The position numbers were made by a program, and so were the translations under genes. The notes beneath the pieces are model-generated. The model was not told the origin of the DNA. It did no database searches and saw nothing but the letters and a program-made list of their open reading frames with translations. This document shows, one piece after another, positions 1 through 64,000 of a stretch of 64,000 bases of DNA. Where the stretch lies: NCBI GenBank assembly GCA_011316305.1, contig SAUG01000064.1, positions 62,001 to 126,000 on the forward strand, in the 5' to 3' direction. The number at the start of each line of letters is the position of its first letter. Within the stretch, counting starts at the first letter, position 1. The DNA is from Rusavskia elegans. Lineage: Eukaryota; Ascomycota; Lecanoromycetes; Teloschistales; Teloschistaceae.

Positions 1-465
1 CTGCTTCATATCAGTCTCCCAAAAATATGGATGAAGCTGATAACCGAAGTAGCGCTCATATCCGCGGTCATGCCAACAGAGGTATCTGGAGCGGTGCGAA
101 CAATTGGGAGGTTCTCGCAGACATTGAAATTTACGCTTGGTCTTGTATGGGCGCAGCCAGCAACGATGAGGATGATGTTCGACTGCTGAGATGAACTTCG
201 TTCGTCATATCATCATACGTGTGGGGTTCCCTCAAGGACGCGAACAACCCTCTGATCCAACGAGAGTCGAGCGGTTCGCAGCACCCGTCGACGATGTACA
301 GGGCGAGGTATAAGGGATTCTGAGGTGTGGCTCGTTCGCCATTGTGAAGCTCGAGCAGGTTCATGCCGATCAAGACCAACTTCACATCCAGAGACGACGT
401 CGGAAGCCCAGCATGAATCCTTAAAGATTTGGGACCACACGTTGGCGTGCTTTTCCTTTACTTAG
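1..465 (-). pseudogene. 3' part of an unrecognised gene, cut by the window edge
   Basis: On the minus strand an open frame without a clear ATG runs from about 465 to 131. It reads like protein (segments LVLIGMNLLELHNGE and YLALYIVDGCCEPLDSRW) and stops at 131. A second frame that also looks protein-like (RYLCWHDRGYERYFGYQLHP) continues from about 120 to the window edge. A 49-nt GTAAAT...CCAG interval could join the two, but I see no clear branch site, so a frameshift is equally possible. No family is recognised. The gene or gene remnant continues beyond base 1. Confidence 0.3.
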
Positions 466-710
466 CATTCGTCATCCATTTGGTATCTTTCGATACTTCC
501 TGCAGCTTGGCTCACATCGAAATTCGACAAGAGTCAAGACACTTCGTCGTAAATCTCTTGCGGCATGTTGCCAATGCCTTGGGCTTTCGACTGGCAGACT
601 TGGTTCTTCGGACAATGTGATCAACTAATTGTCGGATAATAGAAGCGCAGCAAAGGGTGGAGGTGTATTGATGCTCTCAGAATTTCTGGACAAAGCAGTC
701 TTTCCCATGA

Positions 711-989
711 ATGGTACGGGAACTAAAGGTCCCTTGGAGGCTTTTATCAGATTGCGTAAGCCTACCTGACGAGTTGCAGACCTACCGTCAAACGAAAGAG
801 TCATTTGAACGCGAGCAATCAACACCAGGTCGAGCTTTGCCACCCTGTCACAAGCTGCTCTACATGTATTGTTTTGAATGCGGCCACCGTATTCCACTCG
901 ACCGGCATGATTGTGGCAAACTGGTATGTCCGACCTTATTGCTCCTCGCAAACGTGCACGCCAAAGCCCTGGGTCTGAGAATCTTGTGA
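711..989 (+). CDS. Short cysteine-bearing reading frame, doubtful
   Basis: This is a 92-codon frame starting at an ATG. It contains a small Cys/His cluster (YCFECGHRIPLDRHDCGKL) that could bind a metal. No splice signals, partner exons or known domain are visible, and an opposite-strand frame of similar length overlaps it. It may be a gene remnant or chance. Confidence 0.2.
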   Translation: MVRELKVPWRLLSDCVSLPDELQTYRQTKESFEREQSTPGRALPPCHKLLYMYCFECGHRIPLDRHDCGKLVCPTLLLLANVHAKALGLRIL

Positions 990-2254
990 TCCGCCGTGAT
1001 TATAATTTTTGCGGCTCTTGCCATCGCCGCAGGCCGTAAGCCAAATTCATTGGGCCGATATCCCCTTGCTTGCCGACCGACGAGACTCAAGCCCTTTCAT
1101 ATTGCTATAGCAGCACAACTGTCGAGCAACGATCGACCAGCACAGTCGACGAAAACAATCGGGCGTCTTGTTTGGAGCGCGAGGCAGCCGGCAGCTTTCC
1201 GGTAGGAGGGTGTGGGTTTTTGTGTGGACCCTATGGTTCTGGTATCTGAGTCAACGTCAGCTGCCGTGTAGTGACACCCTCGAAGAGCTGAAAAGCGGTC
1301 GGGGCTTACGGTCGAATACAGAATAGGGAGGGCCCTCGGAGAGTCCCTCCCTCTGAATTAAGAGGCCAACTCAGCTTCGTATAGGTACATGATTGAGTCT
1401 CGACATGAGAGCGAGCAAGAGCGGTTCTTGGGTCGTTCGATTGATCGTGGTGCAGAACGCAGAGGGCGCGATGTTTACAGCCGCATGAGTCATCGATGAG
1501 TCAGCACGGGACAACCGCGGCCGTGGCGGTAAGATTGGTGACGTCACGCTCACCCTTTGCCTCATCAACCCTCTGGAATCACTGAGTATCGTTTAGTCTT
1601 TGATGATCAGATGTCCCGGACGGGACCGTTGTAAGATATCTTACCAGAGCTTCGATTCTCCCATGTTTGTGTCACTTTGCACGGAGAATCCTGTTGTTTG
1701 AGCGATATAGCGAAGATAGCAATTTCAGGGTTGTGATTACAACAGATTACAACAAGAAAAAGTCGCGGAAATGGATGGGAGGAGATCATGGAATGAGGCT
1801 GACGAAACGTCAGTCGGTTGACGTATACCATCTAAATGCACGGGATGATAACAGGGCCCTCGGAAACCAGTCCTTGAAGCATCCACCAGCGACGGTCACG
1901 CCTATGTCTGTGGTGCAAGAAGGCGGTAGGGGTAAGATCTGGACATACAGGATGATACAGTATCACTGAATCCTATCATCAGGCAAGAACAGGGAAGATA
2001 TTATGGTGCCAAGGGATGAGCTTGAGAAGTGTCGACCGCGAAATGTTGATCCCTTGTTACTTCGTTGTCCTGTTTTTCTGTTGATATCAGTGTGGGACTA
2101 TATATTGCCTCTGTGCCTCTTCCTCCCTCCTCCTACTTTATCTCCACGGCCCATTTGAAGTCAACGCAGCGACCGCTTAAAGTAACTTCTTGGTGCAACC
2201 CAAGGACTGCGTTCACGCCTATACTTCCACCGGGGTTTCGACGTCTTGAACATA
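990..2254. other. Region without a supported gene
   Basis: Only short overlapping frames without protein-like composition are present. The last ~200 bases, up to the ATG at 2255, are rich in C and T runs (around 2110-2150), as is common in fungal promoters and 5' leaders. They probably form the upstream region of the next gene. Confidence 0.5.
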
Positions 2255-3291
2255 ATGGGCCCTCAGATCCATCTCGCCGAAACGGCGGATCTTTTAGAGA
2301 AACAGCGCAAAGACAACGCAAAGAAGCGGAAACGAGAGGCCAAGCGGAACCGGAAACTCATGAAACGACAGTTGCGGGTAGAAGGTGTCGTCAAGGAGCA
2401 CGAAGAGCAGCTGGTGCGCCGTCGAACTCGCCACCTACTATGGCGGTCATTCCTGGTTCGTGTTCCCACTACTTTTGAGACATCGCGTTGCAAGCTAATA
2501 GACGTTAGGAAACCACAGCGCAGACTGAGCTCAGCTCCCTCACATGGCTCACTCTCGAAAATATGCACAATGCCATCCGAGACATGTGGCCAAACCCGGC
2601 GTTCAAGGACACAGTACGACAGATCCATGATCTACCCCTACACAGCAGCCCAGATAAATTCATGGAAATCGCAACCCTCGTATCACCAGAGCTTCTTCTG
2701 CAAATGCAAAGCCTGAAATCGCAAGGCTCGCCATACGCATACCAGGTCGCCGAGATTTTTCTACGCCTGAAATACACTCTTCCTGCCCTAACCCCAGACA
2801 CAGCCTTGGGCAAGCTAAAAAGAGGCCAAGCGATACTTAAGGATCCTCTGCTACTGGAGCTAAGTCTGAAGGAGACCGACTCCATTCAAGACGTCTATTT
2901 GAGAATTCGCAATTACTTCTGCAGGCACGAAATCCCCTTTGCAATCTTTGCAAAGGGTGTCCAACATGATGAGATCCTACAACTCTTTCAAGGACTCGCC
3001 AGGATCCACTGTCCACATCTGGAAGGTGTTCAGGATCCCCTAGGGGCAGCTCATTATCTTGGCTTCTCGAAGATGAGAATTCCAAGTCTCGAAAGCACCA
3101 ACGAAAGTGACCATGACGAAGATGGCGAAACCAACGCGAAAAGTACCAGAAAGAAGGGTTCAGCAATCACTGGCCAGAAGAGCCCTGCCAAGTATAGCAG
3201 CGCGAAGCAAGCCGATAACGATCTTCTTTTGGTTCTGGTTGAAATACTGGTATTTGGCCTTCTGTACGCTTTGGCGAGTAACTTTGGGTAG
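2255..3291 (+). CDS. Hypothetical tail-anchored membrane protein, 327 aa
   Basis: Two exons, 2255-2455 and 2509-3291. The 53-nt intron has donor GTTCGT, a GCTAAT branch site and a GTTAG acceptor, and the phase fits exactly. The N-terminus is very basic and probably helical (residues about 18-60, rich in K, R and E). The middle is soluble, with repeated aliphatic helices (for example SPELLLQMQSLK). Residues about 240-285 are polar and acidic/basic. The extreme C-terminus is a single hydrophobic segment (LLLVLVEILVFGLLYALA), which suggests a tail anchor in ER or mitochondrial membrane. I recognise no family. The start is the first in-frame ATG; a TTG lies three codons upstream. Confidence 0.75.
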
Positions 3292-3795
3292 CCTGGGTCA
3301 TAGCATCGAGGCCGGAAAGCGATCTTGCTGGAGAAGCTGGCGTATGAGAATAAATCAGATGGGGTTAGGGCCAGCTTTCCAATCCAAGACTATCTTATTC
3401 TAATTCTCAGTAAATAGCGCAGGTAGATAGCAGCGATTTGACTAGATCGTAGATGTTGACGCCCTACAAGGCGATCATAATCTAATGAGGTCATGCCGGA
3501 GAATTTATCTGTGTCTGTCGTTTATTCCACACCCCAGTGAACGCTCACGTTTTTCTGCTACCTGAATCAACAACTATCTGTATTACATTCTCCCAGCCAG
3601 CCCCGCGCTTAAAGTCCTCGTCGGAATACCTCACGAGTTTAGAGACAAGTGCCTTGTGCTTTCACCATTCGGCATTTACAATATCCACACCCTTTGTCTT
3701 CGGAATCCAACGGTACGAACCAATATTCTACACTTCCAAGAAGCCATTCATACTAGCACTGACCTGGAAAGCCTGCGATCAAGACCACCACCATC

Positions 3796-4209
3796 ATGCC
3801 TCCAAAAGCAACAGTGATTAGTAGCTATGACGGTACAGGTGAATGGGTACGTCGTCTCGATAACCAACCATATAGAAACCAGGCCTTACACTAAATGCCA
3901 TCATAGCAAATCGTCACCAAAACCTTCCAATACTTCTTCGTTCCACGCGACATCAACTTCAACCCTACTCCCGAAGAAGACGAAGAGCAAAGAATCAAAT
4001 ACGAAGAAGCGTACGACAAGCCTTCGAGCCACTTCCTCCCTCTCTACCAGTTGGACTTTATTTTGCGGAAGCAGATCGAGAAGACGGAGTCGTCAGTATT
4101 CAAGGAAGAGCTAGAGAAACTCCACGACAAGGCGAGACTATGGATTGAAGAGCTTGATCAAATTGAGGAGGTGATGAAAGAAGAATCCGAAGGCTGGGAG
4201 TCAGATTAA
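3796..4209 (+). CDS. Hypothetical small acidic protein, 117 aa
   Basis: Exons 3796-3846 and 3907-4209. The 60-nt intron has a strong GTACGT donor, a CACTAAAT branch site and a CATAG acceptor, and the join is in phase. The protein starts MPPKATVISSYDG, has a beta-like segment (VTKTFQYFFVPRDINF), then a Glu/Lys-rich helical C-terminal half ending EGWESD. There is no signal peptide or membrane segment. No family is recognised. The clean splice and sustained composition make it a likely real gene. Confidence 0.7.
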
Positions 4210-4863
4210 TTCTGGAAGCTAAGAGCTCCATCAACCATAAGAGGGGATGAAATTGTATCGAAATTGGTTGCTTGTGTACTCCTCATGCAATAAATAGTCC
4301 ACGTACACGAGATTGGATCTCAGAACAAAGCAAGCAACTACATCACCGCCTCCCGCTTTTTAACAGGTGCACGACACGCGGGAAGTAGAAGTGCTGATTT
4401 CCCTCAAATAGAAAATTGTAACATCCGGTGTGTGAGCTCTATTTGGACATGGGAGATGAGTCCAGGCCGAGACCTAATACTGAAAGCACGGCTAGATTTC
4501 GATACGTGTCTTTCACTCTTCAATATATATATCCAGTTAGCTTGTGTAAACTTTCAAGACTTACCGGGGCCAACTAAATTACATGGATATCAGGTTCTTT
4601 GCTTATCATGTAAGATAGAGACGGCAACTAAATGATGAGAAGTTAACATCACATATCATCAGATCTTGCAATCGCCGTAGCATGGCAACATATGTGTTCC
4701 AAAGTTGCATTAAAGGCCGGTCGTCACAGGAACGAGAATATAAGTAATAAATCGTTTTCAGTCTCTATATTCATCACCCTTCACTGTTCCCCCTCAACGG
4801 ACCTCTCTTCTCCACTCTCCACTTCTATTCCACCCTCCCACTTCTCCACGCACAACCACCAAA

Positions 4864-5255
4864 ATGCCTCCAACCGCTAACTCCAACCCTACCCGCAAAA
4901 ACGCAAACCCCATGCCCAAACCTTACCTCCCATTAACCCCCTCCCCACAGGGCTCACGAATTTCCACAGCAACTACGAACCCCTCATACGCCTCCACTGC
5001 CTTTTTCAAACCCCGATACCACCCATAAATCCAGAGAACAAGAAAATCCTGAAGCACTAAGATTCCGAAATGTCCAAGCTCTCCAATATTCTCGACAGAC
5101 ATATTCAGGCGGTGGCGCGAGCTCGAGCAGAGCGGACTTCGGCTAAAATATTGGAGGATGCGCTGGTCGAACGGTACTTTGTTCAGTGGGGTTCGAAGGT
5201 TTGCGGTGAGCTGAGGGGTTTTAGATTTCCATGGGGGAACCGGCATAGAGTGTGA
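4864..5255 (+). pseudogene. Possible small broken gene
   Basis: A CT-rich leader (4785-4860) precedes an ATG at 4864 that opens a Pro-rich 54-codon frame. A second frame reads through TNFHSNYEPLIRLHCLF to an in-frame TAA at about 5060 and then continues, in the same frame, into a helical stretch (SNILDRHIQAVARARAERT) ending at 5255. No GT donor exists between the two parts, so splicing cannot easily join them. A remnant with a nonsense codon is the simplest reading, but the evidence is thin. Confidence 0.25.
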
Positions 5256-5456
5256 GAGGAGTAGCCTAAAGATAATAAATAGGTTGAAGGGGTGAAGTGG
5301 CTGGGTGCCGGGGGATCGAAGATGGTATTGAGAAGTGATGTGCTAGATTGAGGTGCATGCGTTTGCAGAAATACGAGGTAAAAAAACAGTGTTCAGATGC
5401 ACTCAAGGTCATTGATATTGCATTTCCACTCCAGGGCATTCGATCCAGCTGGTGCC

Positions 5457-7044
5457 TCAGAAAAAGAGCCAAGTGTCATCACGGATCCTCATCATAATCC
5501 CCTTGGATTCCTTCTTCGTCATCAGAGTGAATAAATCATGCGAAATATCCACATCCCGTTCCTTCACCGTATCCACAATCTCCATCCTCCTTCCAAACCG
5601 GCGAAACATACCCGCGATAAACATCAAAATCTCCGCCGAGCCAAGATGCATCCCCATACACTGCCGCGACCCACGGCTAAAAGCGACGAGATACTTATGC
5701 AAACGCGCACCGGTTATTTCGAGGGGAAGCCAGCGTTCGGGCTTGAATATACGAGGCTCGGGGAAGATGTCTGGGTTGTCATGATAAGCGGACTGTTCAT
5801 GCTGATAGGTGTTCCAGGAGGCAGGGTGCAGTCGTAGTACTGAATCGCTTGGTTTGGGCAGACACGCTGCAAGCGGTAAGAGACGCCATAGCTAATGCAA
5901 AGGATCTTCAGCCATACCGCGCTGAGGTATGGCAACTTCTCGAGCTCCACAAGCGACAAGGCCTCGTGGTTTGCTGATGGCATAGCTGATTCAAGCTCTT
6001 CCATCAGCTGCTCCAACACACTCGCGTCACTGAGAATATAGTAAGTGCCTAGAGCAAGGGAGAAGCTCGTGGTGATAGAGCCAGCTCCGACCATAGTCTG
6101 GACGTCCTCCACCAAGCGCCCAACTGACTTATCAAAAGGAGGTAGATCTGAGTCCAGTAGTGTTTCAAGTATACTTGGACGTCCACCACGCTTCTCCCTG
6201 CCATCGTTGTCATCGCCGGCCTTTATGTCTTGGATCTGCTTTCGCTATTGCCGATGCCACTTGTAGGTGACAGACAGATCGGTCAACGAACCACTCGGGG
6301 AACGACAGCATGAGTGGGAACATCTATGGAAACTGTTTCAAGACATGGCTGTTGCTCAAGATAGAAATTCACAGGTCGTAAAAGTCGGGGGCAAAGTCCG
6401 ACTGATCGAGCAGACCGTACGATTTGGGTAAACAGTATTCAGTAACGACGTCTCCAGTTATGGCAGTGTACTCATGCATGAGATTTACTTTCTTGCCGTC
6501 TTGCGTCAACTCTCCACACTTGTTGCACAATTTCTCGACGGCGGCATGGATTACATTGCTATACTTCTGAATTTACTGCATTGAGAAATAGTTGGCGCAG
6601 GCATTTCTCCGTCTGTGATGAAAGTCGTGATCGATCGTTGCCAGGATGCTGTCTAAGGTGCCGAACATAGGCACCTTGAATACTCAGAAGCCGTATTGGT
6701 ATCGAACAGGTAGCTAGCAGGCTTACAGTCCAGGACCACTGCTCTGTTTTCCGCTTACTTGCTCCAACGTAGACTTCGTCATAAAAGTCCGGATCGTTGA
6801 CATGCACTTCGAAAGGATTGATTCGAGCAATAGGACCACATTCCTCGTGGAGTTGGGCCGTTTTTCATGTATAACGTCCGCGAAGGATAAAATCGTACTA
6901 GAATTCATACCAGAAAGAAAAAGCAGCGAGCTTCGGGACTGGTATTGAAGCCACTGGGCTTAGGACCAGCCTGAAGACGACCAAGGAGATTGGGTATAGG
7001 ACTATGAACAAGACCAGAAGCCCGAAAAGGAGGAGAGAAAGCAT
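5457..7044 (-). pseudogene. Decayed cytochrome P450 monooxygenase
   Basis: The N-terminal membrane anchor (MLSLLLFGLLVLFIVLY, start 7044) and the central region (FYDEVYVGASKR) are recognisable. So is the I-helix oxygen-binding region (MVGAGSITTSFSL, about 6090). At the C-terminus lie the Pro-Glu-Arg segment (IFPEPRIFKPERWLP, about 5750) and the haem-binding loop FSRGSRQCMG (about 5675), with its cysteine ligand. These parts sit in different frames. The ExxR helix is scrambled (SAVWLKILCISYG where the family has Glu-x-x-Arg), and stops interrupt the middle near 6380. The layout matches a full-length class II fungal P450 of about 500 aa that has lost function. A 679-bp transposon lies just upstream. 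Confidence 0.8.
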
Positions 7045-7308
7045 TGTGATTGTCTTATGCGCTATATAGTAAGCGATGGTGTCTTTTCTGCAATCATTCA
7101 CCTAATCCAAAATGTCTACTACAATTGAATGGTTGAGTGGACTTTCTTGAGGGAAACTGTGCTGAAGAAGATCTGCTGAATGCTGTGCCGCATCTTCAGA
7201 GTAGACTGGGACTACTAGGCTGATAGCGTACGTATAGTGTAAGGGCACCAATTATTGCAGCTGTAGAATGTGTCGCCAAGAGCTCGGGCTTATCAAGTAC
7301 AATGTCAG

Positions 7309-7319
7309 TCGGTGGCTTG
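7309..7319. repeat. Left target-site duplication of the fold-back element
   Basis: TCGGTGGCTTG occurs here and again at 7999-8009, exactly bracketing the inverted-repeat element. Confidence 0.75.
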
Positions 7320-7998
7320 CCTCAGCTCTCAGACCTGCACGCGCCAGAATTTGGGGAAGGGCTATATTTCACCAAAGCTAGTAGGTCCCGCTAGCTCTAT
7401 ATAGTTAAGGGGTAAAATTCTGGCGGTCGCAGGTCTGAGTTTAATATTCTAAAAACCAGCTAGCTTTATACTTATAATTTTACGAAAATCGTATTTCGTC
7501 GTCGCTTTAACGAGGGGTTTATCTCGAGATATCTCTTCCGAAAACTATCGTCGGGGCTAGATTTCTTAAGAATCTCGCCCCGACGGCTAGTTTTAGAAGA
7601 GAATCCTCGAGATAAACCCCTCGTAGAAGTAACGACGAAATATAACTTTCGTAAAATCTACAGATCGTAAACCCTTTAAAAGCTGTTCTTCGTCGTCCTC
7701 GAAATAAAGGGTTTATCTCGAGGATTCTCTTCTAAAACCAGCTGTCGGGGCGAGATCCTTAAGAAATCTAGCCCCGACGATAGTTTTCGGAGGAGATATC
7801 TCGAGATAAACCCCTCGTTAAAGCGACGACGAAGAATAACTTTTCGTTATCTCGACCAATATAAAGCTAGCTTAGACTAATTAAGTTAACCTTAGACTTC
7901 CTACGGAGGAGTACTAGTAGCAACGCTAGCCTTTTAGTGTATTTTTTTATCACCACTACCACAGTACTCCTCCGTAGGAGGTCTGAGGACTGAGGCAA
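7320..7998. mobile_element. Non-autonomous fold-back element, 679 bp, no coding capacity
   Basis: The ends are inverted repeats (CCTCAG, two variable bases, then CTCAGACCT), flanked by a perfect 11-bp direct repeat. Inside are three hairpin modules. Module A is 7326-7440, closed by CTCAGACCTGC against GCAGGTCTGAG. Module B, 7458-7873, is a giant palindrome centred near 7665; its outer ~73-bp arms differ at only one position, and each arm is itself an imperfect palindrome. Module C is 7891-7988, with 24-bp arms carrying two mismatches. The long duplication and extensive inverted repeats resemble Mutator-like (MULE) MITEs, which make 9-11-bp duplications. The family assignment is inference. Confidence 0.8.
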
Positions 7999-8009
7999 TC
8001 GGTGGCTTG
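7999..8009. repeat. Right target-site duplication of the fold-back element
   Basis: This is an identical 11-bp copy of 7309-7319. It immediately follows the right inverted end. Confidence 0.75.
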
Positions 8010-9140
8010 GTTCGCTAACATCAGCCCCAACAGAACACCGATCGATCGCCTTCACGTCCTTCCCTTCTTCATTCTTTCCGTTACCTGCTAAAGGCTTCCT
8101 GTATTTCTTTTAGGTCTTGCTAAACCGTGTCCCCCTCCCTGGCTGCGCGTCCCCATTTTAGGCGCGGGCCAAAGGTACTTATTCTACAGTGCCGCCCTCA
8201 CTGCACGGCAGGTACCAGATGCCGCTCCACATACTCGCTGGCGGTCATGAGGTAGGGCTGTACCCCACCTTTTGTGAATAACCTCATCGAGATCCCTCTT
8301 CTTCAGCCACCTTCTTTGACCATGTATTCTATACCCACCACGCAAGTTTTGAAGCCGAAACTCTTACATATTTTAGCTCTATACCTTCACTGTCAGATGT
8401 GAATAGATCCATTATATGCGACCAGCATTAGGTAAGCAGTACCTCCTCAACGTTGTTCACCTCGATCCTGGAGAACATCTCACCACCAAAAATCCTTGGA
8501 GAAACCTTTCATCTGAGCAATGTCAGATATCCGATTTGACTCCTCATACAAATATTGATGACATCGTCGAGTTCATAGATAGAGGTGATAGAGGCGGTGG
8601 AGGTGTTAGAAGAAGGAAGGTAGGAGGATTTGGGCGAAGGTCTAGTACTTCGGCAGCAGTGCAAGCGCCTATATAAATAGGCGTAACACCACGCTTGATC
8701 AACTATCGGCTCATTGCCGCATCATACCACCGGCAGCGCCAGAATCTATGAGGCTGTAGTACAAAAAGACTGGGGCTGTTAAATCCCCCACTCTCTTTCG
8801 GAAAGTCGAGCTGAATAGGTTCCATTTTAGCACTCCGTGCGCAAGCATGCAAAATTACGAATACTCGTATGGTGGAGGGGAGGAATGAGGGAACAAAGAC
8901 ATGCATAGCCAGCTCCGACTCGCTGAAATCCTTGAGAATAGAAAGTCATTGATGGTGAACGGATATGGAATCTTGTCATGATTGTGAATGGAGTTATATG
9001 TAGTGGAAGTTCAATGATAGTAGATTGGTGTAAGAGAGCTATGAAACTGATATTCCTTGGTATACTTTAGGGAATTCCTTGTCCGTTGCCCTCTTCCCCT
9101 TTCTAGAGGTACAGAGGGCGCGAGATGATGTACTTCAAAG
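8010..9140. other. Region without a supported gene
   Basis: Only short frames are seen, such as 8416-8676 with a Gly/Arg-rich tail. None has introns, a domain or a sustained protein-like composition. I see no repeats or RNA genes. Confidence 0.45.
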
Positions 9141-9144
9141 TTAT

Positions 9145-9345
9145 GAAGGAATGTGTGTGTGGTATTCGGTTGCTTCGAAGGGGTGCTTCGTAGAAATGTT
9201 TGTGTAGAACTCCGGTGTACTTCCATCGAAAGGATGGAGAAATGTATGTGTTTGAAGCCTGCTGTGTTTCCAAAGGACGGAAGAATGTCTGTGTAGCATC
9301 TTGTTGTGCTTCGAAAAGGACGAGAGAATGTACGCGTGCGCTGCT
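9145..9345 (+). repeat. Degenerate minisatellite, about 45-bp unit, ~5 copies
   Basis: The motif GAATGTNTGTGTAG followed by a TGTGCTTCNAAAGGANG-like segment recurs. Its anchor ATG triplets fall at about 9151, 9195, 9242, 9285 and 9328, giving periods of 43-47 bp. Copies have diverged by substitutions and small indels. All minus-strand frames across it are open, so it yields long repetitive reading frames that are probably not genes. It lies just past the 3' end of the secreted-protein gene that ends at 9470. Confidence 0.7.
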
Positions 9346-9469
9346 TTCCGCCTCCAAATCCTGCCCTCCTGCAGCATTGCTCCAAGCCAGTCAATTGAGG
9401 CCCTAGATAGCTTTCCCATAGCATGTCCGATACTCTGCCGGAGTCCTGAAGGCAAACCCAGGCTTTTCT

Positions 9470-11858
9470 TCAAGGTTTCTTGACAGTAAAATCCTTATTA
9501 CCAGTATCAGCCGGATAATTCACGAAAGTGACGCCATCCGGCCACTCGAAGTTGAGGCTTTTATCCGTAAGTGCGAAATTGCAGCGATGCCAGAAGGTTT
9601 CGAAGCCGGATAAACCGGCGGCTTTGGCCCAGTCGTAGGTTTCGAGGCCTTTAGGTCCTGTTGCACCCATATCAGCTGGACGCTCACTGCTGAATATGGC
9701 TTGGAATGTAACTTGTAAAGATATGAGTGAAGCACGGACAATATTTGCAGATTGGGGTAGAAAACGAAGGGGATGAGGATGTGACAGCGACCTACCACAT
9801 AGACATGGGGGATGTGTGTCGACTGATTCTCGGATATCGTTCTTCTCGCCAGTATAGTCCCAGTTCCACTTCTTGCTACATCATACAACGAAGTCAGCAA
9901 GTCATCTCCCCAATATTAAACATTCACCTTACCCCCAAGTCGAAGCATCACAGACAGGCAAGGTCCAGCTACCCGGGAAACGTCCCGCGTATTCCGATGG
10001 ATCCGGATGAGCGGTAAAAGCCGTAGCCAAGAACTGCGTTGTTCCATTCGTCTGATTGAAGTTAAAGGGATCTTGTCCTACATCCTTCATGGTGCGGTAG
10101 GACTTGGCGGATGCTTCGGTTACCCACTGGCCGGAAGGGAACGCTGTTAGCAGGAAATTTCTGAGATATGGTGGTAGACCTCTACCCTGAGTTCAATACC
10201 GGCGCTCGAATTCAGCTTGTCCGCTCCGTACGGCCAACCGACGCCTCCTCCTTCACTCTTTTGTTCCCAGAAATTGTAAGTGTAGTAGACCCCACCGTCG
10301 GCACAGTATTTGGAGTCTGGTGGTCCTGTAGAAAAGGTACTATCTGTGCATTGCCAGTCGTGTCAGCTCGCAGCTCTTGTACAAGTTTGAAGTAGTAATT
10401 GGCAGTCGATTGACCTACTTCAACGCACTCTTTCGAATCGGGATCATTCGATAGATCCGTAAAAAGAACCCACATCTTGATCGTCTGCTCTTTCGTCCGC
10501 GATTTCCATAGCGAATCGATTGATCGGGCTAGAATCTCTCTTCTGATCTTATCATTCAGACGGCTAACATTAGTCAAGCTATCTGGATCAACCCAAGCAC
10601 CGCCTTTCATCATGTCCAGGAGAGTAAAATTACCAGGGCCAGGAGCTGGAATCGGCTCCCCTATGAAAAGCTTCGCGACCAAGTCCTCCATTGCGCTTAG
10701 GGACGCTCGATAGAATTTCAAGACCGTTTGGGAGAAAATCTTTTGTGCCTCAAGGGGATCAGGCGACGAGGCGGCCGAGTTTTGCAGGAAAGTACCAACC
10801 CCAGAGGCGATCGTACCGGCAGTACCGATAAATGGTCCTGCGACAGGAACAAAGCCTCCTAGAATTGAGAAAATACCACTTAAACCCGTGAGACTGTTAG
10901 AGAGACTAAAGTCTTGACTTTTGGTCGGGAAAAAGTCGTCGATAGAAAATGTATCTAAAGCTAGGCTTTCGATAGCGTCCTTCAATTCGTTATATTGATT
11001 CCGGAGCTGCTGATTAATATTTATAAAAGCTGAAGTGGCAAGTAAGATCCAGGGCTCTGGGACTGGCTTGGACTGGCCCAGTGGATTCGCATTGAACAGC
11101 CCAACCGAATTGCAGCCCAGTTCGTGTTGACAAGGGTTAGCTAAGGTACATTTAAGAAACACATTCCAGAACTTTCGTCCGAACTTTTCGGCCAAGTTCG
11201 CGTTGCCGCTTCCTTCCCAGCAATCCCCCTCCTCATCTACACCGCCCTGGAGGGCTTGCTGGAGGTTGCGATCTGTCTTTGATGCATTCCAATTCTCTGG
11301 AGTCAAATTCCACATTGAATCCTCACAGTCCTCCAGATAATCCGACTTATACAGCTCCACTGCGCAGCGCCAATTAGTCGACCTTTCTTCCTCTTCTGTA
11401 ATATTGAACCTTTCATACAGACAGTCGAAATACGATCCACATTTTCTGTTCAAGGAGTTGATGACACAATAGTACCGCGGCTCACATATCTGTGATGTTG
11501 AGAAACAGTGCCGTAAGGTCCTACCGAGTCGTATGTATTGAACACCAGGAACGAGCCATCGAGTCAGTGAGTCAGATATAGTCCCATAGTCGCTAAAATC
11601 TTCCAGTGAATCCTCTTGTTCAAGACCATGAGTTAGGTAAAGTTCTAAAAACAAGGCAGATGACGTGGCATCACTGGCTACTTCATCAGTTGGCAGAAGG
11701 CGCTGCCAGAGAGTGACGTTGCAGATATCGAACGTTATGGCGGGTTGAAATATTCTATAACTAGCTCCTGGCGGCGGATAAGATCTGACAACTGTGCTGC
11801 ATGATGCAATTAACAAGACAAATAGATAGACAAAACGCTCATGGTAGGTGTGGGGCAT
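9470..11858 (-). CDS. Large secreted protein of unknown function, 693 aa
   Basis: Five exons: 10415-11858, 10186-10343, 9933-10126, 9796-9875 and 9470-9675. All phases agree. The best introns are 10127-10185 (GTAGAG, GCTAAC, CCAG) and 9877-9932 (GTAAGG, TGTAG). The first splice (10344-10414, donor GTCAAT) is the least certain, though the downstream frame (SKYCADGGVYYTYNFWEQ) is clear. The protein starts with a signal peptide (MPHTYHERFVYLFVLLIASCS) and is rich in cysteines and N-glycosylation sites. In the middle it carries a Gly/Ala-rich hydrophobic stretch (ILGGFVPVAGPFIGTAGTIA). Conserved-looking aromatic/Cys blocks follow (GSWTLPVCD, KKWNWDYTG, GFETFWHRCNF). It resembles uncharacterised secreted proteins that occur as families in ascomycetes. 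Function is unknown, and an extracellular or wall role is inference. Confidence 0.8.
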
Positions 11859-13209
11859 GTTGGATGGACTTGATGAAACGAATTGGCGAAGTCCGATTCT
11901 GCCGAAGTGCAAAGAGCTCAAGAATGTTTCAACTATCCCTTCGCAAAAACATCATTTCCCGACAGACAAAGCGTGGTTGAGGCAGATCAAAATCAGGAGA
12001 TTAGTCCAGGATAGAACCAAGTTGGGATTGATGGCACCTTGAGGATGGTGAGGATCTTGTAGTAATGCTACCACTTTTTTCCGGCGCATAGAAGTCCAAA
12101 ATCAGGCAACGATGGGTGCATACAAGCGGTGTTTGCCTTGAAAAGCTGGATCATATACCCTCTGATTGATTAGCGAAAACGCCGCTGAGGCTCTGTTCGC
12201 CTGCCTCCGAACATTGCTATATCTCCTGGTCTTGAGAGCCAGTGCGACGGACCATCAGTGCCATGTAGAGACCTTTATTAGATATCCTAATCAAACTCGG
12301 GGTTTCCATCTCCGGGTGCCAGCACGTCGTGGCCCCAGTCATCCAGGTGCCCCAAATCCAGCGTCCCATTATGCTGTGTAACGAGCACCACAAGCGCTTG
12401 AAGCGACCTTTTCGATGTGAACTCTCGAGCTGTAGACTCGGAGTGGAAGTCGAATGATTGCGGAGTTCCTGCTATCAGCGATTACGCCTTCCGGTTAAAT
12501 CATTGCGCTTCGCCTGATATGTAGAGAAAGAATCCGAGAGCCAGGCGACCGGGAATCCAATACTCGTTGGCCTCGGACAATGGCTTTGTGTGGTAAAGTG
12601 CACAACGTATAGCCGAGTCGTTGATTCGCTTTGATTGATTGATTTACACTACTCCAACCCAACCTAACCTAATCTGGCTGGTTATACGAATATCACCCAA
12701 TCATCTACAATCCTTACGACCTCGCTTGTGATCAGACGGTGAAGTATCGTATACCTTTTCCACATTAAATCCTGGTGGTTTGAACGAAGCCTCTGCCTCG
12801 CCGCCTCTCAACGAAAACCAAGCAATGTGGCTATGCCGGCTGTGTTGACGGCTCGTCAGATATAGCTGATCACTTTCATCAACTTCTACTTCCTGTATGT
12901 TGTTGGTCCTAAACGGCTTACCTCGATCACCAGAGATCTCGAAGCTGTGTTAACCAAATCGGGCTGTAATATCAAGTCCTTTGTTGTGTAGGACCACCTT
13001 CGTCAGATAGAACTAAAGAAAGCGAGTGTTGTCCTTTGTTTCTAGAATGCCATTGTCTTCGGCACGTCCAAGTTCTCCTTTATTTATCAGATATATCGCA
13101 AAACTTGGAATGAGATACAACCTTCACAGCTACCCTTGGCTAAATTACCACTCTTGTATTCCTCAAGCTCACTCTACCACACCGGAAGAGAAATCGGTCT
13201 GCCAAAACG
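11859..13209. other. Intergenic region, probably two divergent promoters
   Basis: This 1.35-kb stretch separates divergently transcribed genes (secreted protein leftward, 174-aa protein rightward). No frame inside has protein-like composition and I see no repeats. A short (CCAACCTAACCTAA)-like run at about 12655-12672 is noted but is too short to interpret. Confidence 0.5.
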
Positions 13210-13782
13210 ATGTCCCAAAATACAGAATCCCAAAACCCCAAACTTGACGCCATCCTATCTAAGCTGCCAAAGGTAAGGATCCCCTCTCCTTTCAATGACA
13301 CCTACTAATCATCTTAACAGGAAGTACGTCCTATCTGGACCACATACTCCCAATCAAGACCAAATCCGCAAACCGAGACGACCTGGAAAAACCACAACTT
13401 GCTGCTCGCATATCTGACCAACAACCGCGCCGGCCACGTATCCGCTCTCCCCAGCACAGTTATTTCGCCGGATCTTCGGGACTACGCCTCGTCAGAGTAC
13501 CGGAGTCTTGGCGCGAAGTTTACCACATATAATAAAGCATTGGAGATTTCGCGATTTCTGGCAATTCTGGATTGGCTGGAGGAGAGGCTCGCTGCGCGGA
13601 GAGTCCAAGTGAAGGTGCTGGAAGCGGAGAGGGCTTTAGGTGATGATGCGAGTAGACGTTTAGAGGTGGAGATTCGCACGGCTCGGGAGAGTGTCTGGGA
13701 GTATGAAAGTTGGGTTGAGATACACTCCGAGTCGGTACTGAAGAAGGCGAATAGTCTCGGCTTGATATTTCGGACGTCGTAA
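13210..13782 (+). CDS. Hypothetical coiled-coil protein, 174 aa
   Basis: Exons 13210-13272 and 13321-13782. The 48-nt intron is textbook: GTAAGG donor, CTACTAATC branch site, TTAACAG acceptor, phase 0. The N-terminal 21 residues are polar. The central part contains an Arg/Glu/Ala-rich helix likely to form a coiled coil (LEERLAARRVQVKVLEAERA and following). There is no signal peptide or membrane segment. Family not recognised. Confidence 0.75.
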
Positions 13783-14106
13783 CGAAATGTGGAAAGTGGA
13801 CTTGGTTTGTTCTATCACAGTGTTCGATGTTAACGGTGTTATGGTGTTGGGAAGCCACTTCGCGCAGTCATAGTAACCATTCAGCTGAAGGTAATGCGGT
13901 GTCCGAAGAGGTGTACATTATCAATGTCGCTTGCAATTCTTGGTAAACAGTTACGATAGATGAATTGCAGCGACGGAGAGAATGCTTTCGTTTGCAACGC
14001 TCATGTAGGGTCAATGATCTCGACTAAACGACGTTGATCCAGTTTATTCGGTGGTTGCTGCTTCGGCCCCGACCCTTTCCTTACATCACTCAGGGTCGCG
14101 ATCTTG

Positions 14107-15241
14107 TTATATTCCTCGTTTCAGCAATGCCAGAAGGCTATGTTGATCCCAGCTCATTATAAGCTTCCTAGCAGTCTCGAATCGCTTCTTCGACTCTTCA
14201 TACTTCTCGTCCTCAGAGCTCGATTTCTTCGTAACAATCAACGCGTCACCCAGTGATCGGTCTGTATCATGGCGATTGCCCGTCCCTTCCAGCATTGAAT
14301 GGAGAGGGTGTCTCTGTGCCCTCCCAACAGGAAATGCCCTGGTCTTGGGTTTTGGATTGGCCAGGAAGTTGTCCAGGATGGTGTAATCGGCACACCTTCT
14401 ACTTCCGCGGCCTTCAGGATTGCGAACCATGTTGCCCGTCACTGCGGGTTCTGGCTGTACGAAGCGCTTGATATAGGCCGTAAGGACTTTTGAAAAGAGC
14501 TTTCGATAAACATATGGTTGATATTCGTACTCGGGATCAGACTTGAATAGAATGATTAGTCTGGAAAGAAGTGGGATATAAAAGGATTCGAAGACGGTAA
14601 CCTGACATGATTCGCTTTATGACATCAACCATCCAATGATATAATCATCGTAGGGGGTCGCGATGACCGAGTACATGTAGTGTAGAAGTAAATCCACGTC
14701 TTCCGCGTTTTCGCGAGACACTTGGTAGAGATACTGCTCGCTTGTTCGCCAGCCTCAGAACGTTTGGTGGGTGCCCTGCATTCAATTCGAAAATTGGGAC
14801 CTAGGACATTGACCAATTGACCAAGGATCGAGTTTTCTTCACACCGGTCTGGGCTTTCCCCTTCTTCGCCTGCGGTCAATGTTGCGTTAGCCAAAGCTGT
14901 CAGGAAGGTGGTGTTGCCTTTGTTATTCTGAGCAAGTGGGATGAGACTGCAAACGATGAGTCAATGTCATTGCTGTAAAACCCGAGACTTACTCCCCTCG
15001 GCCAGGCAGGGTTTAAAAGCTCGAAGTCATCTGGATTGAGTTCCCACGTCTTGCGCATATTTTCGTCGATGATCGTGTCGCTGCCTTGGCCTGGTGCTCG
15101 ATAAGAGGGAAGGCGATTTGTCCGATACCGGGAATCGACAACCCTGTTGAAATATCGCCAGGGACCTTTCCCGATGTCGCGAAGGAGCCAAATGTCTTGA
15201 GAGGGAGAGCTTGATATTATCCACGTCCGAACTGTCGTCAA
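14107..15241 (-). CDS. C-terminal region of a large hypothetical protein, exons incompletely resolved
   Basis: The last exon is clear: 14107-14601, opened by a TGTCAG acceptor. It contains FESFYIPLLSRLIILFK and AYIKRFVQPEP, then a block like GSRRCADYTILDNFLANPK, and ends WDQHSLLALLKRGI. Upstream, protein-like segments (ENAEDVDLLLHYMYS near 14680; ELNPDDFELLNPAWPRG near 15030) lie in different frames. A GTAAGT...GCAG interval at about 14940-14990 leaves the wrong phase by one base, so splicing does not reconcile all parts. From memory, the Leu-Asp-x-Phe-Leu block with flanking 'lltayv' helix is found at the C-terminus of large ascomycete proteins whose N-terminus is a 2OG-Fe(II) oxygenase. That oxygenase part is not visible here. 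It may be a decayed gene. Confidence 0.5.
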
Positions 15242-15489
15242 CCTCTGTGCGGGTATTAGATTCGTCCGATCCTTGTATAGGTTCTGTTCCCGTCTGCCTT
15301 GGGCTTGTCTGTACGGTAGTTATCCGCAGCCAGTGCAATCACCAGAACAGAGAAGACGCGTTGGAGGTAACGCGTGAACAGCGGAAGACAACCGCAGTAC
15401 CGGATCGAGACTAGCGCCAAGCACAGGCCTTGTCTGCGCCCCTGAGTCTTTTAACCGTCGATTTTCAGCATTTCCTTACCCCTATTATG

Positions 15490-15988
15490 TTACGCTAAGA
15501 TATTTACTCTCCTATCTATTGGCTGGGAGGTATCGTCGTATATGTCCGATATATCCGGCGGACCATCAGAACTCCAGACCTCCACTTGGCGCTGCAAGGT
15601 GTCCACAATCCTGGCCAGGGCAAGGATCCCTGAGTTAATCGTAATGTACTCAACCCTTTCCATCGTCGTTTTGACACATTTGCATCCATTTGACTCGAAT
15701 GGTCGATTTCGAATAGTGCTTTTTAACGTTCTGAAATACGTGCTCCTACCGTTCGAAGCTTGCTTCCAGCCATGGCCCCTGGATGTAAGAAACATCTACG
15801 TCAGGTCCGCAGATCTCGCGTATCAATATCAATCGATTGTCCCCGTTGACATTCTTCGCTACTACCCCTGGAAGCGAATCTGGGTAGGTGTTCTGGCATG
15901 CTAAAAACGAATTGAACACCTCCAAGATTTCAGTCGTGGACAACAAGGAAACAAAGAACAAAACACCCAACCACCACCAAATGCCCAC
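15490..15988 (-). CDS. Possible upstream exons of the same minus-strand gene
   Basis: Two adjoining frames look coded. One, starting at 15988 (MGIWWWLGVLFFVSLLSTTE), has an apparent signal or membrane segment. The other, ending at 15490, contains TINSGILALARIVDTLQRQ and SSDGPPDISDIYDD. They overlap in different frames near 15750. Whether they are spliced to the frames at 14107-15241 cannot be settled by eye. Confidence 0.3.
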
Positions 15989-16147
15989 TCACACAAAGCA
16001 ATCCCCTCCATTGACGCTCCCCTTTGTTCCGCCTTAACTCTCCAACCACACTATGAGCACTCGACCAAAAGCACCATCCCCAGACTCCCATCATCCCCTA
16101 TCCCACAATCCTTTCTCCATTTTTATACCCCTATCATCGCAGGCACG

Positions 16148-16620
16148 ATGACTTCTCCCTCTCCCTTTTCCATCACCCCAACCCACAGCACGCCATCCTC
16201 TCCTCCCTACGCCGAAAAATCCGCGCTGAACGGCAGCCACAATGGAAGCTCCACGCATCGCAATGTCTCTCACAGAATACCGAGCCTACACGACCTCGGC
16301 TCCGACTTCCACAGCCAATTAAACCAGTGCCAACACCCTCCTATCCCCCTCCCGAGATCAACACTTCGATAACGGAGGACGCTTTGACGATATTACAGCC
16401 ATACAGCCTTCTCATTCTGAGTTTATTCCTGCTACTCAATTACGTCAAATGGTACTGGGCGTATAACCTTGTCGTCGCCGGTTGCGGGGCATACGTGTTA
16501 TGGCATTTGCTCGGTATAGGGTTGTATGTCTGCTACCCGCTGGTTCTTCGTTGGCGGCACCACTGTTGCGAGAGGGATCTAGGTAGGGGCTGTGGGTTGG
16601 ACAGACCTGGTGGCCGGTAG
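16148..16620 (+). CDS. Hypothetical two-span membrane protein, ~140 aa
   Basis: Probable exons are 16148-16264 and 16315-16620, joined by a 50-nt intron (donor GTCTCT, acceptor TCCACAG, phase 0). The donor is weak, so the N-terminal part is less certain than the rest. The N-terminus is Ser/Thr/Pro-rich. The second exon carries two hydrophobic segments (PYSLLILSLFLLLNYV and YVLWHLLGIGLYVCYPLVL) with a basic, Cys/His-containing tail. Family not recognised. Confidence 0.55.
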
Positions 16621-16912
16621 TAGGTAGGCTGGCCTGTTTCTACAGAACTGGAAATACGGATGATGTACGATGAGACTTTTATAGCTGGCTAGCGATGACT
16701 GTTGGGTGCTTTTGATCTCGGCTGGTCATTTCTAGTTTGTTGTATCTCATCTATCATATCGCATTAACAGCATTTGCTTTTCGACTTTTAGCATCGGAGG
16801 ATCGCTCCATCCCTGTCTCCTTCCCCCTTCTATCCTTGGATCAAACGCAAAAGCTCAATCCCCAACCCTGTGGAAAACATCCCAGAAGAAAGAAAATTCC
16901 CAAACCCACCAT

Positions 16913-18025
16913 TCAGTCCACCTCCCCAACCATCCTCTCAACCACCCCCTCCTTTCCCATCACCTCCAAAAACATCCACTCATCCTTCTCCCCCAACCAA
17001 CCCACCTTCGTCCCCTTTCCCTTCTTTTCAGCCTTGAAATCCATCACCAAATTCCCAATCCACCTCACACACTCCAGCAGCTCCACCTTGATCCACCTAT
17101 CATCCACCTCGCACTGAAATCCATCATAAGGATCATAGTACTCATAGCAGTAGCGCGAATGCGGGATGAGTCCTCCATTGGGCGCATGCGGCAGGTCCAG
17201 TCCCGTACGAGTCGCCGAACGGCGTGCCAGGCGCTGTTTGAGGTTGCGCAGGTGGCCTTTGTAGGAGTCTGGTGGAGGCATAGAAGATTTATGCCAGAGG
17301 GCGGCGAGGGTGTTGGATCTTGGTGGTATCACAGGACGTGGCTTTCTTTGCTGGAGATCTAGGAAATGAATGACGGCTGGGCTGGTAGAGCTGCTGGCAG
17401 TGGGTTTTGATGCGCGGCTCGAAGTCTTTGACAGGCCGTGGTGCTTTTCTTCGTCGGGTTGGGCAGGAGGCTGACGTTTCTGTGCTTGTTCTTTTGCTGT
17501 TGCGGTCTTCTCGGCTTCAACTGCACGGGGGCGTTTTGACTGGATGTCTTGTGTCGATGTGGACTTGTCGTGCATCGATGTCTCGGATGACGTGTTTGAG
17601 TCCAAAGTACTCTGCAGTGCCTTGTTCATAAGGTTTGAAATGGCGAGGATGGCTTGGTCCAAGCTCTCTTCGACGATGATTGAGGCTTGAGGACCTACAC
17701 CCTTGTGTTGAGACATCATGCGACGAACGCTGAGATCCGCACCTTCCCAACGTGAGGCAAGATCCGTCAGCTTTCGCTGTATATTGTCAAGCTGTGCGTC
17801 TTGCTGTTGCTGGCGGTCTAGTTGTGTTGGGGCTGGAGCTGAAGTGGTGATGGGTGTATCTTGGCCATGAACAAGACTCGCTTCAATTCGAGGGAGGTTA
17901 ACAAGCTCTATTGCGCTGTCAATGCGAGGAACGCTGTCTTCTTTTGGATGAGTGGATGAGCTGAGCGTAGCCATGCCGCGCTGCATGTTCTTGTGAACCG
18001 GGCTTGGAGTTCTGGCTTCGCGCAT
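16913..18025 (-). CDS. Hypothetical low-complexity protein, 370 aa
   Basis: A single uninterrupted frame starts at an ATG. Residues 1-250 are Ser/Thr/Gln/Pro-rich and probably disordered, with a Gln-rich helix (about 75-95) and a short amphipathic helix (SLDQAILAISNLMNKAL). The C-terminal ~110 residues look folded, with many aromatics and charged residues (RYCYEYYDPYDGF, DRWIKVELLECVRWIGNLV). There is no signal peptide. No family is recognised. The Tyr-rich folded tail is the part to use for a profile search. Confidence 0.7.
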   Translation of the reverse strand: MREARTPSPVHKNMQRGMATLSSSTHPKEDSVPRIDSAIELVNLPRIEASLVHGQDTPITTSAPAPTQLDRQQQQDAQLDNIQRKLTDLASRWEGADLSVRRMMSQHKGVGPQASIIVEESLDQAILAISNLMNKALQSTLDSNTSSETSMHDKSTSTQDIQSKRPRAVEAEKTATAKEQAQKRQPPAQPDEEKHHGLSKTSSRASKPTASSSTSPAVIHFLDLQQRKPRPVIPPRSNTLAALWHKSSMPPPDSYKGHLRNLKQRLARRSATRTGLDLPHAPNGGLIPHSRYCYEYYDPYDGFQCEVDDRWIKVELLECVRWIGNLVMDFKAEKKGKGTKVGWLGEKDEWMFLEVMGKEGVVERMVGEVD

Positions 18026-18557
18026 GAGCTGTAGAGGGACTAGATGTTCGAAGGGATGAATGTATCATCAAAACGTCCGAGAAGGAGTAAACAGCACGTG
18101 GCTCCGCGATTGGACAACAGATATCCGGACACCAAAAAATGAATGATGTAGCGACATGTTGAGCCACGTGGACCAACACGAATTGAACTGAAGAAAAAGT
18201 TTGGTGTTCATAGAGCCTGAATGCCATTGTTGAGCGAGACAATGTTGTTGGGATTTGGTGCTGGATACAGTACAACGCGCCGCTCGCAGTTGAGGCGACA
18301 CAAACAACCTTCCATTACCGCTGACGTGCATGCTCTGGTATGCTGTATGATCTACCCAGCGAGTAAGAGGGGTTGGTTTTTGAGTAGGGGTATAGTGGAT
18401 TTCGGAGTCAGCAAATCTGCTTATGAGATGTTGTAGAGTTCTGAGGATATGCCTTGGAAGCTTAGAGGGGTTTGGAACCACGCTTAAGCCGTGGGATCAT
18501 ATCACATATGTCGACTTGGGATGGGTTGGAATTTTGACAGTTCCGAAGATGGCCTTA

Positions 18558-18755
18558 TTGCCGTAGACTCCGGAGTCAGCATGCCTGTCATGGAAGTGTC
18601 TCGGGAGTTCGAATGTAATGGACCATAGTATGTCTCACCATGGCTTGGCAGGGCATTCGATTGACGTGCCAATCGAGGTCTCGGTTGCCTAGCATGCCAG
18701 AGATAGCTCCAGAGCCGTGCGGAATTGCGGTAGAGGAGCTCCGACAATTACTCAT
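18558..18755 (-). repeat. Dead introner-like element, both splice sites mutated
   Basis: On the minus strand this 198-nt stretch is collinear with the three introns of the VWA gene (45383-48992) and has exactly the length of its second intron. It shares the start (GAGTAATTGTCGGAGCTCC), the central hairpin (CGATTGGCACGTCAATCG) and the end (GGCATGCTGACTCCG). The donor reads ATGAGT instead of GTGAGT, and the end reads GCAA instead of GCAG. Both changes are G to A. The flanking DNA has no recognisable gene. Confidence 0.75.
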
Positions 18756-19264
18756 ATCACCTATCCGGTCATCTGCAGGGTCTAGAACAGGTTGTGAACT
18801 GGGCGTGAGTCTTGCTCTAAATCGAGGCTGAAGATCCAGTAGCTGGTGGGAGGTATGGGATAGTGTCAAATCTGCAAGCTAAAAGGCCATTTCCTGTGCA
18901 TCACGCAGGCCATCTGCAGACCCAAGCCCACCGACAGAAGCGCCATGGTTAGGTTTTAAGAAATCAGGCAGGTAGGTCGAATACTTTGTCCATCTCCAAC
19001 AGTGGTAGACAATGATATGTCCTGGATGAAGAATTGATACAGATGAGATGTAAAGATGATATCAAAGCAGCCAGGGTACAATGTAAGACACTAAGATTGC
19101 TCAGTCGCGGTCCAATTGCTCGAGTCCGACTTCCAGTAGTAGGCCTGAGCCTCTGCTGACCATCACCTGGTATTAAGACACAGAGAACAGCTGCACCATC
19201 CTTATAGTCTTCGTCACCGTGAACTTCGAGCCGTAGGATATTTGGAAGCTGGCAGAATCTCCGT

Positions 19265-19875
19265 TTACCCATTGCCGTCATCAGCATCAGCGACCTCGTG
19301 ATGTTCTACGGCATGGTCAGTCAAGTGAGCTTCCCATTTGGCTTTCTCAGTCTTTGGCCAATGGACATAACCGAAGGCTCGCCAGCTAGGATCAAGACTG
19401 GTTTGCTCAGCTGATTGACCGTGTAACCGGACACGATAGTGCCACAGAATCTTATCCAGGAAACTGACACAGGCACCGCTCACATTGCTGATCCGTCCTG
19501 CATAGGACCACGATCCTCAATAGAGAGGAAAACACGATGATCGTCCATGGCGGACCCACCGAAGATGTTGTAAGATGAATCTGGAAGATGGAGAACATTG
19601 CGAAGATGGATTATGCCTTGACAGGGTGAACCGGTACTACACGTATGGGACTCGGTGGGGAGGTCGACATGACCTATCCCAGTAACCTCGAAGAACTGGC
19701 CCAGGAGATCTTTGATCTTGGTGTCGAATGGGGTGTAGGAGGTGGACCAGTCGCTATGACTTGCGATATGGGAATTGGAAGTGTTGGAATGGATCCAGTC
19801 GACGTCATAGATAGGTTTTGGTGGAGGCATTGTTCTGGGTTCTGCGGAAGGATTAAGGTATTGTTTGATCATCAA
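19265..19875 (-). pseudogene. TNT1-94-like (copia Pol-derived) beta-barrel protein, frameshifted
   Basis: The first frame (19480-19875; likely ATG at 19830, MPPPKPIYDVDWIHSN) shows the hallmarks of the fungal retrovirus-related Pol/TNT1-94-like family. These are a W-I-x-S-N motif followed by His (SNTSNSHIASHSDW), YTPFDTKI, and HLRNVLHLPDSSYNIFGG. The aspartic-protease Asp-Ser-Gly is replaced by Ser-Asn-Thr, so it is not an active protease. The usual next segment (SWSYAGRISNVSG, VRLHGQSAEQTSLDPSW) is present to 19265, but in another frame. The switch occurs near 19510 with no donor/acceptor pair, so a one-base frameshift is likely. Confidence 0.65.
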
Positions 19876-20239
19876 GCACGATATGGTATGTTGGAATGAG
19901 GTGCAAAAGACTACCGGGAGCGGTGGTGGTGCTTTGAGTACACTCGTTAGGGTTGAACTTGTACATCTTCAGTTGGTCTCGGCTGAGCTCTTATAAGTTT
20001 TCGCGCAACTTCCACTGGGGAGGTCGCTGTGCGACGTTTTGTAACATTCATCAAACAAGAGTGGGTTTGCTTCCATATGATGGTGGTCCGGCAATCGACT
20101 GCCCTGATTGGCGGAGACGCCATCGGCGTTTTAGCGCGGCCCGCCCCGGCTCGGCGGCTGCTTCATGCTGACTCAGCGAAGGTCCATCGACGATTTCAAC
20201 CCTGCCGTGCTCGCGGCGAGCAGAAACGTGCGGACATTT

Positions 20240-20310
20240 CGACTTGGCCACTCGAAACCACGACTGCCAGCCAAACTGGATGCCCTGCCAATGCATGAGA
20301 CTACAGGCTT
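20240..20310 (+). repeat. Fragment related to the introner-like family
   Basis: The plus strand holds CCACTCGAAACCACGACTG, then GGATGCCCTGCCAATGCATG. These match the hairpin core and right flank of the introner repeats (GGCATTCGAGACCTCGATTG and GAATGCCCTGCCAAGC). No intron ends are visible, so this is a partial or old copy. Confidence 0.4.
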
Positions 20311-21424
20311 AGTGTCCGGATTTTTCTGCTCCCCGCGAGCCATGTTCTGCGACGATAACTTCGCAACGGTCAAAGCCTTTGAGAGTCAATCCACCGTCGA
20401 CGCACGCAGCCAGCTCAGAGGCTACCATGATCTCGACAGCGTTCCAATGCAGCTGTGTATGCTCCAGCTATCGGAAGCTGGCTGGAATCTCCCGTACGTA
20501 ACACCCAGGGAACTCGAAAACTTCAGCTGATAGCCTTAGACGACAACAATATCGGAACGGCCACGTCCCCCAGCCAACATTTTCCTTCCAGCGGCAAAAG
20601 AGGTGGTGCCATAATCAAGCATTGGAGCACAACGACGTGCAGTCTGTAGGGATGGGGAAGGATTCTGGTGAAGGGGTTAGAGAATGAGGATGTCCGGTTG
20701 AGACTATGGCCAGTTCCTGTCAGCGATAGACCCGAAATCCAGCAGGAGCCGGCAGAAACCTGCCGTGTTCGTTTGTCACTTTCACTTCCTCCACCCGCCA
20801 ATTCCTACACAGGCAGGGGAGTTCGTGCTACGGGACATTCAATCGTGGATACTGGGCTATTTATCACGTCCTCAACCGCGACGGTGACATAAAGAGGAAG
20901 CATCAATGTCAAGGCCGACCGTAGGCCGACTGTGTGTTCCGCCATCTAGTATCACGTCCTGAGCATCGTTGATGTCGCAAATTCCCGCATGACTTCTACT
21001 TTTAGAATCACATCAGTGCTTCGCTCACGGTACCTATCCTCAAATATACCGGATGTAAGGTCTGTCTCTTTGAGCTGCAGGTCAAACAACAATAGGGAGG
21101 GAGTGGTATGCTGTACTCTGTCGGCTATATCATCTGCCTTCACTTCCCTTGTCAACGTCTGCACCCCTGCATTCTTCACGAAGGCATGGCGGTGTGGAGC
21201 GTGACCACTACTGCAGGTCTGGTTTGCTTGCGGCTAGCTGCATCATTCATCTTTTTGTTGACAGACCTCAACTCTCACCTGTGAACACCTTACGTCTTCA
21301 AAACCAACACTTCTGTACGGCGCGAAATGGAATCTTCTGGAATTACACATCTTCCTTCAGCAGCCTCATGAGTCTCTTTTGACAAGAGCTCTCAGTCTCC
21401 ATCATAGCTCTCTAATACTTCACC
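20311..21424. other. Upstream region of the NFX1-type helicase gene
   Basis: Only short overlapping frames are visible. A C/T-rich stretch just before 21425 is consistent with a promoter and leader. No RNA gene or repeat is seen. Confidence 0.45.
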
Positions 21425-24400
21425 ATGGCCGCAATACAGCGGTGAGTAGTCGATAGGCTCCATCCAAGCACCTCTCGTTAACTCGGTGCGTAGGAAACCA
21501 TGCAAAAATCTTTGGGACGGCCACTGCAAGTTTGGTGCCAGATGCCGCTTCAGTCATGATCCGACCACACCCTGCTACCATTTCCTGACTCGTGATGGTT
21601 GTCGCAATGGCGAAGACTGCTTCTTCTCCCACGAACAGCCCTCATCCCGAACGAAATTTGCACCTGCCTCAAGCGCCGACTCGGACTACGAAACACGCTT
21701 TCGGCAGTGGACCTACCTGATACCAAAGGATCGCCGGGAACGAGGACATCGCCAGGGACCGGACATCACTACTTTCTTCAAGGCCGGATGGGACTTGCTC
21801 GTTCTATCAGACGCAGGGAGTCAACAACGGCTGATCAAGAAGCTTGCCAGCGAGGAAGGACTGTATATGATCAAGTCAATGACGCAAGCTATGGATATCG
21901 ATGAACAAGAGGATGGGGAAGCGCTCTTACTCTTTCACAAGGCGGTCCTTCCATTCTTTCAACTCATGTCTCACCGGGAAATAGCATCATCATTGGTTCT
22001 AGAGCACTCCGTCGAGCAGATCTACAATTTTCTTTACGGAAGTGGTGGACATCGAGGCGTCCAAATATTCCGTTTTTCCGCCAAAGTCATCTCAATAATG
22101 GTGACCGAAGATGACGACGACGAAGAACACCGAAAGCGTGGAACGGTGCTAAGACCATGTCTCGCTGTGATGGAGCGTCTAGTCGAGCTGAACCAAGGTG
22201 CCTTGTTGCACCAGGACTTCATCCCAATCGTCGAAACAATCTCTTCTTGTACCGATCCCCACAAACTGTTCCCGGACTCTCGGCGCAGTCTAGACAAGAT
22301 TAGACTTCGACTAGGCTTGGGCTCATTGATTCCTTCAGCCATGACATCGAAGCAGGCAGCTGCCCCAACGGCAACCTTCAAGTTTCATCATGATCTACCA
22401 GGAAACTTATCTAGCGACGGCCCTCGACATGACAATGATCACCAGGACATCAAAGACATTCATATACTGCCAACGGAGGAAGAGATTAATTCTTCACGGC
22501 TAGAATATCTACCTTTCAACAACGCGACCAACAGCCATCTTCCTGGCTTGCCAGGTCTACTTGACCGACATTTCCGTCTTCTGCGAGAGGATGCCATCGG
22601 TGGCTTACGTGACGCTGTAAGGCGGGAAGCCGAACGTTTGGAAACGGGCACCTTCCAGGCGATGTCCCCAAAACAGCGCAATGGGGAACGTACGTATGTC
22701 CACCAGGATCTAAAACTTCGTCGTTGGGAAGCAGACAGGAGAAAGGGTCTGCAGCTGGTGGCAGATTTTGCCCAGCCGATTGCGGTGTCAAAGATTGGCG
22801 AGCGCCAACGCAAGGAATGGTGGGAGAGCAGTAGAAGGCTGCAGCCGACAAGCCTTGTTTGTCTTGTAAGCTCGACTGGTCACAACATCTTTTGTCTTGT
22901 CTGCGATCCTACCCCGACAGCCCCAAGCCACAAAAAGCAACGGGATGACGATCGATCAGAGGCGGCCCAGACACTTGCTGCCGAGTTGGATTACCACAGA
23001 AAGAAGACTGAAATGCCGAGTCTCCATAAGAACGACAATCGAGCTGCCGTGATGCTTACACTGGTTGACAACACTTCAAAGCATATCAAATGGATTAGCC
23101 GGCTTTTCATCAAAGTCAATTCCACGGTGAGGATGTCACTGGTTGAGTTTCCTGGTGTCTTACTACCAACATTCCAACCGACTTTACAAGCTCTTCAAGG
23201 TATGAGCAAACGACTGGACCTCCCATTCGCAGATTATCTGGCCCCGCAAGGAGCGGAGATAGGCACAAGAAACGTCCCTCCACCTTTGTACCTACAACGT
23301 AATGACTTCGCGCTTGATCTGAGTCCTTTGACCGACGGTGAACCCCTGACACTGTCAACACAACAGCCCTTCGATCGCGAGACTTTCAATGAGTGTACCA
23401 GTCTGGATGAAGCTCAGCAAACAGCCGTCCTTCATGCGCTCAACAGCAGCTTGGCATTGATCCAAGGCCCGCCCGGTACCGGCAAGAGCTACACCGGGGT
23501 ATCTATCATCAAGGTACTACTACACAATCGAGAAGCCGCTGGATTAGGACCAGTCATTTGCGTCTGCTATACCAATCACGCGTTGGACCAGCTCCTCGAA
23601 CACCTGGTGCAAGATGGGATCAAACAGATAGTCCGCATTGGTTCACGGTCCAAGTCGGAATTGCTACAGGAAGTGAACCTCCACGATCTAGCTCAGCAGA
23701 TCCCCCAAACCAAGGACGAAGGGTATGAAAAGTACGTGTTGTATCAGCAGCTTAGTTCTTGCATAGGCGAAATTGAGACTCTGCTCAGAGATCTCAATGC
23801 CCCTGACTCCGACGATAGCTTGAGATCCTATCTAGAAGGATGCTGGCCCAGGCACTTCAAGCAGCTTTTCGAATCAGACATGCTGGATGACGGCTTTAAG
23901 TTGGTGCCGCGACGAAACAAAGGCATCATTAGCTATTGGTTAAGGAGCGCTGATCCAGAGAACACAAGAGACCTTCCCCTGAACACACTTCACGGAATAC
24001 CTCTGGATGGCATGCCTATCTCTGAACGAAGACGCCTCCATGCGCACTGGATGCACAAACGTACCAAGCAGCTGGGTGAGCAGGTCAACAAAGCCTTGGA
24101 AGCATACCAACAGACACGAGAAGAACTGGATATGTACTACAAGGAGCAGCAACGGCGTGCTCTTTGTGAGGCCAATATCATTGGAGTCACGACGTCTGGC
24201 CTGGCGAGGAATCTCGACGTCCTTCGTCATCTGAATTCAAAAGTCATGATATGCGAAGAAGCAGGCGAGGTTCTGGAAGCACATACTCTCACCGCACTAC
24301 TACCCTCCGTACAGCATGCCATACTTATCGGTGATCATGAACAGCTCCGTCCACAAGTCAAGAACTACGATCTGTGCCATGAGAACCCCCGAGGCAAACA

Positions 24401-27389
24401 CCTAGCGCTTGACATTTCACTATTCGAACGTCTGGTGAGACAAGGGTCTGATATGAACAACCCGGCAATGCCGTACAGCCGACTCAAGATCCAGCGAAGG
24501 ATGCACCCCTCCATAGCTGATCTGATCAGGCGCACTATATACCTTGATTTAGAGGATCACATCACAGTAAAACAGTATCGAGGTATCGATGGCATGGCAG
24601 ATCGTTTGTTCTGGCTGAACCACAACAGCCGGGAAGATGGTGCAGACCTTACACAAGCTCATTCTGATTCCAAGAGCAACGACTTCGAGGTTGGCATTGT
24701 GTCGGCTTTGGCTTCTCATCTCATGCGTCAAGGGACGTACGCCGCTGGGGACATCACAGTCTTGACACCATACGTACGGCAGTTGCAGAAACTTCGCCGG
24801 TCCTTAGGCGAGATGTTCGAAATCGTAATGAATGAGAGAGACTCTCAAGCACTGGAAGAACAGGAGAATGCTGAAGACCAGGCTATAACCACCATAGCAC
24901 CTCCTGTGAAGAAAACACAACTGCTGAGTGCCCTTAGGGTGGCAACAGTAGATAACTTCCAAGGCGAAGAAGCTAAAGTTGTTATCCTGTCGTTCGTACG
25001 CTCTAACGCCGAAGGAAAGTGTGGGTTTCTACGGACATCGAACCGCATCAATGTTGCCTTAAGTCGTGCGCGGCACGGCATGTACATTGTTGGAGACGCT
25101 CAGACAGCCTGCTCGGTACCTATGTGGGCAGAAATCATCAGCATCTTACAGTCAAGGGATTGCATAGGGGAAAGCCTGGCGCTGTGCTGCCCTCGACATC
25201 CCAATGACCCTATCAAGGTCAAAACACCCGACGATTTCGCGATCTTGTCCCCTGAAGGTGGCTGCAACAAGCGGTGTTCTTCGCGACTGCATTGTGGACA
25301 CGCATGTCCTAACAAGTGTCACAGCGAGGCCTTGCATCTGGTTGTTCGCTGTCTCGAGCGTTGCTCGCGCACGAAGGAGGGTTGTAATCATGCATGCCCG
25401 AAGCCTTGCGGGGATCCCTGCGACACCAAATGTGAGGTCACAGTGGCGAATGTACAGCTACCCTGTGGGCATGATGCCAGTGTACCTTGTCATCAGGCCC
25501 AGCATCCCGAATTGGTTCGTTGCCAAGTCAAGGAAATGCACACGATGTCAGGCTGCGGTCACGAGATTCTCATTCGATGCGGCGACGATCCTGTTGCCGA
25601 TGATATACAATGCACGGGCACATGCGGAACACCGTTGGCTTGTGGACATGATTGTAAGAAACCTTGCACGACGTGCCACACTCGTATCGACGGGCGCGTC
25701 GTGGAAACAGAGCATGGCAAGTGTACCTCCCGCTGTGGTCGGCCTTACACAACGTGTAGCCATGATTGCAAGAGCAGTTGTCACGGAGACGAGCCATGCC
25801 CGCTGTGTAACGAGCCTTGTCAAGTGCAGTGCCACCATTCACGCTGTGCCAAACGCTGCCACGAACCGTGCGTGCCTTGTGTCGAGAATTGTACCTGGAC
25901 CTGTCCTCATGGACAATGTCAAATGCCGTGCGCGGTTCCCTGTGACCGACTTCCCTGCGCGGAACGATGCTCCAAGTTTCTCTCATGCGGACATCAATGT
26001 CCTTCTGTGTGTGGAGAAGCGTGCCCTCAATCTAAGTATTGCCAGGTTTGTGGTGATCAACATATCAAATCGAGTATGGTTGATTACTACGAGGCACTCA
26101 CTTACTCAGAGATCGACCTGGATACAGATCCTTGCATCTTCCCTTCCTGTGGACACGTTATTACTCGAGAAAACTTGGACCAGCATATGGACATGAAGGA
26201 TTTCTACGAATACGGTATCGATGAATCGGGAGCTGAGATCATCACAGCAGCAAAGGACACTTCTCAGCCATTGTCCATCATGGTGCAGAAGAGCTGTCCC
26301 GCTTGTCGAGCACCTATACGAAACATCCATCGCTATGGACGCATTGCACGACGAGCGTGGATTGACGAAGCGACGAAGAAGTTCATCATCTGGGCTAACG
26401 CAGGTTTTGTGCCCATGGCTTCTCGCATGAGTGAAGTTGAAAAACAGTTCCAGTCCCAGGCCGAAGACACTCGCGAGCAGGACAACCTCACAGAAACCCT
26501 CAAAACCTACTTCATGACAGGGGCGCGGTTGTCCCTCGAGGAATCTTCGGACAGTCAGATACGCACAATCGCCAATTTGACCAAGAAAAACAAGCGCTTT
26601 CAGGGTGGACTACGGCTACGGACTGCTATCAAGGTCTTCCTCTCTCAGGTCAACGAGAAGGAGCAACCCTTCAGCCGAATCTACGATCTTGTCCAAGATG
26701 CCAAACGTCATAAAGGTATCGAAGGAACCATGAAGTGGACGCCAGAGGTATTGCAAACGCGCAATCGACTTCTCGCGACTGTACTTCTCCTCCGATGTGA
26801 ATATGCCATCATATCTAATTTCCTGTCCGCCTGCAAAGGGATCGCAGCAGCTATCAGTATCGACTTTCGGGATGTTCAAAAGGCCTGCGAACGCTTAATC
26901 AAAGAGTCCCAAATCAGAAATCAACCAGCTAACGAAGCTGAAGGCCATCTCTTCTGGGCTCGCTTCACAGCTCTGCAACGTAGCATGTCTGCCTCGGTCC
27001 CCGATGGCTCTCAACTCCTCCTCACCGCGCGAGAACGCCTCCAGACAGCCAGACAGCTCTGTACCCGATACCAGGGTCAAACAGCCGGAATGCTTTCGGA
27101 AGTCCAAGACATCGAGAAGGCGCTCCGTGACTCAAATTTTTATACGTCTGTCACCAACGAAGAGAAGGCTGCCGTCTACGCAGCTATGGCTTCGGACTTC
27201 CGCGGGACTGGTCATTGGTACTACTGTGAGAACGGTCATCCATTTACTGTCGGCGAGTGTGGGATGCCCATGCAGACTTCTCGATGCCCGCAGTGCGGAG
27301 CGGCGGTGGGCGGGCAGCAGCATCAGGCTGTTGAGGGCGTACGTCGGGCTGCAGATATGGACGAGCAGTTTGGGAGGCTTCATGTTTGA
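21425..27389 (+). CDS. CCCH and NFX1 zinc-finger SF1 helicase, 1970 aa (Hrr1/SAD-3/ZNFX1-like)
   Basis: Exon 1 is 21425-21441 (ATG plus 14 nt) and exon 2 is 21494-27389. The 52-nt intron (GTGAGT...TGCGTAG) joins in phase, and no other ATG precedes the first zinc finger. Residues 8-50 hold two CCCH fingers (C-x7-C-x5-C-x3-H, C-x8-C-x5-C-x3-H). The UPF1-like SF1 helicase follows: Walker A GPPGTGKS at about 663, Walker B CEEAGE at about 925, QGEE and the arginine-rich motif VALSRARHG near 1180-1200. Residues 1260-1530 form a Cys/His array of NFX1-type fingers. The C-terminus (about 1913-1942) is an RZ-type finger (YYCENGHPFTVGECGMP). Relatives act in RNA silencing: fission yeast Hrr1 in RNAi heterochromatin, Neurospora SAD-3 in meiotic silencing, animal ZNFX1. 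A nuclear or perinuclear RNA helicase role is inferred. Confidence 0.93.
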
Positions 27390-27971
27390 AAGGTTCACAA
27401 TAATGGTGCCCCAGGGATGTATCAGCTGTTGGCTGTCAGGATAGGTCCTTATTGTAGGGGCTTTAGCGAAAACAGGAATGTGTAAGGCGTGGATAAAATC
27501 TCCTTCGCTGCTTCGAATGGGAGTTTTACCTTCCCTGCTATGGCATGTGATTCGGGGGCTTGTCATGTTGATAGTCAAACGCTGTAACGGGTATGCAATA
27601 TCTGGTACCTCGATAGATCTTTCTCTTAGGACCATCAATCCCTTCTTATTATCTAGCCAGTACTTGACTCATTCCTGGTTTGAAGTGGCCCACTCATACT
27701 GCAGTTGATTTTCAATACAGCCAGAGAGGCGGTATCGGCTTAAGTATAAGTAATACGCTACAGTCGTTTGGGGAACATGATGGGTGAAGATAAGGAACGT
27801 ATATGTATTAAGCGACCCTTCAACGAACCTAAAAGGTTCCATGGGTTTCCTGCGCACGTCAACCAAAGTTCGACCAAACGCCACAACGGCTTGAAAAGTC
27901 CATCCATCGCTCCCTAAATTCTCTGTTCCTCCATTCCATTCACCGTACAGACAACCCAAGAATTCCGCACT
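27390..27971. other. Intergenic region
   Basis: This contains the 3' flank of the helicase gene and the upstream region of the next gene. A 102-codon minus-strand frame (27669-27977) exists but has no domain or splice support, and it overlaps the start of the neighbouring gene. Confidence 0.4.
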
Positions 27972-28755
27972 ATGCACCGCTCTCTCCGCACAATTCCAAT
28001 GACCCGACTTCCCAGACCATTACACCGAACTATAAAAACCATATCTGGGAAGCTCATGTTGACTCTTTCTAAAAAAACCGTCTATTTTTCCCCACCCCTC
28101 ACCAAGTTCCCCTCCAAACTAGCCTTCATCAAACCCTGCCGATGCTGGCAGTTGCGCCCCTACATCGATTTCGATCCCGATGGAAAATACACTCTTCCCT
28201 GCGATCGCTCATATCGCCTCATTGGAGATGAGAGCGATTATCTCTCCTTTCAGACATGCGATCTTGGGGAGGTAGCCGTTGGAAAAAACGGGCTGCTTGA
28301 TCCTGAAACTGCCTGTAAGACTGACCATTGCGGCATCCTACAGATCCGATTTACACAAACAGATATCAAGCTCGCTAACCTAAAATACGTATCTAGTCTT
28401 CCAGCTATTCGGAACCACGTGCTTGAAATTCCTGTCGTTCGGGTGGTCGCTTAACGATATCCTTTGGCACATCCATGACGCATTCAAATTCCCTCGCTCG
28501 TATACGGGACCAGAGCAGTACCATATCTGGACCATACCTGAAGGTATACACATTATCTTCACCTCATGCTATCATGTCAAATCCACCAAGAGTATGCTGA
28601 CAGCTCGAATAATATAGGGACGCCACTACCGCGTGGACTTCTCCTCCGTCCACTTTCCCATATATCGAGCAATGATAAGCCCGCTCAAGCCTCCCCTATC
28701 GCAAAGGGTGATAGACTGGCGAGTGCTTATTATCTCGATATCTCTACGGCGATGA
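27972..28755 (+). CDS. Hypothetical protein, ~219 aa, three exons
   Basis: Exons 27972-28314, 28397-28575 and 28618-28755. Intron 1 (82 nt) has GTAAGA, CGCTAACC and ATCTAG. Intron 2 (42 nt) has a weak GTCAAA donor but a good GCTGAC branch site and ATATAG acceptor. Phases are 1 and 0. The splicing removes every internal stop, which supports the model. The N-terminus is basic and could be a mitochondrial presequence (MHRSLRTIPMTRLPRPLHR). Folded-looking parts include FGWSLNDILWHIHDAFKF and EQYHIWTIPEGIHIIF. Family not recognised. Confidence 0.55.
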
Positions 28756-29231
28756 CGTTGCAGGAACTGAATGGCGCTTTGGATTGTTTGCTTGATACGT
28801 ATGGGGTGGCGATGCCGATATCGCAGTGGAGGTGTTGTGCATTTGGGAATAGTGCGTCCAGGCGTGTTTGTAACGTTTGCAGGCGTAGGTAGTCTAGTTT
28901 GATCAACGTATAACCTTTTCACTATCAAATGCTGTACGCCCAACTATGTAGGCATTCGGTAGCTTGTAAAACTTAGAGCGGTGCCCTGCCAAAGCTTCAG
29001 CTACAATAACGTAACAGATACGACTGTAGGAGGTGAAGTGCTAGGTAGCTTTAGTTAGTAGGAAATGCACCCCAGCCGACGTCGTGATCTATTAACCCAT
29101 GACGGTGAGTGAGAAACAAGAATGACTTGTGTGAAAAATGAAACGCTGTGTGGCCCATGATCAAAACACGGTATTTTCGAAAAAGAGTTCCTTTAAGAAC
29201 CCAGACTGCACACCAATTCGCATGTTCTTGG

Positions 29232-29806
29232 TCAACGACGCAAGCCAAGCCTTTTCATCTCGCAAATCATGATGCTGGTCCACCAATTCCTAATCTCATT
29301 TGATGTCTCAACCCCATTCCTGTGTTGTGCCCAGTGCCTTAGAGCTGATCCTGATAAGGCGGGACCCATACCCTCCGTGTTTGTAGTACAATGGTCCTCC
29401 TCGATGATGACCGAGATTGCGAAACTTTGCTGTGTTCTTCGGACTGTATATAGTAGCCGAATATCTCGGTCTATAAGGTCTTGAGATAACATTAATATGA
29501 CCAACTCGAGGTTCGGAAAGTCTTCTTTATCATCCTCGGTGAACCGACTTTTGCGACTTTTCGACAAAGGCAGCCGTTCGATAGCTGGCAAGTCCAAGTC
29601 CAGATACCGAATGAGCCCAAAGCAACGCGGGGACAAGTTGTAGCAAAAGTACGAGAAGTCCTTCCAACAATCTTGCACAGAGAAACTCCATGTGTTGAGC
29701 CCATACAGTATAGGCCGGCTTCCTGCCAGATGGTGTTGCTGGTCCAGATGAGGTCTGGTGTTATTGTGAACGGTGTCGATGGCGAGTTTTCGATTGTCGG
29801 CCGCAA
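29232..29806 (-). pseudogene. 2EXR/F-box-like fungal protein, frameshifted
   Basis: The segment PILYGLNTWSFSVQDCWKDF is a close match to EASPIFCGFNRFTFRGADCWEDF of the divergent gene at 30263-30984, so the two are paralogues. The residues before it (TPDLIWTSNTIWQEA) lie one frame off, with no intron signals between, near 29720. The C-terminal part (to 29232) is open: DLPAIERLPLSK, FPNLELVILMLS, NEIRNWWTSIMICEMK. Proteins of this type have an N-terminal motif such as LPxEIRxxIY and are abundant, rapidly evolving and mostly uncharacterised in ascomycetes. The N-terminal motif is not found here, so the copy is truncated as well as shifted. Confidence 0.6.
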
Positions 29807-30262
29807 GTCATCGCTATCGATATTGGATGTTCATTGACCAAGTATAGGGAGTAGATCTTGTTTCGTATCTCAACGGGGAGACCGCGGAAAGGAACGGGCT
29901 TTCTCATCTTTCGCTCATATGCGCCAGTTGGTTGTTCGGGAATTCATGGATATAACTTCCCGCTCGGCCCGCAGCAGGTCCGTCGTGATCAAAGAGACTA
30001 GCTAAGGGGTAGACTGCCAATAGAGAGACAAGCAGACAAGATCTTTCAAGTGGAAGAATACAAAGCGTTCACAGCTGGTCAGCTGATCGGCAGAACTCGC
30101 TCGGCTGTCGCTCACGCGCTTAAGGAGTCTGCCGCGCGTCCTAGCCCCCACGTCTCCACTTTCTCCTTTAACGTAAAGCGAAGATCCCAGAAGCCACTCA
30201 GTGGAACACTATCAGCCCGAAGGACTTACCGAGAAATCGAGCATCCACGGGCCTTCGATATC

Positions 30263-30984
30263 ATGGCGGAGCCACGAGATCGTCTCTCGTTCTGTGGTCT
30301 CCCTGCTGAAGTACGAATCCAGATCTATCGGCTGTGTCTGATCGACCCAAGTCCCATTGCTATCGTCGCCAAAAGATGTTGGGATCCTAAGCCCTGGCGC
30401 TTTGAGAAGCTGAGGCGTCAAGATATACTTGGTTCCGCAGACTTGCAGCTTGAAGTCCCAGAATACCTCCCACTAGCGGGTAATCTTACGCCGAACCTGA
30501 TCCAAGTCTGTCGCACCGTCTATGCCGAAGCTTCACCAATCTTTTGTGGCTTCAACAGGTTCACTTTCAGAGGAGCTGACTGCTGGGAGGACTTTTTAAC
30601 TTCGACTATTATTTGACCAGATATAGCCACCAACATATCAGCAAGTTGGAACTTCTTCTCCCAACCATAGAACGCACTGTCCGGAACGGTGACAGCTACA
30701 TCAAAATACCTTTCAGTCAAACTAGCAAAGACGGTCTTAGATATCTCGGAAAACTCACCAATCTCAAGGAGATCACTTTGCTGGCCTCTTGGTATATCCC
30801 CTTCGAAGTTATCGAGCTCTTGCAAATCATACGCGAGAACCAACGCGGGCTCAGGGTAACAGTCGAGTACTGGGGTGATTCTATCTATCTTCGGCCAACA
30901 GATTCCGATAAGGAACCGCTGTTGTGGATCGACCATGCGCTGTTTACAATATCACGGACCTGGGGTTGGAAATTCAGTGAATGA
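30263..30984 (+). pseudogene. 2EXR/F-box-like fungal protein with a one-base frameshift
   Basis: The frame from ATG 30263 shows the typical start (FCGLPAEVRIQIYRLCLIDP) and the 'CRTVYAEASPIFCGFNRFTF' block. It then stops at 30614. The continuation (YYLTRYSHQHISKLELLLP, then LTNLKEITLLASWYIPF, ending RTWGWKFSE at 30984) is in the next frame. Reading DFLNFDYYL across 30590-30612 would need one extra base, and no GT donor is available there. Thus either a real frameshift or a sequencing error separates the two halves. It lies head to head with its paralogue at 29232-29806. Confidence 0.65.
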
Positions 30985-31290
30985 CCAAAAGTGCTGCAAC
31001 CGAGGTTCACTGAGAACAAAAAGTGCGTTTCGAGGGTGGCCTTGGTGTCACTGGCTCACTTGAAGATTCATCTCAGCCGTTGCGTCCATCGGTGCCAAAC
31101 GCCAGTGCGCCCAGTCATGGTTGTTTGATGATACACGAACGGGAATCGAACGCTCATTGGGAGTATATGTATTGAAACATCAATCATGGTATTTGCTCAT
31201 TCTTCCAGGTATGATGCACCTTGTGAAGGAATATAGGGTCAGGCTGCCCAGTCAATTGATCAGGCCTGACAAAACATCGCCTTCTCCTAC

Positions 31291-31539
31291 ATGGCTTCAG
31301 AGCAGAATGTTGCAGGCGATGTATCGATTTATGATTCCTTGATATCGATGTACGACCAGCATGGTCGTCCTAAGTTACAAACAACAAGCTGCTTCGACAT
31401 GACCTCCACCAGATGGACGGTAGCTGAAAAAAATATTCTCCACCATGAGACAGACATACCCAGTCATATCACCCAGACATATAACCTAAACGTCAAGCAA
31501 CGAGTTGGATCATCAGCGCTTGGCTTCATGCCATCCTAG
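31291..31539 (+). CDS. Doubtful 82-codon frame
   Basis: An ATG opens a frame with balanced composition (MASEQNVAGDVSIYDSLIS, ending SALGFMPS). No splice sites, domain or conserved context support it. Confidence 0.2.
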   Translation: MASEQNVAGDVSIYDSLISMYDQHGRPKLQTTSCFDMTSTRWTVAEKNILHHETDIPSHITQTYNLNVKQRVGSSALGFMPS

Positions 31540-31642
31540 TTCACCATCCACCAATTTTCCCGGGCTGTGACAGAGGACTGGCAAAGACAGCAGCGGTAGC
31601 TACCGGTAGATCGATTTTTTCGCTCCCGGGACTACGACATGG

Positions 31643-33230
31643 TTAGTATTCTTGGATCCATCCGCAGCGACGTTGCTTACCAGGGTTGTGTTCGCTCTCC
31701 CTTACTAAGTCGTCGGCCTCGGGTTCGATCGGCGGCACACGATTGTCCAAGGGTACCCTGGGAGGCTCCATCGAATCATGAATGCTGAGTGGATTTTGGT
31801 TTGGGAATTGCGCTCTAAGCTCCCCCGCCCACATGTAGAACCATGATCGATGGAAATCATACTCCCAGTCCGGGAATTGCTGGTACCCAGCCGTGCTTCG
31901 ATTTATGTTTCGATTCAAGCAATATGTTCTCCACTGATCGTAACTCTTGTCAGTCATGGAAAATTGTCCTGTTGTGTAGGCATGAACAACGTCGCCGGTG
32001 GTGATATCTCGCGGAGGCTTGCTGTCGTCGTATTCGATCTCCTTCTCACTTATGCGTTTGATCTGATGGGTATACTTCAAAGGCTCGACCATCTCGGCAA
32101 TCTTTCTGAACTTTGTTCTGTATGTATCGGCTTTTTCATTATCTAGCACTGCAATGGCTTTAAGATCCGCGTCTGTCCAGCCAATTCGAATGTACCTTTC
32201 CTGCAACGCTTCCTCAGTTCTCGGTTCCCGGACATCTTTCTTCGGCGTGCTCTGCTCCGCCTTCTCTTTTCCTTTGCCAAGCATTTTGCGAAGCATCGTG
32301 AAGTCACCGTCGACGAGTCTCTGATCGTGGGTCCTGCGGGAAAGCGCTCTGAAGTAGAGGTTGGTTGACACGGCCGGAGTGATTCTGACAAGGGAATGAA
32401 GGATCCGAACAGGTTCTATATAGTCTCATCGTTGCGAGTATCCTCCAGTGCCTCAAGCAACTGATCCATGCCATGGGCAAGAATAAGCTGAGCCTTTCGT
32501 GATCGACATTCAGAAACATGTCTCACTAGTCCTGTTACAATGGCATCGAAATCGTGGGAAAGAGCATGCATCAGGATTGACATTCCCTCGAAGAGGAAAG
32601 GGGTCATAGTATCGGTATCGGTACCGTTCCTTGCTGATGATCTACCGTCACCCGAGGGGGTCTCAAGACGCTAAAGTCTCGATTTCCCTTACCTTTCTAT
32701 CCTTCGACGCTCGAGGGACGACAAACTCAACCGTTTCAGGAGACTCGACGGTTTCAGGGGTGTATGCTGTGTACATCCACGTAATCAAGCTGCTTTGCTT
32801 AAGGAAGTTTTTACCGCAAGGCGTCTCGATCAAGAGCCAAAAGAGCCGAGAACGTGTCGCGGCCGATCTGAGCAAACTTGTTTCAATAAGTTTCAGCCAT
32901 TTCAGATCGAGTAGGGGTACCCTTGACGGCGTCTTCGACATGCCCGCCTCTTGCATACCGCTGTTGTATTCAGAGCAGAATTGACACCTTCCATCAAAGG
33001 ACCGGTACTCACACGTCCGCGATCAACATGATCTAACGAGTCTGGGTAGGGCAGAGAAATACGTTTTCTAGCAGACGAAGAGATAGCCAGGAAGCAGATC
33101 GTAGTCTTCGCTGTCAAAACAAGCTCCTAGCCCGAATAAACTTACCCGTGCGTGCAACCCATTTCTCAAACCCCTGAAAAACGCACAGATCGGCCGTCCT
33201 GAGGCAAGCCACCTGCAACAGCAAGGTCAG
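31643..33230 (-). pseudogene. Eroded multi-exon hypothetical gene
   Basis: Coding segments follow one another on the minus strand. VFQGFEKWVARTG (about 33160) joins through a good intron (GTAAGT...GACAG) to ICFLAISSSARKRISLPYPD. A second good intron (GTGAGT...AACAG) leads to RYARGGHVEDAVKGTPTRSE. That frame meets TGA at about 32885 and TAA soon after, though protein-like sequence continues (FAQIGRDTFSALLALDRDAL). Further on, LVRHVSECRSRKAQLILAHG (32416-32607) runs into a shifted frame (YIEPVRILHSLVRITP, KYTHQIKRISEKEIEYDD) that stays open to 31643. The join near 32420 needs one base. This is a gene with intact old splice sites but nonsense and frameshift lesions. Family not recognised. Confidence 0.5.
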
Positions 33231-34090
33231 GGGCTCCAAGGAGCTCAGGCGTGGCATCGAAAGCATCTTCGACACAGTATTACATGCCTTCTCGTCTAGA
33301 ACTACTCTGAGAGGATCCTTATTACAGAGTCAATAAAACATCACATGATTCAAGCCTGGATCATGAACGAATAATTTGTGCTTCTGGCGAGTGTGGAGAC
33401 ACAATCAATACTGTCGCGACCACGATGCCACCACTTTCAGGGGTAACCTAGCTTGGGCTCAACGTGCTCTCTTAAACCTACCACTTAAGACCGTGCCACT
33501 GATAAATACAACTCGATCCAACTTGCCTTTGGTCTAACGCAAGAGGCTTGTGCGATACTACTGGCTTTACGCTCGACCCACCCTCCGTGTCCGCGATTAT
33601 CTTGGCCATGGGACAACGGGGAGAGCAGAAGACGCACCAGGTGTTAATAGCAAAAAATACGACCTCGTGCATAAAGAAAATCGTGGTATAGGTTGCCATA
33701 CAACCATTCGATGTGTGCTGGCATTGACGTGCCATACATGTGCACCGCGGCGAGATGCGCGATAGGCGGGCCACGCACCACGACGGCTGCTTAATTATCT
33801 GGTTATCTATGTAAGAGCTTCCCGTCGTTTATCATCTACCTGCCGCGACATGGACTCGTCTAGCACAAAAGTTCTGTGTCAAGCCCAAGACTGACATCTA
33901 CCAAACAACATTCTCCCCAAGATCAGAGTCCTTACAGACCACTTCGATGTCTTGTACACTTGACATCAATTCTTCCATAACCCACCCAGACTACTCGCCT
34001 TCTTTGAGCAGTCTTGCTGCTTCAAATGCCGGTTGCTTTGTCTTCACCTCCATCCAAACGCAAGTCTTTCAAATCCGACCCAATCTCTTC

Positions 34091-35268
34091 CTATTCTTTT
34101 AATCGTCTCGCTTCTTCAAGTGCCGGTCGCTTTGCCTTCAGATCCTTTCTGCAAGCAATGCAAGCCCTCATCCCGCATCTCCGGCACTCTGTAAGCCAGT
34201 CCAACCAGCGGTCGCATCCTTCGCAATGCGCCTTCTTCGCGCCAAGAGAACGGCGATATCTCTTTCCATGGCCAGAATGCTTGCAATCTTACTCCTGGTC
34301 GGTGGACCGCAGCCACTCTTCGTGATGCAGCAGCTTTGCTTGCTGTTGACGTCGTGCACACTGCTCCTGCTTGACCAAGATCGACATATACTCATGCCAA
34401 ATCCATCTTGTGTCTTCGGAGCCAGTGCTCGTCTTTCCGGTGAGTGTATTCTCGTAGTGTTTTATGGTAGCTTGGAGAACCTCACTGGGCTCAGGTTGGT
34501 CACAGAGGGCTATCTCACATTGCTGGACCCGTCCTCCCAACGCGAGCGGCTGCAACAAGAAGGCGATATGTTCATCGAAAACATCTTCTGGGGAGGAGTA
34601 TTTAGGCCGAAGTGATTCGCGAAGCCTAAGTTTCCAGTCTCTTGCCAGGATTGACAGTTCGGTTTGAGAACTCGCCCATGTGCATCCCCATCCCAAACCT
34701 CGACACGAAGGTTTTTAACTGTCTTGGAATCCGAGAGTATTAAACCACAAACGTAGACCATGTGGTGGAAAACGTGATCTGGATTGCAGCATAAATGTGC
34801 ATCGACTTGGACGGTGATCTGCTTCGCTTTGTGGAAGGGGAATCTTCCAGTAAGTTTTGTCCCACGCCACTTTGGATCGTATCTGACAGCACGATCATGC
34901 GGGTAGAGACCGCAATTGACCTCAATAGTAAAATTTCGGCGGTACAGGAGATCTGACGCTTCCTCATAAAGGCGTTTGCTGATTGAAAGAACTGGCGGAT
35001 CGTACCGATGTCGATTGCCATACGTCCAATAGCTACGCGAAGATAATGGCTGGAGACTTGAGAGCTATATATCATCAGCCATTCGATACCAGTACCGGGA
35101 CAGCAGCAATGGACCTACATTTACTGAATCTTCGGATGGTAGACAGTATTCTAAGATCTGCGAGCGAAGCTCCACTGGGATCCCCATGAATGAGGCCTGT
35201 TTAGATGGTTCGGGAGCTTTGATGGAGGGCTTTTTGGCTCGGCGATTGGGTCTATTGCTTTTCCTCAT
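34091..35268 (-). pseudogene. 2EXR-like protein with C-terminal zinc-binding tail, frame broken
   Basis: The frame starts at 35268 (MRKSNRPNRRAKKPSIKAPE), followed by the 2EXR-like motif FMGIPVELRSQILEYCLP. A 57-63-nt intron (GTACTG or GTATCG to CGCGTAG, about 35041-35100) joins to a frame with ISKRLYEEASDLLYRRNF and ITVQVDAHLCCNPDHVF. A later segment (DVFDEHIAFLLQPLALGG, 34289-34660) lies in a different frame. The last ~60 codons (to TAG at 34091) are in another frame again and carry three CxxC pairs (HCEGCDRWLDWLTECRRCGM then ACIACRKDLK). The second and third joins lack good splice signals (the only candidate for the last is 33 nt), so at least one frameshift is likely. Confidence 0.55.
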
Positions 35269-37123
35269 CTTGTATGGTAGACAAATGACTCGGTAATGCT
35301 TCTCGAGAAAGATGATAGTATAGAGGAGATCGTGAAAATGTCGGTGTAGGGAAGCTTGGAGTCTGAGAATGCAAGTGCTGAAGGGTACGAAAAGAAATCG
35401 AGATTATGATTTGTAGAGGTGATATATGTACCTCGGTTCGTCAGCTACAACAGAAAACAGAATATTGTGATAGATATCAACAGATACATCTACTATGGGA
35501 CAGTAAGAGTGGAAGCGTTTGTTTTTGTGATGAGTGACTACCTTCTGTCTAAGGGAAACCCGGATGACGACTGGATTAAGGATATAAATGAACACTGGTA
35601 TAGTTGGGGAATTGTGGAGGACTGTTATAACATGGCAGATAGTAATCCCGACTTGCGAAAATCTGTTGATGAGTCCAAGCCAAGAAAAGATCATTGCCGG
35701 AATATACAACAGTATTCCGAAGTGAGGTTCGTATAGCCCACAGCTGTTACATATATAGCCAATGGACAAACAACCTAAACTCAACGTATCCAAAGGAAGC
35801 AAGCGTCATATGCGCATTATTGCGCAGATTTGAGCAAATATGCCAAGCCCTAAGTTGAGCTGGTAGAAGGGACAGTCCCGACTTTGTGAATTCAACGCTT
35901 GTGTGTCCGTAGTGATTGCTTACTGAACTGGTGGAGCCTCAGAAGAACAAACATTAGAGCTTGCATGTGGCAGGCCCCTTATCATTTTCTGACGAGAAGT
36001 CACGTGATCATCCGTGGAGGGGTTAGCGTAACCCGCATCGAGCCTAGCGCTCACGATCCTTTCTTGTAATTAGCTACTACCTCCATAGATTTCGATTTTT
36101 CATCAATCAATCATGTCATGACCTCTGCGTGCCTGCTGCCTGCATGCCCTCAAAACACAACCGTTAACCGAGCTACAGCTTGTGTCTCCAGATACAAAAG
36201 GCCTTAGGATCGGCGATCCCTAACAATCAATAAGTCAACTGTTGTAATGACACGAACCGGTATTGATATATTGCTCCACTCTTGTGCCCATGCAGTGCAA
36301 ATCAGGAGCAGGGATTTTTGAAGAGCATTAGTTCGCTCGGCGATCATGCCAATTTGCTTTGAGACGAGTAATGAGCAGATTTGTCAATAAAGCGGAAAGA
36401 AGGGAGCGTATCCCCACATATATCTTTTCGACTTGAATTCACCCTCTTCCTCACAAAATAACAGACTGATAGTATGTCGGGCGGCAAAAGCCAAGCTGTA
36501 AGAGCCGAGTACCAGTATACTACTGCCCTTATAGCTTTCTGCAATATTTACCACTAGGCAGCTGCGAAAAGTCACTTTAGCAATCGCGAAAGGATTGCCC
36601 ACATCGGGGTACTGATTGTTGAAGTTGGTAGGGAAAGGGAACAGTGTATTTCCGATAGCATGTGCGGGGATAGTTTCGTAGGAAGAACAGCCCGGACAAA
36701 CCAATAAAGGCAAGGGCGTCTCTCAAAATACTAGAAGAAGACTACCGAACGTTTACATTAGCTGGTATCGACTGAGACTACGGTGAAACTTCTGTCCGGA
36801 TATTGGGAGCCCAAAAGGAGGAAATCGATATCTCTCTACTCTGGATCTACCGATCAGGTCCCGTGGTATTTAGTGATGATGAGCTACAATGATGAAGAAC
36901 GTCTTATATTCAAGGCGATCGAGTCAACTTAACATGGGTTACTTATGGAAGGTAGAGATACGAGAGACTATTGAGTATCATTCCAAGTAATTGTACCTAA
37001 TGTATGCTGTGACAACCTTCATACCAGACGACAAAGGTGACGATTCCCAACCCCAAACGCGCAACCAATTGGAACGTCGCAGAACGCAGCGACTATTCGC
37101 AAGTAAAATAGGAGAATCAAAAC
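35269..37123. other. AT-rich region without a supported gene
   Basis: Between 35400 and 35800 both strands are open (a 105-codon frame on plus, 132 codons on minus), which reflects AT-rich composition and not necessarily coding. The plus frame (NPDDDWIKDINEHWYSWG) looks the more protein-like but has no support. From 35800 to 37120 nothing convincing is seen. Confidence 0.4.
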
Positions 37124-37696
37124 TCATTTTGGCTCCGGCTTTCCCATCCAGAACTCTTTTCCATCGGTACATGTCCACATGAACGTGTCGGGATGATCAT
37201 AGTTGTAGAGGGCAGCCTTGAACCGTGCTTCAATCGCTTCAAGCGTGGGTGGATTAGGAAGAGGGTGCTTGGCAGATGACTTCTTGGTTGTTTTGTTATA
37301 TTTCTCCCAGTAGTTGTATACCGAGTCCGACTCGAATGCAAAGATCATTGCCCCATACTCGTTCTCAACGTCAGCTGCCAAGACTTTACGTGGCCGTTGC
37401 TGGTTGTATTTCATGCTATAATAGGCGTTTTCCTCGTTAAACTTGAAATCTTCGAGTCTGTGCCATCGTTGAAGGGCGATAGCGATGAGTGCAGATTGCC
37501 ACCCGTCTTTGATGTCAAAGTGTAGCTTTGCGCAGGCAATGAGATCGTACTCGAGAGCCTCGACCGAGAATGGAAGGTCTTGGAGTTCGATTGGCTGTTC
37601 CCCTTCAAGGCATTTTTTGTCCTGGGACTCGAAGGTGGGGAAGACGAGGTCATCGCCGTCGCCGAAAATTTGTCGTAGAGCTAAGCAAGTGAACAT
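37124..37696 (-). CDS. Hypothetical protein, 190 aa
   Basis: A single frame from ATG to stop has strongly protein-like composition: an acidic N-terminal half (FGDGDDLVFPTFES, QPIELQDLPFSVEALEYDL), a helix (IALQRWHRLEDFKFNEEN), and a tail rich in aromatics (TFMWTCTDGKEFWMGKPEPK). No signal peptide or membrane span is present. Family not recognised. A CTTAG just after the ATG could be a splice acceptor, so an upstream exon is possible. Confidence 0.6.
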   Translation of the reverse strand: MFTCLALRQIFGDGDDLVFPTFESQDKKCLEGEQPIELQDLPFSVEALEYDLIACAKLHFDIKDGWQSALIAIALQRWHRLEDFKFNEENAYYSMKYNQQRPRKVLAADVENEYGAMIFAFESDSVYNYWEKYNKTTKKSSAKHPLPNPPTLEAIEARFKAALYNYDHPDTFMWTCTDGKEFWMGKPEPK

Positions 37697-39103
37697 AGTT
37701 TATGAATTGTTTGGCAAGTGAGTGTAGTTGGTGAAGGTCTTTCGAGATTTGACTTGGAGGGTGTGTATGCTGAAAATAAAGACAAAGAAAAGAGCCCATA
37801 TATTAATATAAACACATCGGCTCCACAGAGTAGCTGTACATAGCAAAAGGGCGTAACATTGAGGTCGACTTGGTGCAAGCGGTGAGTAACACAGACACGG
37901 CGAGGAATCGTGACCCAAAACACCTGTTTCAGGGGTGGAGCCCACATCTTTCGTCTGCAGTAACAATAGACGACACTTTGACGTCTTCTCGAGAGAATTA
38001 TGAACGCCTGGACAATGTTCAAGAATAGCTCGAAACGAATGGCGTTTACTATCATTGCTTTTCAGTCTATTATATCAGACTCCTTCTAGCAGCCAAGTCT
38101 TTCGAGGGACAGGATGAGCGGTTTTTCGTAAGACAGCAGCAAGAAGGCATGCTAACAGACCTACATACGGGACTCACGGCGCCTCTGAGCAGAGAAACAT
38201 CCTCAACCTTGCCATGTCTGAGAGACCTTCGATGTTCAGCCAACCCAAATGACCCTTGTCCTTTTTCGAGAGCTAACGCGCGGCACGACCTCCTGAATTT
38301 CATTAGCCGCGTCGTACGAACCACTGATTCACCTGCGCTGGTGGAAACGACCAGGGTGATCATAAGAAGCTCGTTTACACCTTCTGCTGGATTTTTGCTC
38401 CAGCAGTGGGGGGCACTGGCTTGGGAAGGAAATGGCTTGTCACGTGTTGTTCCATGATGGTTTCTGCTGCTCGTCGGCATGGGTTTTGCGTTTTAACAGC
38501 AAGCCACCCTGCTGACCTTCGACTCCAGTTGCTATGTGGATGTCGGTACCATCTGGGACAGGGAGCTCGAAACAAGCCATCCTTCACTGTGCCATTCGAA
38601 CTCGGCTCAGCTTTCGATCTTGAGCCCAAATGTCGTGGCATTGAAAGAACATCGCCAGTGTACCAGAAACACCGATCCCTCAGTCATTGAGCGTCTGGTA
38701 CTGGATGACCCCTGCTCATGATGCTGGGGGGCAACCCCCCGGTTTTGGGTCCGGCAAAAAGCTACAATGTTGAGCGGTCAGAGCAGACAGAATTTCAGGG
38801 TCAGAGCGATTCCCCGGCCTCACAGGAACAGCCAGGTACTGTCACAGTTGTCCGGAAGAAAAGCGCAACGACATCCAACGTTTCCATTCGCTTTTAGTGC
38901 TTCGCAAAGCCGGAACGAGTGCTCACCTACTGCACGTCTTAACATCAGAAGCCCCTTCCACCAGATGTGCACCAGCCGAATCTACCGAATTTGTCTGATT
39001 ATATCTGTTGGGAAACTACGCAGTCTATTCCTGACCTATCCAATGATGCAAAACGATCGTTGGTTCAACAACCTCAGCTCTACGCCCCCTTAATATCACC
39101 CAA
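37697..39103. other. Region without a supported gene
   Basis: Several overlapping frames of 90-135 codons are seen on both strands (38070-38720), none with domain or splice support. A perfect GGGGGG-CAA-CCCCCC hairpin sits at 38726-38740. Confidence 0.35.
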
Positions 39104-41133
39104 TCAAGGGATTGGCGACTCCTCAGTAAGGTCGATGAAGGCAGATGTGCCCATCGGGAAGTGGGGCGGCCCAGACGACTCTGGGATCCGCTCAGCTTTC
39201 TTAGATTCCACCGTCGTTCCCACGTCTAGACCCCTGGCTCCGCTGGAGGGGATGGAAACAAGGATTGCTGCGGCCGAGAACTTGTAGTCAAGAGTGGCTT
39301 CGTTTCCGTACTGCAGTAACCCAATCTGTTAGCTTTATTTGAACTTCTGAACAGTCACAGTTGGGATGGAAGGCAAAGCAGGCGATAACTAGCGTTTGGA
39401 CTTACTGCGATACCAGCGCAGGCGAAATCTTCGTGTAGAGGCTCGTTCATCCAGATAATTTTCCGGATCTTGTGGTGTTTCCATTCCGTTATAACGCCCT
39501 ACAAAAATAGAGGTTAGTCTTGTGCTTTACTACATAATTATCAAAAGAATGTCCCGACTTGCCTTGTCGTCAAGGTCTTCATCCTGACTAGCGTTGAACT
39601 TGGGGCCATGCATTTCGGAACCGACGATCGTCATTTCCTCCCCTAGATTGTTAAAGCGATCAGCAAATCCCTGGCACCCTCAGAGAAGAGGAAATACTTA
39701 CTGAGAAATTCCTTCTGGTCTTCTTCGTCTTCGTCAAAGTCTGAGTCGTTTTCATCATGGTCAAACGTCATGTCCTGTTGTTTCCGATCCACGGCATTGA
39801 GGTACGCGTCGACGAAATCACCGGTATCGTTTCCATCAGAAACAGAACCAAGTAGCAGTTCCCTAGCTGGCAATCCACCCCATTTGTTCTTAATGCCATC
39901 GCCGTAGGGCCAGGATTTCCACTTGTGCAAGATTGGATGAGTACCGACTTCCAGTCCCAGTCCGCTAAAGGCCGAAAAGACGGCCAAGTCGACTCCCTTG
40001 AAGGCGCCAGGAACAAGCTTGCGACCAGCTTCTGTAGAGTGCGCATATGCGTGATGACAGAAGAATCCGAGACAGCCCCCTAATACAACGGATTAGCACC
40101 AAGGTGCATGGGATCTATACCAGGGGTAGACTTCTCGCACCTTTCCGCATGAAGTTGGGCTCTCGCAGCATTTGCGCCACGGTATCGTAAAGGGGTAGCT
40201 TCGTGGGGTCAGACATCGGAAGTGCAAGGTTTCCAATCGCTGTAAAGTAGAGGTTGTATGTCAACGTCACGCGGTGACCGGAGGTGACCTCAAGCACTTC
40301 GTGTTCGCAGTCACCGTAGAAGGCTGCCCAATGAATGGACTTGGGATCGGGGCCGGCCCAAGTGAAGTCGATGGTTTGGCCGAAATGCTTGACACGAAGT
40401 GTACCGCCTGTAAAATCAAAGGTCAGAAGCCATGTGCTGTATCAAATTGAAAGATGCTGGGTGAACTTTCTGAGGCAGTCCCTACTGACCTTCGTGTGCA
40501 CACGGCAAGCAGACAACCAAAGAGCCAAATTGATTCAGTCCTCGAGGAGTGTCGACGTGGGACAAGAACTTGCCGGAAGGCGCCGAGTAAACCTCGTCGA
40601 CTACTCAGCAAACACATCCAAAAGTGTCGATATGGGATGCTTACGTTCAACTTGTAAAGCTCAGCGCGTACACCGTGTGGCTGGGTATTGTTTTCTTGGG
40701 CTCCACCCATGGTATATGGCATCAAGATTTGCTGTACCGCATCCACGATCCCAAAATCATGCGGATGGAAGTTGGTGCTGAAAGCAGTGTTGTCAAGTTT
40801 CCCCGCTTTCCTGTAGCCTTCATCCAGTACATCACGGTTTTCGAGGCCGAACGTTGCGGGCTCGCAGCGCTGAACCAAGGCCTCGAAGCCTTGGGTGGTA
40901 CCCTGAGAGCATGGAAATGAGGTCATGTGAGGATCGCGGTCGTCCCTGGCGTCCCATCTGATGGTCACGCCTGGGGTGCGACCATCTTTCGAGGTATCTG
41001 TGGGGTCGACAGAACCGCCGCAGGCGAAGGTAGCGGTTTTGCCATGGCCATTGACGATGGCAGTAAGTTTGCGTAGCAGCTCTGTATTGCTGTTTCTTGG
41101 AAGTTGAGCGGTCCCTGCTCCTTCTCGGTCCAT
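39104..41133 (-). CDS. 2-oxoglutarate/Fe(II)-dependent oxygenase, 538 aa, seven exons
   Basis: Exons: 40645-41133, 40490-40592, 40141-40407, 39702-40079, 39563-39642, 39406-39498 and 39104-39310, all in phase. Introns are 52-95 nt. The fifth (39499-39562) uses a GC donor (GCAAGT) with a clear GACTAACC branch site. The catalytic core shows the iron ligands H-x-D (FLSHVDTPRG) and the distal His (CEHEVLEV), then the 2-oxoglutarate-binding Arg (GHRVTLTYNLY). This is the classic order of prolyl-4-hydroxylase-like double-stranded beta helices. A downstream half (GVDLAVFSAFSGLGLEVG, an acidic NDSDFDEDEEDQKE stretch) has no assigned function. The start is the first ATG after a GTG-led extension. It is probably a soluble hydroxylase or demethylase-like enzyme; the substrate is unknown. 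Some fungal relatives, as I recall them, carry an extra C-terminal region that is missing here. Confidence 0.9.
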
Positions 41134-41258
41134 GTTGGTTCCAGGGTAAAAGGCCAAGAAGTAAATTGGATTTGACACGAAGATAGAAAATGAGAGGAAG
41201 CATCATTAGCTTCTAAGAAGTTGAACAGTCTGAAGAAGGAACAAACGTTCGGAACGGT

Positions 41259-41579
41259 TTAGGCAACAGCCTCCAAATAGCTTATCCCTTGCATTGGAAC
41301 AGGCAGCTTGTCACACCCAATGCAGTGGACTGTAAAAACCTCGCTACGCCAATCGCTCCTACTACTATCCTTCTTTGATACGTGCAGGATAAAAAACCGA
41401 GAAAATGGCACACTTGGCTCCCGGATGCACTTCTCTTGGTAATCGGCAAGATCATTGCACTCGATGACCGTCCAGTCTTTCCGGAAGTCTGCGCACACGA
41501 TCCACAGCCAGACAGAACTCCGAGATAATATCAGGCATCTTTGACGTGATGTCCCGACGTACACTGCATCGCCGAGCAT
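41259..41579 (-). CDS. Hypothetical 106-codon frame
   Basis: The frame has an ATG and good composition in the middle and end (VWLWIVCADFRKDWTVIE, VPFSRFFILHVSKKDSS, CIGCDKLPVPMQG). It lies upstream of the oxygenase on the same strand, but I find no splice link to it. It may be a fragment or small gene. Confidence 0.3.
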   Translation of the reverse strand: MLGDAVYVGTSRQRCLILSRSSVWLWIVCADFRKDWTVIECNDLADYQEKCIREPSVPFSRFFILHVSKKDSSRSDWRSEVFTVHCIGCDKLPVPMQGISYLEAVA

Positions 41580-42160
41580 TGGGTAACACTACTGTGTCTT
41601 CCATATCCTGGTCAAGGATATCTTGCTATATACGCCTTCTCCTTAATAGCAGCCATACTGCCACGCTCGTCAATATAGAAGAACTTGCAAATCATTGGAT
41701 TTGTAAGGGCGAACCGAGCCCAGCTCAACGGTTGGTCACCCTGAGCCATTCTCGAGACACCCCATGTGTCGAAGCTTGAGACCTAGTGGACTATCAATAA
41801 GTCACCATAGCTAGGGTATTTTGGTATCCTGTCGTTGATGCTGTTGTACCGTGATTTGTTGTTGTGCGAGGGAGTCTCTCGGCCGCCTGCGTGATCTTGG
41901 CGCTTACAAAGCAGCCGCCGGGAAAGCTTGGCGCTCACAGATGCCTCGGCTAACCCCTGAGCCCCTGAACATGCTTTCGTCTGCTCTTCTTAACCCTTCC
42001 TATCTAACAGCGTGTTCTCATCAAACTGAATGAGCTTGTCAGTCAGTCATCGAATGAGTCTACCGCGATTCTTTCCATATGATCATTGCATCTCCGCTTT
42101 GTAATTAGTGAGCAAGGATCAAGCTGCAGGAACACCATTCCAGTACTCTATCAGATACAA

Positions 42161-42607
42161 TCACGACACTAGACGGTATTGAATGATTTGGTGAAGGCCC
42201 TGTTCGAGGACGAAGGGATCCTTCAGTCGGCTGATAAGAACAATCAGGGTCCCGCCGAACCAGTAGATTGTCTTATTTGGGGATTGACCTGGCGTCATTC
42301 CATCAAGATGACTGCTGAATAGAATCTGGCTCAAAAACCCTGATGAGCTGTCCGATTGATTATCACGAGAAGCAGCGACGATATCACTCCCACTTGGGCG
42401 CTCTTGATAGGTTTTACCTTTCTGAATAGGCTGTCTGTATGATAACGCGTAGGCAGTGTCTTGTTTGATATGGACGTCTTCCGTCAAAGTCAGGTTTTTC
42501 CCACGTGCAGCGATACAGAGCACAGAGTATGCAAGCTCACGGAAGGCGAAATCTCCAGTGGGCCATTGTAATAGGGTGACAGGGAGGCCTCTTCCCAACC
42601 GGGACAT
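42161..42607 (-). CDS. Hypothetical protein, ~148 aa
   Basis: The frame starts at ATG 42607 (MSRLGRGLPVTLLQWPTGDF), has a polar centre and a hydrophobic segment near the C-terminus (TIYWFGGTLIVLISRL). No introns or domain are visible. The coding status is uncertain. Confidence 0.35.
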   Translation of the reverse strand: MSRLGRGLPVTLLQWPTGDFAFRELAYSVLCIAARGKNLTLTEDVHIKQDTAYALSYRQPIQKGKTYQERPSGSDIVAASRDNQSDSSSGFLSQILFSSHLDGMTPGQSPNKTIYWFGGTLIVLISRLKDPFVLEQGLHQIIQYRLVS

Positions 42608-43031
42608 TGAAAACACAAGGGTTCGAAAGATCGTGCCATGTCGCTTGCCCTATGGGACATCGCCTATACTCTTGGGACGAACAAGCTTACGAGCTGGGAG
42701 GACGGACTGAACAGCATTACTCACGGAACATCTTTCAAGCGGATTCCGAGGCAAAAATATGCATGGACAAGCTTACCTGGTTGAAGCCCATATCTGAGCT
42801 GATCCCAGCAGTTGCTAGACTCGTTAGACATTCAATTCAGCTGGAATATCACTGGGTAGACTGCTACACCCCTTGGAGTCAAGACAAGACCAGTGATCAT
42901 CTCCTAGAATGTTTGCCAGACAGTAGTGGGTTTTATTGTTCATCGAAAAAACTTCCTGCTCAAAGTCGATCGTGTAAATCCACTCTATGAAGAGGTCATT
43001 CAGCGGAGCAATGAAACTTGGAGGGGGCTCC

Positions 43032-43475
43032 TTATCCACGAAACTGGGACATTTTCATTTGAGGCTCGCCATTCACATCCACAGAACAATTATCATCGTC
43101 TTCCTCGGCCCAAGAATCCTCGTTAAAATCGGGCTTCAGCTTTCGTTTCTTCTCCTCGACGTCTGCAGGCACGGAAAGAAACTCTTCGTATCGGCGATCC
43201 CACCCATCCACCATTTGGCGTTGCTTTGCCAGCCAATTTTGGTACTCTTTGGGATTGGTCGGTATGGACTTGACTGTATCCCATCCAAGACCAGGTGGAT
43301 AGCTGTCGTATCTATTGAAGAAAGAGAAGTAGCGTTGGCGATAACGCCATACTTTCGGACTGCGAGTACCCACAGTGGAAGGGAGAGAATATATTTCGAA
43401 AGGAATTTGTGCCAGCAAGAGGGCAAAGCGGGCGTGAGATGAGCAAGGGAGCAGAGAGAAACGAGCAGGCAGCAA
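43032..43475 (-). CDS. Hypothetical protein, N-terminus unresolved
   Basis: An open frame enters after a stop at 43477 and has no ATG near its beginning, so an upstream exon is needed. The body is convincingly coded: VWRYRQRYFSFFNRYDSYP, PGLGWDTVKSIPTNPKEYQ, NWLAKQRQMVDGWDRRYEEF. The C-terminus is Lys-rich, then acidic (NEDSWAEEDDDN). No family is assigned. The next gene on the same strand is the BTB protein, whose stop lies at 43731. Confidence 0.5.
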   Translation of the reverse strand: MLPARFSLLPCSSHARFALLLAQIPFEIYSLPSTVGTRSPKVWRYRQRYFSFFNRYDSYPPGLGWDTVKSIPTNPKEYQNWLAKQRQMVDGWDRRYEEFLSVPADVEEKKRKLKPDFNEDSWAEEDDDNCSVDVNGEPQMKMSQFRG

Positions 43476-43730
43476 TCATGGACCATGAGTTTAGCGTACA
43501 TTGAGCGACGCATGAATCTGCACCACACCGTTACGATACATGAAAACTGAAGTTACTGATCGTTTTCTGAGTATTCGCCAGTTGGGTCTCAATATCACTT
43601 CGTATCATGATCGACGGTCTTCACAAATAGAGACGGTGGATGTGACCACGTTGTATCGCTAAGGATCCCTAATTGCTTTTTCAGTGGTATAATCCTCCCA
43701 TTTGGCATTCCCGAGGTTTCCCTGAAAAGT

Positions 43731-44804
43731 TCACCATCTGCCTCTTCCTCGATAAGGTTTCGAATGACCCATCGAATTGGGATGATTGGAGCCATTTAAT
43801 CCATTTGCTCCGGATCCAATCGAAGCTGGAAGTGCTGCGAACGGGCTCGGTTTCGGTCCTTCGTCCTCCAGCTCCTTCATTTTCAGCATTAATGTGGCCA
43901 TCAAATCCGGTACGAACTCCCTGGCAACTTTGTTATCAGAAGTCGCCCAGTCCTCGATGCCCGAGGCCTCGAAAGCCGTGAAATTGTGTGCTACAAACGT
44001 TGTAAGGAGGGACTTGAGTGGCTCCTCGTCGCCGACAGGATCACCTAATTTATCATAGATACCCAGAATTAGGTCCATGATGTTCGCGATGACAGGCGAT
44101 CCAGGGAGGGGCCGACCGATTGTGACAAGCATAGCACGTAATCGAGACCAAGCCATGCTTCTCAAGTCGTCGAGGAAGTATCGACATCCCATGAGATAGA
44201 GCTCGGCATGTATTCCGAACGGAGCACTGTAATCCAACTGCTGGGGACTCCAGAGCTGGTGGCCAGGCCACTTATCAAATTCTTCCGCCTGTGACAACTT
44301 CGGTGCTGAATTTGTTCCGCTCCAGGTGAGATCCTTTATCGGTAGCATCTTCTGCTTCTTGGCGGGAGGTTCTTCAGTGGCGTCAGTTCTGGGTTTTGTA
44401 TCATCCATCTGAGCGAGTGCGACATGAGTGTTTGAAGGTGTCTGGGAGATTTCAATCTGTCTATCTTCACCGGCATTCTCTTCAGCAGGCGAAAGGATCG
44501 GAGTGGGATACGGGCAAGTGTAATCGTTTGTATAAAGCCATTGGATGAACTTCTCAACTGAGGCGTTGTCCCACTCCGTCCAACGGATCGTTTGCTCCAT
44601 ACTTTCTTTCCATGATCCCTGGACAAGCTTGCGTAGGATATCCGAACGAGCAAGGACATCGGCATGAACGAAGAACGGTTGCGTAGAGGATCCTACGAAT
44701 ACCTTAAAGATATTCGATCTGAAAGTACTGCAAGTGAGGAGTCAGCGCTGTACTTACTTCAGATTCGAGGACCACAAATACCTAGATTGAGTGGCATTGT
44801 CCAT
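43731..44804 (-). CDS. BTB/POZ-domain protein, 339 aa
   Basis: Exon 1 is 44782-44804 (MDNATQS) and exon 2 is 43731-44727. The preferred intron is 54 nt (donor GTATTT, branch GCTGAC, acceptor TTGCAG); a stronger G-T-A-A-G-T site nearer the acceptor would give only 30 nt. The BTB fold is recognised by FKVFVGSSTQPFFVHADVLA, then SDILRKLVQGSWKES, an acidic-aromatic strand, and VEKFIQWLYTNDYTCPYP. A ~65-residue disordered insert follows. After it come LDYSAPFGIHAELYLMGCRYF and helices typical of the region after fungal BTB domains. Such proteins often act as Cul3 adaptors or scaffolds; which role applies here is unknown. The last 40 residues are Gly/Ser/Asn-rich. Confidence 0.85.
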
Positions 44805-45382
44805 CGCTACGAACTACCGGCAAGAAGTTCACGTATGGTCCAGCAGAAATCTTCGAAAGGCGTATCTGCGTAGCGTTGTAGATTGGGGCGTGATGTTGCA
44901 ACAATGTGAGAGGAATCCTTGATGTGAGGTTTGAAGTGAGGCGGCTGACTCGATGCAGTCAGCATACAAGTGTACTGACTGCCTCGAGTGAATAAGACCA
45001 ATTGTCTGTTGACCATCACATTACCTCGGGTAGTACTAGGGTAGCTAAACCGATCACCATTGCTCAACTCAAAGTTCGCCACCATTATAGGACGAGATAT
45101 ATCACTACGTCTGCCATCGTATCCCCTCGGCGCTATCACTCAACAAGTTTCCTCCGCAAGAGTCACGGACATCCAGGCAAACGATAGAACGACATCCTTC
45201 ATCGAGCTATCGGCTGTTGTACGCTCTACGTTGCGGTCGATCTGCGACATCACTTGATCTGACATAACGAGTTTGGCAGGACAGAAGGTACACGCATAGC
45301 ATACGAAGGGATAATGAATCAGTCTCGCATACAACGCGCCTCGTTCACCTCAGTTAGCATGACTCAAAACAGTCGAACAGCC
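44805..45382. other. Intergenic region
   Basis: This lies between the 3' end of the VWA gene (stop at 45383) and the 5' end of the BTB gene on the same strand. Only short frames without support are seen. It should hold the VWA terminator and the BTB promoter. Confidence 0.45.
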
Positions 45383-48300
45383 TTATCGTATACCCAGTTC
45401 ATACTCCATCTTCGCCACAATCTTATTCTTGGTCCAATCATGCACATACGCCGCACCACTCCGATCGTCCAACCCCATTCTCTCACTCGCAATCTTCAAC
45501 GCTTCCCAGAAGCTTGGCAAGAGACTGCGGACCTCATCGTCAATAGTCGCCGAGTAGATGTCCCCTCGATGGCTGGTAGCACAAAGTTCTATACGGACAT
45601 CCACGACGAACGAATCAATCGCAGAGTTGTTGTTATCCCCTTTGGCTGAACGCATAATAGCTTCCTTCTTACCGAGCGAGAGTCGCGACCAAGCTCGCGC
45701 AATACTGATATGGAGCGTGTTGTGGTAAGATGATGGTGCCTTTGGTGCAAGCGTAGGATCCGGGAGGCCTGTTTGGCTCTGAAACTTTCCCGGGATCCCT
45801 AAATAGAATTCCGTGTCAGCATGCCTGCAATACGAGTAAAAATGAGAACGACCGAGTATGTTCTATCCTGAATTGGCAGGGTATACGAGACCTCGACTGG
45901 CACCAGTCGAGATCTCGAATGCCTAGCGTACCAAGAACAACTCCAGAGTCAAGCAGGATTGGGCTTCAGGAACTCCGAAAACTACTTACCGAAAACGGCG
46001 GCGAAGTGATTAGCTCGACGTGTACGGATACCGTTGGCTGCCGCCTCGACTCCCTTCTGGAAATCATTTGGGGAGTAAAACTCGGTCCCACAGCCTGGGA
46101 AACCGCAAGACAGGACGCTGGCGCCGAAGGGGGTTGCGAATGGAGGCATTGCATATCCTGCAGTAGGTTTCGGAGTCAGCATGCCTGCAAAGCAGCTGTC
46201 TTGGGAATACAAATGAGATCGAACGACATGTGCTATCCTGTAGCTTGGCAGGGTATTCAATTGACCTGTCAATCGAGGTCTCGAATGCCCAACCTCGCAG
46301 GGATAGCTTCAATGTCAAGCGGGGTTGGGGTAAAGGAGCTCCAAAACCTACTCACCTAGATGTATGTCTTGCATATGGGCTGTCAAGCTGTCCCTCAGTC
46401 GGGCCTTGTCACAGAAGATTGACAATAGGACCCTCTTCACCTCGTTTTGTGGGAGATGGGGAGCGGCTGGGTCCAAGACTGCGGGTGCGAGGGGCTCTCG
46501 AGATGCGATAGTGGCGAAGAAAGTCTTTGGAGTGGTATGGCCCTTTTGTGTATACAGGACCCAGAATGTGACTAATTGGAGCCGAGATATTACCGCTTCA
46601 CGAGCCTCGGTGTCAAACAGTGCGAGGAAACGTGTAACATCCTGCCATGAGCCAAGGGCACCTTCGAGCGGCATCCAGCATACATCGGACGGAATAAGCG
46701 ATTCAACACCCAAGTCCCGTGGAATGCCAGGGGCATTGAATTCTCTGTATATCAGATGGAGGAAGCGATACGTCCAGAGCTTATCGCCATCCTTCTCGCG
46801 GAGAAACTCACTCATCATTACCGTGACTATTTGGTGAATTAGCTTTGCTGCCCTCACGGCCTGGGTCCGCTCTGCATCGATGGGCAATCGTAGGAGCTCG
46901 GCCCATCGCAAGATTTGACTGAAGCCAGCTAAAGGATATTGAATAATCCAACTATCCAAACCTGCAGTCTCGTATTCCTTGAGCGCCCAGAGCAGAGCCT
47001 TGGGATATAGGACCCATTTTCCATTCTCGCCAAAGTTCTCCCTACAAAAACTCCTCTCGAGTATGTTGATTAGCATCCATTCGAAGGCTTCACGACGGGT
47101 TTGTACTTCCGCATCTTCGGTTTGATCACAAGAGCACCAATCCTTTGTTTCAAGCGTACGATCGAGGATAGTAGCGAACAGCTGCGCAATACCTGATGCG
47201 CCAGTCGCGAGGCCAGCGGTAACAGCCAGTGTGAGTTGGTGGTCGATATACTTCTTGTTAGCACCCTTGTACTCGACTGTTGGGAGGGTGGCAACAATGT
47301 GCTCTTGGAAGATCGATACCCTCAGCGCCTGGGCACACTGGAAGCAAATACACTGAGCTGAGACCATCTCTTTGTTCTGCTTTGCTTGTGCCGCAGCCAA
47401 GGGAAAGTTCAAGGCGAAGTCGGTGGTATTCTCCTCTATCGTGTCAAGATGTTTCAAGACAATGGACATGATTTGCTCGTCTTCGCAACAAATCGAGCAG
47501 GCACCGCGGAAAGCCTCGATGTCATTCGATAGGTCGAGTGCCGCAACATCGATTTTACCATCCTGAGCAGAGACAGTGGAAGCTCGCATAGCCCGGTTGC
47601 TCTTGCGATTTAATATGTCTGCGGTGTATGAAGACTTCTCAAAAGCGGCTATGAATTGGAGAGCCTGGTTGATGGATCTGTTGAGCTCCGTTGCCTCCTG
47701 CTGCTCTTCCGAGGGTTCGTTGCGCAGCTTGAGGTACTTCTCCCTATTGGCTGCATGCGCTTGTCGGAGCTGCTCTCTTAGCTTGTTTTTCTCATCTTCC
47801 AGAACGGTCTTGGATTGCAATTTCTCCATGATCTTTCCAGCTCCATGAATGTCTTCAAGTCGGACCACAACGTCTTGCTTCTTGTGCCGAATGAGCAAGT
47901 CACGCAATGCTCCAAGCCGCCCACGAGTCTTGCAAAGGAGGGCCAATTGAGTGAAGGCTTCTTCTGCCAAGATGTTGCGGAGGTCCGAAGTTTTGATCTG
48001 CGCCTGTTGGAGCAGCAAGGGAACATTGACGAGGGCTTTGCCGGTAGCACTGTCCCACTCGGTCCCCAGGGAGACTGCTCGCGTATTCGGGCGTGTAGCG
48101 CTTGGAGTAACGACAATCTCCAGCTCTTTACACCGACTGTTAAACCTGGCCTCGTTCGCAAAACAAGCCAGAGATGACCAGCCCGAGGTGTAGTCAGAAT
48201 CTTCATTCCTCAATCTTGCGAACGCTCCTTTGGCGTCAATAACAAACAGCTCGCCACTGGATGCAATCTTGAACAAGATCAACGCCTCATGAGCGGCGGC

Positions 48301-48992
48301 GAAGAAGGTTACGCCAACAGATATATTGGCCTGGGCTGGTCCCCCGTAGCGTTCACCAGTGATAACGAGGATAATAGGGGTCTTCAAAATATTAAGTTCT
48401 TCCGCGAGGTTGCCCAATTCATCCACCTGGGATGAGTCAATTATACCATCGGTCAACAAGACCCACACTTCCGAGTCTTGGATGAGATCGACAGCGTGGG
48501 GATGCTCCAAGATAGAGGACGGACAAGTACCACCACTACCGTAAAAATAGCGGGACCCGACAGTGTCAAGTTGTCGAGGGTCTTGACAACTGGACTCCCA
48601 AAGCACGACATGATCATCAGTGTTGGCATGCAGTGTCCTTACAGTCTGCTCCTGGGCGCGCATAATTGATCCTATGGTACTACCTGAAGCATCGACGGCG
48701 AAGAACTTCTTGGCGGTATCAAAGGAGACCTTCGTGCTGCTGCAGACGTCGGAGTCAGCATATGTAACACTAGACCAATACAATTGTCTCGGAGTACAAA
48801 TCGGAGTGAGATGATAGTTTATTTAAACATGGCGGGGCATCCAAGACCTAGACTGATACCAATCGAGGTATCGAATGCCTGGCTTGCCAGGGAAAGCGCC
48901 AAAGTCAGGCGAGAATGGAAGACAACAGCTCCGAGAATTACTGACCCAGTTGGGAGTTCTGCCTCCTTCTCTTGCCATGTTGGAAGCCCCAT
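45383..48992 (-). CDS. VWA-domain protein, 1004 aa, with three introner-like introns
   Basis: Exons: 48946-48992 (MGLPTWQEKEAELPTG), 46356-48739, 45990-46157 and 45383-45798; phases 2, 1 and 1 all close. The VWA domain is at the N-terminus: MIDAS motif D-x-S-x-S in FFAVDASGSTIGSIMR, the Thr in GSGGTCPSS, and the Asp in VWVLLTDGIIDS. A coiled coil follows (about 320-390; DEKNKLREQLRQAHAANREK). Next is a Cys-rich segment that could be a small zinc site (GACSICCEDEQ ... CICFQC), then a long helical region. The last two exons add a Cys pair (SCGFPGCGTEFYSPNDF) and a tail ending YELGIR. The fold suggests a metal-dependent adhesion/scaffold role inside the cell, as no signal peptide is present; function unknown. 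All three introns (191-206 nt) are copies of one repeat. Confidence 0.88.
45799..45989 (-). repeat. Introner-like element, intron 3 of the VWA gene (191 nt)
   Basis: It runs from GTAAGT to ATTTAG on the coding strand, with branch GCATGCTGAC. It contains the strongest version of the family hairpin (CTCGACTGG-TG-CCAGTCGAG) between GGCATTCGAGAT and TACCCTGCCAA. Confidence 0.88.
46158..46355 (-). repeat. Introner-like element, intron 2 of the VWA gene (198 nt)
   Basis: It runs from GTGAGT to CTACTGCAG on the coding strand, with branch GCATGCTGAC. The hairpin core ATTGAC/GTCAAT and the flanks CATTCGAGACCTCG and ACCCTGCCAAGC match the other copies. Confidence 0.88.
48740..48945 (-). repeat. Introner-like element, intron 1 of the VWA gene (206 nt)
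   Basis: It runs from GTCAGT to TCTGCAG on the coding strand, with branch ATGCTGAC. It shares with the other copies the start (AATTCTCGGAGCT), the hairpin core (CCTCGATTG / CAGTCTAGG between GGCAT and ATGCC) and the end GCTGACTCCG. Confidence 0.85.
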
Positions 48993-49394
48993 ATTGTCGA
49001 TTTTCTCTGGATTTGCGGGTCAAGGGACACAGAGACACAAAGCTAATCGATGTTTAACAACGTGCAAAGACGCTTGACGATGTTTGTCAATGTATAGAAT
49101 AGCAGGACTTTGTTGCAAAAATAGAAGTAAGGTGTCTTTTTATCTTGCGGTGAGTCGGATGGGGGGTGAGTCAGTTTCAGCAGTAGTGAGTCACTCCACA
49201 AGATTCGAGGTGGAAGGAGCGACGATGGGCAGCTGAAGAGCAACCGATGGGACGCCTTCTCTTTGTACGACTGCACCATGGTCGAAAAGCCGTTTGACTA
49301 TATGGGAGGGCTGGCTTGCCGTTAAGCTGGGGGCGGAGCATCGTGGTAGCCAAGCTCGCACATTCTCAGCCGCTGTTCCTCTGAGTTGGCGGAG

Positions 49395-49465
49395 TGGGCA
49401 TCTGATACCTCGACTGCCAGCCAAGTCCAAATCGGACGCCTTACCAGTGCACCTCCATGAACCAG
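49395..49465 (+). repeat. Fragment related to the introner-like family
   Basis: GGGCATCTGATACCTCGACTG followed by GGACGCCTTACCAGTGCA resembles the hairpin core and right flank of the introner family, and closely resembles the fragment at 20240-20310 (shared ACTGCCAGCCAA). No splice ends are visible. Confidence 0.4.
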
Positions 49466-49661
49466 ATCTGGGAAACAAGAAGAATAAGTAGGAAGACAAA
49501 AGTGATAAGAAGCTCTGCAACCGAAAGCTTGGCGGTGAAATCTAGCGCCGGTAGATCTACGGTGGATCATCCTGGTCTAAGCCGCTTATAGAAACTTGCG
49601 TCATTGTCGCTAAAGCAGCTGGCGGAGTCAGCGGAGTCCAAATCTGGCAAGAGTTTTCTCT

Positions 49662-49669
49662 AACCTTTA
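49662..49669. repeat. Left 8-bp target-site duplication
   Basis: AACCTTTA, repeated exactly at 50244-50251, directly abutting the inverted repeat. Confidence 0.8.
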
Positions 49670-50243
49670 GGCACGGGATAGCTCCATACTACGCGCTGAA
49701 CAAAATCTATACTATACTTTAGGGTTAGAGCTAACTATATATATTATAAATAACCTTTAATAATCTATTTTAACTATATACTAAAAACTAATTCTATAAA
49801 TTCTAAAGCTAAAACTCTTAATTCCTTTATATATATACCTATACTATTAAAAATAAGAAAATCTAGTATATACGACTAGGATTAGATACGTAGTACTTTC
49901 TAAATCTCGTTTATCTCGATCGTAGCTTACTACTAAAAGTTAGTAGGAAGGCCTTCTAGATAGGGCTAGCCCTATAAAAACTCGATATTTTTAACTCCGT
50001 ACTATATAACCCCGTCCATCCCCTCCCTAAATCTGCCTGCCTATTTTATACGTAACTTCTGCTCTTCTAGCGCCTGTTAAGATTTTTAGGAAATTTTTAC
50101 GAAGAAGCTAAATTTATAGACGGAAGTAGTATAATTATAGTAGCAGGTAGCTAAAGGTCGGGTATAGGACGCGAGATACTAGGGACGTTTTACGCGTATG
50201 GTATAGATTTTGTTCAGCGCGTGGTATGGAGCTATCCCGTGCC
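49670..50243. mobile_element. Non-autonomous TIR element, 574 bp, AT-rich
   Basis: The terminal inverted repeats are 48 bp (49670-49717 and 50196-50243, beginning GGCACGGGATAGCTCC) and differ at two positions, both C/T. The element is flanked by the 8-bp direct repeat AACCTTTA. The interior is strongly AT-rich, with no reading frame. The duplication size fits hAT-like or Mutator-like MITEs; the terminal bases do not decide between them. The C/T differences and AT bias are what repeat-induced point mutation would leave. Confidence 0.85.
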
Positions 50244-50251
50244 AACCTTTA
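50244..50251. repeat. Right 8-bp target-site duplication
   Basis: This is an identical copy of 49662-49669, directly after the right inverted repeat. Confidence 0.8.
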
Positions 50252-50855
50252 TCAAATCAATATACGGCGGATTGCAAAATTCAAAGGATGCAGTGACGGC
50301 TGGATTTGTACAGCACAGATCTTATGGCACTTGTACCTTTGTCAACAGGATCCAGTTGATGCGTATACATTGCGGCTAGAGAGCCCGTGTCATGCCACTC
50401 GCGAGATCTGGACCGCGAAGTTCTTGTCCTTTGCTTTGTCGAGCACTGCACTGCAGTATGCGCTTCCAGCTCAAGAGCGATATGCGGATTGATGGATAGG
50501 TTTGCTCAGAGTTCAATTATATCAAAGCCGCACCTTTTCTTTCTTCGTTACCTGCATTTGATGTTTCTAAGCCGTCCTTGTTTCTCTCCCCTAGTTTAGT
50601 ATCTCAATATGTTTGCCTCATGTACCCTTGTCGTCTTGCATGGGCATTGTAACCCCCTCAGTATATCAGCAGCATGTTATCCATCCTTCCCATCCACAAG
50701 ACAACATCTTCAGCACCCTCACCACCAACCAGATCCACCGCAATCACTACTTATCCAGTCAGTAGCACTGCGACCCTCTCACTTACTCATACTGCCAAAG
50801 CGTCTCGCGTCAATCGTTCAAAGCTCATCTCCACTGTTTCGCCTTTCAGCAACCC

Positions 50856-51248
50856 ATGTTTTCCCCCTTCCAACATGTCAGATTTGATCGGGGCAGGATG
50901 ACTCGGGTACCCGATAAGGAGCAAGAGCATACTTCACAAGTCCACAACCTACGTATGGAGAAAAAGGCCCTTCGCAACCAGCTGGACCCCCTCGTTTCCG
51001 ATAACACGAATCTGCGCAGAGCTCACGATCGTCTTTCCCGTCAAAATGCAGAGCTTAAGAAGCAGCTGGAGAGTTCGGACCGAGATCGAATCACCGTTGC
51101 CAGGAAGAATCGCGAATTAAGCGCCCAAATCACCAGCAAGAATCAATCGTACCACGATCTATGCATAGACTACAACATGCTGGACGATGAACTTCGCAGC
51201 CTCCGCAGATCCCGTCAACAGCCCAACCGCCAGTCTCGCCGATACTAG
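50856..51248 (+). CDS. Small coiled-coil protein, 116-130 aa
   Basis: Two ATGs are possible, 50856 and 50898 (MTRVPDKEQEHTSQVHNLRM). Most of the protein is one long charged helix with heptad leucines (EKKALRNQLDPLVSDNTNLR, then RLSRQNAELKKQLESSDRDR), like the zipper part of a bZIP or a structural coiled coil. The tail is Arg/Ser/Gln-rich (RRSRQQPNRQSRRY). No basic DNA-binding NxxAA motif precedes the coil, so I do not call it bZIP. Confidence 0.55.
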   Translation: MFSPFQHVRFDRGRMTRVPDKEQEHTSQVHNLRMEKKALRNQLDPLVSDNTNLRRAHDRLSRQNAELKKQLESSDRDRITVARKNRELSAQITSKNQSYHDLCIDYNMLDDELRSLRRSRQQPNRQSRRY

Positions 51249-51686
51249 AAGGGACCGTAGAGAGATCTGTCAATGGCGGACTCCAACAGCGTCAAGTCTG
51301 GCCAGGAACGGATGAGGAGGAGGAAGTGAGATCCAGGTGGAGGGTAGATAGAGCACTCGATGAGTCCTTGGAATATTGTCTTCGATCGAGAATACAGTTG
51401 AGAACGTTTGAAGCTTCTTTCATGATAAGTAAATCTGGACCTTCGCCTCCATATACCACGTTACCTCGTTGCCGTTTTTCCACTGTCTCGTCTTCTTCGC
51501 GTGATCCGAATCAGGAGCAGCGTGGCGCGTCACTTGTACAAAAACGCGTCCCCTACTTTCGCTACGAGACGTTTCGTTTTTCGAATCCTCCTTCTAGGTT
51601 CCGTCGTTAGTTCACCATCGTGTCCCTATCCAGCCTTCCAATTGCCCTGCTAGCATGCCCGACTTGTGACTTGCCATTCTGTCAAC

Positions 51687-52268
51687 ATGGGTGGCAAAGT
51701 CAAATATCAGATGGTGACCGCCCAGAAGGCCGCGGACGCCCAGCGAAAACAGGAGCGGCGTGCGGCGCAGCGGGTGGCCATAGCGAATCCCTATTGCACA
51801 TCAGCTTGCACGAGCACTCCGACAACCCCAACTCTCGTGGTGGCTAACCCACACACTACTGGGTCGAAGCGGCCGTGGGACGCAGAATCAACGGCTCACC
51901 GACAAGACCCAAAGACCAATCTCGACCATAACCGCGGGTCAAACAACAGCGCGTATGCCAACTGCAGTGATGACAATATCCGATCCTGGATCCAACGACC
52001 CATTGACGATGTGCATGACAAGTCACCGCCAGTGAGCACAAGATCTAAGCTATCATATGTTGTTTCCCACTACGTCAAAAGACTCGGACTACAACTACAA
52101 GCTGAGGCATCACAATCTCAAGCGACGTACTCCTGTGGATCCTCCGACCGTCCATCGGACCCTCAAGCCTACTTTAGAGAAGGCTTGACGATTTTGATCC
52201 GGGCCTCCATGCTGCTGCAGGATGAAAAGTTGTTTGCAAACAGTGAAATCTCCAGCGTCGTTACCTAA
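51687..52268 (+). CDS. Hypothetical protein, possibly truncated
   Basis: The frame starts MGGKVKYQMVTAQKAADAQR and has a basic helix (KQERRAAQRVA). A disordered Ser/Thr/Asn-rich middle and a folded-looking part (YFREGLTILIRASMLLQDEK) follow, ending at TAA 52268. Protein-like sequence continues in another frame (SPASLPKDAFQDIGKDIN) and, across a good intron (GTAAGG...TTCTAG, about 52335-52394), into HYRIIRHLVGWESATYNRDF. That frame contains one TGA just before the donor. The gene may therefore be longer and broken. Confidence 0.4.
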   Translation: MGGKVKYQMVTAQKAADAQRKQERRAAQRVAIANPYCTSACTSTPTTPTLVVANPHTTGSKRPWDAESTAHRQDPKTNLDHNRGSNNSAYANCSDDNIRSWIQRPIDDVHDKSPPVSTRSKLSYVVSHYVKRLGLQLQAEASQSQATYSCGSSDRPSDPQAYFREGLTILIRASMLLQDEKLFANSEISSVVT

Positions 52269-52613
52269 AGATGCGTTCCAGGACATCGGCAAGGATATCA
52301 ACAGTCAAACCATCGGAGTTTTCTGATTCCGGTAAGGGCCAAGTCCTTTATGCTTTCATCGGGTTCCTGCCAGTATATGCTTATATGATTCTAGGCTGAA
52401 GCAGATGTTGAAGGGATTCGAGCTAAATACTCATTATCGCATTATACGACACCTTGTCGGATGGGAGTCTGCAACATACAATAGGGATTTCCTGGAAGCT
52501 TGGGTCCGCTCAGAAATAGAGCAAGCGCTTGGAACCCTGACCGCATACAACCGTGAAGATGCTCTCACGATGCTCGACATGGCAGAAATGTACGGAGAAG
52601 GAAGAGAATCATC

Positions 52614-53417
52614 TCACGTCAACTCCCTGCCACCATCATTCACCAACACACTCCCCGTCATAAAGGCATCTTTCATCGCATGCAAATAAGCCTCCGCCAC
52701 ATCCTCCGGCGTCCCTAATTCTCCCGTCAGCGTCTCCTTCCTAAACACCTCCATAACAGCCACTCTCTGTTCCTCGGGAATCCCCTGGAAGATTTCTGTC
52801 AACACCGCCCCCGGACTAACGATGTTGACCCTGATGGGAGCCAGATCCACCGCTAAACCTCGCATGATACCTTCGATTCCCAGACCCCAAGCTGCCATGA
52901 CAGTGCGGTCCTTGAACGGCTTATGGCTAATAGTCCCGCTTGTCAAAGTGATGGACGAGCGGAATCCGGGCGTCATATACAAGGGCGCGTATTTGGCCAG
53001 CACAAGAGGTCCGAAAAACCGCACATTGCCGACTTTTTGAATCGTTTCCACGGTAAGCTCACTGACTTTTGGGGCGTGGACGGCGTCGCCGGCGGTAGAC
53101 ACGATGTGGTCGATCTTCTTCGTGTTGTTGTCAGTAGCAGCCTTGAAAAGAGCTTCGATATTGGCTTCCAAGGTTTCGAGCTGGGCGAGATCGCAAGTGT
53201 GGCTGGAGATTTTGGCCGCTTTATCTGGGTAGGAGATTTGAAGGCGGGAGAGGGTTTTATCGATCTTGGGCTGTGTGGAGCTGGCGACGACCACGTGAGC
53301 ATCGTGTTCGAGGGCGGCCTCTGCGACGCAAAAGCCCAGGCCTGAGGTGCCGCCGAGGACGAGGACACGTTTGTCTCGAAGCTTGGAGAGGTACTTTGAA
53401 GCTGGAGAGGAGGACAT
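52614..53417 (-). CDS. Atypical short-chain dehydrogenase/reductase, 267 aa
   Basis: A single exon. A Rossmann-fold start with the glycine motif (VLVLGGTSGLGFCVAEAAL), the adenine-pocket Asp (HTCDLAQLE), the NAG-like position (IVSTAGDAV), the catalytic-loop Ser (SITLTSGTIS) and the C-terminal signature (VNIVSPGAVLTEIF, MTGSVLVNDGG) place it firmly in the SDR superfamily. The usual Tyr-x-x-x-Lys is absent: the equivalent stretch reads MAAWGLGIEGIMRGLAVDL. The protein may be a non-canonical reductase or an inactive binding protein. It is cytosolic by sequence. No pathway partner gene is next to it. Confidence 0.85.
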   Translation of the reverse strand: MSSSPASKYLSKLRDKRVLVLGGTSGLGFCVAEAALEHDAHVVVASSTQPKIDKTLSRLQISYPDKAAKISSHTCDLAQLETLEANIEALFKAATDNNTKKIDHIVSTAGDAVHAPKVSELTVETIQKVGNVRFFGPLVLAKYAPLYMTPGFRSSITLTSGTISHKPFKDRTVMAAWGLGIEGIMRGLAVDLAPIRVNIVSPGAVLTEIFQGIPEEQRVAVMEVFRKETLTGELGTPEDVAEAYLHAMKDAFMTGSVLVNDGGRELT

Positions 53418-53586
53418 GATTGAAGTGTAGAAGCAGAGACTTGTCGAGTCTGGAGGAAAGCCTGGACTGGATCGGAAAGCAGCCTACTACACGCAGCTTT
53501 TTATGTCCCCCAGATGTCAAGATCGCAACAGCGCATTACAACAGGCAGCAAGGGATCGACCACTTAAACCGCTGAAGCCTCGGATC

Positions 53587-53955
53587 CTATGCAGTCATGT
53601 CGATCACAACGCTGTCACTCGGATGCTTCCGAAATCCTTCCCAATCGAAATCCAAACACCGACGGACTTTACGGACATATCTTGTCGCTTTCTCCGCCCA
53701 CGGAAATCCTGCATGTTGGTGGCTGTCTTTGCTGGCTTGCTCAACAATCAATCCTCTATGGAACGCCATAATGCGGACAGGCAATACCGCCGCATTGGAC
53801 CGAAAGTCCAGTGTCTCAAGACCAAAAGCGGACGGAATATTATACCGGTCGCCGTTAGGTTGTGTAGTTGCCTCGAAAGGAGAGGAGATTTTGCAACCGC
53901 AGAGATGATAAAGCAGAGGCAACAATTTCAAGACACGGCTCTCTAGATCCGCCAT
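53587..53955 (-). CDS. Hypothetical 122-codon frame
   Basis: The frame starts MADLESRVLKLLPLLYHLCG and has moderately protein-like composition (RCLDFDWEGFRKHPSD near the end). There is no domain or splice support. It lies divergently upstream of nothing recognisable and could be chance. Confidence 0.3.
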   Translation of the reverse strand: MADLESRVLKLLPLLYHLCGCKISSPFEATTQPNGDRYNIPSAFGLETLDFRSNAAVLPVRIMAFHRGLIVEQASKDSHQHAGFPWAEKATRYVRKVRRCLDFDWEGFRKHPSDSVVIDMTA

Positions 53956-54532
53956 CTTCACGCACAGAAGGATTGTCAATAGGAAGTCTCAACACAGATC
54001 AAGTGTGCCTCCCGCATGCAAGCCTCGATCGAGACGCCGCCAAGCTTACATCAACATCATACGGTCAGTCACAGTCAGATGTAAGGGTATGAGTCCCGTT
54101 CAAATATCGTGGTTGCTATACATGTATTAAGTCTCGGCCGCGCGCTTCATCTCCCATCAGTCTTACTGCATGGTTTCGTGCAGTCGCTCTGTATCAGGAG
54201 ACCGTGGCTTTGAAGAATCATGCAGGTATCCGATATGTCTCGGGAAGGAAAGCCCACCAAGGCTACATTGGCAACATCTAAGACAATGGAGATGACAGTT
54301 TGCTACCCTTAACGAAAGCCTGTTTCATATTGTCATAGTCGGACTTATTAAGTCGCTGTGCTGCTGCTTTTTTTTCTCTTTCCTCTTATCTTAATATTCG
54401 ACCCACGGAAAAATCGGCTGCAGACAGGATCTTCAGCTCAGAGGCCTACCCATCAGTGCAACGAAATCAGCTCCAATCAACCGGAGTCACCATACAACAC
54501 GAGAACAACCAAGAGAAATCTCGATAATAATT

Positions 54533-55096
54533 ATGGTCCCTCCGGTGGTGCTAGCTATGCAGCAAAGTTTTGTGGTGGCCTTGTTCTACACGTCCATCTG
54601 CTCCGTCCTAATAGTTGCTGGGACCATCCATCTTTCTGTGCTGTACCACAGTCACATACGCGATGAAACACCGATCGATACTGCAATACTTCTACTCAGC
54701 GCCGGCGCTGGCTTCATTTCCGGTTACTACGATTGCCGCCTCCTTGTCGTCATGTCCTCTCTTTTGCTCTCCTACGCTATGCTGCGTCCTGTCCGCTTTA
54801 TCGAGATTCGGAATATCAGCAGCCTTCCCAGAATTTGGAACATCAGCGGCCTCTTCAGAACACCACCGACTCCGATTACGAATCACTACACCATCAACAA
54901 TAACACCTACAACATTGAACACAGTTATCTGGAAGTACCACCTGCAACACAACCTAACAACGCCACTGCCCCTCACGGACGAATCCCTATTCCTGTTCCA
55001 GTACAAGCAACAGTGACACACAACGTCCAGCATCGGTCCAACTCACCACCACCTCCGTACTCTGACAACCGAACTACTGGAAGAGCGGCGCATTAA
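54533..55096 (+). CDS. Multi-span membrane protein with a PPxY motif, 187 aa
   Basis: Hydrophobic segments lie at about residues 10-37 (VVALFYTSICSVLIVAGTIH), 48-66 (TAILLLSAGAGFISGYY) and 68-82 (LLVVMSSLLLSYAML). A Thr/Asn/Pro-rich cytosolic tail ends with PPPPYSD. PPxY motifs recruit WW-domain Nedd4-type ubiquitin ligases (Rsp5 in yeast), so this may be a ubiquitin-regulated membrane protein or ligase adaptor; that role is inference. It is transcribed toward the gene at 55250-55957, with only 153 bases between the two stop codons. Confidence 0.65.
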   Translation: MVPPVVLAMQQSFVVALFYTSICSVLIVAGTIHLSVLYHSHIRDETPIDTAILLLSAGAGFISGYYDCRLLVVMSSLLLSYAMLRPVRFIEIRNISSLPRIWNISGLFRTPPTPITNHYTINNNTYNIEHSYLEVPPATQPNNATAPHGRIPIPVPVQATVTHNVQHRSNSPPPPYSDNRTTGRAAH

Positions 55097-55249
55097 TGGT
55101 GGATAGTGGCGACCCGGGAAACGAGGAGGAGAAGGAGGAGGATAAGGACGGAAGGAACGAAATAAAGCGAGTATTCATTGATATCCAGAAAGAGCACACC
55201 AAAATCACATCAGCAACATCAACATTTCCTCCTCCCCCTGACTTCCCCT

Positions 55250-55957
55250 TCATCCCGGAAAAAACCCCCTCCCCATCGCCAGCCCCACATTCCCCCCATT
55301 TTCCATAAACTGAAACGTCAGCCACACCGCCGCCGCCGTCCCATAAATCCACAGCACAGGTCTAAAAACCGCATACCAGACCATTAAAATCAACAATTTC
55401 GCCTCCAAAATCTTCGTCACGACCTCCCAGGCGATCGGGGCCGGCGACCAAAAGGTTAATCTCAGACTCCCCAACGTCAAGGTAAAGTACGATTGCGTGG
55501 GGGCGTAAGAGGCAATTTCGTCGACGTAGGCCATCCATTTGTGGACGGCGGAGTCGACGTCTTGGCCGATTCGTTTGATGCCTGTGGTGCCGGGTTGGAT
55601 TATGATCAGGTTGGTGTAGTGGTAGGCTGTGCTGGCGAAGGAGCGGGGGGTTAGTAGGTTTGGATCGGCGGGGTGGGAAAGGGAAGTTGTGGATGAGGGA
55701 ATTGGGGCTCGATGTTGGTTTCTTTTGATCTTGTTCGAGGGTGCTGTTGTTGGTGGTAATGATAAGGTATCATCGACGCCGAAAGAATCGCTTCTTTTGT
55801 TTTTGAAAGGTGTCTTTGATATATCTTTTATTTTACCGGATGATGGAGGAAAGCTTTTCGAGCTCTGGTCTCCAAGTGGTGAGGCGGCAATAAGGAAGGT
55901 AGAGGCCGGCAAGAGTAGAAGGAGCACTCCCACGAATCGATACATCAATAGAGTCAT
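55250..55957 (-). CDS. Secreted or membrane protein, 235 aa
   Basis: A single exon. The signal peptide or anchor is MYRFVGVLLLLLPASTFLIAA (the second Met, at 55945, would serve as well). A disordered Ser/Pro/Lys region (about 28-105) follows. Next is a folded part (NLIIIQPGTTGIKRIGQDVD, WMAYVDEIASYAPTQSYFTL) and a hydrophobic C-terminal stretch (LLILMVWYAVFRPVLWIYGT), probably one or two membrane spans. Family not recognised. It is convergent with the PPxY protein. Confidence 0.65.
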   Translation of the reverse strand: MTLLMYRFVGVLLLLLPASTFLIAASPLGDQSSKSFPPSSGKIKDISKTPFKNKRSDSFGVDDTLSLPPTTAPSNKIKRNQHRAPIPSSTTSLSHPADPNLLTPRSFASTAYHYTNLIIIQPGTTGIKRIGQDVDSAVHKWMAYVDEIASYAPTQSYFTLTLGSLRLTFWSPAPIAWEVVTKILEAKLLILMVWYAVFRPVLWIYGTAAAVWLTFQFMENGGNVGLAMGRGFFPG

Positions 55958-56360
55958 GATAGATTGCGAAATGCAGCAGTATTTTAATCAAAGTAGCTTA
56001 CTGCAATATCGCAATACTACCTGACATTAGATAACATCAATCTGGCGTTCTTGAGCTTGATCCCTTCGCGATCGACAACGTCGCAAGTGCGCTTATCCCA
56101 TCCGCTGCTAGAAATATTTTCCGCCCAAATACCGCTGGAATTGAAACCGTAACAGCCGACGGGATAAAATTAAATATAGTACCAGTTCTCAGTTTTGCGC
56201 AGGATGCACTGGAGATAGCTCGTGTACGGCTGTACGTTATAGCATTACTTTGGAACACATACCGTACGTTCACGGCTAGTTTTTCACGCTTTATTATCAG
56301 CGAAATGTTCTCCGGAGACAATGCCACCTCGGTCCTAACGACTTCATAGGTGAAATCAAA

Positions 56361-57258
56361 CTAGCATTCCTCGCCTTCTGCGCCGTTATATCGTCCTATT
56401 GAGCCTTCTCGAGACTCTGATCCGCCGTCATCTACCCCATCGTCTTCTTCTTCATCATCGAGATAATGTACAACGTCCATATCACTCTCTTCTGACGGAC
56501 AGTCTCCTCCCGTATCACCTTCAGATCCAACCTCGCTGTCACCAGGTATACTTACCATCCACCATATCTCCTTCAAAGTCTTGAACGCAGATTTCTCATT
56601 ACTTTAATTGAGTGCCTCCCACTCATATACCTGCATTCGATGTATCTGACGTCGTAATCTCTGGCGTCGAATCTTCTTCCACGAATTGTCATGGGGATCA
56701 CCTAGTAATCCTAATGCCCGATTGAAACCTTCCATCAGATCGATCTCGCCCGCATCGACCATTCCCTTCAATTTCTCCTCCTGGCCCGCAAGCTACGATG
56801 ATTAAGCACGCATCAAAATTTGTTTCCTACATATGAGTAGCAGAACGTACCGCATCGTGTAAGTCTCGATTCCAAGCATCCTATTCTCCAAAATGCTTAC
56901 TAAACATCTCCTTCCAATTCACCTCAATCTCGAGCTCCTGCTCATTCCACTCCAATACCGGCAACACCGTATCATTCGCGCCCTTGCCTATCGCGATGTA
57001 ATACCGCGGCTCAATAAAACACTCCTCCCCACCCGAACAAGAGCAAAGAAATTCAGCCATACTCTCCACAATCCTAGGCTTCAACCCCTCAAAAATATCC
57101 TCGCCAAGCTTGAAGACAGCCTTTTCATCCCCACACCGTCGGTTTTTGCGAAACACTTGAACACAAAACTCGTTGACCGCAAGGAGCCTTTTGCACATTT
57201 TCATCGTCGTCCGATGCGTCGAGATTGAAATAGGGATCCTCTTTGGACAGTGAGACAT
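56361..57258 (-). pseudogene. Hypothetical gene with two in-frame stop codons
   Basis: From ATG 57258 the frame runs to TAG at 56881-56883 (after MFSKHFGE). It continues in the same frame (DAWNRDLHDA) into a clean 58-nt intron (56793-56850, GTACGT...CGTAG), then LAGQEEKLKGMVDAGEID to TAA at 56604-56606. It continues again in the same frame (SNEKSAFKTLKEIWWM) to an acidic tail ending at 56361. TAG and TAA could each derive from a Gln codon by a single C to T change in CpA context. The N-terminal part has a Cys-containing folded region (FLCSCSGGEECFIEPRYYIA). Either this is a recently inactivated gene, or the product is only the first 125 residues. Confidence 0.65.
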
Positions 57259-58602
57259 AATGCATGGCTGCGGTCCTCAAGTCAATAGAGATTTTGCATC
57301 ATGCACATTAGCTGCCCAGAAGAGAAACTGCTTACCGAGATCGAAGACGATTTCTCAGGTTGCGAACAGTTCCTCAACAGGTTGCGAACGGTTCCTCATC
57401 TATGTCGCTAAGCTGCCTGGAGACGAGTCTGGCCCCATGTCCAGAGGTGCGCAAGGTCCTTTGCACGTATCGAGTTCATGAATACTTTTCGCCGGATCTT
57501 TGGTGGTAGGGGTTGGCGTTTAGAGAACTCCATGGTAATATTGGTTCGTGAACCAAGATTACAAGAGAACTTATAGACGATTCACCAAATCTTGCCTTGC
57601 AAAGGACGGGGCAGAGAAGACTTTGGAATAGATATAGACGAATAGAGGGATCCAACGTCGTTCCACCAATGGGCGCTATTTATTTACTTAGCGGGTGTTT
57701 GCCAAGACAATTACCCCTATTGACCCCTTTTCGCCCCTTTTCAATCATATCACAACATATTCAAGAAAGAAAGCAACAGCTTCGAGCTAGGATCGGCGAC
57801 TTACTGGAACAGAAGTCGGAGTGGAGAATTCTACGTCGTCAACGCGCAGCTTGTTGGCTTCCAAAGCTATTGTAACCGTTTTTCGATATGCATAGACCAT
57901 ATGGTGGTAACGATAAGGACAAACGGACCACCGACCTGCCCGCTACTCGCTCAAACTTATGAATCGCCCAAGGTCTCACGGCAGATACGTAAAGATCTTC
58001 ACGTGCACCAATCTCCTACAGGCAGCGGTAGATTTACCGCGCTGCCCTTTATCTACCCTACTCGGTGACTAATCCTCCCAGCACTGGTCATGATGTCGAA
58101 ACCCCCTACCGACGGGTACAGAAAGCCTGCGAGGTCCCTATGACAGTCACTATCCCTTGGTTCTCTCAGAGTACGGCGCCAGTCTCAACACCGATGGCTT
58201 GGACGCTGGAGGCAGTAGATTAAGACGGGACACGTATAACCATGAGAGCTGGCAGGGTGGAGAAGAGGACGAAGAAGATGAGGAAGGAGATAATGCAAAT
58301 AGAATGCCAGCCAGAGATCTCATGGAAAGAGGACTACGAGGACGTTTAATGCCGATTGCGATCTTGGAGTAAGAAAGGGAAGGGAAAGGCTTGTTAGTAA
58401 TATGCTGGCGTGAAGGTCGGTAAAAATGTCTTAGTAGGCAGCTGTTTCGAATCAGCGACTGGTGATCCTTGGGGCTGGAATTTTCTGGGGCATACGATAC
58501 AGCGCCTTCTCGCCGGTCGCGACGAGAGCAACGATGCAGGCAACAATGCATCTTCATCCGGCTGGGATGGTGCGATGGCTCAGAAGGCCTCCGACGGAAT
58601 TT
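57259..58602. other. Region without a supported gene
   Basis: Short frames on both strands (for example 58150-58626 on minus, Ser-rich) have no domain or splice support. Confidence 0.4.
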
Positions 58603-58678
58603 GGCAAAAGAATTAGAGATAGGCAAAAGAATTAGAGATAGGCAAAAGAATTAGAGATAGGCAAAAGAATTAGAGATA
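58603..58678 (+). repeat. Perfect tandem repeat, 19 bp x 4
   Basis: GGCAAAAGAATTAGAGATA is repeated four times with no mismatch. Because 19 is not a multiple of three, it shifts frame at every copy and is not coding. Perfect identity indicates recent expansion. Confidence 0.9.
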
Positions 58679-59879
58679 GGCAGCTTTCCAGAGTCGAGAC
58701 GAGGGCCACCTCGTAAGCTCGCCTTCGTCGGCGACGGCGCAAAAACGTGTGGAGTCGTAGATGTCACAACAATTGGTTCCTGCACTCAGGAGTTCCAACC
58801 AGGGTTTATTCGTAATCAAACTCGCAGCACAGGTGGCCTTGTCATCCAACTCTCTTTCATCAAGGTCCAAGCTCACCGGATAAAGATATCGCGTCTCTTA
58901 TGCGCCCTCTCCGCCTTCTTAATTCGGTGACCCATCGCTTGTTCTTCTGGGGTTTCAGTACCACGAGTATGGTTGCGGGAATATACCAGTCGGCCGGGTA
59001 CTGCAACTCGTACACCCGAGCAACCCCATAACGAGCGCTCGGGCTACTAGAACAGCAACGAAAATGGCAAAAGGCGGAGCTGCTCGGACTTCGGACAAAC
59101 AGAAATTGAAAGATAAACTTCAAGATAAGCTTTCCGATACAGCTACCGACATCAAACCTTAACATACAAACCAAAAGACCGTTATCTTCTCTAGTTGCAT
59201 ACCACTCCCCCCGACCCCGTATCCACATCCGTTCTCTACCAAAAGGACGGGATCCCGGGAGGCCTGACCGTTAATGCCATGCATCCATACCGTTCCCGCA
59301 ACCCGCATCCCATCCCGCCAAACAGCTGCAGCAAAATGCGAGTATCTAAAAGCCTTTACGTACGTATATACTCCCGTAACAATTATAGCTATAAATTAAA
59401 CCAGACGGTAGTATCTATCCCTGTAGATTCTGCGAACGAGCCAGCCATCTGTGCGACGAAAACATTAAACTTCGGTTATCTCGCTAACGCAGGTACCGCG
59501 AGAAACTGAGCTGCGCGCTGCTTGAACCCCACTCACGCGGCAGCCGTATCCATGTGCGATGAGAGCATATATTTGGAGACGAAAAAGTTGGAAAGTTCGG
59601 GTATCTTGCTAACGCAGGGACTTTAACCAGCTGTTCGAAGCACGGGCCACACGCGCCTGCTATCAGGCGTGCCCGCCATGCCGAGGGACCGTGCGGTATT
59701 GATGTATGATGGCAGCATGGGCATGGGTGAAGACCGGAAAGGGAGGACTGCTGCAGAACGCGTGGCATACGTATGTATTGCCTAGTTTGCCCTGGAAAAA
59801 GCAATTGATAAGATCCACAGGAGTTGCGGAAGAGGTTCTCCACGGAACATCGTCGAGATCTGGTTCCCAACCACTGGGT
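58679..59879. other. Region with competing weak reading frames
   Basis: At 58680-58930 a plus frame without ATG (KLAFVGDGAKTCGVVDVTTI) and a minus frame (ITNKPWLELLSAGTNCCDIY) both look protein-like, and I cannot choose between them. A 20-odd-base sequence around GTATCTTGCTAACGCAGG occurs twice in imperfect form (about 59474 and 59600). Confidence 0.3.
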
Positions 59880-59965
59880 ACCACCCCTCACCTCCCTACC
59901 ACCCTGCCTCCCTCCCTCTTCCACCCCTTTCCCGTCCCCTTCCCTTCCCTTCCCTCGCCCCCAAC
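59880..59965 (-). other. G-run tract in the 3' flank of the 59971 gene
   Basis: On the minus strand (the sense of the upstream gene) this holds more than eight runs of three or more G separated by one to four bases (for example GGGAAGGGAAGGGAAGGGG). If transcribed as 3' UTR it could form an RNA G-quadruplex. Confidence 0.55.
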
Positions 59966-59970
59966 CCCAA

Positions 59971-60637
59971 TCAAATCCCCACAAACCCCACACTCAAAAC
60001 CCAACCATCCTTATCCCTGACCTCGCCCCCCCTCTGCGTCTCCTTACACTTGAGCAGCAGCTTCAGCGCGTTCTGCCCTACGCTCAATTCGCTGATACGG
60101 ATGAGGTGCCATTTTCCGAGGCTCGGGGGGTCGGAATGCCACATGGAGATGACACAGGGGCCGACGGAGGGGGAGAACGGGATGAAGCCGTGGGGTTTTA
60201 CTGTTCGTTGTTGTGAGATGGGTGGTAAGGGGGGAGCGGGTGGGTGGGGGTATATAGAGGAAGGGGGGTGTCTGTGTGGGAGGAGGGGTAGACGGATTGG
60301 AGCGGGAGGAGGAGAGCGTGTGTATGGTAAAGGGAAAAGGGGGGGGAAAGGGGGTGGAAAAGGGGTAATCACTGGAATAAGGTCTCTCAACCTGTGCCCC
60401 CGGTTCCCTGACCAAATCCAGAATAACTTCATAGCAAACCTCGCGGTTGACCGTATGCGTGTATTCTTCTGTTTGAGGATAGCATGTCGTCGAGATGGGG
60501 TCAAAATTTAGCAAGTCTGTTGGGATGCGCTGAGTTCGTAGCTCGGATGCTGGTGCTGTTGGACCGCTGGATGCAGACGCCAATATTTGGATGGCGGAAA
60601 ATAAGAGAACGTAGAGAGGAGAGGATAGGAACTGCAT
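59971..60637 (-). CDS. Small secreted protein, 164 aa
   Basis: Exons 60373-60637 and 59971-60200. The 172-nt intron (GTGATT...GAACAG) joins in phase 1 and removes a pure low-complexity Pro/Ser/Thr frame. The signal peptide is MQFLSSPLYVLLFSAIQILA. The mature part has few, regularly spaced cysteines (TTCYPQTEEY, EVCYEVILDL, GPCVISMWHS, LLKCKETQRG) that could form two disulphides. Repeats of aliphatic strands (WHLIRISELSVGQNALKLLL) suggest a small beta-fold. Family not recognised. Size and secretion are compatible with an effector-like or wall-associated protein, without proof. Confidence 0.7.
60201..60372 (-). other. Intron of the small secreted protein, extreme C tract (G on plus)
   Basis: The intron is unusually long for this window, and its coding-strand sequence is almost only C and T. 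The plus strand has G runs up to eight (AAAAGGGGGGGGAAAGGGGG near 60335), a strong DNA G-quadruplex candidate on the template strand. Confidence 0.6.
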
Positions 60638-61037
60638 TGTGTTTTTCGGCTTTGTATATAACCAATGGTTAAAGCTTCAACAGGTGATTGAAGTACGAGT
60701 AGAGTAAGCAGTATATTTAAGGGGGCGGATCTGCTGTAGCGGCTAATATGACGTGCGGATAGTGGGAGTTTGCGAAGCGGCAAAAGAAATGAAGCTATAG
60801 CGAGAGCGCAAATGGCCAAAGCGCGCACGGACAGGAATCAAGTTTCTATTTCTCTAATCTTTCAAAAACGAAAGAGACCAGCAAGTGTGAGATGTATGAG
60901 ACTAGTATACAATATCCTGTACAACGCCCGCTATCCTCCGTACACATGGACATATTAACTCATTACTCATCGAGCACATACATCAACGCTGGGCCTCCCA
61001 AACTTCCCCTTTCTCGTCCCCTTGCACCAAAGTAGCG

Positions 61038-62301
61038 TCAAGGACCCATCCAGACATGATCCCTCGGGTACATAACATCGTTATGTTTAATGGTGGTCGT
61101 GTTCACAAAACCCCTTCCCACCAAACCCTCCTCAGAATCGAGCCTATTCTTCGGATACCAACCCTCCTCCGAGCCAGCGACTCTCGTCGGATAACGACGA
61201 CTCACATCACTTTCATCCTTGGAGACGCTCTTCCTTGAGAAATAGCTGGGGAGACGCAAATCGCGGAAGAGGGGCCGATAGGTAACGAAACATGCGCAGA
61301 GGATGGCTGCTGAGGGCTCGATTTGAGACCACATGTATACTGTCGCAACGGAGGCTATGGGGACGATGAATCAGTCGGTAGCTTCGGCGGAGAATTTGAT
61401 GATACTTACATGAAAGATTGCTTGGGTCCAGATCGCTGAGGGTTGTTATGCGCACTATGCTGGCGATGCAGGCCCTGGAGCATCATCAATATCGTATCTC
61501 GAAAGAGAGCAACTGAGGTAAAGGAAAATCCACATACAGTCCACCCAAGCTCAGAATGGCTATCAGTTCATACTTCTGCCGGCGCTCCAACCGCAGGCCC
61601 CAAATTTGTTGGAATGGAAGCAAGAGTATGATGAGATCTAAAGCGAAGCCTGTTCCCACCGCACCATAGTACAGGGCTTGCAAGTTGATGCAGCGACTGT
61701 CTGGAGATCCGATGGCTTCGGCGCTGAACGCATCTAGTATGTTGCGACATTGGAAGATGTTTGCGGCGCATATTGATACTCCCCAGGCAAAGCAGGCCAC
61801 GATCAGCACCGTGGCGACGAGACGGAAGGATTTGATGTCGAAAATGCGTCGATAGAGTAACAGGATTGATATGCGGACCAGAGTGACGGTACAGAGGTAG
61901 GTTATGAGAGAGGCGTAGAACGTCTTTTGCGCATCAGTGGGAGGTAATAGAGATACGAGTATGGTCTTACCTGCAGAAATACGACCATCTGGCGAGGAGT
62001 CAGGGAGGCGGTTGGCGACCCGGCTTTGCCTTCTCCAACCACTGTGAAAGTCAATACCTAGAAGGTCGGTGTTGGTAAGAGATTGCTTACAGAAGCCTCC
62101 GGTAACGATCATGGCATAGTTGGGCCATAGACTTGCGAAGATGAGCCAGTCGTCGATCTGTAACCTCGCTTTCATCTTGCGGCGAGCCAGGAACCGCAGG
62201 GCAACTGCGAAAGTCTCGAGGACTCCACATGCGATGCAGACATAGAGGATAGCACGTCCCCGCTCGTTCATAGGTGTTGAATCTGATATTGGGTTCCCCA
62301 T
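61038..62301 (-). CDS. Fungal rhodopsin-domain (Pth11/SAT4-like) 7-TM protein, 349 aa
   Basis: Exons 62091-62301, 61971-62041, 61538-61923, 61410-61474 and 61038-61354. The introns (47-63 nt) have canonical ends and every phase closes. Family marks are the N-terminal span (ILYVCIACGVLETFAVALRF), the RLQIDDWLIFASLW motif with its paired Asp, LVRISILLLYRRIFDIKSF, a Cys-containing loop (ANIFQCRNILDAF ... CINLQALYYG), and LDLIILLLPFQQIWGLRLER. The C-terminal ~80 residues are a charged cytosolic tail. Members of this family are plasma-membrane proteins; the best known, Pth11, takes part in surface sensing in a rice pathogen. Ligand and role here are unknown. Confidence 0.9.
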
Positions 62302-62940
62302 GACTTTTTGTTCACCTCGGGGCAGTCAAGGAATCTCTGCTGAAAGGAAGTTGGTCGTTGCAGAGCATGATATCTATAACGAGGTCGGCCAAAGTTGTAC
62401 AAATGATATGCCAGACGCTAAAACGGGATCTTTGACATGCAGTAGCCACTAGATCGTCGATTAGACTTCAGGTCGATCGCCAGCCACACACGCATGTAGT
62501 CCCGAAGGAGCTTCCCGTCAGGGACGAGTTTCCCACGGGTGGTTTGGGAAAGCCGCACCAGCCTTGCAACTATAAGCGCTACCGATTGCTTGGATCCGGG
62601 ATGACGCAGGATTAACCCCAAGGCCCATGTCGATGGAGGAACGCCATGATCGAATCAAAATGAACTAGCGTTCGATATCCGGCAGTGCCAAACTCTATCA
62701 CCTCCTATGTCATGCCCAGGAAGTCTATTTTGACCGCTCATACGACCCGGAGACCATGCAGCCTTGCGATTCCAGTACTCTTTTCGGCCACTTTGGTTGT
62801 CTCCACTTGGTTGTCTCCACATCATGATGCGTGTACTGGACAACGCTAAAGGTTATTGCCTGGCCTGTCAACGGCTGCATCATGATTGGACCCTTTAGAT
62901 AAAGTCCAGAACGCCTTGGCGGGTCGGATCTGGGCTTGAG
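62302..62940. other. Upstream region of the rhodopsin-domain gene
   Basis: No frame with protein-like composition is found. It probably contains the promoter of the gene starting at 62301. Confidence 0.4.
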
Positions 62941-63465
62941 CTAAAGGAGCTGCATAACTCGCTTGCAGTCGGTGTTAAAACAGAAGGCTAAGGGATACAA
63001 TATGGAATAAAAAGGTCCAAGACACAGCCACAAAGTGATCTGCTTGAGGCTTGGTGATTGAATTATAAGATCAGCCACAAGTAGTACGTCTATGACCTCA
63101 AGATCATACTCTCTCTTATTCAATTTCGCGGCGACAGAAGCTTTAGCATGTGGCCGAGTAATGTTGTCGGGAGTACCTCGAGAAAGTACCATACCATGCG
63201 AAGGACCTCCAAACTGAATGCGAACCAACTTATCACGAGGAAGAAGAATCGTGACTGTCACATGTAAGCGTATTCCTTCTGTGCCAGCATGATACTTTGC
63301 CACTCTATATCTCAACAAGTCAAAACAATAGTCCCTGGCGCGGTGTGTTTGCCCGCGTAGGTCCATTCGTTGGCGCTGCAGCGAACTGCTACAAACGCTG
63401 TGCAAAGGGTAATAGTCAGCAAGGATGCTTTTAGCCAGAGTTTCCGAAGCAAATCTAGCATCCAT
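62941..63465 (-). CDS. Hypothetical 174-codon frame
   Basis: The frame opens with ATG (MDARFASETLAKSILADYYP) and is partly protein-like (RLHVTVTILLPRDKLVRIQF, EVIDVLLVADLIIQS), with a hydrophobic C-terminal stretch. No introns or domain are visible. It may be a remnant. Confidence 0.35.
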   Translation of the reverse strand: MDARFASETLAKSILADYYPLHSVCSSSLQRQRMDLRGQTHRARDYCFDLLRYRVAKYHAGTEGIRLHVTVTILLPRDKLVRIQFGGPSHGMVLSRGTPDNITRPHAKASVAAKLNKREYDLEVIDVLLVADLIIQSPSLKQITLWLCLGPFYSILYPLAFCFNTDCKRVMQLL

Positions 63466-64000
63466 GTGTGATGTGGATGACGAAGACGTTATTCCCCAGC
63501 GTGGTTGCTGATATTCTCCTTGGCAGAGACTCAGGACCGAGAGAGAACACCAGTCTTCTCCAGACTTGTCGCCAGGCCTCTATGATTCGAACTTACAATA
63601 AACGACGCTATGGCATAGGAGGTCACTGCCGAGTCTGGATTCCCTGTTAGCAATCTGTTGCCACGCACCACAATACGTGGTCCTTGCGCCAACGCCTCTC
63701 TAGGCATTCTGGTAGGTCAGCCCCGAGATACTGTTCATCTTGTGCCAAGAAGGGCGAGTCGTCCCCGCGATCATGTTGCGATTTCGTAATCTTGCTGTTG
63801 CTGATATGCTCGTAATTGATGGATATCGCCATTGCTGCCCTTCGCCACATATCCTGGAAGGTGTGTGATGACCCAAACGATCTGCCTGGGCCAGATGGAT
63901 CACAGGCGGTGGTTGTATTTGGTATTCCATCCGTGGCAGTATCTGATCCAAGTCAAGGCTATGATAGGAGTTCGTATGATGCGGCAAGCCATTGTTGCCG
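63466..64000. other. Window end without a supported gene
   Basis: Short minus-strand frames only; any gene here would extend beyond the window. Confidence 0.35.

Follow-up and report, generated by a model that had tools for sequence, protein, structure and literature searches.

Three introns interrupt one gene in a 64,000-nucleotide stretch of DNA (the window), and all three resemble one another. This raises the question of whether they are copies of a mobile intron and, if so, how such copies are made. The best overall explanation, with a probability of about 0.85, is that they belong to a family of introner-like elements (ILEs); movement by way of intron RNA and a core module taken from a MITE are less certain parts of it. 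The gene and its introns are laid out as follows.

45383..48992, minus strand: host gene, four exons, 1003-1004 amino acids, conserved across ascomycetes
48946-48992, 46356-48739 (or -48736), 45990-46157 and 45383-45798, minus strand: exons of the host gene
48737..48945, minus strand: intron 1, ILE copy of 209 nt, long-hairpin form, tandem CAGCAG acceptor (placed at 48740 by the initial annotation)
46158..46355, minus strand: intron 2, ILE copy of 198 nt, short-hairpin form
45799..45989, minus strand: intron 3, ILE copy of 191 nt, long-hairpin form
48750..48763, minus strand: branch-site block of intron 1, ATATGCTGACTCCG
46171..46184, minus strand: branch-site block of intron 2, GCATGCTGACTCCG
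45811..45824, minus strand: branch-site block of intron 3, GCATGCTGACACGG

The host protein has 213 homologs in a protein search; a Pfam search of the gene returns no match, and no function is assigned by domain. Introns 1 to 3 can be aligned end to end, and each starts with GT and ends with AG. Identity is 69% over 181 nt between introns 2 and 3 and 64% between introns 1 and 2, the two pairs measured; the proposal that all three are full-length relatives within one family of about 200 nt is borne out by this alignment. GCATGCTGACTCCG is common to the introns and includes CTGAC about 20 nt before the acceptor, which we take to be a fungal-type branch site. A search of 45700-49050 for known RNA families gives no match above the gathering score and one below it (E=0.52).

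The exact GT and AG ends first proposed hold for all three introns, with one boundary moved. The family profile match in intron 1 extends to 48737, not 48740, and the orthologous proteins P0002 and P0003 are one residue shorter at this acceptor junction; the end at 48737 is therefore favoured. The reading frame is kept either way.

Counting partial copies, the family is found at 92 or more places in the 44-Mb genome. Copies were counted by DNA queries and patterns, and the counts are lower bounds. Intron 3 as the sole DNA query finds 34 places, itself and intron 2 included (best other E=1e-22); six further rows are reverse-strand hairpin matches at the same 34 places. The 3' 27-mer, with up to three mismatches, is matched 47 times versus 0 in the control, and the 5' 21-mer 45 times versus 4. 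From 62 merged rows (one copy is split over two), 43 full-length copies were taken, defined by a model start <=3, an end >=205 and a score >95; the 19 rows left out include intron 3 (model end 203). This set is used for the tests of ends, target-site duplication (TSD), frame, MITE profile and identity. GT..AG ends lie at the model boundaries in 38 of the 43 copies, GT or AG is missing in five, and by eye sequence conservation ends at the element boundaries. One further copy lies in the window.

18559..18755, minus strand: another ILE copy of full length, the fourth in the window, with ATGAGT and ..GGCAA replacing the GT..AG ends and without clear coding flanks

From its ends and flanks, this copy looks decayed. 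C155:216179 is another full-length copy among those without splice ends or coding flanks.

Reading frames suggest that the copies are introns. Exact removal of the repeat gives the longest two-sided reading frame in 27 of the 38 GT-AG copies (chance 1/3, p=2e-6), in a test which uses fixed boundaries and compares exact removal with the removal of one or two more bases; sense differs from antisense with p=2e-5. Thirteen of the 38 fail, some of which may lie outside coding sequence. Since the failures include introns 1 and 2 of the host gene, the test is conservative. The initial annotation held that exon phases close only if the whole repeat is removed; the spliced host gene encodes 1004 amino acids, and close orthologs align without gaps through junctions 2 and 3. 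Elsewhere in the genome, ILE hosts are unrelated genes for varied proteins and domains, with the element in sense orientation. Pfam domains above cut-off span six of 13 tested host junctions; the input was 14 of 30 host proteins besides that of the window gene, chosen by eye as likely to bear domains, and the L016 protein piece lacks its junction. Frame closure, ortholog alignment and domains across junctions are indirect signs that the copies may be spliced as spliceosomal introns.

Ordinary dispersed transposons with chance GT and AG ends, in genes by accident, would account for the few full-length copies without splice ends or coding flanks (18559-18755 and C155:216179) and for the presence of a related MITE in the same genome. 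They would not account for the retention of both splice ends in 38 of 43 full copies, for the five invariant columns among 31 aligned copies, three of which fall inside the branch site, for frames that close in the sense but not the antisense orientation, or for Pfam domains that cross the junctions. Such an origin is therefore extremely improbable, and the family is almost certainly an ILE family. A mobile intron family had been proposed from the start, and the GT..AG ends, the sense placement in unrelated genes and differences in presence between species all agree with it.

The differences between species come from orthologs, as the initial annotation had suggested comparing. The gene calls of P0004, P0005, P0121 and P0123 seem unspliced. 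P0004 (86% identical), an unspliced open reading frame, runs beyond GALGSWQ into 28 amino acids, 17 of which are identical to the best-matching of the 43 ILE copies translated from GT (score 67, against a maximum of 43 in 400 shuffles). An ILE is thus present at codon ~716 in P0004, and this site is empty in the window gene. P0002 (82%) continues through junctions 1 and 2; provided that the P0002 gene call, too, is unspliced, introns 1 and 2 are missing there. Gain, not loss, is the presumed change at the differing sites. P0005 (85% protein identity) seems to carry intron 1 too; consequently, intron 1 may be older. A search with the P0004 tail for read-through in further species gave 17 candidates, of which P0004 alone was retained. 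A 63-amino-acid insert in P0028 was considered as a read-through intron; its 5' end is unlike an ILE and it is not counted. The best protein match is 96% identical and from Xanthoria (Lecanoromycetes). By this similarity the host fungus is Xanthoria-like and belongs to the Lecanoromycetes; a placement among the Dothideomycetes is not upheld.

The gain of these three introns was originally thought to be recent, with near-identical copies expected elsewhere. Among the 43 full-length copies, median pair identity is 72% and the best pair reaches 92%; no near-identical copies are found, so a recent gain is unsupported. Judged by these identities, the copies are old and diverged, and no current burst is evident. 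RIP was considered as a cause of the divergence and set aside: C-to-T change is 0.144 at CpA, 0.146 at CpG (strands pooled), 0.085 at CpC and 0.072 at CpT, with no strong CpA bias.

Copies are clustered: 16 pairs of places lie within 5 kb of each other versus 0.95 expected at random, and 14 of these pairs are on the same strand. Clustering of this kind could arise if the three introns came from duplication within the gene, whether as exon-intron duplication or by gene conversion between introns, and not from separate insertions. However, no close relationship joins the same-strand neighbours in the tree set, whose identity ranks are 32 and 41 of 42, and a third, opposite-strand pair ranks 29 of 42. 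In the host gene, intron 1 ranks 41 of 42 among the relatives of intron 2 (intron 3 is outside that set); intron 2 has the short hairpin and introns 1 and 3 the long one; and a repeat search lists no repeated exon sequence around the three introns. Duplication within the gene is accordingly very unlikely. Introns 1 and 2 are not sister copies, which makes separate insertions more likely than local duplication on the relationships among copies.

The middle of the element is related to a MITE family, members and relatives of which are found in the window.

20210..20339, plus strand: complete MITE, 130 nt, interior related to the ILE core, ends CTCGCGGCGAGCAGAA / TTCTGCTCCCCGCGAG
46239..46293, minus strand: intron 2 core, with homology to the interior of the MITE (E=1.3e-7 with the MITE profile, search of the window)
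45856..45935, minus strand: intron 3 core, with homology to the interior of the MITE (E=4e-6 with the MITE profile)
49380..49451, plus strand: isolated core module that lacks MITE ends, roughly 0.4 kb upstream of the host gene (E=5.8e-11 with the MITE profile)

The same search of the window gives no match in intron 1 at E<=0.001. The MITE has inverted ends, which agree at 24 of 29 nt in the seven-copy consensus, and a 5-bp TSD, with a mean identity over nine copies of 0.91 versus 0.41 for permuted pairs (0/2000 as high); a tenth copy, L086, has no TSD by eye and is outside the nine-copy test. One pair of MITE ends, separated by 848 nt at C145:792810-793657, is a candidate for a coding element bounded by such ends. 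Among 20 hairpin-motif stretches the MITE profile matches 15, three of them at full length, and misses five.

The central module of the ILE, about 65 nt, is homologous to the interior of this MITE. In an 88-Mb search the MITE profile has sense-strand matches in 31 of the 43 ILE copies at E<=10, and in 12 at E<=0.001. The two cores align with a score of 62 versus 15.2 (sd 3.2) for shuffles (0/2000 as high), and the part right of the hairpin is significant alone (p=0.0025). The reverse search with the ILE profile is weaker, matching five of seven MITEs at E<=10 (window copy E=1.3). The 5' flanks are at shuffle level (p=0.77), and the 3' flanks give p=0.05 whole and 0.42 over the first 60 nt. As the homology ends at the core, the ILE is something other than a MITE supplied with splice sites. 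Transfer of the module from MITE to ILE is the somewhat more probable direction.

The ILE has end structures of its own. Near-terminal inverted repeats of 14 nt are matched at 13 of 14 positions in the consensus (AGTAGTTTTCGGAG / AGTAGATTTCGGAG), and the consensus ends align with a score of 27 versus 13.9 (sd 2.8; p=0.0015); the ILE-type end sequence is GTNAGTAGTTTTCGGAG. In single copies the arms average 10.8 of 14 pairs, G-T counted. Pairing within copies (10.81 of 14) is no better than between copies (10.87), with no co-variation, and end pairing is not correlated with divergence (rho -0.08). The consensus sequence folds at -65 kcal/mol (mean z -2.1), a fold 2 sd better than that of shuffles is seen in only 17 of the 43 copies, and RNAalifold, run on 31 aligned copies, finds no base pair in the consensus; a structure of the ILE RNA is weakly supported by these predictions. 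Agreement between the flanking 4-, 5- and 8-mers does not exceed that of permuted pairs, and in a scan of 363 shift and length combinations the largest excess (z=2.6) is at chance level. On these comparisons, insertion is seamless, without detectable TSD.

Transposon-type introners were reportedly described by Huff et al. 2016. The ILE could likewise be a non-autonomous DNA transposon whose transposase recognises the near-terminal inverted repeats, with the MITE as a sibling served by the same or a related enzyme. The 14-nt repeats in the consensus fit this, as does a core common to a genuine MITE with its alike ends and 5-bp TSD. In a published survey, marks of DNA transposons are found in most introner families other than those of ascomycetes, and one choanoflagellate-type family has TIRs without TSDs (PMC9860276). 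Against a transposase stand the lack of a TSD around ILE copies, the gap-free ortholog joins, and ILE ends which do not resemble those of the MITE (p=0.27 and 0.13). Pattern searches find no larger element with ILE ends: the 3' 61 nt of the ILE give 49 candidates, 40 of them scored, most at known ILE places, and the surrounding DNA of new places was inspected at L103 and L110 only. Overall, a DNA transposon is unlikely.

An intron-RNA route is moderately favoured. Each ILE would be a complete spliceosomal intron of about 200 nt that carries a donor (GTNAGT), a branch site (CTGAC) and an acceptor (CTACTGCAG) of its own, so that splicing could remove it from any gene in which it inserts in sense orientation. 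New copies would be made from excised intron RNA by reverse splicing into a transcript and subsequent copying to DNA; alternatively, the intron RNA may be captured at a DNA break and then copied. Through the near-terminal repeats the RNA could be closed into a single folded unit. The probable source of the central module is the MITE family, a member or relative of which would have inserted into an ancestral intron.

Known systems share some of these features. Dothideomycete ILEs are likewise full-length introns that resemble one another and occur many times over in genes of no relation; two gained ILEs in a single gene are reported there, and some families are diverged and seemingly inactive (PMC4457414), while others have near-identical copies, a sign of recent activity. 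By description, the present family differs in its Lecanoromycetes host, in that no near-identical copies were found, in its near-terminal inverted repeats and in its MITE-shared core. Sister stwintrons and derived introns of Hypoxylaceae and Xylariaceae have near-terminal inverted repeats (NTIRE-10); like the ILEs they are seamless, without TSD, and have short RNA-pairable inverted repeats <=5 nt from the intron ends (PMC12403724). They are described as nested twin introns and derived introns, unlike the ILEs, which are single canonical introns with 14-nt arms and one mismatch. Algal and protist transposon-type introners likewise have inverted repeats near both ends and a DNA-transposon link (PMC9860276); in contrast, the ILE has no detectable TSD and takes no splice site from its target. 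MITEs, which are non-autonomous DNA transposons, are a further comparison: the ILE shares its core with the interior of the local family by homology, but lacks the ends and 5-bp duplications of that MITE.

Where spliceosomal introns come from has long been asked, and ascomycete introners are the outlier whose mechanism is unexplained; their families have no TIRs or TSDs according to the survey (PMC9860276). The ILE family extends ascomycete introners to a lichen-forming fungus. No report of introners in Lecanoromycetes or lichen fungi was met in the literature searched; the survey behind PMC9860276 could hold one. An introner and a true MITE that share a module in one genome allow a direct comparison of origin and mobility, and the MITE-related middle hints at the source of such introns. 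Tentatively, the ILE may be a mosaic ascomycete introner, in which canonical ends and near-terminal inverted repeats frame a module taken over from a resident MITE. If true, ascomycete introners, hitherto described as free of transposon marks, would be connected to DNA transposons, and the captured module might be the mobilising signal.

The assembly that holds the window is 44.16 Mb long, in 217 contigs. Exon 2 of the host gene best matches Xanthoria sp. 1 TBL-2021 (96%), with lower matches to other Teloschistaceae; the gene therefore belongs in a Lecanoromycetes setting and the Dothideomycete context offered in the initial annotation was wrong. The kind of element named there, an introner-like element (ILE), was right. 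The relevant features of the window are:

45383..48992, minus strand: host gene, four exons
48737-48945, minus strand: intron 1, ILE copy
46158-46355, minus strand: intron 2, ILE copy
45799-45989, minus strand: intron 3, ILE copy
18559-18755, minus strand: fourth full-length ILE copy, decayed in appearance
20210-20339: copy of a MITE (small non-autonomous DNA transposon)

With the three repeats taken out, the host gene gives a frame of 1004 aa from the ATG at 48992; a Pfam scan found no family in this protein. Intron 1 terminates in CAGCAG, and the family end together with the residue count in the homologous public proteins P0002 and P0003 favours a boundary at 48737. Alignment with close orthologs shows no residues gained or missing at junction 2 (DIHLG/YAMPPF) or junction 3 (FG/IPG); these insertions are therefore seamless at the protein level.

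Intron 3 alone, used as a query, matches 34 places in the genome, itself included. The ILE consensus returned 94 candidates; 37 of the 40 scored are 76-90% identical to it over 90% or more of its length. The merged searches give at least 92 distinct places, counting partial copies and those known by a single end; the figure is a minimum, since only part of the candidates were scored and a later search adds a few. Among 43 full-length copies, 39 start with GT, 40 end with AG and 38 do both. Conservation runs from GTNAGTAGTTTTCGGAG to CTGACTCCGAAATCTACTGCAG, and the exon sequence on either side is unrelated by eye. The flanking exon bases suggest a weak site preference, with G at position -1 in 23 of the 38 GT..AG copies and a purine at +1 in 25.

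Judged by reading frame, ILE copies behave as introns. Exact removal of the repeat gives a median two-sided open length of 170 nt over the 38 GT..AG copies, against 112 and 98 nt when one or two extra bases are removed, 84 nt unspliced and 60 nt antisense; it exceeds both shifted removals in 27 of the 38. The phases of the 25 coding-supported copies split 9, 11 and 5. Introns 1 and 2 of the window gene are among the 13 copies that lack such support, as is the copy L046, although a Pfam domain crosses the L046 junction. Fourteen further host proteins, chosen by eye from 30, were scanned against Pfam, and 13 contained their junction. A domain above cut-off spans the junction in six of these: a 2OG-Fe(II) oxygenase (L046), two amino-acid permeases (L019, L029), a helicase C domain (L020), an MFS protein (L015) and a protein kinase (L009). 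The junction-crossing match is below cut-off in L032 and L045, and no Pfam match spans the junction in the other five (L043, L003, L040, L081, L058).

Pairwise identity among the 43 copies has a median of 72% and a maximum of 92%. Sixteen pairs of ILE places lie within 5 kb of each other, 14 of them on the same strand, against 0.95 pairs expected at random positions; two of the 16 involve C51:220798, a copy found only because its flank was examined. Within the tree set, neighbours on one strand come 32nd and 41st of 42 in mutual similarity. Given this clustering and the low similarity of neighbours, independent insertion appears to have occurred more than once in several genes. A gene with several ILEs probably lies at G000 C187:53335-58205, where a 0.9-kb stretch has three ILE ends and another copy follows 4 kb further along, all on the same strand.

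The MITE was reached through motif matches outside ILEs and a weak ILE-profile match in the window (E=2.4e-4). A search with the window copy gave 116 candidates, of which 40 were scored. Its end pattern has 139 matches against none in controls, and in the consensus the two ends match each other at 24 of 29 positions. Duplications of 5 bp flank nine copies, with a mean identity of 0.91 (0.41 when permuted; 0 of 2000 as high); a tenth, L086, has none by eye. Several copies, such as G000 C23:139136-139362, hold the core more than once, matching query 50-145, 50-90 and 15-81 separately. At G000 C145:792810-793657, two inverted MITE-type ends stand 848 nt apart, possibly a fuller element; the nine measured copies are 128-154 nt. 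Other inverted repeats occur in the window. Arms of 48 nt, 96% complementary and 478 nt apart, lie just upstream of the host gene (49670-50243), possibly a non-autonomous DNA transposon, and large nested repeats at 7477-7844 (one pair of arms of 125 nt, 97% complementary, and further pairs of 87 and 79 nt) look like a palindromic repeat element.

A profile was built from seven MITE copies, of which six came from the search with the window MITE and not from ILE likeness. At E<=10 it has sense-strand matches in 31 of the 43 ILE copies, and at E<=0.001 in 12. Homology extends over MITE positions ~34-100 and ILE positions ~55-125. The cores align with a score of 62 (shuffles 15.2, sd 3.2), and the portion right of the hairpin scores 18 vs 8.3 (p=0.0025); neither flank gives a significant score against shuffles, the 3' value of 0.05 being borderline. 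Applied to the window at E<=0.001, the MITE profile picks out the cores of introns 2 and 3 and that of the 18559 copy, with no match to that of intron 1. The reverse search gives less: the ILE profile reaches five of the seven MITE copies at E<=10, the window MITE at E=1.3 in an 88-Mb search. The core module also occurs apart from the remaining element, as at window 49380-49451. At L110 (G000 C113:84510-84810), a whole MITE lies directly upstream of an ILE 3' part (model 121-207) whose core is missing; the two have opposite orientations. Most simply, the core came into an ancestral intron from the abundant MITE; it may instead have passed from ILE to MITE.

The ILE consensus has inverted repeats near its ends: AGTAGTTTTCGGAG begins 3 nt inside the donor end, and AGTAGATTTCGGAG, read in reverse, begins 4 nt inside the acceptor end (inverted alignment of the two ends 27 vs 13.9, sd 2.8, p=0.0015). 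These ends and the MITE-like core would suit movement as DNA, a route we consider less likely. Spread through intron RNA is somewhat favoured (probability about 0.55); it fits the seamless insertion, the element-borne splice sites at both ends, the sense-strand placement and the lack of duplication, no target-site duplication being visible around ILE copies. Xylariales stwintrons are likewise described with near-terminal repeats and without duplications (PMC12403724). Ascomycete introner families are stated, in a broad survey, to be without TIRs or TSDs (PMC9860276); the ILE differs in its near-terminal inverted repeats. The consensus folds into one closed structure (-65 kcal/mol). Other results speak against an RNA structure being maintained: across 31 copies RNAalifold gave no consensus pair; the end arms form a mean of 10.8 of 14 pairs per copy, the same when permuted between copies; and a fold over 2 sd better than that of base-shuffled versions is seen in 17 of the 43 copies (z mean -2.1, median -1.6).

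Introns are visible in public proteins whose gene calls appear to be unspliced. P0004, a homolog of the window gene (86%), has 28 extra residues after GALGSWQ. Of these, 17 are identical to the closest ILE copy when it is translated from its GT, against a mean of 9.6 residues over the 43 copies, and the alignment scores 67 against a shuffle maximum of 43 (n=400). The window gene lacks an intron at this site. The intron of P0004 seems to be present in P0005 (85%) too: worked out by hand, the end of P0005 reads as a shifted frame of ...GGCTCATGGCAG, then GTAA. Its start, MYADFDLFR, resembles the 3' end of intron 1. P0002 (82%) passes junctions 1 and 2 and would be free of these introns, assuming that it too is an unspliced call. 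For the L016 host gene, the first residues of P0121 (91%) and P0123 (94%), MLTLEAAAGRLFAEL and MLTPIFTAGRLFAEL, resemble the 3' end of the local ILE, MLTPESTAGRLFAEL; this insertion is therefore probably shared with close relatives. Taken as a whole, the public proteins show that some ILE insertions are shared between species and others are lineage-specific.
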